Source of the DNA: Marinilabiliales bacterium
Lineage (GTDB): Bacteria; Bacteroidota; Bacteroidia; Bacteroidales; F082
Length of the DNA stretch: 43,553 nt
Assembly (NCBI GenBank): GCA_002869315.1
Contig: PKTD01000167.1
Location: 1 to 43,553 of the forward strand
Direction: 5' to 3'
This document shows positions 1 through 43,553 of the stretch, in pieces. A program made the translations under genes and the position numbers. Each line of letters opens with the position of its first letter. Within the stretch, counting starts at the first letter, position 1. The notes below the pieces were generated by a model. The model did no database searches, was not told the origin of the DNA, and saw only the letters and a program-made list of their open reading frames with translations.

Positions 1-764
1 AGTTCAATGCTCTCGAAGGCCAAACGGTTTGGTTTATTCTTTATACCTGCCTCTCTCAATTCTACATCCGAAACTTTTCCTGATTTCTCATGGAAAAACA
101 TAAATTCGGGGGCATGTGGTGCCGCCGGAGCAGTCATAAACTTCATATTCTTTAACTCTTCAAGGCCTTCCAGATTTTCTAATTCAGCCAAAACTTTCAA
201 CTCTTTTATTTCATCAAGACTTTCCAAATCCTTTAGCATAATCTCATGAGAAACTTCAAACTCATGATTTGCATTTTCCAGTTCTTTCTGAATGATTTCC
301 ATCTGTATGTCGATATCCTTTAATTCAGAACTCAGGTCTATAACTTTTTCATTACCATCATCATCAACCCACTTAATTATACCTTTATGATCACCAACGC
401 CGGTGGTAAATGAATATGTTTTTTCACCATCTGTATTAACTTCTATATTACCATCCTTATCTTTTATTACATATACATTTTTGCTCTTGCTAACATTACC
501 ATCTGAGTCAACACTAACTTCAATGCTTACATCCTCTCCTTTAGTATCAATGCCATATTTCTCCAGATGAATATCTTCTGAATCACCGGTAACGGTAAAA
601 GTTGTATCAAAAACAACTTTTTTACCATCTTCTACCCTTACTGTTTTTACCTTTACTTTTTTCTCCTTTTTATCAGCTTTTGCTTCCTGGGCCCTGATAG
701 GTTGAGAAACAACTATTAAACCTCCAAAAATTGCGAGTAAACTGATTGCGATTAATCTTTTCAT
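1..764 (-). CDS. Partial (3' end off window) exported protein with acidic coiled-coil-like C-terminal part
   Basis: Minus-strand open frame from ATG at 762-764 (MKRLIAISLLAIFGGLIVVSQPIRAQEAKADKKEKK...) with no stop to the window edge; signal peptide at N-terminus. Not in the ORF track because no stop is present in the window. Confidence 0.8.
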   Translation of the reverse strand, partial: MKRLIAISLLAIFGGLIVVSQPIRAQEAKADKKEKKVKVKTVRVEDGKKVVFDTTFTVTGDSEDIHLEKYGIDTKGEDVSIEVSVDSDGNVSKSKNVYVIKDKDGNIEVNTDGEKTYSFTTGVGDHKGIIKWVDDDGNEKVIDLSSELKDIDIQMEIIQKELENANHEFEVSHEIMLKDLESLDEIKELKVLAELENLEGLEELKNMKFMTAPAAPHAPEFMFFHEKSGKVSDVELREAGIKNKPNRLAFESIE

Positions 765-934
765 TTTTTCTATTTTTTAGTTTAAATTCGATTACTTTTT
801 TTAACAATACAAAACTATTTACACTAATCACTGTTTGCGGTTAAGGCCGGTTAAAAAAGGTTAAAGAAAGGTTAAAGTTGTAGTAATCAGCGAAATCCTT
901 AGTACTTTTGAAAATCGAAACTAATAAAAATTAG

Positions 935-2593
935 ATGCGTCCTCATTATAGAAACATAATAATTTTAATGTCTTTAAGCCTTTTAGGAATAATCCTTGTG
1001 CAGGCTTTATGGATAGATTATGCCATTAAAAAGGAAAAATCTGTTTTCAACAAAACTGTTTATAAGTCGCTGAAGGAAACGGTTGACAAACTGGAAAGAA
1101 AAGAAATGTTTTATTTCATGAATGAAAAAATAGAACTACCTCCAGCACCGAAAGCACCAGTCATTAATTATAAGTGGGAAAGCCAAAAACTCGACTCCTT
1201 AATAAAACTCAATAGCGATATACATAAAAAGATAAATGACAAAAACAGAAAAGTCCACACCATTAAATCAAATAATGGACAAACTGTAATTGTTGTTAGC
1301 GACTCTACTGAGAATTCAAAAGCCACTGTTAAGATAAGTGCAAACTTTGACGATGAAAATACATTTTTTGATAATGATGTGGAATTTATACTTGGTAGTG
1401 AGATTGATGCTGTAGAACATATTGCTGATTCCATTCAAAGGGTATTTGAAATACAGGCAGTTAAAGAGAAGGTTGTGGAAGAGAAAATGGAACAATTCCA
1501 GAAAAACATGGACAAATGGGTGATGGAATACAGTTTCAATAATGAAAGAGAAGAACTGCTTATAGGAAACAAGAACCTGGATACTATTTTAAGTAAGTCG
1601 CTTAAAAATAATGGCATCGACCTGGATTACCAATACCAAATACTTGAAAAAAACGAGGCTGAAAATACACTTATAAAATCCATGCCCGATACAAGTTCTG
1701 TTTTAGATTTGGAATATGAAACCCAACTATATCCCAACGATTTATTCAAAAGCAATACTTATATTAGTATAGGTTTTCCTAGTCTTAATAGTATGATTTA
1801 CAAATCATTATATTTATTGATAATAGGATCTCTCGTATTTACAACTATAATTTTATTAACTTTTGGAACCACCTTATACTATATACAAAAACAAAAGAAA
1901 ATATCTGAAGTTAAGTCTGACTTCATAAATAATATGACCCATGAGTTTAAAACTCCTATCGCTACCATAAGTCTTGCGTCATCAGCTATTGAATCGCCGA
2001 AGGTGAGCGGAAATAGTGAAAAGACCAATTATTATGTAGACATTATAAAAAAAGAGAACAAAAGAATGAACTCTCAGGTTGAGCGAGTGTTACAAATGGC
2101 TCAAATAGATAATGACGATTTCAGTTTAAATCTGGAGGAAAATGATGTGCATGATATTATCGAGAATGTTGCCAATGTCCTAAATATGAGGGCTGAAGAT
2201 AAAGAAGGAAGGATAATAACTTCCTTAAAAGCATCCTGTTATAAAATCAAAGTGGATGAAATTCATTTTGCAAATGTACTCAATAACCTCATCGACAATG
2301 CTTTGAAATACAATGATAAAAAGCCTGAGATATTAATTGAAACAAGTACCAGAAACAATAAATTTATTTTGGAAGTTTCCGATAATGGTATGGGAATGGG
2401 CAAAGAAATACAAAAGCATATTTTCGACAAATTTTATCGCCGACCAAGCGGAAATATCCATAATATTAAAGGCTTTGGCTTAGGGTTGAGTTATGTGAAG
2501 GCCATAGTGGAATCCCATGGTGGAGAAATATTTGTTAATAGTGAAGTGGGCAATGGCAGCAAATTTACCATATCTTTAATCTGTAAATCATAA
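935..2593 (+). CDS. Two-component sensor histidine kinase (RprX-like architecture)
   Basis: Two TM segments flanking a periplasmic domain; H-box FINNMTHEFKTPIATI, N-box NVLNNLIDNALKY, G-boxes DNGMGMG and GFGLGLSYVK. Confidence 0.95.
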   Translation: MRPHYRNIIILMSLSLLGIILVQALWIDYAIKKEKSVFNKTVYKSLKETVDKLERKEMFYFMNEKIELPPAPKAPVINYKWESQKLDSLIKLNSDIHKKINDKNRKVHTIKSNNGQTVIVVSDSTENSKATVKISANFDDENTFFDNDVEFILGSEIDAVEHIADSIQRVFEIQAVKEKVVEEKMEQFQKNMDKWVMEYSFNNEREELLIGNKNLDTILSKSLKNNGIDLDYQYQILEKNEAENTLIKSMPDTSSVLDLEYETQLYPNDLFKSNTYISIGFPSLNSMIYKSLYLLIIGSLVFTTIILLTFGTTLYYIQKQKKISEVKSDFINNMTHEFKTPIATISLASSAIESPKVSGNSEKTNYYVDIIKKENKRMNSQVERVLQMAQIDNDDFSLNLEENDVHDIIENVANVLNMRAEDKEGRIITSLKASCYKIKVDEIHFANVLNNLIDNALKYNDKKPEILIETSTRNNKFILEVSDNGMGMGKEIQKHIFDKFYRRPSGNIHNIKGFGLGLSYVKAIVESHGGEIFVNSEVGNGSKFTISLICKS

Positions 2594-2597
2594 AAAA

Positions 2598-3302
2598 ATG
2601 GCTAGTTTACTATTGGTAGAAGACGACAGGAGTTTTGGTACGGTTTTAAAATCATACCTCGAACTTAGCGATTTTGATGTCGATTGGGTTGATGACGGCA
2701 AATTCGCATTTCCAAAATTTGAATCAAAAAAATATGACTTAGTAATACTGGATGTGATGCTTCCCAATGTAGATGGTTTTACTATTGCTAAGCAGATAAA
2801 AGAGAGTAATTCTGAAACTCCATTCATCTTTATTACTGCAAAAACATTAAGAGAAGACATACTTAAAGGGTATAAGTCGGGTGCCGATGATTACATTACC
2901 AAACCATTCGATACAGAGATACTGCTATTCAAAATAAAGGCAATATTAAGCCGAGGAGGTGGAAATAATCATCACATAACCGAATGCTTCAATTTTGGTA
3001 AATTTAAATTTAACCCTAAAACCAGAGTATTGAAAAATGAAGATGTGAATACAGAAAAAAATCTCTCACCTAAAGAGTCGGAATTATTAAAATTACTATT
3101 GGAACAAAAAGGCGAACCATTACCTAAAAGCCTGGCATTAAATAATATATGGGGTGATGCTAATTATTTCACCACACGTTCGATGGATGTTTATATAACT
3201 AAATTGAGAAAATATCTGGCCGATGATGAATCAATAAATATTATTACTATACACGGTTCAGGTTATAGGCTGGTTTATGGTGATGATAATAACTCTATTT
3301 AA
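2598..3302 (+). CDS. OmpR-family response regulator (RprY-like)
   Basis: Receiver domain LLLVEDDRSFG...LVILDVMLPNVDGF...FITAKT...DDYITKPF and winged-helix C-terminus (RSMDVYITKLRKYL...GSGYRLVY); 4 nt downstream of the kinase. Confidence 0.95.
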   Translation: MASLLLVEDDRSFGTVLKSYLELSDFDVDWVDDGKFAFPKFESKKYDLVILDVMLPNVDGFTIAKQIKESNSETPFIFITAKTLREDILKGYKSGADDYITKPFDTEILLFKIKAILSRGGGNNHHITECFNFGKFKFNPKTRVLKNEDVNTEKNLSPKESELLKLLLEQKGEPLPKSLALNNIWGDANYFTTRSMDVYITKLRKYLADDESINIITIHGSGYRLVYGDDNNSI

Positions 3303-5475
3303 CACGAACCACTTTTTGAACTCCATCAACTTTCAAGAGTTTAGCAATCAACTGACTTAAGTGGTCGGTGTCTTTTATCAATACGCTAAGTATTCATGAA
3401 AAATTTTTTCCCTTAGTTGTAAAGTTAATTGACCGCATATTAACTTTCAGATCGGTGGTAATGATATTTGTTATGCTTCCCACAATTCCCAGCTTATCCT
3501 CTCCTGAAACTTTTAGGTTGATATTTACAAAAGCCCCTTCCCCGTTTTTTATCCATTGAACCTGTACTAATCGATAGGGATAATTTTCTTTAAGACGTTT
3601 TGCATTGGGGCAATTATTTCTGTGAATGGTTATTCCACTGGCAATGGTAACAAAACCAAATACTTTATCACCCATAATTGGATTACAGCATTTTGCCATA
3701 CGATAATTTATATTCTTTAGGTTCTTACCAATATAAATTATATCATTTGTATCATCTGTTTTATCCGCCTGAGTCTTTAATTTTTCTTCTTTCTCTTCTC
3801 TGGCAGCAATTTCATCAGCCCTTATTTGTGTTTCATCTTTATTGATAAATTCCTGAAGCACCTTCTTAATATCCGGAATCTCAAGTTTCTCAGATGCGAT
3901 TAAATAATATAAATCAACACTGGTTTCCAGTTTATAATGTTTTACAAGCACGTTAATAAGGTCGTCTGTACTTTTAAATTTCCAATTTTTAAATTTTCTC
4001 AGCAGCAGTTCTTTACCATTTTCTGCTTCCTTATATTTATCCTCTTTGAGTTTCCTTTTTATTTTAACTCTTGCTCTTTCAGTATTTACAAAAGAGAGCC
4101 AGTCGAGTTTCGGCTTTTGATTTTTAGAAGTTATAATATCAACCTTATCACCATTTTTAAGTTCATACCTTATAGGTACTACTTTATTATTAACCTGTGC
4201 TCCCTGGCAACTGCTACCAACATCAGTATGTATTTCAAATGCAAAATCCAAAACTGTGGAGCCTGCTTTTAATTGCTTAAGGTCTCCCTTTGGAGTAAAC
4301 ACAAAAATACTTTCGTTGGCCTTACTATTTCCCGTTTTATATGCAGAATCATGCTGAATTTGTTCAGGATTTTCAAGAATATCTCTTACCTGTGTTAACC
4401 AGTCATCAGTATTTTTTCTATTCATTACCCCTTTATATGCCCAGTGAGATGCTTGTCCCTTTTCAGCAACTTCATCCATTCGTTTTGTACGAATCTGAAC
4501 CTCAACATATCTGTCGTTTTGAGATTTCACGGTTGTATGCAAAGACTCATATCCACTCGCCTTAGGAGTTGAGATCCAGTCTCGTAGACGTTTTGGGTCA
4601 GGAGAATAGAAGTTTGTTACCACCGAATAAACTCTCCAGCAATCTTCTTTTTCCTTTTTAGGCTTTTTGCTGTTTATTATTATCCTGATAGCAAACAAAT
4701 CATAAACCTGATCAAAATCAATATTTTGCCTCTTCATCTTAGCCCATATACTTGGAATAGATTTGGTTCGCCATTTAATTTCAAAGTCGAACCCTTGTGC
4801 AAACAATTCTCTTTCAAAGGGTCGAATAAAGTCTTGTATAAATACTTCTCTTTTTGCTCTTGTCTCCTGAATTTTTGTCTCAATGACCTTATAAATATCT
4901 GAATTTTCATAAAGCATTACTCTCTCTTCCAGTTCGGTTTTTATCTTATATAAACCTAAACGGTGAGCGATGGGAGTATAAATATATTTTACTTCCTGAA
5001 TGAGGGCATCTTTACGATCTCCAAGATTATCAATATTCCTCAAGTCGTTGAGATCGTGAGACAAACGAATTAGAATAACTCTAATATCATCTACCAGCGA
5101 CAAAAACAACTTACTAAAGGTTTCCGATTGAAAACTAACTCTTTCAGTTTTAAGGCTGGATACTTTAATAAATCCGTTTAATATTTCAACAATATTATCT
5201 CCAAAATCTTTTTTAAGAGTTTCGGGGCTAACTATCTTATTTATTACCAGGCCATGCAATAGGGAACATATTGCAGATGTAGGACCTAATCCTATTTCTC
5301 TAATACAAGTTTCGGCAACATCAATTACATGATCTTTGTACAGGCGATCTTTTTCATCAAGTTTAGGAGAGTATTTCTCAACATACTCCATTGCTTTCTG
5401 AATTGATTCTTTATCCTTTTTTGCAATAGGTTTACCACCTATTACCATCAAACTATCAAGTTTATCTTTCCCCAT
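3295..5475 (-). pseudogene. RelA/SpoT-family (p)ppGpp synthetase/hydrolase with an in-frame TGA in the C-terminal ACT domain; ORF track shows 3394..5532
   Basis: HD, synthetase (YESLHTTVK), TGS and ACT domains recognisable. Downstream of the TGA (3394-3396) the same frame continues ILSVLIKDTDHLSQLIAKLLKVDGVQKVVRVK to TAG at 3295-3297. The likely start is MGKDKLDSL (5475), because the 5532 start overlaps a terminator. Confidence 0.85.
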
Positions 5476-5531
5476 ATTTACTAAGAGTGACCCGCACTCG
5501 TTACGGTTAGCAAAAATAATTATTTTAATCA

Positions 5532-5568
5532 CAAAAAAAACCGCCCTGGAAAAACGTCCCGGGCGGTT
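5532..5568 (-). terminator. Rho-independent terminator downstream of the floA operon
   Basis: Minus strand reads AACCGCCCGGGACG-TTTTT-CCAGGGCGGTT followed by TTTTTT. Confidence 0.8.
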
Positions 5569-5592
5569 CTTTATTTCTTTTTGTCAGAAGAT

Positions 5593-6582
5593 TTAACTTT
5601 CTTTATCACCCTCTGTCATACCGGGATCTTCACTAATGGAATCTCTCATCTTTGTATCTGCCTGAATATTCTGGAATTTATAATAATCCATAATACCCAA
5701 ATTGCCACTACGGAATGAATCTGCAATTGCCATAGGTATCTGTGCTTCTGCCTGAATAACATTTGCTTTTGCTTCCTGTGCTTTGGCTTTCATTTCCTGC
5801 TCCTCAGCAACCGCCATAGCTCTTCTTTCCTCGGCTTTAGCCTGAGCAATATTCTTATCTGCATTAGCCTGATCCATCTGAAGTACAGCACCAATATTTT
5901 TCCCTATATCAATGTCTGCAATATCAATTGATAGAATTTCAAATGCTGTTCCCGAATCCAATCCTTTATCTAATACAACTCTTGAAATTGAATCCGGATT
6001 TTCAAGTACAGCCTTATGTGAATCGGCAGAACCAATAGAAGAAACAATACCTTCACCAACACGTGCTAAAACTGTTTCTTCACCTGCGCCACCAACTAAC
6101 TGCTGGATATTTGCTCTTACTGTTACCCTTGCCATAGCAATTAACTGAATACCATCCTTAGCCACTGCTGCAACTTTTTTAGTATCAATAACTTTTGGAT
6201 TAACAGACATCTGAACTGCCTCCAAAACATCACGACCGGCAAGATCAATTGCAGTTGCAGTCTGGAAGTCTAACTCCATATTTGCCTTATCGGCAGAAAT
6301 CAAAGCATTTACCACCTGTTGTACTCTACCTCCTGCAAGGAAGTGAGCTTCTAAATCATCTCGTTTTAGAATAATGCCCGCTTTAGTGGCACCAATCATA
6401 CTATTTACAATTACTCTTGGTGGCACTCTACGCCATCTCATAAGCACCAATTGTAGTAAGTTTATTCTAACACCTGAAACAAGTGCTGTAAACCATAAAC
6501 CAACTGGAATGAAGTAAAAAATTAACCATAAGAAAAATATGGCAGCTACTCCAATTGCTATTATTACATACATTTCATTCAT
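5593..6582 (-). CDS. floA: Flotillin-like protein FloA (SPFH/UPF0365 family)
   Basis: N-terminal TM, then [21 protein letters not shown]...[49 protein letters not shown], typical of FloA; Ala/Glu-rich coiled coil. Confidence 0.92.
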
Positions 6583-6583
6583 A

Positions 6584-7051
6584 TCACTTCTGTATTTGTT
6601 TTATATATACTTTATTTCCTTTAACTTTAAAAACTTCAATATCAGTACCCTCATCGATAAATTCAGATTGGGCGCTTACTTCTATATATTCACCATTTAT
6701 TAATGCCTTACCCATTGGAACACATCTACTAATAGTTACTCCCTTTTCACCCACCTTAATAGTTTGGGAGTTCACAAGATTAACTTTACCCGTATTTTGG
6801 GTTTTTAGCATTGCCATATTCCAGGTTTTTGACCTTACAGCTAATACTACTCCCACTACATTAATTCCAATAGTAGAAAGCAAAACAATATTACCTTCCA
6901 TTGTCCCAATGTTGGTATACGACATCCAGACACCTGCTGCCATCAGCCCGAAACCAACCAAACCAACTACTCCGGCTCCCGGAATAACAAGTATTTCAAG
7001 AACTAATAAAATTAGTCCAATTAATATTAGCGAAATTATAATCCACCACAT
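6584..7051 (-). CDS. NfeD family membrane protein
   Basis: Several TM helices followed by an OB-fold-like C-terminus ([66 protein letters not shown]); directly upstream of floA. Confidence 0.85.
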
Positions 7052-7054
7052 AAC

Positions 7055-7327
7055 TTATTGTATTTCAACTGTTAACTCACGGTTTGACAATTCAAGATGA
7101 TAGGGTTTTAATTCATTAAATGTACCCGACTTAACGGAACACTTACCTTTATAATGTGCTATCATAGCACAGTTTTCAGCTTGCATAGGATCATGCTCAC
7201 ATACCTCTATCAAAGAATCAATAACAAAATCAAAGGTGTTTACTTCATCATTATAAAGAACCAGTTTCCTGTGTTCTTCCTCTTTGAGATCGTTATTCCC
7301 TATGGGCTGTTTCTTTTCTTTAAGCAT
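7055..7327 (-). CDS. clpS: ATP-dependent Clp protease adaptor ClpS
   Basis: KLVLYNDEVNTFDFVIDSLIEVCEHDPMQAENCAMIAHYKGKCSVKSGTF matches the ClpS core; internal Met at 7327 preferred over the 7354 ORF-track start. Confidence 0.88.
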   Translation of the reverse strand: MLKEKKQPIGNNDLKEEEHRKLVLYNDEVNTFDFVIDSLIEVCEHDPMQAENCAMIAHYKGKCSVKSGTFNELKPYHLELSNRELTVEIQ

Positions 7328-7428
7328 GAATCCAATTATTATCAGACCAAACAAAGTTAGAATAATTTTTTGTTGTGCATCATTTAAAACAATAAATTTT
7401 GTGAAATTGAATTATTTACATTTGCAGC

Positions 7429-8082
7429 ATGAATAAGTTTCTATTATTTAAAGACAAACTAAAAACATCTTTACAAAATTTGCCGGGTATCGAGGCTCAG
7501 TTAAAAATGGCTCCTATTACCCGATTACAAGAACTACAGAAACAAAGAAATAGTGCAAAACCCCGAAAAAGTGCCGTACTCGTTTTGTTTTATCCTTATA
7601 AGGAGAAACTAATGTTGGTATTAATGAAGCGCACTGATGATAATACAGTTCATAGCGGACAAATATCGTTTCCCGGAGGCAAGTATGAAAAGCAAGATAA
7701 AAACTTGCAGGAGACTGCCCTTAGAGAAGCAAACGAAGAAATGGGAATTATTCCTGAAAAAGTTGAAATAATTGGAGAACTCAGTAAACTATATATTCCC
7801 CCCAGTAATTTTGAAGTATTTCCATATGTTGGCTTCACAGCCGAAAGACCAGATTTTATTGCCAACAAAATTGAAGTAGCTAGAATAATCGAAACAGAGG
7901 TGAATATTCTTTTAAATCCTGCAACCTTTACAAAAAAAGATATCAATCACCGAAACGGTAGTTTGGTAAATGTACCCTGTTATTATTTTGATAATAATTT
8001 GATTTGGGGTGCTACGGCTATGTTAATTAGTGAGTTGACTATGATAATTAACAATGATTATAATGAAGTTTTCAATAATTAA
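7429..8082 (+). CDS. NUDIX hydrolase, CoA-pyrophosphatase-like
   Basis: Nudix box GGKYEKQDKNLQETALREANEEMGI; preceding HSGQISFPGG motif. Confidence 0.93.
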   Translation: MNKFLLFKDKLKTSLQNLPGIEAQLKMAPITRLQELQKQRNSAKPRKSAVLVLFYPYKEKLMLVLMKRTDDNTVHSGQISFPGGKYEKQDKNLQETALREANEEMGIIPEKVEIIGELSKLYIPPSNFEVFPYVGFTAERPDFIANKIEVARIIETEVNILLNPATFTKKDINHRNGSLVNVPCYYFDNNLIWGATAMLISELTMIINNDYNEVFNN

Positions 8083-8990
8083 ATATTGATTTCTCTTAAG
8101 TAATCAGATAAATTGTTGTATTTAAACTCAAACTCCTCATCAATAATTTTTTGCGAAGAAACCCTTTTACCAAAAAGTAATATATCTGCCATTTCACCAT
8201 ATAAAACTTTGAATACTAAGGATGGTACAGCAGGCATGAAAAATGGTTTCCCCAACGATTTCGCCAATTGCCTCATAAACTCCCTATTGTTGACAAACTC
8301 AGGAGCAACAGCATTGAAAACGGAGTTTAAACTTTCATTTTCAATTACGAAATGAAACATTCTCACCAGATCCTCAATTGCAATCCATGGCATATTTTGT
8401 TTTCCGCTTCCCAGAGGAGATCCAATACCCAGTTTTACCGGCATTGCCATTTTAGAAAGTGCACCTCCATTTTCACCTAATACTATTCCTATCCGTAGCA
8501 TATTGGTTCTGATACCTAAATCACGAATCTTCTTTACTTTATTCTCCCATTTTACAACTACCTGAGCAAGAAAATCTTTTCCAGGCTCTGAAGTTTCATC
8601 ACATAATGTATCGGAATCGTCATGACCGTAATATCCTACTGCTGAAGCAGATAAAAACAGCTCTGGTTTTTTAGAGGATTTTTTTACTGCATTGTAGAGC
8701 AAGTCTGTAGTCTTAAGTCTGCTATCTAATATTGCATTCTTTCTGGATTCGGTCCATCGCCCACCGGCAACACTTTCGCCTGCCAGATGTATTATAATAT
8801 CAGCAAACTCTATTGCTCCTTCCTCAAGAAAATCTTCCTTATAATCCCATCTAAAAGATTTTACTCCTGCTATATTATCCCTGCGGCTCAAAACAGCGAT
8901 ATTATAGCCCTTAACCGATAAAAACTCACTTAAAGCCTTACCAATAAATCCACTTCCTCCGCTAATCAGAATATTTTTTTTCTTTGCCAT
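8079..8990 (-). CDS. TIGR01777-family NAD(P)-dependent epimerase (SDR39U1/YfcH-like)
   Basis: ILISGGSGFIGKALSEFL Rossmann motif; IIHLAGESVAGGRWTESRK; SASAVGYYG. Confidence 0.92.
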   Translation of the reverse strand: MAKKKNILISGGSGFIGKALSEFLSVKGYNIAVLSRRDNIAGVKSFRWDYKEDFLEEGAIEFADIIIHLAGESVAGGRWTESRKNAILDSRLKTTDLLYNAVKKSSKKPELFLSASAVGYYGHDDSDTLCDETSEPGKDFLAQVVVKWENKVKKIRDLGIRTNMLRIGIVLGENGGALSKMAMPVKLGIGSPLGSGKQNMPWIAIEDLVRMFHFVIENESLNSVFNAVAPEFVNNREFMRQLAKSLGKPFFMPAVPSLVFKVLYGEMADILLFGKRVSSQKIIDEEFEFKYNNLSDYLREINI

Positions 8991-8994
8991 ATTA

Positions 8995-9657
8995 CTATTT
9001 GTCCTTTAAATATTTATCAGCAACTGAAGATAACGAACTAGTCTTATCATCTTTATGTATATGATTATGAAAATAAGTTAGTTTATTCATAACTTTAAGT
9101 GTTGCCTGAACCTCCTCATCAGTTAAATTACCCATAATTATTTCTGCAGCCACCTGCATCGAATCGAAAGAACTCATAACCTCTTTTACGCCCTCCTCAG
9201 TAAGTGAAATGCGTTTTGCACGTTTATCTTTTTCGTCAGGGTATTCATAAATCAATCCATTATTTATCATTCTTTTAATAATCTCGCTACCGCTGGATAC
9301 CTCCATCAAATGAGTGTCTATCAATTCCTTTTTAAGCATACTTTCCTCTCTCAACAAAGTTGATAAAAAGCCAAATTCGTCCAAAGTTTTAATATTCGTT
9401 TCCGACAAGGCTTTTTTGGTATAATGCTTTGCAAAGCGAAATAGCCCGGCCAGTAAAGTGGAGAATTCTACTTCGGCAAAAGATTTATACTTTTTGAAAT
9501 CTTCCTTTTTATAATTTGATTTAGGAGGAAGATTACTTATAATTAACTTATCACTTAAGTAACTTGAAAACTCTCTTAAATCGTTGTTGTCAAACTCATT
9601 ATCATATTCCTCTAAATAATCTATCAGAGATTTTAAAAGAACTACATCAACCGACAT
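8995..9657 (-). CDS. MarR-family transcriptional regulator
   Basis: Winged-helix pattern FGFLSTLLREESMLKKELIDTHLMEVSSGSEIIKRMINNGLIYEYPDEKDKRAKRISLTEEGVKEV. Confidence 0.85.
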   Translation of the reverse strand: MSVDVVLLKSLIDYLEEYDNEFDNNDLREFSSYLSDKLIISNLPPKSNYKKEDFKKYKSFAEVEFSTLLAGLFRFAKHYTKKALSETNIKTLDEFGFLSTLLREESMLKKELIDTHLMEVSSGSEIIKRMINNGLIYEYPDEKDKRAKRISLTEEGVKEVMSSFDSMQVAAEIIMGNLTDEEVQATLKVMNKLTYFHNHIHKDDKTSSLSSVADKYLKDK

Positions 9658-9695
9658 AAAAAAAATATTAAAAATTTGTTATTTATTACGTTTTT

Positions 9696-9731
9696 GTATT
9701 ATTTTTGCAAATTTAATACTAATTTGTATTA
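9696..9731. promoter_or_regulatory. Overlapping divergent promoters inside a palindromic candidate MarR operator
   Basis: GTATTAttTTTGCAAAttTAATAC (9696-9719) plus a further GTATTA at 9726-9731; TATTTTTGC (+, 9700-9708) and TAAATTTGC (-, 9707-9715) match TAnnTTTGY. Confidence 0.55.
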
Positions 9732-9733
9732 CT

Positions 9734-10462
9734 ATGAAGAAAATAACGATTTTTTTTACAACAATTTTGATTTTTGCTTTGCTGGGTTCTTGCAGCAGTT
9801 CGAAACTAACAACTGAAACTATTGTTTATAAAGACAATAAAGCCGGTCATAACCTCAGTATTGAATTAATAAAAGGTGAGGCTTTCAACAATCCCACTTA
9901 CGTTATGTGGATGGAAGATATGGATGGTAATTTCCTAAAAACCATATTTATAACTAAATCTTATGCAACAGGAATTTATGGCCATAAAATGACATCAGAC
10001 TCTACATGGTCGAATGAAGAAGGAGAATCCATTCAGGCAGCCGCCTTACCATACTGGACTCATAAGAAAGGTTTAATTGATGGTAAACATCTAATACCTA
10101 CACCAAAACATCCTTATGTAGATGCTTATGCCGGGGCAACACCGAAATCTGATTTTATTTTCCAAACTGATGATAGTTCTATGGAAAAGCCTTACAGAAT
10201 ATTGTTGGAGGTAAATCAGCCATGGGACTTTAATAAATATTGGACAAATAGCAAATATATCGATAACCTGCAGTACAAACGATCGGCCCAGCCTAGTGTA
10301 ATATACTCAGTTACAGTAAATACAGATGAAAGCGAATACTTTCTAAACCCCATAGGTCATGGTGATCCTATAGGTGAAAACGGCAAACTGTATACTAACT
10401 TATCAAATCTGACTACTTCGAAAGAGATTTTTAAAAGTATTAAACTGAATTACTCAAAATAA
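9734..10462 (+). CDS. Exported lipoprotein of unknown function, possibly DUF2271-like
   Basis: Lipobox ALLGSC; YVMWMEDMDGNFLKTIFITKSYATG resembles DUF2271-type proteins (weak, by eye). Confidence 0.65.
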   Translation: MKKITIFFTTILIFALLGSCSSSKLTTETIVYKDNKAGHNLSIELIKGEAFNNPTYVMWMEDMDGNFLKTIFITKSYATGIYGHKMTSDSTWSNEEGESIQAAALPYWTHKKGLIDGKHLIPTPKHPYVDAYAGATPKSDFIFQTDDSSMEKPYRILLEVNQPWDFNKYWTNSKYIDNLQYKRSAQPSVIYSVTVNTDESEYFLNPIGHGDPIGENGKLYTNLSNLTTSKEIFKSIKLNYSK

Positions 10463-10472
10463 AACTGAAAAC

Positions 10473-12857
10473 ATGAATTATCTAAAAAATATAATACTGA
10501 TATTATCCTTACTACTATTTACTATAGCAGCAAAAGCGCAAAATGCTGAACTGCATGGGAGAATTTTTGATGCGGTAAACAATGAGCCCATTGCCTTTGC
10601 AAATATCATAGTGGATGGTACCCAAATTGGAACAACCAGTGAGTTCGAAGGTAATTTTATAATTACAGGCCTGAAACCGGGATTCGTCAAGTTAAGAGCA
10701 TCCTATGTGGGATATAAGACAAAAGTAAGTTCCGATATAATAGTTAGTAATACTAATATTCCTTACATAGAACTTGCCATGGAACCCAGCGAACAACTTC
10801 TTAAAGAGGTTGTAATCACTGTAGATCCTTTTGAGAAAAAGCAAGAGGCTCCGCTTTCAATGCAAAGCATTGGGGTAAAGGAAATTGAGAGCAACCCTGG
10901 TAGTAACAGAGATATCTCCAGAGTAATACAATCGTTCCCCGGAGTTGGTTCTACACCTGCTTTCAGAAATGATGTAATTAGTAGAGGTGGTGGCCCCAGT
11001 GAAAATAGATTTTTTATGGATGGTATAGAAATCCCTGTCCTCAACCACTTTGCAACTCAGGGCGCTTCAGGAGGACCAGTAGGCATAATCAATGCTGACT
11101 TTATCGAGAATGTGGACTTCTATTCCGGATCATTCCCTGCTAATAAGTATAATGCTCTTAGCGGAATTTTAGATTTTAGACAAAAAGAAGGTAGTAAGGA
11201 TAAGACAAATATACAGGCAACCCTCGGCGCAAGTGAAATTGCCCTTACATTGGATGGTCCAATTGGTAAAAAAACATCTTATATATTTTCCATTAGAAGG
11301 TCTTATTTGCAATTTCTATTCTCGGCAATAGGACTTCCATTCCTTCCAACTTATAACGACTATCAGTTAAAATTAAAGACTAATTTCAATAAGAAAAATC
11401 AATTAACAATTATAAGTATTGGGTCTCTGGATCAGTTAACTCTTAATACTGGCATAAAGGATCCCGATGAATCGCAGGAATACATTTTAGCGCAGATACC
11501 AGTGAATAATCAATGGAGTTATACCTTTGGAGTAAACTACAAAAACTTCTTTAAAAACGGTTTTCATACTTTCGTATTTAGTCGTAATATGCTGAATAAC
11601 AGCTTCTACAAATATCCTGATAATGATGATAGCAAGCCAAAGACTTTCGACTATTTATCAACTGAGGCTGAAAACAAATTAAGATATGAATTATCAATGC
11701 GAAAAAATGGTTTTAAATATATCTTTACAGGAAACCTTGAATATGCCGACTATTATAATAAAACCTATCAGCAACTATATTTAAACGATAGTTTGATAGA
11801 TTTTAATTATACTACTTCATTCAATATGGTAAAATATGGTGCCTCTGCTCAGGTAAGTAAGAAAATTCTTAATAATAACCTTTTGGTGTCAGCCGGTCTT
11901 CGTTTCGATGGTAATAATTATAATTCAAATACATCCAACCCATTGAATCAACTATCACCAAGAGTTTCCTTAAGTTATTCTTTAACAGAAAAAGACATAA
12001 TAAATTTTGGTGTAGGAAGGTATTTTCAACAGGCTGCCTATACTACTCTGGGATTTAGAAATAATGCAGGTGATTTGGTCAACAAAGACGGAAAAGGATT
12101 TATTGGTGTAAACCATATTAACCTTGGTTATGAACATAGATTTTCAGAGGCCATCCTACTTTCTGCAGAAGGTTTTTATAAAGATTATTTCCAATATCCA
12201 ATCGATTTGATAAATGGTGTCAGCCTGGCAAATCAGGGTGCAGAATACAGCAGTGTAGCCGGTGCGGCCCCGGTAAGTTTTACTGGTAAAGGAAGGGCTG
12301 TTGGATTCGAGCTATTGAGTAGAATTAACCTCAAATCATTTAACTTTCTGGGATCTTATACTTTCGTTAGAAGTTTATTTACAGACCTTAAAGGTGATTA
12401 TATACCGTCTTCATGGGACAGCAGGCACCTGCTAACCCTAACAGGTACAAAGAGTTTCGATAAAAACTGGAGAGTAGGTTTCAAATGGAGATTTGTAGGT
12501 GGCCTGCCATATACTCCATACGATTTGGAGACTTCTGCTAATATTGAAGCATGGAATGCAAGAGGTCAGGCTTACTTTGATTTCTCTGAACTCAATACAT
12601 TACGTTTTGAAGCATTCCACCAATTAGACCTAAGGGTTGATAAGAATTTCTTTTTCGATAAATGGGCTTTGATGGTATATATTGATATTCAAAACGTATA
12701 TAATTTTCAAAACAGAGGCCAGGATTATATTATCAGAGAGAAAAATCCGGATGGAAGTTTTAAAACCACCAATAACGGCCAGGATTATGTACTCAAAAGT
12801 GTAGAAAATTTTTCAGGAACAGTACTACCTACATTGGGTATTATGATAAAATTATAA
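10473..12857 (+). CDS. TonB-dependent receptor with N-terminal carboxypeptidase-regulatory-like domain
   Basis: Signal peptide; LHGRIFDAVNNEPIAFANIIVDGTQIGTTSEFEGNFIITGL; plug domain (SRVIQSFPGVGSTPAFRNDVISRGGGPSENRFFMDGIEI); long beta-barrel. Confidence 0.93.
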   Translation: MNYLKNIILILSLLLFTIAAKAQNAELHGRIFDAVNNEPIAFANIIVDGTQIGTTSEFEGNFIITGLKPGFVKLRASYVGYKTKVSSDIIVSNTNIPYIELAMEPSEQLLKEVVITVDPFEKKQEAPLSMQSIGVKEIESNPGSNRDISRVIQSFPGVGSTPAFRNDVISRGGGPSENRFFMDGIEIPVLNHFATQGASGGPVGIINADFIENVDFYSGSFPANKYNALSGILDFRQKEGSKDKTNIQATLGASEIALTLDGPIGKKTSYIFSIRRSYLQFLFSAIGLPFLPTYNDYQLKLKTNFNKKNQLTIISIGSLDQLTLNTGIKDPDESQEYILAQIPVNNQWSYTFGVNYKNFFKNGFHTFVFSRNMLNNSFYKYPDNDDSKPKTFDYLSTEAENKLRYELSMRKNGFKYIFTGNLEYADYYNKTYQQLYLNDSLIDFNYTTSFNMVKYGASAQVSKKILNNNLLVSAGLRFDGNNYNSNTSNPLNQLSPRVSLSYSLTEKDIINFGVGRYFQQAAYTTLGFRNNAGDLVNKDGKGFIGVNHINLGYEHRFSEAILLSAEGFYKDYFQYPIDLINGVSLANQGAEYSSVAGAAPVSFTGKGRAVGFELLSRINLKSFNFLGSYTFVRSLFTDLKGDYIPSSWDSRHLLTLTGTKSFDKNWRVGFKWRFVGGLPYTPYDLETSANIEAWNARGQAYFDFSELNTLRFEAFHQLDLRVDKNFFFDKWALMVYIDIQNVYNFQNRGQDYIIREKNPDGSFKTTNNGQDYVLKSVENFSGTVLPTLGIMIKL

Positions 12858-12964
12858 CACTCCCTGAGATTTTGATAATTTATTGTTAAATTAAATTTGT
12901 TCTTCGACAAACTTATTAAATACTTAACTTTGCCGTTCCATTCTCTTAAAATCATAACTAATTT

Positions 12965-13717
12965 ATGGAACGCCATTTATTGTCGAAATCAACATTTATA
13001 AGAAGCAATCAGTGTTTAAAGTCACTGTATCTGAATAAAAAAAGACCGTTCTTGCGTGACAAACTTAGTCCGCAACAGAGAGCAAAATTTCAGAGAGGTC
13101 ACAAAATTGGAGAGTTGGCACAACAACTATTCCCTGGCGGAATAGATATGAGGCCTAAATCTCCTTCTCAATATCAGAAGAGGGTTCTTGAAGTAAAGCA
13201 TCTGATTGATACTAACTCACAAAACATAATTTATGAAGCAAGTTTTCAGTATGACCAACTACTTGCAATACTGGATATACTTGTTAAAGTAGGTGATGAA
13301 TGGATAGCTTATGAAGTTAAAAGTTCATTAGGCATTTACGATACATATATTTTGGATTCTGCGTTTCAATACTATATTATTACTAATTCAGGAATAAATC
13401 TTAAGGATTTTAAACTTATTCATATCGATCCCGATTATGAATTTGAAGGACAACCAGAAATTGGCAAACTTTTTAAAGAAGTAAGTGTTCTGGATGAGGT
13501 TTTAAAACTTCAGGACTATATAAAAGAGCAGTCACTAAGGGCGAAAGAGACATTAAAACTTGAAAAATCTCCTAATATAGAACCAGGAGAGCAATGTACA
13601 AATCCTTATCCCTGCGACTTCATTGGTCACTGCTGGAAGAAATATCCTCCTGAAGAAAGACCACAAATAGAATATAAGAACGAAGATTTTTACAATTTTC
13701 TCAATAAAATAAAGTAA
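12965..13717 (+). CDS. PD-(D/E)XK nuclease-like protein with Cas4/DUF2779-type Fe-S cysteines
   Basis: SNQCLKSLYL N-terminal Cys; ILDIL...EWIAYEVKSS (D...ExK); AFQYYIITNSGI (QxxxY); C-terminal EQCTNPYPCDFIGHCW Cys cluster. Confidence 0.7.
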   Translation: MERHLLSKSTFIRSNQCLKSLYLNKKRPFLRDKLSPQQRAKFQRGHKIGELAQQLFPGGIDMRPKSPSQYQKRVLEVKHLIDTNSQNIIYEASFQYDQLLAILDILVKVGDEWIAYEVKSSLGIYDTYILDSAFQYYIITNSGINLKDFKLIHIDPDYEFEGQPEIGKLFKEVSVLDEVLKLQDYIKEQSLRAKETLKLEKSPNIEPGEQCTNPYPCDFIGHCWKKYPPEERPQIEYKNEDFYNFLNKIK

Positions 13718-13811
13718 GATTCCTAACTATGTCAATTAAGGGGCATAAGGTAATCTGAAAAAATTTATCAACAATACAAATTCAACTAAGGCATATTATT
13801 ATTTTTGATGC

Positions 13812-15329
13812 ATGGAAGAGACAAAAAAGAAAAGACAAAAACCTACTGAGGGGATAGCCAATAAAGGTGTTTCGCAGCAGTTTTTGGAACATGGAAAAAT
13901 ACCACCCCAAGCAGTAGATCTTGAGGAAGCAGTGCTCGGAGCCCTTATGCTGGAGAAGGACGCCGTATCGGCTGTAATTGATATTTTAACTACCAAAGTT
14001 TTTTATAAGGATGCACATCAAAGGATTTTTAAAGCCATATCCAGTTTGTTTGGACGCTCAGAACCAATTGATATACTAACAGTTACCAATGAACTAAAAA
14101 GTACGGGTGAACTGGAAATGGTAGGCGGACCATATTATATAACAATGTTAACTTCCCGCGTTGCCTCAGCAGCTAATATTGAATATCACGCAAGGATTAT
14201 TCAGCAAAAACACATACAGCGCGATTTAATTTCTATCTCTTCCGAAATAATTAAAGATGCCTATGAAGATACTACTGATGTATTTTCACTTTTGGATAAA
14301 GCTGAGCAGAATTTGTTTTCTGTTTCAGAAACTAATCTGAGACGAAACTTTGAGGATATGCCTTCATTGGTGCGTCAGGCAATTGAAGATATAGAGAGTG
14401 CAAAAAACTCGGATTCTCATTTCCGTGGTGTCCCCAGTGGTTATGTTGATATGGACAGAATTACTTCAGGATGGCAAAAGTCGGATTTAATTATTTTGGC
14501 TGCAAGACCGTCAATGGGTAAAACTGCATTTGCACTATCCATGGCTCGTAATATGGCAGTGGATTTTGATAAACCTATAGCATTTTTCTCTCTTGAGATG
14601 TCGGCAGTTCAATTGGTAACAAGGCTTATCTCTGCTGAATCGGAATTAACTTCTGATAAATTAAAGAAGGGAGAACTTGCCGATCACGAATGGGAGCAAT
14701 TAAATGCTAAAATTCGTAAACTAAGTGAAGCAAAAATATTCATCGATGATACCCCTGCCCTATCAATATTTGAACTTAGAGCAAAATGCCGTCGTTTAAA
14801 ACAACAGCACGACATACAAATGGTATTTATCGATTATCTGCAACTTATGACTGCCGGCGGCGATAATAAAGGTAATCGCGAGCAGGAAATATCTCAAATT
14901 TCAAGATCATTAAAAGCATTGGCAAAGGAATTAAATGTTCCAGTACTCGCATTATCACAGTTAAGCCGTGCCGTGGAAACAAGACCTGGTCAAAGTAAAA
15001 GACCAATATTATCTGACCTGAGGGAGTCGGGAGCAATTGAGCAGGATGCCGACCTTGTGCTCTTTATTTATCGTGCAGAGTATTACAAAATTGATGAATT
15101 TGAAGATGGAACACCAACAACAGGTGTATCTGAAATTATTATTGCAAAACATCGTAATGGTGCTGTGGGTGATATAAAACTTAGGTTTATTGATAAATTT
15201 GCACGCTTCGAAGATTATATCCAGGGTGGTAATACCAGTTTCTCAACCGGAGATGTTCAGGCAGGATTTATTACAAAACAATCTAAAATGGATGATTATC
15301 GAGATTTAGGTGATGATACCCCATTTTAA
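13812..15329 (+). CDS. dnaB: Replicative DNA helicase DnaB (no intein)
   Basis: IPPQAVDLEEAVLGALMLEKDAV; Walker A ARPSMGKTAFALS; FFSLEMSAVQL; MVFIDYLQLM; continuous frame. Confidence 0.97.
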   Translation: MEETKKKRQKPTEGIANKGVSQQFLEHGKIPPQAVDLEEAVLGALMLEKDAVSAVIDILTTKVFYKDAHQRIFKAISSLFGRSEPIDILTVTNELKSTGELEMVGGPYYITMLTSRVASAANIEYHARIIQQKHIQRDLISISSEIIKDAYEDTTDVFSLLDKAEQNLFSVSETNLRRNFEDMPSLVRQAIEDIESAKNSDSHFRGVPSGYVDMDRITSGWQKSDLIILAARPSMGKTAFALSMARNMAVDFDKPIAFFSLEMSAVQLVTRLISAESELTSDKLKKGELADHEWEQLNAKIRKLSEAKIFIDDTPALSIFELRAKCRRLKQQHDIQMVFIDYLQLMTAGGDNKGNREQEISQISRSLKALAKELNVPVLALSQLSRAVETRPGQSKRPILSDLRESGAIEQDADLVLFIYRAEYYKIDEFEDGTPTTGVSEIIIAKHRNGAVGDIKLRFIDKFARFEDYIQGGNTSFSTGDVQAGFITKQSKMDDYRDLGDDTPF

Positions 15330-15377
15330 AATTTGAATTTACTTATCAAAAGAATATAAAAACTAACAATTATTAAT

Positions 15378-16220
15378 ATGAAATCTTTCAAAAAATTGGC
15401 CTTTGTAGCAGCCTTGATAATGCTACCTATTTTCTTAACAACAACTTTTGCTCAGAAAAAAGTTATGTTAAAATACAACCTCAAAGAGGGATCAACATAT
15501 AAAAATTTAACTAAAGTTGATCAGGAAATAGGATTTGAAGCCAACGGTCAGACAATGAGTCTGAATCAAGTAATTTTAATGAAAACCTCCATTACTGCTG
15601 AAGATGCTGAGAATAGTAATATCAGGCTAAACACAAAATTAGATGCCATGAGAATGGAACAGAGTATTTTTGGTATGGATATTATTTATGACTCTGAAAT
15701 TGATAGTACTAAAAAAGACCCAATGGTACAAAAAGTTGCCGAATCACTCGATAAACTTATTGGCTCTACATATGGTGTTATTATTGATGAACAAGGCAAT
15801 ATTATAGAATACGATATGGGAGATTTTGGCTCCAATAGCGATATAACCAACAATCTTACCTCAGGAAATAGTTACGCAAATTTTCCTGATAAAAAAGTTG
15901 CTGTTGGTGATTCATGGGAGGCAGATATTACTCCACTGAAAGACAGCGATATGAGTTATCACACCAAGTATACTGTTGTTAAAATCAAGAAAAAAGAGGT
16001 TACCCTTGCTGTGGAAACAAAAATTAGCGGTAACAAATTGAATAATATGGATTCAAAAATTGAAGGTTCAATTACTGGTGAGATGTTAGTAGATCCTAAA
16101 ACAGGATGGACAATTTCTTCAGATATGGATATGGAAATGACTATGGAACTTGATCAGCAGGGAACAAAATTCCCTGCCACAATTAGTGGTACTGTAACTG
16201 TAGAACCAATTAAGGAATAG
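15378..16220 (+). CDS. Exported protein, DUF6263-like
   Basis: Signal peptide; KVMLKYNLKEGSTYKNLTKVDQEI and repeated beta-strand pattern. Family assignment by eye. Confidence 0.6.
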   Translation: MKSFKKLAFVAALIMLPIFLTTTFAQKKVMLKYNLKEGSTYKNLTKVDQEIGFEANGQTMSLNQVILMKTSITAEDAENSNIRLNTKLDAMRMEQSIFGMDIIYDSEIDSTKKDPMVQKVAESLDKLIGSTYGVIIDEQGNIIEYDMGDFGSNSDITNNLTSGNSYANFPDKKVAVGDSWEADITPLKDSDMSYHTKYTVVKIKKKEVTLAVETKISGNKLNNMDSKIEGSITGEMLVDPKTGWTISSDMDMEMTMELDQQGTKFPATISGTVTVEPIKE

Positions 16221-16226
16221 ATAAAT

Positions 16227-17525
16227 TTGAAGAAAAAAACCATCAATATCATAAGTTTAGGTTGCAGTAAAAATCTTGTGGATTCAGAGGTTTTAATGCG
16301 CCAACTAGGTGATAATTATATCGTTAGCCACAACCTCAATACTGAAGCAGACATACAGGTAGTTAACACCTGTGGCTTTATAGGCGATGCCAAAGAAGAG
16401 TCGGTAGATACCATTTTGCAACTCACTAAAGCAAAAAGCAATGGTCTTACTAAAAAGGTTTTTGTTACTGGCTGCCTTTCTCAACGATATAAAAATGATC
16501 TAAAAAAAGAAATCCCTGATGTTGATGGTTTTTTTGGCGTTAATGATTTGCCAGAAATCTTAAAGTCGCTGGAAGTAGATTATAAGGAGGAGTTAATAGG
16601 AGAAAGGAAAATAACTACACCATCTCACTTTGCTTATTTAAAAATTTCAGAGGGCTGCGACAGAGATTGTAGTTATTGCGCAATTCCACTCATAAGAGGA
16701 AAACACAAATCCAAACCAATTGAAGAATTAGTTAAGGAAGCACAGTTTCTTGCCTCAAATGGTGTAAAAGAGTTGATACTAATTGCTCAGGATTTAACTT
16801 ACTATGGAATTGACATTTATAGAAAAAGAAAAATAACTGAACTGGTTAATAAATTATCAGAAGTAAAGGGCATAGAATGGATAAGGCTACACTATGCGTA
16901 TCCTGCAGCCTTTCCTTTAGACCTCATTGACGAAATAAACGATAATCCAAAAGTTTGTAATTACCTGGATATTCCTTTGCAACATATTAATAATCGTATT
17001 CTTAAATCAATGAAAAGAGCACATGACAAGGATACTACCATTAATTTAGTTGAAAAATTCCGACAAAAATTAACTAACGCTAGTCTGAGAACCACTTTTA
17101 TTGTTGGATATCCGGGCGAAACAGATGAAGAGTTTGAGGAATTATATCAATTTGTTGAAAAATATAAATTTGATAGAATGGGGGTCTTTCAATATTCTGA
17201 AGAGGAAGATACTTCAGCTTTTGATTTGAAGGATGACGTAGACCCACAAACCAAGCAAGACATAGCAGATAAACTAATGATGCTGCAACAACAATTATCT
17301 CTTGAAAGGAATAAGGAAAAAGTAGGTTTAACATTAAAAGTTATTATTGACCGTAAAGAAGATCCATATTATATTGGAAGAACAGAATTTGATTCTCCGG
17401 AAGTAGATAATGAAGTCCTTATAAATATTGAAAACGAAGATTTAAAGCTAGGTGAGTTCTATAATGTGGAGATAACAAAAGCCGACTTCTTTGATTTATA
17501 TGGAAAAATTAGTCCGGAAAATTAA
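16227..17525 (+). CDS. rimO: Ribosomal protein S12 methylthiotransferase RimO (TTG start)
   Basis: INIISLGCSKNLVDSEVLMRQL; radical SAM CDRDCSYCAIPLIRGKHKSKP; C-terminal TRAM. Confidence 0.95.
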   Translation: MKKKTINIISLGCSKNLVDSEVLMRQLGDNYIVSHNLNTEADIQVVNTCGFIGDAKEESVDTILQLTKAKSNGLTKKVFVTGCLSQRYKNDLKKEIPDVDGFFGVNDLPEILKSLEVDYKEELIGERKITTPSHFAYLKISEGCDRDCSYCAIPLIRGKHKSKPIEELVKEAQFLASNGVKELILIAQDLTYYGIDIYRKRKITELVNKLSEVKGIEWIRLHYAYPAAFPLDLIDEINDNPKVCNYLDIPLQHINNRILKSMKRAHDKDTTINLVEKFRQKLTNASLRTTFIVGYPGETDEEFEELYQFVEKYKFDRMGVFQYSEEEDTSAFDLKDDVDPQTKQDIADKLMMLQQQLSLERNKEKVGLTLKVIIDRKEDPYYIGRTEFDSPEVDNEVLINIENEDLKLGEFYNVEITKADFFDLYGKISPEN

Positions 17526-17728
17526 ATATACATTTTCGGAGATTTCATATTGAAAAATAACCATTTCTGAAACATTTAAACCTGGGAATACCTATATAAA
17601 AATCTACATATATTATTACTTTCTCTTTATCAATAAATTATATTTATTGGCATGCCGATTGATAGGACAATGCTATTACATTCCCCATAAGGAACAATTG
17701 TAATTGAAAAATTTGGTTTTGGTTGATT

Positions 17729-17768
17729 CAGGTCGGTTGTGAGATTTTCTCCCCGACCTGTTTTTTTT
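17729..17768 (+). terminator. Strong intrinsic terminator hairpin in the rimO downstream intergenic region
   Basis: CAGGTCGG...GAGAtttTCTC...CCGACCTG followed by TTTTTTTT. Confidence 0.75.
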
Positions 17769-17994
17769 AGCCCGGATTTTAAAATATTGAATTGCATTCG
17801 ATTAAATAAACTAATGGGAATTCTAAACCTTAAGTAAACAGGATGTTTTAAATAGTTGATTAAGTTTAGATCAGAAAAATATTGTGATCTTGGATTCTCT
17901 ACAACATCAGCCAAAATAATTATCACCACCTCTCCTCATTTATTTTAATTTTGCATGTTATATAAAACAACATCTTAATTCAAAAATTAAAAAG

Positions 17995-18720
17995 ATGATA
18001 AAAAATCTAATTATACTGATATTTATTTTACAAAGTCCATTTATATTGAGTAGCCAGAATATCAGCAACATTTTACCTGATACCATTGAGAGTGGTTATT
18101 ATGAAACTGAATATGGCTCTTTAAAAATTACAGGTTGGTTTAAAGATTTCCAGTTAGATGGAGAATGGTGCACTTTCTTCGAAAACGGACAGTTACATGT
18201 TTTAGAACAATATAAAGAAGACAAGAAGCATGGTATGTACATTAAAATAAGTAAAAGAGGCTATATAGTAGAGCAAATCAATTATAAGGATGGAGTATTA
18301 AACGGCAAGAAATTACTTTTTAATGCAGGTGGCAGAATGCAGTTGGCAGAGAATTACAAAATGGGAACTCTTGATGGAGAGAGAAAAGTATATTATGAAA
18401 ACGGGAAACTTCAGGAAGAATCTAACTATAAAAACGGATATAAAAATGGAAAAGCTATATGGTATAACCAAACTGCCAATGCAATTGCAGTATACAATTA
18501 TGTAGACGGCGATTTTGATGGCCGTCAAGAAGCTTTTTATCCGAACGGAAATTATAAAAGTTATAAAACTTATAAAATGAACATTGCCGACGGACCTTTT
18601 AAAGAATTCTTCTCCAATGGTAATATAAAAATCTCCGGTAACTATAAAAATGGTGATAAAAATGGGAAATGGATTACTTATGATGTAAAAGGCAATGTTG
18701 TGAGTGAAGAAAATTACTAA
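17995..18720 (+). CDS. Exported MORN-repeat / YwqK-like protein
   Basis: Signal peptide plus repeated [NY]KNGxxNGKW/xYYENGKLQEE units. Confidence 0.82.
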   Translation: MIKNLIILIFILQSPFILSSQNISNILPDTIESGYYETEYGSLKITGWFKDFQLDGEWCTFFENGQLHVLEQYKEDKKHGMYIKISKRGYIVEQINYKDGVLNGKKLLFNAGGRMQLAENYKMGTLDGERKVYYENGKLQEESNYKNGYKNGKAIWYNQTANAIAVYNYVDGDFDGRQEAFYPNGNYKSYKTYKMNIADGPFKEFFSNGNIKISGNYKNGDKNGKWITYDVKGNVVSEENY

Positions 18721-18761
18721 AACAAAACCAAATACCTGAATATCAATTAATCAAACTCCTT

Positions 18762-19238
18762 ATGAGAAAAATATCAAACCCATATAATAAACTGGAAGGC
18801 CACTATTGTTTTGCTTGTTCCGATAAGAATCAGTTGGGCTTAAAAATGGAGTTTTATGAAGATGGAGAGTATGTAATTTCAAAATGGAAAGCAGAAAATC
18901 ACTATCAGGGATTTCATAATATCTTGCACGGTGGAATACAGGCAACACTGATGGATGAACTTGCTGCCTGGTTTGTGCAAATAAAAATGAAAACTTCAGG
19001 AGTAACAAGTTCCATGAACACCAAATACATTCATCCCGTAAATGCTGATGAGCAAATTTTGTTGAGGGCCAGTTTACAATCCCAGCGTAAAAATATAGTT
19101 GAAGTCAAGGTTGAATTAATTGTTGGAAAAGAAACTGTTTGTACTCAAAGCGATATTACATATTATACTTTCCCTCAGGAAATTGCTAAAAAGAAGTTTT
19201 ATTATCCGGAATACAAGGAGTTTTTTGAGAATGATTAA
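18762..19238 (+). CDS. PaaI-type hotdog-fold thioesterase
   Basis: CFACSDKNQLGLKMEF; HNILHGGIQATLMDELAAWF; 158 aa. Confidence 0.85.
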   Translation: MRKISNPYNKLEGHYCFACSDKNQLGLKMEFYEDGEYVISKWKAENHYQGFHNILHGGIQATLMDELAAWFVQIKMKTSGVTSSMNTKYIHPVNADEQILLRASLQSQRKNIVEVKVELIVGKETVCTQSDITYYTFPQEIAKKKFYYPEYKEFFEND

Positions 19239-19336
19239 GTTCAGAGTACAAATAAATTTGCGCGGTGGACTCCAAAGTTTAAAATTCCTATTTTGCTAAT
19301 AATCCTATACTCCATTTAAAGAAATCTAGAGGAATA

Positions 19337-19705
19337 TTAATTATCAAGTTGAATTTTCTTAGGTTTTCCATCTTCATCAATATGCACAAATAGCATCTTT
19401 GTTGAACATACTACAGATTCCATATTTTCATCAACGCAATTTCGTCTGGCTTCTAAATGAAGTGAAATAGACGTGTTTCCAATCTTATCCAGTTTGCCAT
19501 AAATACGTATTTGCTCCTTTACTTTTACTGGGCGCAAAAATAAAACTTCATCGATTTTCAGAGTAATCACATTTGTAGATTTGCATACCTGAGAAGCCAT
19601 AATACCACCAGCCTCATCCAGCCACGAAAGCATTCTGCCTCCGAACAAATTATCGTTTACTCCAATGTCGCTTGTTTTACAAATATTAGTTGATATCAGT
19701 TGCAT
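19337..19705 (-). CDS. Acyl-CoA thioesterase, YciA-like hotdog fold
   Basis: DNLFGGRMLSWLDEAGGIMASQVCKSTNVITLKIDEVLFLRPVKVKEQIRIYGKL. Confidence 0.85.
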   Translation of the reverse strand: MQLISTNICKTSDIGVNDNLFGGRMLSWLDEAGGIMASQVCKSTNVITLKIDEVLFLRPVKVKEQIRIYGKLDKIGNTSISLHLEARRNCVDENMESVVCSTKMLFVHIDEDGKPKKIQLDN

Positions 19706-19907
19706 ATTTCAAAACTTTAGTAATAAAAATCTAAGTATCCTTTAACTATTCAAGAAGAGATTATCACCTCCTTTTTCCTAATCAATTACATAGCGAATTT
19801 AAGATAAAAAATCATTTTAAAATTTTAGATAATATTTACAAAATATAATTATAGGAAATATTATTAATAATTACTGTTATTTATTAAACACACATGCAAA
19901 TATTTAC

Positions 19908-19916
19908 TAATTTTGC
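19908..19916 (+). promoter_or_regulatory. Candidate Bacteroidetes -7 element upstream of pruA
   Basis: TAATTTTGC matches TAnnTTTGY, 37 nt upstream of ATG. Confidence 0.45.
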
Positions 19917-19953
19917 CGCCTAATTTTTCGAACATTAATAAATTATTTAGATT

Positions 19954-21585
19954 ATGTATAAGAATCTTGAGAGTGTGCCAAGAGCATATAATGAGCCGGT
20001 AAAATCTTATGCACCGGGTTCCCCTGAGAGGAAAGAACTAAAGGCAATGTTAGCGGAGTTAAAATCAAAGGAAATTGATATTCCTATGGTTATTGGTGGT
20101 AAACGAATTACAACTGATGATAAAATAAGAATACATCCTCCACACGACATAAAACATACTTTAGGGTATTTCCACAAGGGTGGTGAAGAGCATGTTACAA
20201 TGGCTATAAATGCTGCCCTGGAAGCTTCAAAAAAGTGGGCTAAAATGCCTTGGGAACATCGCGCAGCAATTTTTTTAAGAGCAGCAGATTTACTTTCAGG
20301 TCCTTATAGAGCCAGAATTAATGCAGCAACTATGTTGGGGCAATCGAAAACTGCACACCAGGCAGAGATTGATGCAGCATGCGAACTTGCTGATTTCTTT
20401 AGATTCAATGTTCAGTATATGACTGAGATTTATGCTCAGCAGCCAAATTCCGACAAAACTATCTGGAACCGTTTAGAATATCGTCCTTTGGAAGGTTTTG
20501 TTTATGCTCTTACTCCATTTAACTTCACCTCAATAGCCGGTAACTTACAAACTGCTCCTGCAATGATGGGTAATGTTGTAGTTTGGAAGTGTTCCAATAC
20601 ACAGGTATATTCAGCCAAAGTATTAATGGATCTATTTGAAGAAGCAGGTGTTCCTGACGGAGTAATAAACCTTGTTTTTGTATCAGGTCCTGTTGGAGGT
20701 AAAGTAGTAATGGATCATCCTGATTTCGCTGGTTTCCACTTCACAGGTTCTACAGGAGTTTTCCAACAGATTTGGAAGACCATAGGAACTAATATTGCCA
20801 AGTATAAAACATATCCTCGCATTGTTGGTGAAACAGGAGGAAAAGACTTTGTTTTAGCACATAAATCATCAAATGCCAAACAGGTTGCAACAGCCTTGTT
20901 AAGAGGTGCTTTTGAATTCCAGGGACAAAAATGTTCAGCTGCTTCAAGAGCATATATACCTGATAATATTTGGAATGATGTTAAAGACCATCTTATCAGT
21001 GAACTTAAAACTGTTAAAATGGGTGATGTTGAAGATTTCTCAAATTTCATGGGAGCAGTAATCGACAAACCTAGTTTTGATAAACTTTCTATGTTCATCG
21101 ATAATGCTAAGAAAGATTCTGAGACAGAGATTATCTTTGGCGGTGGTCACGATGACAGCGTAGGTTATTTCATTGAGCCAACTGTAATATTAACAACTGA
21201 CCCTCATTATATTACAATGGAAGAAGAGTTATTTGGTCCGGTTCTTACAATATATGTTTACGAAGCAGACAAATGGGGAGAAACATTGGAATTAGTTGAT
21301 ACAACTTCTCCATATGCATTAACAGGTGCCATCTTCTCGAACGACAGATACGCTACCGACTGTGCAGTTGATTATTTGTCACAAGCAGCAGGAAACTTCT
21401 ATATTAATGATAAACCAACCGGAGCAGTTGTTGGACAGCAGCCATTCGGCGGTGCAAGAGCATCCGGAACAAATGATAAAGCAGGATCATACTTAAACAT
21501 GATTCGCTGGACATCTCCTAGAACTATCAAGGAAAACTTTAATCCTCCTACTGATTATCGTTATCCTTTTATGTGTGAAGAATAA
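19954..21585 (+). CDS. pruA: L-glutamate gamma-semialdehyde (1-pyrroline-5-carboxylate) dehydrogenase
   Basis: 543 aa; ALTPFNFTSIAGNLQTAPAMMGNVVVWK, FTGSTGVF, GETGGKDFVLAH, RGAFEFQGQKCSAASRAYIP, PFGGARASGTNDKAG. Confidence 0.96.
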   Translation: MYKNLESVPRAYNEPVKSYAPGSPERKELKAMLAELKSKEIDIPMVIGGKRITTDDKIRIHPPHDIKHTLGYFHKGGEEHVTMAINAALEASKKWAKMPWEHRAAIFLRAADLLSGPYRARINAATMLGQSKTAHQAEIDAACELADFFRFNVQYMTEIYAQQPNSDKTIWNRLEYRPLEGFVYALTPFNFTSIAGNLQTAPAMMGNVVVWKCSNTQVYSAKVLMDLFEEAGVPDGVINLVFVSGPVGGKVVMDHPDFAGFHFTGSTGVFQQIWKTIGTNIAKYKTYPRIVGETGGKDFVLAHKSSNAKQVATALLRGAFEFQGQKCSAASRAYIPDNIWNDVKDHLISELKTVKMGDVEDFSNFMGAVIDKPSFDKLSMFIDNAKKDSETEIIFGGGHDDSVGYFIEPTVILTTDPHYITMEEELFGPVLTIYVYEADKWGETLELVDTTSPYALTGAIFSNDRYATDCAVDYLSQAAGNFYINDKPTGAVVGQQPFGGARASGTNDKAGSYLNMIRWTSPRTIKENFNPPTDYRYPFMCEE

Positions 21586-21607
21586 AATAAATACATAAAA
21601 ACAATCA

Positions 21608-21637
21608 AATCCCCTTGTTATCAAGGGGATTTTTTTA
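21608..21637. terminator. Bidirectional terminator between pruA and the transporter
   Basis: AATCCCCTTG-TTAT-CAAGGGGATT followed by T-run. Confidence 0.85.
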
Positions 21638-21638
21638 T

Positions 21639-22928
21639 TTAATCTAATTCCTTTTTAAAAGTTTCAGGAATAAATAAGGCTGTTATTATTGCTATAACAC
21701 AAGTCGCAATAAGATAATAGGCGGGCATCCATACGTCTCCACCACTAACTTTTACCAGCCAGGTACAAATTAAAGGAGTAGTTCCTCCGAATAATGCTAA
21801 CGAAAAATTATAACTAACAGAAAGCCCTGTATATCTAACATTTGCAGGAAAAGCCTCTGTCATTAATGCAGGCATAACTGCCTGAAACATAGCCTCCAGC
21901 AAACTAAAAACCAGCATTGACATTAAAATGGCCATAAAAGTATTTTCAAACATTAATCCAAATAATGGATAAGTAAGTGCTACAAAACCTATTAAGGAAA
22001 TTAACAAAACCGGCTTCCTTCCAATTTTATCAGTTAAAATACCGAAAAGCGGAATCAATAGCATTAATACTATCAGCGCAATAGTATGGGCCGAAAGTGC
22101 ATCATCGAGTTTAACATTATGAAATGTATGTAAATAGGAAGGTAGAAAAATGAAAATCAGATAAACAGAAACTCCAAAGCCCCAACTCAACAACATAACT
22201 TTTAGGGCTTGCATTTTATGGTTTGCCCAGAATTCAGCCAAAGGAGTTTTTTGTGACTTGTTTTTTTCCTTCATTTTTTCAAAATGTTCATCATCGCTAA
22301 GACCTCTCCTGAAATAAAGTCCAACAACTCCAATAACAGCGCCAAATAAGAATGGGATTCTCCATCCATAATCATGTAATTCGGCAGTACTTAAAACTGA
22401 AGTAACTATTGAGGCTAGTCCGGAGCCCAGTAACATTCCCCCAAACACTCCAAAAGTAGACCAACTTCCAAAAAATCCTCTTTTATTTTTAGGTGCTCTT
22501 TCAACCAGAAAAGAAATTGAACCTGTAAACTCTCCACCCACACTTAAACCCTGTAACAGCCTTAATGCAATCAACAAAAGTGCTGAATACCAGCCTATTT
22601 GCTCATATGTAGGGAGAAATGCAATGAGGGTAGTTGGAATTGCCATCATCATAACTGAAATCAATAGAGCCTTTTTTCTACCACTTCTGTCTCCTATATG
22701 ACCGAATATAACACCTCCCAGAGGGCGCATTAGGTAACCGGCCGCAAATACACCAAATGCAGATATGAGTTGTACTACTTTATCCTCATCAGGAAAAAAC
22801 TGGGAACCTATAACTGTGGCAAAAAAGCCATAAACAGTAAAATCGTACCATTCGAGTATATTACCTGACAGACCGGCAAATAATGATTTTTTATCAATCT
22901 TTGTGGAAGGAACTGTGTTTTTCATCAT
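21639..22928 (-). CDS. MFS transporter, metabolite:H+ symporter (ProP-like)
   Basis: FAGLSGNILEWYDFTVYGFFATVIGSQFFP; GYLMRPLGGVIFGHIGDRSGRKKAL; convergent with pruA. Confidence 0.92.
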   Translation of the reverse strand: MMKNTVPSTKIDKKSLFAGLSGNILEWYDFTVYGFFATVIGSQFFPDEDKVVQLISAFGVFAAGYLMRPLGGVIFGHIGDRSGRKKALLISVMMMAIPTTLIAFLPTYEQIGWYSALLLIALRLLQGLSVGGEFTGSISFLVERAPKNKRGFFGSWSTFGVFGGMLLGSGLASIVTSVLSTAELHDYGWRIPFLFGAVIGVVGLYFRRGLSDDEHFEKMKEKNKSQKTPLAEFWANHKMQALKVMLLSWGFGVSVYLIFIFLPSYLHTFHNVKLDDALSAHTIALIVLMLLIPLFGILTDKIGRKPVLLISLIGFVALTYPLFGLMFENTFMAILMSMLVFSLLEAMFQAVMPALMTEAFPANVRYTGLSVSYNFSLALFGGTTPLICTWLVKVSGGDVWMPAYYLIATCVIAIITALFIPETFKKELD

Positions 22929-23020
22929 TTATTCTTTTTAAGGAATAAAGATAAAAATATATTCTATCAAAATTAGGGTTCCTGGAATTCAGTAATAATA
23001 AGATAATATTTATCAGTAAG

Positions 23021-23245
23021 TTATAATGGATCTTGCTGTCCTAATATCTTCTTCTTCTTCTGTTTAATTATATATTTTTTTCTTACAGGTGTAGTTTTGG
23101 TACTAACTGGGTCGATACTACTCTGACTACGATTAGCCCTGTACTTGTGTTTTGACATTCCATTAGAACATGCTGAAATACTGATAGCAAAAACTAAAAC
23201 TATAATTGAGATGAAAAATTTTCTGGACAACTTCATTTTAATCAC
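23021..23245 (-). CDS. Small lysine-rich lipoprotein
   Basis: 74 aa; signal peptide with lipobox SISAC then basic tail. Confidence 0.6.
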   Translation of the reverse strand: MIKMKLSRKFFISIIVLVFAISISACSNGMSKHKYRANRSQSSIDPVSTKTTPVRKKYIIKQKKKKILGQQDPL

Positions 23246-23483
23246 TTTTATCGATTTTGATTGGGCCGCTAATTTATTAAATTTTTAAACATACCTAACT
23301 GACAACTTCTTTTTTTTATTCGTTGCAAGAATAAACTTTTTTAAAAACTTATCTGGCAATGCTTACATAGTTAGATTCTCCAATTGCGGAAACAAATAAA
23401 AATAGGCAAAATAAAATTTTTAATCAGCAAATCATAATCCAAATAAAGCTTTTAAATCAGGTTCAACATTTGAAAAAAAAACC

Positions 23484-23492
23484 TACATTTGC
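23484..23492 (+). promoter_or_regulatory. Candidate promoter -7 element for the cobalamin operon
   Basis: TACATTTGC (TAnnTTTGY) immediately upstream of the riboswitch. Confidence 0.5.
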
Positions 23493-23499
23493 ATCAATG

Positions 23500-23672
23500 T
23501 AATGGTGCCAATACTGCATGACCATGCAGTTGGCCTAACAGGGAAACAGGTGTGAATCCTGTACAGTTCCCGCTGCTGTAAGCTCAGTAATGCTTTCGAA
23601 ACCTCGGTCACTTTTTCCTTAAAGGAATTGGGAAGGCCTCGAAAGTTGAGTAAGTCAGAAGACCTGCCAATA
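23500..23672 (+). ncRNA. Cobalamin (B12) riboswitch
   Basis: Conserved AATGGTGCC... CAGGGAAACAGGTGTGAATCCTGTACAGTTCCCGCTGCTGTAAGCTC ... GTCAGAAGACCTGCC. Confidence 0.96.
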
Positions 23673-23743
23673 CATATTTTTTATCAAAGCTTTCGGGATA
23701 ATAGCTTGGTGATGTTAAAAAGCATTCCATAATTTTCTTCCTG

Positions 23744-23794
23744 AAAAGTTTTGAGGCTAGTTAAATTATTTAATAATACCTTAAAACTTTTTTT
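23744..23794 (+). terminator. Terminator-like hairpin of the riboswitch expression platform, ending at the start codon
   Basis: AAAAGTTTTGAGG pairs with CCTTAAAACTTTT (one G-U) followed by T-run immediately before ATG at 23795. Confidence 0.6.
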
Positions 23795-25054
23795 ATGAAA
23801 AAGAATTACATTTTTAAACTGATACTGATATTATTCACAGTATTAGCAATAGGCGTAAAAGCGCAAACAACTTACACAAACCAGCTAATAATTGTCAACG
23901 GCGGGGTCTTTAGCGACCCGGATGATTTTGTTACAGTAAGCTCGTTCAACCCTGAAACACAAACAATTTCAGAAGTGGCTACAATTTATACCCAGTCAGT
24001 CCAGGATGTTATAATTATTGACAATTTTGCCTATGTTGCTGCTCAGGATTCGATTGTAAAAATCAATATTGACACTTATGAAAAAGTAGCTTCTGTGAGT
24101 GCTATAGGTATTAACCAACTGGCTAGCGATGGTAATATATTACTTGCTTCATTTTGGTATCCTGTAACTGAAAATTTCGTTAGAATATTTTCATTGGATG
24201 ATCTGACTTTACAAGCAAACATTAGTGAAATTTCAGGTGATGCAGCCGATTTTTTAATTCATGACGGGATTGCATTAGTTGCTGTCCCCGGAGCCTACGG
24301 AAGTACAAGTGGCAAAGTGGCTTCCATAGATATAGCTGAAGGAGTTTTACTTTCAGAAGATGATTATGGTGAATTCTATAGCGGAATTGGTTTTTTTGGC
24401 TTTCACAATGATGTTGTAACCACCTTTATGACAACAGCCTGGGGTGAAACAACAACAAATATTGGCACTTTTGATGATGGAGGCAATATTATTGAACAGT
24501 TTACAATTGAAGATGCGAGTCTAGCCAAAACTGCGGGACAACATCAACAAATTATGTATCTGGAATTGAATAACGGAATTTCAGAATACAATCTTATAAG
24601 CAATAGTGAAAACGCCATTATTGATGCCTTAGATGAAAGCATAGCAAGTTCAGTAGTAGATACTATAAATAACTTGTTTTATATTACTACTACAGATTAT
24701 TTTTCATTTGGATCTGGATATATTTACAATTTCGATGGTACACAAACAGGCACTTTCGAAGCAGGAATCTCAGCCCAGGCTATTGCTATTGACTATCGTA
24801 CGGTAACATCTACCATTGAAAACATTATCACGGATATTTCAGTTTTCCCTAATCCATCATCGGATTTTATTAGTATCAAAACTAATGGATATGAAACTTT
24901 CAACCATATCGAAGTAATTGATAATACGGGCAGGAAGGTTTTAACAGTTTCCAACTCAAACAAATTAGATATCAGAGCCTTAAACAATGGTTTATACTTT
25001 TTAATTGCCAAAAGCAATGAGAAAGTATTTTCTTCCAGATTTATTAAAAACTGA
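23795..25054 (+). CDS. Secreted beta-propeller-like protein with T9SS type A sorting domain, B12-regulated
   Basis: Signal peptide; repeated propeller-like strands; C-terminus ISVFPNPSSDFISIKT...LYFLIAKSNEKVFSSRFIKN. Confidence 0.8.
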   Translation: MKKNYIFKLILILFTVLAIGVKAQTTYTNQLIIVNGGVFSDPDDFVTVSSFNPETQTISEVATIYTQSVQDVIIIDNFAYVAAQDSIVKINIDTYEKVASVSAIGINQLASDGNILLASFWYPVTENFVRIFSLDDLTLQANISEISGDAADFLIHDGIALVAVPGAYGSTSGKVASIDIAEGVLLSEDDYGEFYSGIGFFGFHNDVVTTFMTTAWGETTTNIGTFDDGGNIIEQFTIEDASLAKTAGQHQQIMYLELNNGISEYNLISNSENAIIDALDESIASSVVDTINNLFYITTTDYFSFGSGYIYNFDGTQTGTFEAGISAQAIAIDYRTVTSTIENIITDISVFPNPSSDFISIKTNGYETFNHIEVIDNTGRKVLTVSNSNKLDIRALNNGLYFLIAKSNEKVFSSRFIKN

Positions 25055-26061
25055 TGAAAAAACATAATTCAAATAAGATGATATGGCGTTTCCTGTTTTC
25101 GGGAAGTGTCATATTATTATTGTTCCTTCACTCTTCAATTTTTGCACAGTTTGCTCCTCCGGCAGGACAAGAAGGAAGCACAGCCATCGATGCTGACAGC
25201 AATATATTTGTAGCATGGGCAAATAATTGTGAAATCAATAGAGGTTTAATGGATATCAGCAATCCTGATTTAGGATTTGCATGGTATGGAGAATCTGAAT
25301 CTGCTATTGGTAAGGCTGATAATGATGTAGTTAGCCTTGGAGACGGAGGCTCGGCAATCATATATTTCGAAACACCAATAGTTAATGCAGAAGGGTTTGA
25401 CTTTGCAGTATTTGAAAATGCTTTCCTGGATGAATTTCTTGAACTGGCATTTGTGGAGGTAAGCACTGATGGGTTGAATTATCAAAGAATAAGCAATACC
25501 TCTAATACTCAGAACACAGAACAAATAGAAACATTTGGAGTTTTAAATGCTACACAAATTAATAATCTTGCAGGAAAATATCGCCAGGGTTATGGAACCC
25601 CTTTTGATTTATCCGATCTTGAAAGTACTGACAATATTGATTTACAGAAAATTCACTATATTAAGATAATTGATGTAATAGGCAGTATTGATGAGGATTA
25701 TGCTACTTACGATTCACAAGGAGACATTATTAATGACCCCTGGCCTACCCCTTTTGAAACTTCAGGTTTCGATTTAGATGCCATTGGTATAATTCATGAT
25801 TTAGAACATTTGGGAGTTGACAATTCATCCCATGAAACTGTAGCGATTTATCCTAATCCTTTTAAGGATTATATCAGTTTGTCTAATATTGAAATTGAAT
25901 CCAAAATATTGTTTTACGATTTAAATTCGAATTTGCTTCTTTCAAAAATTGCAAAAAAACATGATTTAAGAATTGAGATAAGTGATTTCCCAAAAGGAAT
26001 TATAATTATTAAAATAGTCGGCCAGGACTCAATTTATACTAAGAAATTATTTCATAATTAA
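25054..26061 (+). CDS. Secreted protein with T9SS C-terminal sorting domain, in the B12 operon
   Basis: FAPPAGQEGSTAIDADSNIFVAWANNCEINRG...FAVFENAF...FVEVSTDG; C-terminal VAIYPNPFKDYISLSN...; TGATG overlap with the upstream gene. Confidence 0.8.
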   Translation: MKKHNSNKMIWRFLFSGSVILLLFLHSSIFAQFAPPAGQEGSTAIDADSNIFVAWANNCEINRGLMDISNPDLGFAWYGESESAIGKADNDVVSLGDGGSAIIYFETPIVNAEGFDFAVFENAFLDEFLELAFVEVSTDGLNYQRISNTSNTQNTEQIETFGVLNATQINNLAGKYRQGYGTPFDLSDLESTDNIDLQKIHYIKIIDVIGSIDEDYATYDSQGDIINDPWPTPFETSGFDLDAIGIIHDLEHLGVDNSSHETVAIYPNPFKDYISLSNIEIESKILFYDLNSNLLLSKIAKKHDLRIEISDFPKGIIIIKIVGQDSIYTKKLFHN

Positions 26062-28016
26062 TGAAAAAAATCTCTTTCAAAATATTGCTATTTATCTGCA
26101 CGCTCATACCAACTATTAGCGTTGATGCTCAGATGATTTACGATACTCTTTTTTTGGATGAGATGATAATAAAATCCAACTATATTGATCATAACTCAAG
26201 TTTAAAAAGTCAGAAAATAGATACACTTTCAAAACGAAATTTAAACAACCTGAATTTAGGGGAGTTGTTGGGGGCAAACAGTCCGGTTTTTATAAAATCA
26301 TATGGAAAAGGAAGTCTGGCTACCGCATCTTTCAGAGGAACAGCAGCATCACATACCAAGGTGCTTTGGAATGGCTTCGAATTAAATTCACCCATGCTGG
26401 GACAGGTTGATCTTAGCCTTATTCCAAATACTTTTTTTGATGAAGTAAGTCTGGATTATGGAGGCAGTTCTCTGGAAAATACTGCAGGTGCGTTGGGCGG
26501 GGCAATCAATTTATCGTCTGGAATTTCCACAAAAAACATGTTTTGTATTAGCCAGTCAGTTGCCAGTTTCAATACTTATACAACAACAATTAATGGCAAT
26601 TTAAGTTTTGGCAAACTAAAATCTTCTACATCTGTATATTTAAACTCTTCAGAAAATTCATTCAAATTCTATAATAATGCCATAATACCCTCTGAATGGC
26701 AAAAACAGGAAAATGCATCATTTTTTAACAGAGGATTCGTACAGGAAATTGATTATCAAATTTCAGATTATCAATCTATAGGACTTAAAAACTGGACAGA
26801 ATGGGACTTTCGTGAAATACCCCAAATTATGAGTAATCAGTTGAGTGGAAATAATGAAGAAACACAAAACAACTTTAACTCCAGAACAATTTTAAACTAC
26901 AAATACCACAAATCGAAAACAATTTTTGAGGTAGATGCTGCATGGTTCTACAGCGATATAAATTATGTTTTAAAAACCACAACGGCTATTAATCATGATG
27001 ATACTGTAACTTACATTAACTCTACAAATTATTCAAATTCAGGTTTTTTGAAAGCCGGCTTTAGCCATAAATTCGCTAGAGGATGGAGCGTAAAATCTGA
27101 CCTGAGTTTTTCTAGGGATATTATTAACTCAAACAATTATGAGTCGCTGAAGACAAGAGAAAAATATGACTTCCTTTTTAAAATAAGTAAAGATTTCAAC
27201 AGTAGATATATTATAGATTTGATTTTACGACAACAATACGTCGATAATAAATTCAATCCTACCACACCATATCTAGGCTTTCTAATAAAACCAATTTCAA
27301 ATAGTGATTTGTTTTTAAGAATCTCGGCAAACATGAATTATAATTTGCCAAGTTTGAATGATCTTTATTGGTATCCTGGTGGCAATATTGAGTTACTTCC
27401 TGAAAAAGGAATACAAATGGATATTGGTTTTAACTATTCCAAATCTTTTACCAAAAAAATAAATATTGAACTGGACCTAAATTATTTTAACTCGGAAATT
27501 TCTAACTGGATACAATGGGTACCAGGAGATTATAGATATTGGACAGCCAGAAATATAGAGTTAGTTAAATCGCAAGGCATTGAAAGTAGTTTGAGTATTG
27601 ATGGAAATATGAATAAAATATTTTATAAACTTTCCATGCAATACGCATATACAAAATCTACCAATGAAAGCGAAAAAGCAGAGGAAGGAGGCTATGCGGG
27701 CCGCCAGCTAATATATGTTCCATTACATTCTGCCAATGTATTCTTGCATTTAAAATACAGGAATTTTGTTTTACACTGGAATTCCCGGTTTACCGGAGAA
27801 AGAAACACCTCATTGGATGAATCATCTAGTTACTCAAATACTCTGCCTGCATTCTCTGTAAGTAATGCTTCTCTTGGAAAAGAATTTAGATTAAACAAAT
27901 ATTCATTTGAATTAAAGTTCAAAATAAATAATATATTCAATAATAGTTACCAAACAATATTATGGCGCCCAATGCCGGGGACAAACTATGAGATCTCCTT
28001 ATCATTTAAGATATGA
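26061..28016 (+). CDS. btuB: TonB-dependent outer-membrane receptor, BtuB-like
   Basis: Plug domain (LGELLGANSPVFIKSYGKGSLATASFRGTAASHTKVLWNGFELNSPMLGQVDLSLIP), barrel to IN.SYQTILWRPMPGTNYEISLSFKI; under the cobalamin riboswitch. Confidence 0.85.
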   Translation: MKKISFKILLFICTLIPTISVDAQMIYDTLFLDEMIIKSNYIDHNSSLKSQKIDTLSKRNLNNLNLGELLGANSPVFIKSYGKGSLATASFRGTAASHTKVLWNGFELNSPMLGQVDLSLIPNTFFDEVSLDYGGSSLENTAGALGGAINLSSGISTKNMFCISQSVASFNTYTTTINGNLSFGKLKSSTSVYLNSSENSFKFYNNAIIPSEWQKQENASFFNRGFVQEIDYQISDYQSIGLKNWTEWDFREIPQIMSNQLSGNNEETQNNFNSRTILNYKYHKSKTIFEVDAAWFYSDINYVLKTTTAINHDDTVTYINSTNYSNSGFLKAGFSHKFARGWSVKSDLSFSRDIINSNNYESLKTREKYDFLFKISKDFNSRYIIDLILRQQYVDNKFNPTTPYLGFLIKPISNSDLFLRISANMNYNLPSLNDLYWYPGGNIELLPEKGIQMDIGFNYSKSFTKKINIELDLNYFNSEISNWIQWVPGDYRYWTARNIELVKSQGIESSLSIDGNMNKIFYKLSMQYAYTKSTNESEKAEEGGYAGRQLIYVPLHSANVFLHLKYRNFVLHWNSRFTGERNTSLDESSSYSNTLPAFSVSNASLGKEFRLNKYSFELKFKINNIFNNSYQTILWRPMPGTNYEISLSFKI

Positions 28017-28033
28017 ATCAAATTTTAAACATT

Positions 28034-29092
28034 ATGAAAATTAATTCAATATTATTATTTTTAATTATCATGATAATAATCAGCACTTTTACTTCATGTA
28101 AAAAGGATGAGCCCCATATTGAAGTAACTGAATTTAAAAATGCATTATTTATTATTAATGAAGGTAATTTCACAACCGGAAACTCCTCCCTCACATATTA
28201 TAATCGTGAGACTTCAGAAACCATTCAAAATGTGTTTTTCAGAAAAAATAATGCCCCTTTAGGGGATGTTGCATATAGTATTTCCATCGATAACGAAAGT
28301 ATATATCTTGTAGTAAATAATTCGCATACCATATATAAAACAGACAAAAATACAGGAATATATCAGGGGAAAATCGACAATTTGACTTCGCCCCGCTACC
28401 TGCTAAAAGTTAATGACAGTATTGCATTTGTAAGCGATCTTTACGAAAATAATATTACGATGATTAATACTAAAAAGATGTCTGTTTCTAATAAACTAGA
28501 TATCGGAAGAACCTATCAAAATTTAATAAAAGTGGGAAAGCAGATTTTCATAACTAACTGGTCGGCTTTCAATAAGGATAAAGAAAATAATATGTTGATG
28601 ATAATTGATACTGAAAGTATGCAATTGACAGACTCTATACAAATCGGCACAGAACCTAACAGCATAGTAAAAGATAAAAATGACAACTTATGGATTTTAT
28701 GCAGTGGTGGTTTCATGAATGAACAAAAGCCATCCCTGTGGAAAATTGATCCGGTAAATAAACAAATATTAAATAAAATTGAATTTAGCGACATAACTAC
28801 ATCCCCAACCAATCTATGTATTAATCCTGCGGGTGATTCATTATATTATTTAAATAGGGATGTTTATAAAATGAGTATAACGGAAAGTAGCATACCTCAA
28901 AATTTCTTTGTTAAACAAGAGGAAAATATAAACTTCTATTCTCTGGCCATTAGCCCTGAAAACCAAATATTTATTGGTGATGCTAACGATTATAATAGAA
29001 ATGGAGAAATATACCGATACTCTTCTGGCGGAAACCTTATATATCAATTTGAAGCAGGAATAATTCCGGGTAACATGGCTTTTATGGATTAA
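28034..29092 (+). CDS. Surface lipoprotein with beta-propeller (DUF5074/YncE-like), BtuG-like
   Basis: Lipobox STFTSC; propeller motif repeats (ALFIINEGNFTTGNSSLTYYN...). ORF-track start 28013; the 28034 Met better fits the signal peptide. Confidence 0.8.
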   Translation: MKINSILLFLIIMIIISTFTSCKKDEPHIEVTEFKNALFIINEGNFTTGNSSLTYYNRETSETIQNVFFRKNNAPLGDVAYSISIDNESIYLVVNNSHTIYKTDKNTGIYQGKIDNLTSPRYLLKVNDSIAFVSDLYENNITMINTKKMSVSNKLDIGRTYQNLIKVGKQIFITNWSAFNKDKENNMLMIIDTESMQLTDSIQIGTEPNSIVKDKNDNLWILCSGGFMNEQKPSLWKIDPVNKQILNKIEFSDITTSPTNLCINPAGDSLYYLNRDVYKMSITESSIPQNFFVKQEENINFYSLAISPENQIFIGDANDYNRNGEIYRYSSGGNLIYQFEAGIIPGNMAFMD

Positions 29093-29132
29093 TCCTTAAT
29101 TTTAAAAGCCTACCTTTGCAAAAAGCACATCC

Positions 29133-29585
29133 ATGAATAAATTAGAAATAAAAGAGCAGTTACTGGCAAAATGCATAGAGCAGCAGATGCAATCTATTGA
29201 AGATTTGCAGAAAGAAATGGATGAGGCCCAGAGAATGTCTAACGAATATGGCCAGCCGAAAGATCGCTATGATGCATTCAGAACTAAATTATTGCGTCAA
29301 AAAGACATGTACGCACAGCAGCAAGCAAAGGCAATTCTTGTGCTAAACACATTGAAGAAAATTCCTTTAAAAGAAGAACTAAACAAAGTTGAGTTTGGAG
29401 CTGTAGTTATTACAAATAAGCAGAATCTTTTCATTTCTGCAGGATTGGGAAAAATAGAGTTAAAAGGTAAAATATATTTCGCCATCTCTCCTCAGGTACC
29501 AATATTTAATGCCTTGGCGAACAAAACCATAGGAGAAGAAATTGTTTTTAATTCAAATAAATTTATCATTTCTGATATTTTTTAA
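29133..29585 (+). CDS. GreA/GreB-like domain protein
   Basis: N-terminal coiled coil followed by VEFGAVVITNKQNLFISAGLGKIELKGKIYFAISPQVPIFNALANKTIGEEIVFN, resembling GreA/B C-terminal fold. Confidence 0.5.
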   Translation: MNKLEIKEQLLAKCIEQQMQSIEDLQKEMDEAQRMSNEYGQPKDRYDAFRTKLLRQKDMYAQQQAKAILVLNTLKKIPLKEELNKVEFGAVVITNKQNLFISAGLGKIELKGKIYFAISPQVPIFNALANKTIGEEIVFNSNKFIISDIF

Positions 29586-29693
29586 CAGAACCTTAGCAAT
29601 TAATCCTAAGTACAAAAGACAGTTTTTATCATTTATTAAAATTTACAAATGACAATAAATTGTATTTTTGTTGAAAATTTTAAATTTAAATTA

Positions 29694-30110
29694 ATGGGAA
29701 GTAAAGTAAACGTAAACTGGTCAGGAAACATGGCCTTCGAAGCTGATGTAAACAATTATAAAATTAAACTGGATGCACATCCTGAGGTTGGTGGACAGAA
29801 TACAGGTCCAACACCAAAGCCTTTAACATTGGTATCTTTGGGAGGTTGTACAGGAATGGATGTAATTTCAATACTTAAAAAAATGAGAGTTGAACCATCA
29901 GACTTTAATATTGAAGTTGACGGTGAATTAACTGAAGAGCATCCAAAATATTATCATAAAATCCATATTAAATACAGCTTTAAAGGTGATAATTTACCAA
30001 TGGAAAAACTTGAAAAAGCTGTTACACTATCACAGGACAGATATTGTGGTGTTAGTGAGTTACTCAGAGGTAAAGCAGAAATTACACATGAAATTGTAAT
30101 TGAAGACTAA
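29694..30110 (+). CDS. OsmC family protein
   Basis: GGQNTGPTPKPLTLVSLGGCTGMDVISILKKMRV...DRYCGVSELLRGKAEI; two conserved Cys. Start moved from 29649 because a TATTTTTGT promoter element lies at 29663-29671. Confidence 0.9.
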   Translation: MGSKVNVNWSGNMAFEADVNNYKIKLDAHPEVGGQNTGPTPKPLTLVSLGGCTGMDVISILKKMRVEPSDFNIEVDGELTEEHPKYYHKIHIKYSFKGDNLPMEKLEKAVTLSQDRYCGVSELLRGKAEITHEIVIED

Positions 30111-30119
30111 CAAGCTAAG

Positions 30120-30148
30120 CGTTTCTGTTCAATATGAAACGTTTTTTT
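30120..30148 (+). terminator. Rho-independent terminator after osmC-like gene
   Basis: CGTTTC-tgttcaatat-GAAACG followed by TTTTTTT. Confidence 0.65.
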
Positions 30149-30158
30149 ATTCTATGCC

Positions 30159-31058
30159 ATGCAGAAATTTGATATTGTAATTGTTACCGAAGATCGGTAC
30201 GACAACATAATTGCTTCAGATGAAAATGAAACCAATATTCTTTTGGAGGATTCAATAATTCAAAAGGCCTTTGAAAGAAAAGGTATGAAAACCTTCAGAA
30301 CATCTTGGTCTAATCCTGAATTCGATTGGAGTTCCTCAAAACTAGTTTTTATAAGCACAACATGGGACTATTTCGACAGATTTCCGGAATTTTCCAGATG
30401 GCTGGAAAGTGTTAAAAATCAATCTGTTTTGATAAACCCTTACGATACCTTAACCTGGAATATCGACAAACATTATCTTTCCGACTTGAATGATGTTGGA
30501 ATCAACATCCCTAAGACTATTTTCATTGAAAAAGGAGAACATAAAACTCTATCTCAATTATTTGATGAAAGCGGATGGGAAGAAGCAGTATTAAAACCTG
30601 CAGTATCTGGAGCAGGAAGACACACTTATCGCCTCAACAGTAATAATTTTGGTGATTATGAGAAGGTATTTGGAGAGTTGCTTGCAGAAGAATCAATGAT
30701 GTTTCAGGAGTTTCAGAAAAATGTACTTACAAAGGGTGAAGTTGCTCATATGTTTATGGGAGGAGAATATACACATTCTATTTTGAAAATAGCCAAAAAA
30801 GGTGATTTTAGAGTACAGGACGATTTTGGAGGAACAGTAGAATTTTACAATGCCAGTAAAACATAAATTGAATTTTCGAAAAAAGTAGTTGATAATTGTG
30901 GGAAAAAGACATTTTACGCAAGAGTAGATCTTATTTTTGACAATGATAATAAATTGGCTGTTAGCGAACTAGAACTTATAGAACCTGAACTATGGTTCCG
31001 ATTCAAAGAAGATGCTGCTGATGTACTGGCAGAATCTGTATTTAATCATTTCTTCTAA
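30159..31058 (+). pseudogene. ATP-grasp (RimK/glutathione-synthetase-like) protein interrupted by in-frame TAA at 30864-30866
   Basis: ATP-grasp core EEAVLKPAVSGAGRHTYRL...; after TAA the same frame continues IEFSKKVVDNCGKKTFYARVDLIFDNDNKLAVSELELIEPELWFRFKEDAADVLAESVFNHFF. Confidence 0.88.
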
Positions 31059-31099
31059 AATTATTATATAATAAGATTATTCTTTATAAAAACATTTAA

Positions 31100-31108
31100 T
31101 ACTTTTGT
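31100..31108 (+). promoter_or_regulatory. Candidate -7 element upstream of yebC
   Basis: TACTTTTGT matches TAnnTTTGY. Confidence 0.4.
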
Positions 31109-31131
31109 GCGTCTAACAAATTACAGTTAAA

Positions 31132-31842
31132 ATGGGAAGAGCATTTGAATATAGGAAAGCAGCAAAAATGAAAAGGTGGGGACAAATGTCGAAGGTGTTC
31201 CCCAGATTGGGTAAAGCAATTACCTTAGCAGCAAAAGAAGGTGGACCAGATCCTGAAATGAATGCTAAACTCAGGCATGCCATTCAGAATGCAAAGGCCC
31301 AAAATATGCCTAAGGATAATATTGATTCCGCAATTAAAAGAGCAAGTGGTAAAGATGCGGATACAGTTGTTGAAGTAAATTATGAAGGTAAAGGACCTCA
31401 TGGAATATGAGTGTTTGTAGAATGCGCAACAGATAATACAACTAGAACAGTTGCCAACGTAAAATCTTATTTTAACAAGGCAGGTGGATCTTTTGTTCCG
31501 ACAGGATCTCTGGAATTTATGTTTAACAGAAAAGCTGTTTTTGAATTCGACAAAACTGATGAACTTGATATTGAAGAACTTGAACTTGAACTTATAGATG
31601 CTGGCCTTGAAAAAATAGAACTCGACGAAGGAACTATAACTGTTACTGCTGATTATCATGATTATGGATCGCTTTCCGATGCACTTGAAAAAATGGGAAT
31701 AGATGTGAAAAATTCAAGTCTCCAAAGGTTTCCAACTTCTCCTGTGGAATTTGATGATGAGCAAATGGTAGAAATTGAGAAATTCCTCGACAAATTAGAA
31801 GACGACGAGGATGTACTTGAAGTATATACCAATATGGCATAG
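31132..31842 (+). pseudogene. yebC: YebC/PmpR-family protein interrupted by in-frame TGA at 31408-31410
   Basis: [30 protein letters not shown]...[40 protein letters not shown]...; both halves in the same frame, total 711 nt. Confidence 0.92.
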
Positions 31843-31860
31843 AAAAATATATTTATTAAA

Positions 31861-31897
31861 AAGCCTGTCCTGTTTTAAACACGACAGGCTTTTTTTA
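31861..31897. terminator. Bidirectional terminator between yebC and prmC
   Basis: AAGCCTGTC-ctgttttaaacac-GACAGGCTT with T-run. Confidence 0.85.
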
Positions 31898-32758
31898 TTC
31901 AACTTTTACGGCAGAAACAAACCTGTTTTTACCGTTAATATCTTTGAAAATGCTTATTTTATCGTAATTATATTCTAATAAGCTTTGCCTTAATTCATCA
32001 GCCAAAGCTTCATTGATTTCAAAATATAATCTGCCCCCATCATTCAAAAATAATTTTGCAAAATTCATAATTGCAGTATAGAATTTAAGAGGCTTATGAT
32101 CATCTACAAACAAGGCTATTTCCGGCTCATAATCAAGTACATTAGGTTTCATTTGCGATTTTTCTAAATACCTGACATAAGGAGGATTTGAAACAATTAC
32201 ATCAAAATTATGGGAAATTTTCGATGAAGGTTTATTAATATCATCTTCAATAAACTGAATATTAACATTATTAATATTTGCATTTTGTTTTGCGGTTTCT
32301 ATGGCTTTTTTAGAAATATCCATCGCATAAACATGTGAATTCGTAATATTTGCAGCTAGAGCAATAGCAATACAACCAGAACCAGTACCAATATCAAGTA
32401 TATTTAAATCGCTAAGATTCTCATTATCTAGTATTAATTTAACCAATTCCTCTGTCTCCGGCCGGGGAATTAATACCCCTTCATTTACTTTAATCTTATA
32501 ATCTATAAAAGTGGTTTCTCCGATAATGTATTGTAAAGGTTTATTTTTTTTAAGTTGCTTTACGGCCATATGCAGTTTAAGCATTTCCGACTCACTTAAT
32601 TTATAAGCTGATTTTAACGTCTGCTCCACTCTACTTAGACCAAAATAATGACCGATTAAAATATTTAGCATTTGAAGTGACTCATCCTTTCCATAAATTG
32701 GAATTAAGTCGTTCAAATACATATGCTTAAGGTCTATCAGAATGTTTGATTTCCACAT
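31895..32758 (-). CDS. prmC: Peptide chain release factor N5-glutamine methyltransferase
   Basis: LDIGTGSGCIAIALA; VIVSNPPYV (NPPY motif); LIPRPETEELV. Confidence 0.94.
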   Translation of the reverse strand: MWKSNILIDLKHMYLNDLIPIYGKDESLQMLNILIGHYFGLSRVEQTLKSAYKLSESEMLKLHMAVKQLKKNKPLQYIIGETTFIDYKIKVNEGVLIPRPETEELVKLILDNENLSDLNILDIGTGSGCIAIALAANITNSHVYAMDISKKAIETAKQNANINNVNIQFIEDDINKPSSKISHNFDVIVSNPPYVRYLEKSQMKPNVLDYEPEIALFVDDHKPLKFYTAIMNFAKLFLNDGGRLYFEINEALADELRQSLLEYNYDKISIFKDINGKNRFVSAVKVE

Positions 32759-32913
32759 ATTCAATAAGATTATTTGAAAAGCAAATTTAATCACTTAATA
32801 ACAGTTTGATAAATAAAAGCAAAATAATTATTGAGTAATATACATTTAAACAACTTTTATTAAACCAAAATTGTCAGATATGTAATTTATATTAAATAAA
32901 AGTAAAATATTAT

Positions 32914-32922
32914 TAAATTTGC
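32914..32922 (+). promoter_or_regulatory. Candidate -7 element
   Basis: TAAATTTGC matches TAnnTTTGY upstream of ATG 32949. Confidence 0.4.
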
Positions 32923-32948
32923 CTGTTGAGGATTAAATAAAAAATCAT

Positions 32949-33410
32949 ATGAAGTTTAGGGTAATTCTAATGTTGGTGTCAATTTTAATATTGACAAACC
33001 TAACGTTTTCACAGAATAACAAATATCTAGGAAAAGAAAAAGATATTACATTAAGTGAGTTATTATTAAAAGCAGATAACACCAATTTTGAAGATCAGAT
33101 AGTAAAGAGAATATATTCTGACGAAAAAAACAGTTATTTTGCTTTAAAGAATAATACTATAAGTTCAAAGTATGTTAAGGTAAGAATCCTGGAACAATCC
33201 TACCAAGATAAAAGTTTAGTAAACATCGGACCTGAAATGGATGATGGATATATGGTATTTTTAGTAAACAATACTTTAAACAAAAGTGATAATGAAATTA
33301 TTAATCTTTTTGAATCATGGCGACAAAAAGCCGTTAGAGAAATGAACTCTATGGGAGAAGCTGAGATGAAAAAATGGATTGACGAGCACATTAAATTTTA
33401 CACTAAATAA
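32949..33410 (+). CDS. Exported hypothetical protein
   Basis: Signal peptide (MKFRVILMLVSILILTNLTFSQ); 153 aa; no family recognised. Confidence 0.65.
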   Translation: MKFRVILMLVSILILTNLTFSQNNKYLGKEKDITLSELLLKADNTNFEDQIVKRIYSDEKNSYFALKNNTISSKYVKVRILEQSYQDKSLVNIGPEMDDGYMVFLVNNTLNKSDNEIINLFESWRQKAVREMNSMGEAEMKKWIDEHIKFYTK

Positions 33411-33420
33411 GAATACAGAG

Positions 33421-35958
33421 ATGAAAAGATTATTATTCATAAGCATACTTTCAATATTTTTTTCTGCTAATCTATTTAGTCAGGGTGATATTTGTGTTGA
33501 ATCAGAACCTTTTTGCACAAGTAATCTCTATCAGTTTCCAGCCGGAGTAAATTCGGGAACAGCAGAGTCAGGGCCTAATTACGGATGCCTGGGTACACAG
33601 CCAAATCCTGCATGGTATCATATGAAAATTGCTCAGTCTGGTACTATTAATATACATATGTTCAGTACTCCATTAAGAGATATAGATTTTATTTGCTGGG
33701 GACCTTTTGATGACCCTGTTGACCCATGTACTGCCCAATTAACTTCCAATAAAATTGTTGACTGTAGTTACTCACCAAACCCAACAGAAGATTGTTTTAT
33801 TCCAAACGGACAAGTAGGAGAATACTATATATTATTGATTACAAACTACTCTAATCAGCCTTGCGATATTACTTTTGAAAAAACAGCAGGCACAGGTGAA
33901 ACAGATTGTACAATTGTTCCACCACCAATTGGTAGTAACAGCCCGCTTTGTGTTGGCGATAACCTAATGCTCTGGGCAGATGATTTTGCTAATGCAACTT
34001 ACTCTTGGACAGGTCCTAATGGTTGGTCATCCAACATTCAAAATCCTGTAATTTTCAATGTGGGATTGGAAAACAAAGGTGATTATTCGTTGGTAATTAC
34101 GGTTAATGGTAGTGATAGTGATCCGGTTTCCACTTATGTAATGATATTCCCAAAACCTACACCCGATTTTGATTTTAATAATGCCTGTTTAGGAGATACA
34201 ACTTTCTTTATTGATCAATCTACTGTAAATCCTCCTAGTGCAGAAATAACCACATGGAAGTGGGAGTTTGGAGATGGGGAGATTGATTTTGGCCAGGACA
34301 TGTGGTATCTTTATACGGCTGCAAATGCATATGATGTTACCCTTACTACATATACTGGTTTAATGGGTTGCCCGCAAACAGTTACAAAAACTGTAAATGT
34401 TTATGATGCAGCCAGCGTAGATGCAGGAGAAGATCAAACAATTCCCAACGGATGGACCACACAACTCGACGGAACTGTTGACGGAGGTAGTGGTAGTTAT
34501 GATATTTTATGGACTCCGGAAAACTTACTGGTAGACCCAACAATTGAAGATGCTGAAACAAATCCATTGGGAGTTACTCAGGTGTTTAAACTTACTGTTA
34601 CCGATGCTGTTTCTCAATGTATTAATGCTGATAGTACTACCGTTATTGTTACAGGAGGACCATTGGCTGTAACAGCCAGCGCAAACCCTATGGTAATTTG
34701 TGAAGGCGATATAGTGCATTTGTCAGCAAATCCTACAGGAGGGTCAGGAAATAATACTTATACATGGACATCAGATCCTCCGGGATTCTCAGAAAATATT
34801 AAAGAACCATCAGATTTCCCTACGGGCACTACAACATATTATGTTCAGGTTTTTGATGGTCAAACAACTGTTAATGCAGAAGTTACCGTACAAGTAAAGC
34901 CAAAACCAATAGGCTTTGCTGGAGATGATAAAACTATAACCGTTGGTACATCAACACAGATTAACAGTTCTTCTGTTAGTGGTGGATCCGGAAATTATAA
35001 TTTCTCATGGTCGCCAGCAAATCAATTGGAAGATGCAACACTTCTTAATCCGAAAACAGAAATACTAAATAACAATGTTGAGTTTTCATTTGTTGTAAAT
35101 GATGAAAACGGATGTATTAGCGATGTTGATAATGTATGGATATTTACCGGAGGTGATGGACTTAGCATTAACCCAACTGCATCCCCATCTGTTATTTGTT
35201 TGAATGAGCAAACTACTTTAAGCCCTAATGCTTTTGGCGGTGGCGGAACATATACCTATGAATGGCAAGTAGACGGATCAACGTTTTCAACCAGTGAAAA
35301 TCCAGTTGTAAGCCCCGAAGAAAATACAACTTATACCTGTATTGTTGATGATGGATTCAAAGCTGTTTCAAATGATGTATCAGTAACAGTAAATCCATTA
35401 CCAATTGTTGATTTATTACCTGAGGGATATGATTATTACAGTCAGGATACCATAAAAGCATGTGTAAGAGACTCTGTTATACTAGATGCCGGAAATCTTG
35501 AGAATCCTGCAAATATGAATTATTTATGGTCTAACTCTGCAACAAGCAGAAAAGTAACCGTTAGCACATCCGGTAGTTGGATAGACTTTCAAACATATAG
35601 TGTGGAAGTTGAAAATCCTAATACTCTTTGTTCTGAAACAGGAAAAATGACAATCTTTTTCGATTTTAATGAATGTCAGATAGGTATTGAAGAAATTACT
35701 ACTCTTACAGAAAACATTTCAATGACACCAAATCCTACTGAAGGAATTTTAAATTTGAATATAAAGGATTTGCAAGGCAAAATAAACATCCTTCTCAGTG
35801 ATATAACTGGTAAAGTTGTTTTGAGCAAAAACGATATACAACTTGATAATTCAGAATTTAATACAAAATTAAACTTAAGTTCTGTTCCTTCAGGGGTTTA
35901 TATTCTAAAATTAGAACATAGTACAGGAGATTATTTTGCAAGAATAATTAAAAAATAG
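33421..35958 (+). CDS. Large secreted protein with PKD/Ig-like repeats and T9SS type A sorting domain
   Basis: Signal peptide from Met at 33421; PKD (WEFGDGEIDFG); repeated GGSGxYxxxWxP modules; C-terminal MTPNPTEGILNLNIKD...GVYILKLEHSTGDYFARIIKK. Confidence 0.88.
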   Translation: MKRLLFISILSIFFSANLFSQGDICVESEPFCTSNLYQFPAGVNSGTAESGPNYGCLGTQPNPAWYHMKIAQSGTINIHMFSTPLRDIDFICWGPFDDPVDPCTAQLTSNKIVDCSYSPNPTEDCFIPNGQVGEYYILLITNYSNQPCDITFEKTAGTGETDCTIVPPPIGSNSPLCVGDNLMLWADDFANATYSWTGPNGWSSNIQNPVIFNVGLENKGDYSLVITVNGSDSDPVSTYVMIFPKPTPDFDFNNACLGDTTFFIDQSTVNPPSAEITTWKWEFGDGEIDFGQDMWYLYTAANAYDVTLTTYTGLMGCPQTVTKTVNVYDAASVDAGEDQTIPNGWTTQLDGTVDGGSGSYDILWTPENLLVDPTIEDAETNPLGVTQVFKLTVTDAVSQCINADSTTVIVTGGPLAVTASANPMVICEGDIVHLSANPTGGSGNNTYTWTSDPPGFSENIKEPSDFPTGTTTYYVQVFDGQTTVNAEVTVQVKPKPIGFAGDDKTITVGTSTQINSSSVSGGSGNYNFSWSPANQLEDATLLNPKTEILNNNVEFSFVVNDENGCISDVDNVWIFTGGDGLSINPTASPSVICLNEQTTLSPNAFGGGGTYTYEWQVDGSTFSTSENPVVSPEENTTYTCIVDDGFKAVSNDVSVTVNPLPIVDLLPEGYDYYSQDTIKACVRDSVILDAGNLENPANMNYLWSNSATSRKVTVSTSGSWIDFQTYSVEVENPNTLCSETGKMTIFFDFNECQIGIEEITTLTENISMTPNPTEGILNLNIKDLQGKINILLSDITGKVVLSKNDIQLDNSEFNTKLNLSSVPSGVYILKLEHSTGDYFARIIKK

Positions 35959-36004
35959 CATCCCCCTTAAAATTAAACATCAATTAATATTTTATATTCG
36001 TCGG

Positions 36005-37990
36005 ATGAAAAAAAATCAAAAATCAACAATGAAGGGAATTATAATATTATCATTAATTTCTTTCTTTCTTACCACAAATTTATTTAGTCAGGTAAATTGT
36101 AATTACGAGCCGCCAAGACAGGCCGAAAACTGGGTTTTTGGAAATAACGCAATGATTAACTTCTCCGGTGGAGATGCCAATGCATCATTAACTCCCTCTG
36201 ATATTCTGTTCCCTAATGGATCTTCTATTATTAGTGCTTCCAATGGTGATTTGAAGTTGTTTTCAGATGGAATAGTTGCAAAAAGTGGTGCATTCTATAC
36301 TTTGTCTAATGGAGATGGACTACAAGGAAACAACTTTGCATCTCAATCTTCTATTATAGTGCCAAAACCGGGCAATAGCAGAGTATATTATATTTTTACT
36401 TTAGATATGTATATACCGCCAGTTTTTACCGATGGTGTTAGGTATTCTATAGCAGAATTTCCAGAATCAGGTCCGGTTAGTATAATTTCTAAGAACAATT
36501 TATTATTTAATGAAAATGCTCAAAAAATTTCCGCAACTCAGCATGAAAATGGCAGAGATTTTTGGATAGTTACTCACGGATACGGTGACAATAATGGTGC
36601 TAATTTTTATTCATACTTGCTCAATGATAGTACATTAAATACAAATGCAGTTGTTACATCTATTGGCCATCCACATAACGGAAATACCAGTTCCAATAAT
36701 GGTGCTGGTTCAATGAAAATATCACCTGATGGTTCAAAATTAGCATTGGTTATTCCAGATGATGGTATAGTTGAAGTATATGATTTTGATAATTCAAGCG
36801 GGAAAGTTAGTAATCTGGTTAGCAGTACTTCAGGACAGTTTGTTCATGTTAATGGAGTGGAGTTTTCGCCTGATAACAGTAAACTTTATTTTACAATTAC
36901 ACCTCTTGGTGATGGAACTAATTTTTTATATCAGGTAAATCTTGATGACGCTGATCCATTTGCTTCACCTTTTATCGTTCATCAGTTCGATGTACAGCAA
37001 AATGGTACTGCAGATAGTTTATTTGGAGCATTGCAACTTGCTACCGACGGTAAAATATATGCTGCTAAATTTAAAAAAGGAGCATTCGAAAAACCTAATC
37101 TGGGTGTTATATATAATCCAAACAGACCTTTAGGAACATGTAATTATAACGAACTAAATCATAATCCTAATAACGGACTCTATTTAAATGGTGGAGGTAG
37201 TATAATTGGTCTTCCAAGTTTTGTTTCTACTTTTCTTGATATTCCTCATTTTTACTATGCTGACCAATGTCATCACGATACAACCACAATTACCATTAGA
37301 AATACATCAAATATTGATGATGCAGTTTGGGATTTCGGCAACCCCTCAGGTACACTTGTTGTAAACGATAATCTAAATCCGGGATTTGTTTATAGTGAGC
37401 CGGGTAATTATACTATTTCACTAACAGAAAATTATGGTACAGAGAATTATACCTACAATAAAGAAGTTACAATACACGCCCTTCCTAATGTAGTATTAGC
37501 TGATGGCGTCGACACTGTTTATATTCTTGAAAATTCATCTATTCAACTGGATGCAGGACAATGGGATTTTTATGAATGGGCACCTGGTGGAAGTACAGAA
37601 AGATATCTTGATGTAACACAGGAAGGATTATATGAGGTAATGGTTACCGATTCTAATTGTTGTAAAAACTCTGCTGAAGTGTTTATAAAATTTGCAACAA
37701 TAAGTTTTCCTTCAGCATTTAATCCAAAAAGTAATATTACAATAAATAGTAATTTCAAAATTGTTGGGGAATTTGGCGGATTTAAATCCTACAGACTCAG
37801 TATATACAACAGATGGGGACAGCTAATCTTCGAATCAGAAGATCCTACTGAAGGATGGGACGGAACATATAATGGAGAAGACTCACCTCCCGGAACTTAT
37901 GTGTATTCGGCAAACTTCGAAAGTTATGCCAGTGACTTAAAACCTAGTTTGGAACTTAAAAAAACAGGTACAGTCACATTACTTCGTTAA
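36005..37990 (+). CDS. Secreted protein with gliding-motility-associated (T9SS type B) C-terminal domain
   Basis: C-terminus FPSAFNPKSNITINSNFKIVGEFGGFKSYRLSIYNRWGQLIFESEDPTEGWDGTYNGEDSPPGTYVY; PKD-like segment. Confidence 0.9.
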   Translation: MKKNQKSTMKGIIILSLISFFLTTNLFSQVNCNYEPPRQAENWVFGNNAMINFSGGDANASLTPSDILFPNGSSIISASNGDLKLFSDGIVAKSGAFYTLSNGDGLQGNNFASQSSIIVPKPGNSRVYYIFTLDMYIPPVFTDGVRYSIAEFPESGPVSIISKNNLLFNENAQKISATQHENGRDFWIVTHGYGDNNGANFYSYLLNDSTLNTNAVVTSIGHPHNGNTSSNNGAGSMKISPDGSKLALVIPDDGIVEVYDFDNSSGKVSNLVSSTSGQFVHVNGVEFSPDNSKLYFTITPLGDGTNFLYQVNLDDADPFASPFIVHQFDVQQNGTADSLFGALQLATDGKIYAAKFKKGAFEKPNLGVIYNPNRPLGTCNYNELNHNPNNGLYLNGGGSIIGLPSFVSTFLDIPHFYYADQCHHDTTTITIRNTSNIDDAVWDFGNPSGTLVVNDNLNPGFVYSEPGNYTISLTENYGTENYTYNKEVTIHALPNVVLADGVDTVYILENSSIQLDAGQWDFYEWAPGGSTERYLDVTQEGLYEVMVTDSNCCKNSAEVFIKFATISFPSAFNPKSNITINSNFKIVGEFGGFKSYRLSIYNRWGQLIFESEDPTEGWDGTYNGEDSPPGTYVYSANFESYASDLKPSLELKKTGTVTLLR

Positions 37991-37997
37991 TGAAAAT

Positions 37998-40124
37998 ATG
38001 ATACTTTTTACTGAAAAAATTGCTTCTGCCATAAATATTAATGAATGGCAGGTTAAAAATGCATTGGATTTGCTTAATGGAGGAGCAACCATTCCTTTTA
38101 TTGCTCGCTATCGCAAAGAGCAAACTGGTGAACTTACTGACATACAATTGATTGAAATAGATAAATTGTATAAAATATTAGTCGCCCTAGCTGAAAGAAA
38201 AGAAGCAATTTTAAAAAGTCTCAAAGAGAGAAACCTATTAACTTCTGAACTTGAAAATAAAATAATAAACTCTCAAACCCAAACAGAACTCGAAGATGTT
38301 TATTTGCCATTCAAGCCAAAAAGAAAAACCCGAGCAACAATAGCAATAGATAAAGGCCTGGAACCATTAGCAAAAATGATAATGTCGGAGAATGTATCAT
38401 CATTGGATGCTGTTGCCAGGAAATATATATCTGAAAAACAAGAAGTCAACTCAACTGAAGATGCCTTGCAAGGAGCACGTGATATTATTGCAGAATGGAT
38501 AAGTGAAAAGGATTTTGTAAGAAACTATATTAGAGGGCAATTTCAACGATCAGCAGAGATTATTTCCAAACAAAATAAAAAGAATAGCGATGATGGAAAT
38601 AAATACGAATCCTATTACGACTGGCAGGAGAAAGCAGGCAGGGCGCCTGCACACAGATTATTAGCAATGTTCAGGGGAGAAAATGAGGGATTGTTGAAGT
38701 TAAAAATTCTTCCCGATATCGACTTTGTTTACTCCCATCTTGAAAACAAAATAATTAGAAACAATAATGAAGCTGCTGATCAAAAGAAAATAGCCCTTAT
38801 TGATTCAATTAAAAGGCTTTTATTCCCTTCTCTCGAAACAGAGTATCGCAAGGAATTAAAGCAAAAAGCAGACGAATCGAGTATAAAAGTATTTGCGGAA
38901 AACCTCAAACAATTGCTCCTCGCCCCTCCCCTGGGTCAGAAAAATATTTTGGCCATCGATCCGGGCTTTAGAACAGGATGTAAAGTAGTTTGTTTAGATA
39001 GTAACGGCAACCTCTTAAATAACGAAACCATTTACCCTCATCCTCCGCAGAACCAATCGCTTGCAGCGATGAAAAAGATTAATAGTTTGGTAAATGCTTA
39101 CAAAATTGATGCTATAGCCATCGGTAATGGTACTGCCGGTAGAGAAACTGAAAACCTAATAAAAAGAATCAGGTTTAATAATGAAGTAATTGCAGTTATG
39201 GTAAGTGAAAATGGTGCTTCAGTATATTCAGCATCGGCAATTGCTAGAAAAGAATTTCCTGATTATGACGTTACAGTTCGGGGAGCGGTTTCCATAGGAA
39301 GAAGATTACAGGATCCTTTGGCAGAACTTGTGAAAATTGATCCAAAAGCAATTGGAGTAGGTCAGTATCAGCATGATGTAGATCAAAAACTTCTTAGCGA
39401 AAGCCTGAAAACAACAGTGGAATTATGTGTAAATACTGTAGGAGTTGATTTAAACTTAGCAAGTGCTGAACTTTTAAGTTATGTGTCAGGAATTGGAAGT
39501 TCATTGGCTGAAAATATTGTTGAACATAGGTTAGCCAATGGTAACTTTAGTAGTAGGGAACAACTCAAAGAAATAAAAGGTCTGGGCCATAAAGCATTTG
39601 AGCAATCGGCAGGATTTCTAAAAATTAAAAATGCCGACAACCCATTGGATGCCAGCGCAGTTCACCCGGAAAGTTATCATATTGTTGAGAAAATGGCTGG
39701 CAGTATTAATTGTAAAAGTGAAGATCTTATTGCAAATAAGAAAAATATCGAAAAAATTAAAATCTCTAATTTTGTTGATGTAAATACAGGGCTACCTAGC
39801 TTAAAAGATATAATATCCGAACTCGAAAAGCCTGGCAGAGACCCAAGAAGTGCGCATAAAATTTTTGAATTCGATGCAAGCCTAAAAACTATAAATGATC
39901 TTAGAGTGGGAACAATTGTTCCCGGTATGGTTACTAATATAACTGACTTTGGTGCTTTTGTAGATATTGGCATAAAAGAAAACGGACTGCTTCATAAAAG
40001 TCAGATTGCCGACGAATACATTAGCAACCCCTCGGAACATTTATTTATGAATCAACAACTGAGAGTTAAGGTTTTAAGTGTTGATATTGAGAAGAAACGA
40101 ATTAGTTTAAGCCTCAGGTATTAA
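37998..40124 (+). CDS. tex: Tex-family RNA-binding transcription accessory protein
   Basis: VKNALDLLNGGATIPFIARYRKEQTGELTDIQL; LAIDPGFRTGCKVVCLD; C-terminal S1 domain. Confidence 0.96.
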   Translation: MILFTEKIASAININEWQVKNALDLLNGGATIPFIARYRKEQTGELTDIQLIEIDKLYKILVALAERKEAILKSLKERNLLTSELENKIINSQTQTELEDVYLPFKPKRKTRATIAIDKGLEPLAKMIMSENVSSLDAVARKYISEKQEVNSTEDALQGARDIIAEWISEKDFVRNYIRGQFQRSAEIISKQNKKNSDDGNKYESYYDWQEKAGRAPAHRLLAMFRGENEGLLKLKILPDIDFVYSHLENKIIRNNNEAADQKKIALIDSIKRLLFPSLETEYRKELKQKADESSIKVFAENLKQLLLAPPLGQKNILAIDPGFRTGCKVVCLDSNGNLLNNETIYPHPPQNQSLAAMKKINSLVNAYKIDAIAIGNGTAGRETENLIKRIRFNNEVIAVMVSENGASVYSASAIARKEFPDYDVTVRGAVSIGRRLQDPLAELVKIDPKAIGVGQYQHDVDQKLLSESLKTTVELCVNTVGVDLNLASAELLSYVSGIGSSLAENIVEHRLANGNFSSREQLKEIKGLGHKAFEQSAGFLKIKNADNPLDASAVHPESYHIVEKMAGSINCKSEDLIANKKNIEKIKISNFVDVNTGLPSLKDIISELEKPGRDPRSAHKIFEFDASLKTINDLRVGTIVPGMVTNITDFGAFVDIGIKENGLLHKSQIADEYISNPSEHLFMNQQLRVKVLSVDIEKKRISLSLRY

Positions 40125-41282
40125 GTATTTATTATAATATATATCAAAATTTATTTTAATCCAGATAAGTATCATAGGAAATACCTTTAAAGAGTAAGGT
40201 ATAGTGTATTTTTCTCTAATTATTTGAGGAAATAAATCAGTAGGTGATAATGAAGTAAAAATAATAGCAAGTATAAACAAGACAATATTTAAGTCACTCT
40301 TATCGCTACTCACAAACCAAATAGAGGCTCCAGCCATTGCTATAATAAAGGTAGGAGATTCAGCCTTATGATTAAAAATCACAAGCCAAATTAGCAGTGA
40401 AGTAAGTATAATTAAACGGAAATAGTAGTTTGAAAAGTTTCCTGTTTTCAGTAATGGTGCAAACAGTAAAACAGCAGCAATTATTATTAATACGTATTTA
40501 TTAACTAATACACCAAACCATGTATACAACCATCCCATTACAGAATAACCATATGAAATATTATAATCATGCGAAAGCATATTAATATAACTTTTGAATA
40601 GTAATAAATACTGATTTATATCTATAATGAGGAGAGGAACAATTAAAAAGAAAGAGAACCACATTAGACTTAACAGCCCCAATTTTAGTTTCTTAGGATA
40701 AAATATAATTAGTAAAATAGCAACAAAACCAAATAGTTTAATAAATATAGATATTACTATCATCAATGTGGCAATCAGGTAGTTTCTTTTCTCCAGCATG
40801 TTGAAAGACAATATTATCAAACCAGCCATAATTGCATTCGACTGCTCATTTTGTATTGAAGTAAAAAACTCAACAAATGAAAAAAGTAATATTAAAAGTT
40901 TTTGATTTGAACTCAGTTTTGGTAGTGACATTATAGCCACAAAAAAAACAATTGTATTCAGCAAGTTCCATAAAAACAAACCCAGATAGTCAGGTAGTAA
41001 AGCAAATAGTCCAAAGAATGCGGCAAAAGTTGGAGTGTATTTAAACAAATCCCAGTGTTCTCCAGGATAATATGTATACAAATCCTGGTAATTTATGAGG
41101 TGAAAGAAAGACTGCTTAAAAATAATATAGTTGTTATAGGAGCAATATTCTACAACATCCCCAACTATTGAAACTGAGCCTGACAGTATTGACTGCAAAC
41201 TAGTTATGATTGTAGCCAAAACAAATATTGACAAAACAATTTTTTTATACAATCCTTTTTTAACTATGTCCTTTAAGTTCAA
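40107..41282 (-). CDS. Polytopic membrane protein, DUF2029/GT87-like mannosyltransferase
   Basis: Multiple TM helices; FKYTPTFAAFFGLFALLPDYLGLFLWNLLNTIVFF pattern. Confidence 0.75.
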   Translation of the reverse strand: MNLKDIVKKGLYKKIVLSIFVLATIITSLQSILSGSVSIVGDVVEYCSYNNYIIFKQSFFHLINYQDLYTYYPGEHWDLFKYTPTFAAFFGLFALLPDYLGLFLWNLLNTIVFFVAIMSLPKLSSNQKLLILLFSFVEFFTSIQNEQSNAIMAGLIILSFNMLEKRNYLIATLMIVISIFIKLFGFVAILLIIFYPKKLKLGLLSLMWFSFFLIVPLLIIDINQYLLLFKSYINMLSHDYNISYGYSVMGWLYTWFGVLVNKYVLIIIAAVLLFAPLLKTGNFSNYYFRLIILTSLLIWLVIFNHKAESPTFIIAMAGASIWFVSSDKSDLNIVLFILAIIFTSLSPTDLFPQIIREKYTIPYSLKVFPMILIWIKINFDIYYNKYLIPEA

Positions 41283-41335
41283 TTTATTGTTTTCTCAATG
41301 TTTATTTATCAGCACAAAGATGGCAATTATTTATA

Positions 41336-41344
41336 TAACTTTGC
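41336..41344 (+). promoter_or_regulatory. Candidate -7 element upstream of beta-barrel gene
   Basis: TAACTTTGC matches TAnnTTTGY. Confidence 0.4.
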
Positions 41345-41373
41345 GTTATAAAATCAAATCTACAAAGTTTAGG

Positions 41374-42072
41374 ATGATAAAAAAGTTACTCGTTTTATTT
41401 ATATTTTCAGTTTTCCTTTTAATGGGAAATCAGGTAAAATCTCAAATTATTAAAGGAGAACTTATTGGAGGCTTCAATCTTAGTAAAATTGAAGGCGACA
41501 GAGTAAATAATGGTATTATACGATTTAATAAACCAGGTCTAGTAGGTGGATTAGGAGTTTTAATACCTGTATGGGGTAATTTTGATATTAATCTGGAAGT
41601 TTTATTTACCCAAAAGGGAGCATATAGAAGAAATGGACCATATCCTGATAGTGCTAAACCTAGTTATAAATCGGCACTAAATTATGCCGAAATTCCACTA
41701 TTAATTCAATATACTGACAGAGATAGGATAACAATCGGAACCGGTTTATCGTATTCCCGACTTGTAGGTGTAAAATGGGTTGTTAATGGACGAAATTTAA
41801 GTGAAAGTATTTTAGATGGATATTTTGCAACTGATAACCTCGACTGGCTTCTGGATATTAGGTTTAGATTATATGAACAATTAAAATTAAATTTTCGATA
41901 TTCTTACAGTTTAACCTCAGTATGGTCAGGTCCCGAGGATGCACTACTAGAAACGCAAGCAGGAGAAGTTCAAAGTATGGATCAAAGAAATTCAATGGTT
42001 AGCCTTCGGCTTATTTGGGTTTTCAACGAAAAACAAAGTAAGCGTAATTTAAACCAAAATGTTAATGAATAG
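41374..42072 (+). CDS. PorT-like outer membrane beta-barrel protein
   Basis: Signal peptide from Met at 41374; KGELIGGFNLSKIEG...; alternating beta-strand pattern. Confidence 0.78.
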   Translation: MIKKLLVLFIFSVFLLMGNQVKSQIIKGELIGGFNLSKIEGDRVNNGIIRFNKPGLVGGLGVLIPVWGNFDINLEVLFTQKGAYRRNGPYPDSAKPSYKSALNYAEIPLLIQYTDRDRITIGTGLSYSRLVGVKWVVNGRNLSESILDGYFATDNLDWLLDIRFRLYEQLKLNFRYSYSLTSVWSGPEDALLETQAGEVQSMDQRNSMVSLRLIWVFNEKQSKRNLNQNVNE

Positions 42073-42559
42073 TGCCAATTATTTTATTGAAAAACTCAAA
42101 CTTATTAAACATCCTGAAGGTGGCTGGTATAAAGAAGTTTACCGATCCGAAGAATTTATAGATATAAATTCTCTAGACGAAAGATTTTCGTCAGAAAGAA
42201 ACTTATCCACATCAATATTTTTTCTTTTGGAGAAAAATGAGTTTTCGGCTTTCCATAAAATCAAATCTGATGAAATATGGCATTATCACTCTGGTAGTTC
42301 TCTAAAGTTGCACATGATTACTCCTGAGGGAAAACTAATTGAAAAAAAACTCGGCTTAGATATTGAAAATAATGAATTTCCACAGGTAGTTGTTCCGCAT
42401 GGTTATTATTTTGCAGCAAAAACAGAAGGTGAGTTCACACTTTGTGGCTGCACTGTTTCTCCTGGTTTCGACTTTAGCGATTTTGAAATGCCTAATTCTG
42501 AAAGTTTAACAGAAATGTTTCCCGCTCAAGCGGAAATAATCAGTTTGTTTGGTGTTTAA
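42059..42559 (+). CDS. Cupin domain protein (DUF985/cupin_5)
   Basis: LIKHPEGGWYKEVYRSEE; TSIFFLLEKNEFSAFHKIKSDEIWHYHSGSSLKLHMI; VVPHGYYFAA. Confidence 0.9.
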   Translation: MLMNSANYFIEKLKLIKHPEGGWYKEVYRSEEFIDINSLDERFSSERNLSTSIFFLLEKNEFSAFHKIKSDEIWHYHSGSSLKLHMITPEGKLIEKKLGLDIENNEFPQVVVPHGYYFAAKTEGEFTLCGCTVSPGFDFSDFEMPNSESLTEMFPAQAEIISLFGV

Positions 42560-42564
42560 AATTA

Positions 42565-43356
42565 TTACTTATTCCTATTTTGATTAAAATTCCATGCCTC
42601 ATCAAGAAATTTTCTGGCAATGGGTGCTGAAAGAAGGTGCAGCGTATCCATGCGCTCAGGATGCCATTGTACAGCCATCATAAAACTTTTGCCAGTATCA
42701 TCTTTCCATTCTATTGCTTCGGGTAAACTATCTGCAGAATAGGCCGAAATTTTTAATTGCTCCGCTTTCTTTTTAATACCCTGATGATGATTACTGGTAA
42801 CCATACCATATTGCACACTACTCAAGTCTCTTAATAAAGAACTGTCAACTATAAAAACTTTATGATAACAGTTACGCCAGTCTTCCTGCCGATGCACAAC
42901 TGTTGTGTCAAACTCCTGAGGTATATCAACATAAAGGCTACCTCCCAGAGACACATTCAATATTTGCTGTCCACGGCATACACCTATGATAGGTATTTTA
43001 TTTTCAAGAGCGCTTTTTATAAGGGCAAACTCAAGACTATCACGGTATCTGTCGAAACTACCGCAAAAAATGGTGTCTTCAATTTGATTATAATATGCCG
43101 GGTAAATATCTTCTCCTCCAGTCAATAAAAGTCCATCACACGTTTTTAAAACATTTAATGCAGAATCTATACCCATATCGTACATATTGTAGTATTCGGC
43201 ATTCTCTTCATAACGACTTAACCAGGAAGTATAATTTTTTGATTCTTTGGAGATTGCAATTTTTACGATATCCTGTTCCGGAGGAAAACAGCATGAACTT
43301 AAAAACAGAACACTTAGTAAAATTAACGGATATTTTCGAAATTCAATCATTCGCAT
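42565..43356 (-). CDS. Exported lipoprotein class I glutamine amidotransferase-like hydrolase (peptidase C26, PuuD-like)
   Basis: Lipobox FLSSC; LLTGGEDIYPAYY; GVCRGQQILNVSLGGSLYVDI (nucleophile Cys); QWHPE. Confidence 0.88.
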   Translation of the reverse strand: MRMIEFRKYPLILLSVLFLSSCCFPPEQDIVKIAISKESKNYTSWLSRYEENAEYYNMYDMGIDSALNVLKTCDGLLLTGGEDIYPAYYNQIEDTIFCGSFDRYRDSLEFALIKSALENKIPIIGVCRGQQILNVSLGGSLYVDIPQEFDTTVVHRQEDWRNCYHKVFIVDSSLLRDLSSVQYGMVTSNHHQGIKKKAEQLKISAYSADSLPEAIEWKDDTGKSFMMAVQWHPERMDTLHLLSAPIARKFLDEAWNFNQNRNK

Positions 43357-43358
43357 TT

Positions 43359-43553
43359 TTAATATTTTGGAATATTTATATAAAAGTCAGATAAGTAGTT
43401 GTGATATTGAGCCGTAAAGTTATTGTTTTCTTCTCTAATAATAAAATGCTCATTTATAACATTTTGCATATTTTGCTTTGTAAACTCAAGATTTACTCTA
43501 TTGGGAGCCATTCCCCTTTTAGGAAAGATTAGGAATCTTCGCGATAAAAATAA
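43359..43553 (-). CDS. C-terminal fragment of a CDS running off the right edge
   Basis: Minus-strand open frame ...FPKRGMAPNRVNLEFTKQNMQNVINEHFIIREENNNFTAQYHNYLSDFYINIPKY* to TAA at 43359-43361; product not recognised. Confidence 0.5.
   Translation of the reverse strand, partial: LFLSRRFLIFPKRGMAPNRVNLEFTKQNMQNVINEHFIIREENNNFTAQYHNYLSDFYINIPKY

Follow-up and report, generated by a model that had tools for sequence, protein, structure and literature searches.

A cobalamin riboswitch operon of a Marinilabiliales bacterium with putative T9SS-exported BtuG-like and BtuH-like proteins ahead of BtuB and BtuG

Analyzing a window of 43,553 nt (the whole stretch of DNA studied here; positions 1-43,553 of contig PKTD01000167.1, assembly GCA_002869315.1) from a Marinilabiliales bacterium (order Bacteroidales, F082), we found a single cobalamin riboswitch leading into four tightly packed genes, ORF1, ORF2, btuB and btuG, of which the first two carry T9SS tails. 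We consider it likely that this is a B12-scavenging operon in which T9SS-exported BtuG-like and BtuH-like binders hand corrinoids to BtuG and BtuB. The observation from which we started, a sequence-only reading of a riboswitch-led four-gene operon with two T9SS proteins, is confirmed as a whole, and its features are as follows:

23486..23685, + strand, cobalamin riboswitch aptamer RF00174 (cmscan)
23684..23754, + strand, putative antiterminator helix (pairing kept in relatives)
23745..23794, + strand, putative intrinsic terminator (pairing kept in relatives, predicted fold)
23795..25054, + strand, ORF1, BtuG-like propeller with T9SS tail (Pfam/NCBIfam, AlphaFold2, Foldseek, HHalign)
25054..26061, + strand, ORF2, divergent BtuH-like domain with T9SS tail (Pfam/NCBIfam, AlphaFold2, profile search, HHalign)
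25417..25425, + strand, Asn122-Ala-Phe124 of ORF2 (HHalign register against BtuH G-N-A-F)
26061..28016, + strand, BtuB, TonB-dependent cobalamin transporter of 651 aa (plug domain, partial TIGR01779, PDB matches)
28034..29092, + strand, BtuG surface lipoprotein with a DUF5074 propeller (PF16819, PDB match, lipobox)

The riboswitch lies before ORF1, is the sole cobalamin riboswitch in the genome, and matches RF00174 at full length (model positions 1-189 of 189; 97.9 bits, gathering score 31.5, E 2.2e-23). Two helices between the aptamer and ORF1 resemble an antiterminator and a terminator. The arms of the former, 23684-23698 (TCAAAGCTTTCGGGA) and 23739-23754 (TCCTGAAAAGTTTTGA), are paired in 94.5% of cells across 15 distinct relatives (slid controls, 34-64%), and those of the latter, 23745-23756 and 23779-23790, in 91.4% of cells (slid controls, 28-78%), with weak covariation in these leader helices. 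The terminator ends in a T run (23788-23794) that stops at the ORF1 ATG, and it is present in the predicted fold of the window's leader and of several relatives. The two helices share the terminator's 5' arm and are mutually exclusive, and both are kept in the 15 relatives. Scanning the region for consensus promoters and terminators gave chance-level results only; the loop of the leader terminator is too long for that scan. At the level of sequence, the riboswitch and these conserved, putatively alternative helices counter the possibility that the T9SS proteins are not B12-regulated, which the sequence-only reading had named as grounds for rejecting its proposal.

Genes 3 and 4 had been read as a BtuB-like receptor and a BtuG-like lipoprotein propeller, and both assignments held, the solved BtuBG complexes being their nearest PDB relatives. 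By homology gene 3 is a true BtuB, with a TonB plug (PF07715) and barrel closest to BtuB (best PDB match 8bmx_C, 5e-71; also 8p98_A, 2e-64), and it matches TIGR01779 in part, at 54.6 bits, short of the equivalog cut-off of 599.7. Gene 4, adjoining btuB, is on the same kind of evidence a true BtuG lipoprotein (PF16819/DUF5074, 45.9 bits; best PDB match BtuG 8p97_B, 1.4e-64), whose lipobox Cys, numbered Cys29 from the alternative start at 28013, is invariant in 19 relatives and is followed by a KKDE stretch. At the gene junctions, the stop-start overlaps reported between ORF1 and ORF2 (TGATG at 25052) and between ORF2 and btuB (TAATG at 26059) are both present. The third, ATGA at 28013, exists as sequence, but the start at 28034 gives MKINSILLF...TSC, matching the aligned relatives, and btuG therefore probably begins 17 nt past the btuB stop with no overlap.

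Taking its sequence and model together, ORF1 is a divergent BtuG homologue, with a signal peptide, a seven-bladed propeller (about residues 26-336) and a T9SS type A sorting domain (350-417). The AlphaFold2 model (pLDDT 88.5) is a propeller whose top 13 Foldseek matches are all BtuG, bearing out the earlier "propeller-like" call, and HHalign aligns ORF1 with BtuG over 329 columns (probability 99, E 3e-18). Since identity to BtuG is only ~15%, the corrinoid-contacting residues should not be assumed to be retained. The ORF1 sequence has no lipobox Cys and bears a T9SS tail in its place, so that, although a BtuG homologue, it does not strictly belong to the lipoprotein family; nor did a Pfam search match it to PF14717 (DUF4465/BtuJ).

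ORF2 combines a signal peptide, a domain at about residues 33-250 that is placed by no family library, and a T9SS type A sorting domain (265-332). Searching the PDB with the single sequence or a close-family profile returned T9SS tails or chance matches only; once distant homologues were added, the family profile matched the BtuH domain of BtuGH (8blw_B, residues 408-497, E 3.3e-6). HHalign supports the link (probability 96, E ~2e-9; negative controls, 0.06-1.7), the alignment being confident over ~100 columns only. Full-length Foldseek of the AlphaFold2 model (pLDDT 89.8) found mostly beta-sandwich enzymes at low TM-score, and its match to 8blw_B (E 5e-3, TMq 0.34) is suggestive, not conclusive alone. 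In the HHalign register, Asn122-Ala-Phe124 of ORF2 aligns with the BtuH motif G-N-A-F, and Asn122 is present in 48/48 homologues and Phe124 in 44/48. Asn399 and Phe401 of BtuH2 contact the phosphate and lower ligand of B12 (PMC8941943), and from the spacing we infer that Asn122 and Phe124 are their counterparts; these are the only B12-contacting residues with alignable equivalents, others (e.g., Trp577) not being alignable. By profile evidence, ORF2 is distantly homologous to BtuH, a B12-binding domain. A DUF4465 (BtuJ) relationship was ruled out (HHalign probabilities 1.7 and 1.2; no PF14717 match), as was a propeller. The sequence-only reading of two beta-propellers displayed by two secretion routes stands for ORF1 and BtuG, and its second T9SS protein does carry the tail, but on a BtuH-type domain. 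A similarity of ORF2 to the LIC_13355 lipoprotein (E 0.02) was also seen.

Both proteins are, as judged from sequence, type A T9SS cargo. Their tails score above the curated cut-offs for Por_Secre_tail/TIGR04183 (43.1/43.8 bits for ORF1, upholding its proposed T9SS targeting, and 32.5/26.8 bits for ORF2), signal peptides were judged by eye together with the AlphaFold2 N-terminal helix, and the genome encodes SprA (E 5e-167) and PorV (E 2e-129). Type A tails are often anchored, and T9SS cargo can also be released. The genome further encodes PF02310 B12-binding-domain proteins, including 1048-aa and 720-aa frames. A further T9SS gene lies in the same window at 33412-35958.

The four-gene unit proved to be spread across the family, where the order riboswitch-ORF1-ORF2-btuB-btuG recurs. 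ORF1 occurs in 17 of 41 genomes, and in all 17 no other gene separates it from a cobalamin riboswitch preceding it; in each of the 25 genomes with a true ORF2, a riboswitch lies just upstream in the same orientation (25/25), so the arrangement is not due to chance. The pair is dispensable, since five family members (G005, G008, G009, G015, G023) run riboswitch-btuB without it; btuG was seen in four of these, the G009 sequence ending too early. ORF2 homologues were found across the phylum, and 68 of the 80 nearest loci (nearest homologues, not a random sample) have B12 genes or a riboswitch alongside: 62 are near BtuB/BtuG, and six others have a DUF4465 partner (L134, L139, L175), a riboswitch directly upstream (L179, L188) or cobT-cobS-cobC (L146). 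The remaining 12 of the 80 lack a B12 link (e.g., L157, L158, L176, L177), among them three adjoining formiminotransferase-cyclodeaminase (L144, L154, L174). For more distant ORF2 homologues, from other classes, 14 loci were examined, and in 13 of them btuB and/or btuG is a neighbor. In related operons the ORF1 slot is occupied by other T9SS-tailed proteins, namely DUF4465 (L131, L134, L139-L141, L143, L150, L175, L190), DUF4430 (L118, L152, L160) or DUF5074/BtuG (L181), and ORF2-DUF4465 fusions occur in both orders (L189 and L094; L138). DUF4465 members bind B12 experimentally (PMC13398666, PMC12751083).

These results support the earlier proposal that BtuB/BtuG is extended by T9SS-exported capture proteins, through the BtuG and BtuH homologies, riboswitch control and the T9SS-tailed, B12-linked families in the ORF1 slot. 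Under such a scheme, low cobalamin would let the leader form the antiterminator and the four genes be transcribed, whereas bound cobalamin would favor the terminator just before ORF1 and switch the operon off. BtuB and lipoprotein BtuG would form the usual barrel-and-lid importer, while ORF1 and ORF2 would cross the outer membrane by T9SS, bind corrinoids on the cell surface or farther out and pass them on to BtuG/BtuB, as T9SS-delivered versions of binders that Bacteroides uses as lipoproteins.

Other readings of the pair were weighed against this one. ORF1 and ORF2 could be fixed accessory subunits of one BtuB-BtuG complex, T9SS-anchored to lipopolysaccharide, aiding the lid or widening the ligand range and adding no separate capture layer. 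The strict operon order, adjacency to btuB, co-occurrence of ORF1 and ORF2 and frequent anchoring of type A tails fit this, but ORF2 needs no adjacent btuB, because it stands alone after a riboswitch in L179 and L188 and with DUF4465 and no btuB or btuG nearby in L134 and L139, and we regard the idea as doubtful. At the other extreme, both might be shed, soluble or vesicle-borne, as corrinophores that pick up cobamides at a distance from the cell and bring them back to BtuBG, a role proposed for BtuJ-bearing vesicles in B. thetaiotaomicron, given that release is possible for T9SS cargo. The T9SS-tailed DUF4465 proteins in the ORF1 slot suit this, as does, by analogy, the vesicle-borne DUF4465 protein BtuJ that delivers cobalamin in B. 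thetaiotaomicron (PMC12751083); the sequence, however, holds nothing that separates release from anchoring, and shedding seems to us a possible but improbable account. Equally tentative is its broader form, in which T9SS-exported BtuG- and BtuH-type proteins would be widespread released Bacteroidota corrinophores, binding environmental cobamides and returning them to BtuBG, with the first-gene capture domain swapped among unrelated folds and the BtuH-like partner constant.

Binding itself may have been lost, leaving B12-regulated proteins, for example adhesins or structural partners, with homology to binders. Identity to BtuG and BtuH is low, BtuL and BtuK2 sit in B12 operons of B. thetaiotaomicron and showed no binding (PMC12751083), and the globular core of BtuH modestly resembles non-B12 proteins (PMC8941943). 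Yet several B12-linked families replace ORF1 in the same slot, ORF2 is fused to DUF4465, and the BtuH-site Asn/Phe are conserved in ORF2, and we think such a loss quite unlikely. That two unrelated cargo genes drifted into the operon would suit the commonness of T9SS cargo genes in such genomes and the other such gene in this window; the order kept over many genomes and the homology of ORF1 to BtuG and of ORF2 to BtuH effectively refute it. In the preferred reading, corrinoid binding by ORF1 and ORF2 and hand-over to BtuG/BtuB are what we infer.

In most microbial communities B12 is a scarce, contested resource, and its uptake by Bacteroidota is known mainly from surface lipoproteins of gut Bacteroides. 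Our results suggest that environmental Bacteroidota have a second export route serving B12 capture, and that many members of the phylum may catch the vitamin not with lipoproteins alone but also with proteins that are secreted or anchored in another way. Via the BtuH link, they suggest a function for the unnamed, phylum-wide ORF2 family. They also raise the directly testable question of whether bacteria secrete B12-binding proteins as some do siderophores or haemophores. In the open-access literature we found no description of T9SS tied to B12 uptake, and T9SS goes unmentioned in the DUF4465 paper.

Among known systems, haemophore-type capture proteins, in which a secreted binder feeds a TonB-dependent receptor, are alike in idea only, an analogy in which ligand, folds and secretion system differ from those of the B12 operon. 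BtuJ/DUF4465 proteins (IPR027828; PMC12751083, PMC13398666), proven B12 binders, occur T9SS-tailed in the ORF1 slot of related operons or fused to the ORF2 domain, but neither ORF1 nor ORF2 belongs to them (no Pfam match; negative profile comparison for ORF2). BtuH (BtuH2, PDB 7biz; BtuGH fusion, 8blw_B; PMC8941943) shares its B12-operon context and the SLG-GG and DF-x-N-x-F motifs with ORF2, its remote homologue; it is a lipoprotein domain, at times accompanied by PKD domains or forming a fusion with BtuG, whereas ORF2 is single-domain T9SS cargo. BtuB-BtuG of Bacteroides thetaiotaomicron, for which lipoproteins only are reported (PMC10404256, PMC6143338), matches this operon in transporter, lipoprotein lid, riboswitch control and adjoining btuB and btuG, the BtuG propeller fold being common to ORF1; the difference is the extra T9SS-tailed BtuG-like propeller before btuB here. 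The comparison suggests a variant of BtuBG/BtuH scavenging whose new element is its putative T9SS-exported binders.

The four-gene operon proposed by the sequence-only reading was recovered, with all four genes lying on the same strand behind one cobalamin riboswitch (23486-23685; full length, 97.9 bits), the sole one in the 3.29-Mb draft genome (87% complete). Its features are:

23684-23698 with 23739-23754, putative antiterminator helix, between aptamer and ORF1
23745-23756 with 23779-23790, putative terminator helix, also between aptamer and ORF1, with a T run (23788-23794) reaching up to the start codon (ATG) of ORF1
23795-25054, same strand as the other three genes, ORF1
25054-26061, same strand as the other three genes, ORF2
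26061-28016, same strand as the other three genes, btuB
28013/28034-29092, same strand as the other three genes, btuG

The reported TGATG and TAATG gene overlaps are real; the ATGA overlap is present at 28013 but is probably not the working btuG start, because aligned relatives open with a lipoprotein signal resembling the frame from 28034 (MKINSILLF...). Evaluating the leader, we found one arm common to the antiterminator and terminator helices, which pair in 94.5% and 91.4% of cells against 34-64% and 28-78%, respectively, with one arm slid (15 distinct sequences), high sequence conservation accounting for the weak covariation. The leader thus looks like a transcription attenuator, predicted to switch the operon off on cobalamin binding. 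Elsewhere in the window, a YebC-like gene (31132-31842, +) carries a single in-frame TGA at 31408-31410 (GGA ATA TGA GTG), pointing to an error in sequencing or to a disrupted gene.

ORF1, previously read as a T9SS-targeted propeller-like protein, bears a type A sorting domain, outside which no family matched, and its AlphaFold2 model (28-sequence alignment) is a confident propeller (pLDDT 88.5). The Foldseek search proposed for 23795-25054 returned BtuG for all top 13 PDB matches, several cobalamin-bound (E 2e-14 to 3e-12), followed by designed propellers (1e-11), and profile-profile comparison aligned ORF1 with BtuG over 329 columns spanning the entire propeller (prob 99, E 3e-18). At one related locus (L181), the protein in the ORF1 slot is an ordinary BtuG domain followed by a T9SS tail. 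On these grounds of sequence and predicted structure, we identify ORF1 as a divergent, putatively T9SS-exported BtuG homologue; not being a lipoprotein, it is not BtuG in the strict sense. One ORF1 homologue (L096:1015-2703) has an additional C-terminal domain (IDWNDG..AWGYRFDG). This domain is similar to a 262-aa lipoprotein (L253:7373-8161) from a B12 locus of the Bacteroides type and may represent a further family of B12-locus proteins that Pfam does not model.

The ORF2 N-terminal domain matched nothing above cut-off in Pfam or NCBIfam. When the search was extended to the whole phylum, distant homologues appeared in other classes; of 14 examined, 13 adjoin btuB and/or btuG. The ORF2 profile including them matched 8blw_B (BtuG1, in B. 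thetaiotaomicron a fusion of BtuG and BtuH) at residues 408-497, inside the BtuH domain (E 3.3e-6). Against a 19-sequence BtuH domain alignment anchored on L255 (8blw_B 376-662 at 5e-125; 7biz at 8e-56), the combined family scored prob 96 (E 2e-9). Taken separately, the distant branch scored prob 97 (E 3e-10) and the close family, whose alignment was shorter, prob 85 (E 6e-6); close family and distant branch joined at E 3e-27. Control comparisons (with DUF4465; BtuG with BtuH) were negative. The phosphate of B12 is contacted by Asn399 of BtuH2, and its lower ligand by Phe401 (PMC8941943); matched by spacing, these are probably the N and F of a GNAF motif, which align with ORF2 Asn122 (kept in 48/48 homologues) and Phe124 (44/48). 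ORF2 is, as judged from these profiles, a divergent BtuH-type protein with predicted T9SS export.

Assessing phylogenetic spread, another proposed check, we found ORF1 in 17 of 41 genomes, always first behind a cobalamin riboswitch (17/17), and a same-strand riboswitch upstream of true ORF2 in 25/25 genomes. Five family members have btuB directly behind the riboswitch without ORF1 or ORF2, btuG following in four; the stretch covered for the fifth is cut short. ORF2 relatives are encoded at at least 530 loci in GTDB genomes; among the nearest 80, nearly all titled as Bacteroidota groups, 75 carry a recognised T9SS tail and 62 lie no more than 4.5 kb from btuB and/or btuG. Six further loci are tied to B12 in another way: by a DUF4465 partner (L134, L139, L175), a directly upstream riboswitch (L179, L188), or downstream cobT-cobS-cobC (L146). 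Riboswitch calls across these loci rest on a two-motif pattern, not Rfam. By eye, from translations, L146:7990-10336 places the ORF2 homologue and the immediately following cobT, cobS and cobC-like genes inside a cobamide salvage operon. At 12 of the 80 there was no B12 link. In some MAGs (L144, L154, L174), a lone ORF2 homologue adjoins formiminotransferase-cyclodeaminase and B12 genes are absent from the surroundings, and L156:3951-5057 and L185:1042-2175 encode similar-looking unknown secreted partners (~370 aa) directly upstream of ORF2 homologues, again without B12 neighbours.

The first-gene slot is interchangeable: some 30 of the 80 nearest loci have an ORF1-type propeller there, and others have T9SS-tailed DUF4465 (nine, Pfam-confirmed), DUF4430, the transcobalamin C-terminal-like domain (three), or BtuG itself (one). 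L118, L152 and L160 run riboswitch, T9SS-tailed DUF4430 protein, ORF2, btuG; btuB was not found within the locus at L152 and L160. ORF2 domain-DUF4465 fusions occur in both orders (L094 and L189; L138), the T9SS tail coming last. B12 binding has been shown for eight DUF4465 members that are only distantly related (PMC13398666); BtuJ1 and BtuJ2 of B. thetaiotaomicron are two of the eight (PMC12751083). Of the indirect evidence for an action of ORF1 and ORF2 on B12, this exchange and joining with proteins proven to bind it is the strongest.

The genome encodes the T9SS components SprA and PorV and several B12-binding-domain proteins, including 1048-aa and 720-aa frames that, judged by size, may be methionine synthase and methylmalonyl-CoA mutase. 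Most likely, B12 limitation would induce the operon, BtuBG would act as importer, and T9SS would deliver ORF1 and ORF2, the putative binders related to BtuG and BtuH, to the cell surface or beyond it, increasing capture, with corrinoids passed from ORF1/ORF2 to the BtuG lid. ORF1 and ORF2 may be anchored, as accessories to BtuB-BtuG, or released.

In the open-access literature, we found neither the four-gene unit nor any T9SS-exported homologue of BtuG or BtuH described. As anticipated, genes 3 and 4 are, by homology, BtuB (8bmx_C, 5e-71) and BtuG (DUF5074; 8p97_B, 1e-64), their nearest matches being the BtuBG structures solved for B. thetaiotaomicron (PMC10404256). After its invariant lipobox Cys, this BtuG carries KKDE, which would fit the signal for surface export that has been described in BtuG (PMC6143338). 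A connection with B12 was already known for BtuB, BtuG, BtuH and DUF4465, most of the known proteins being lipoproteins from gut Bacteroides.
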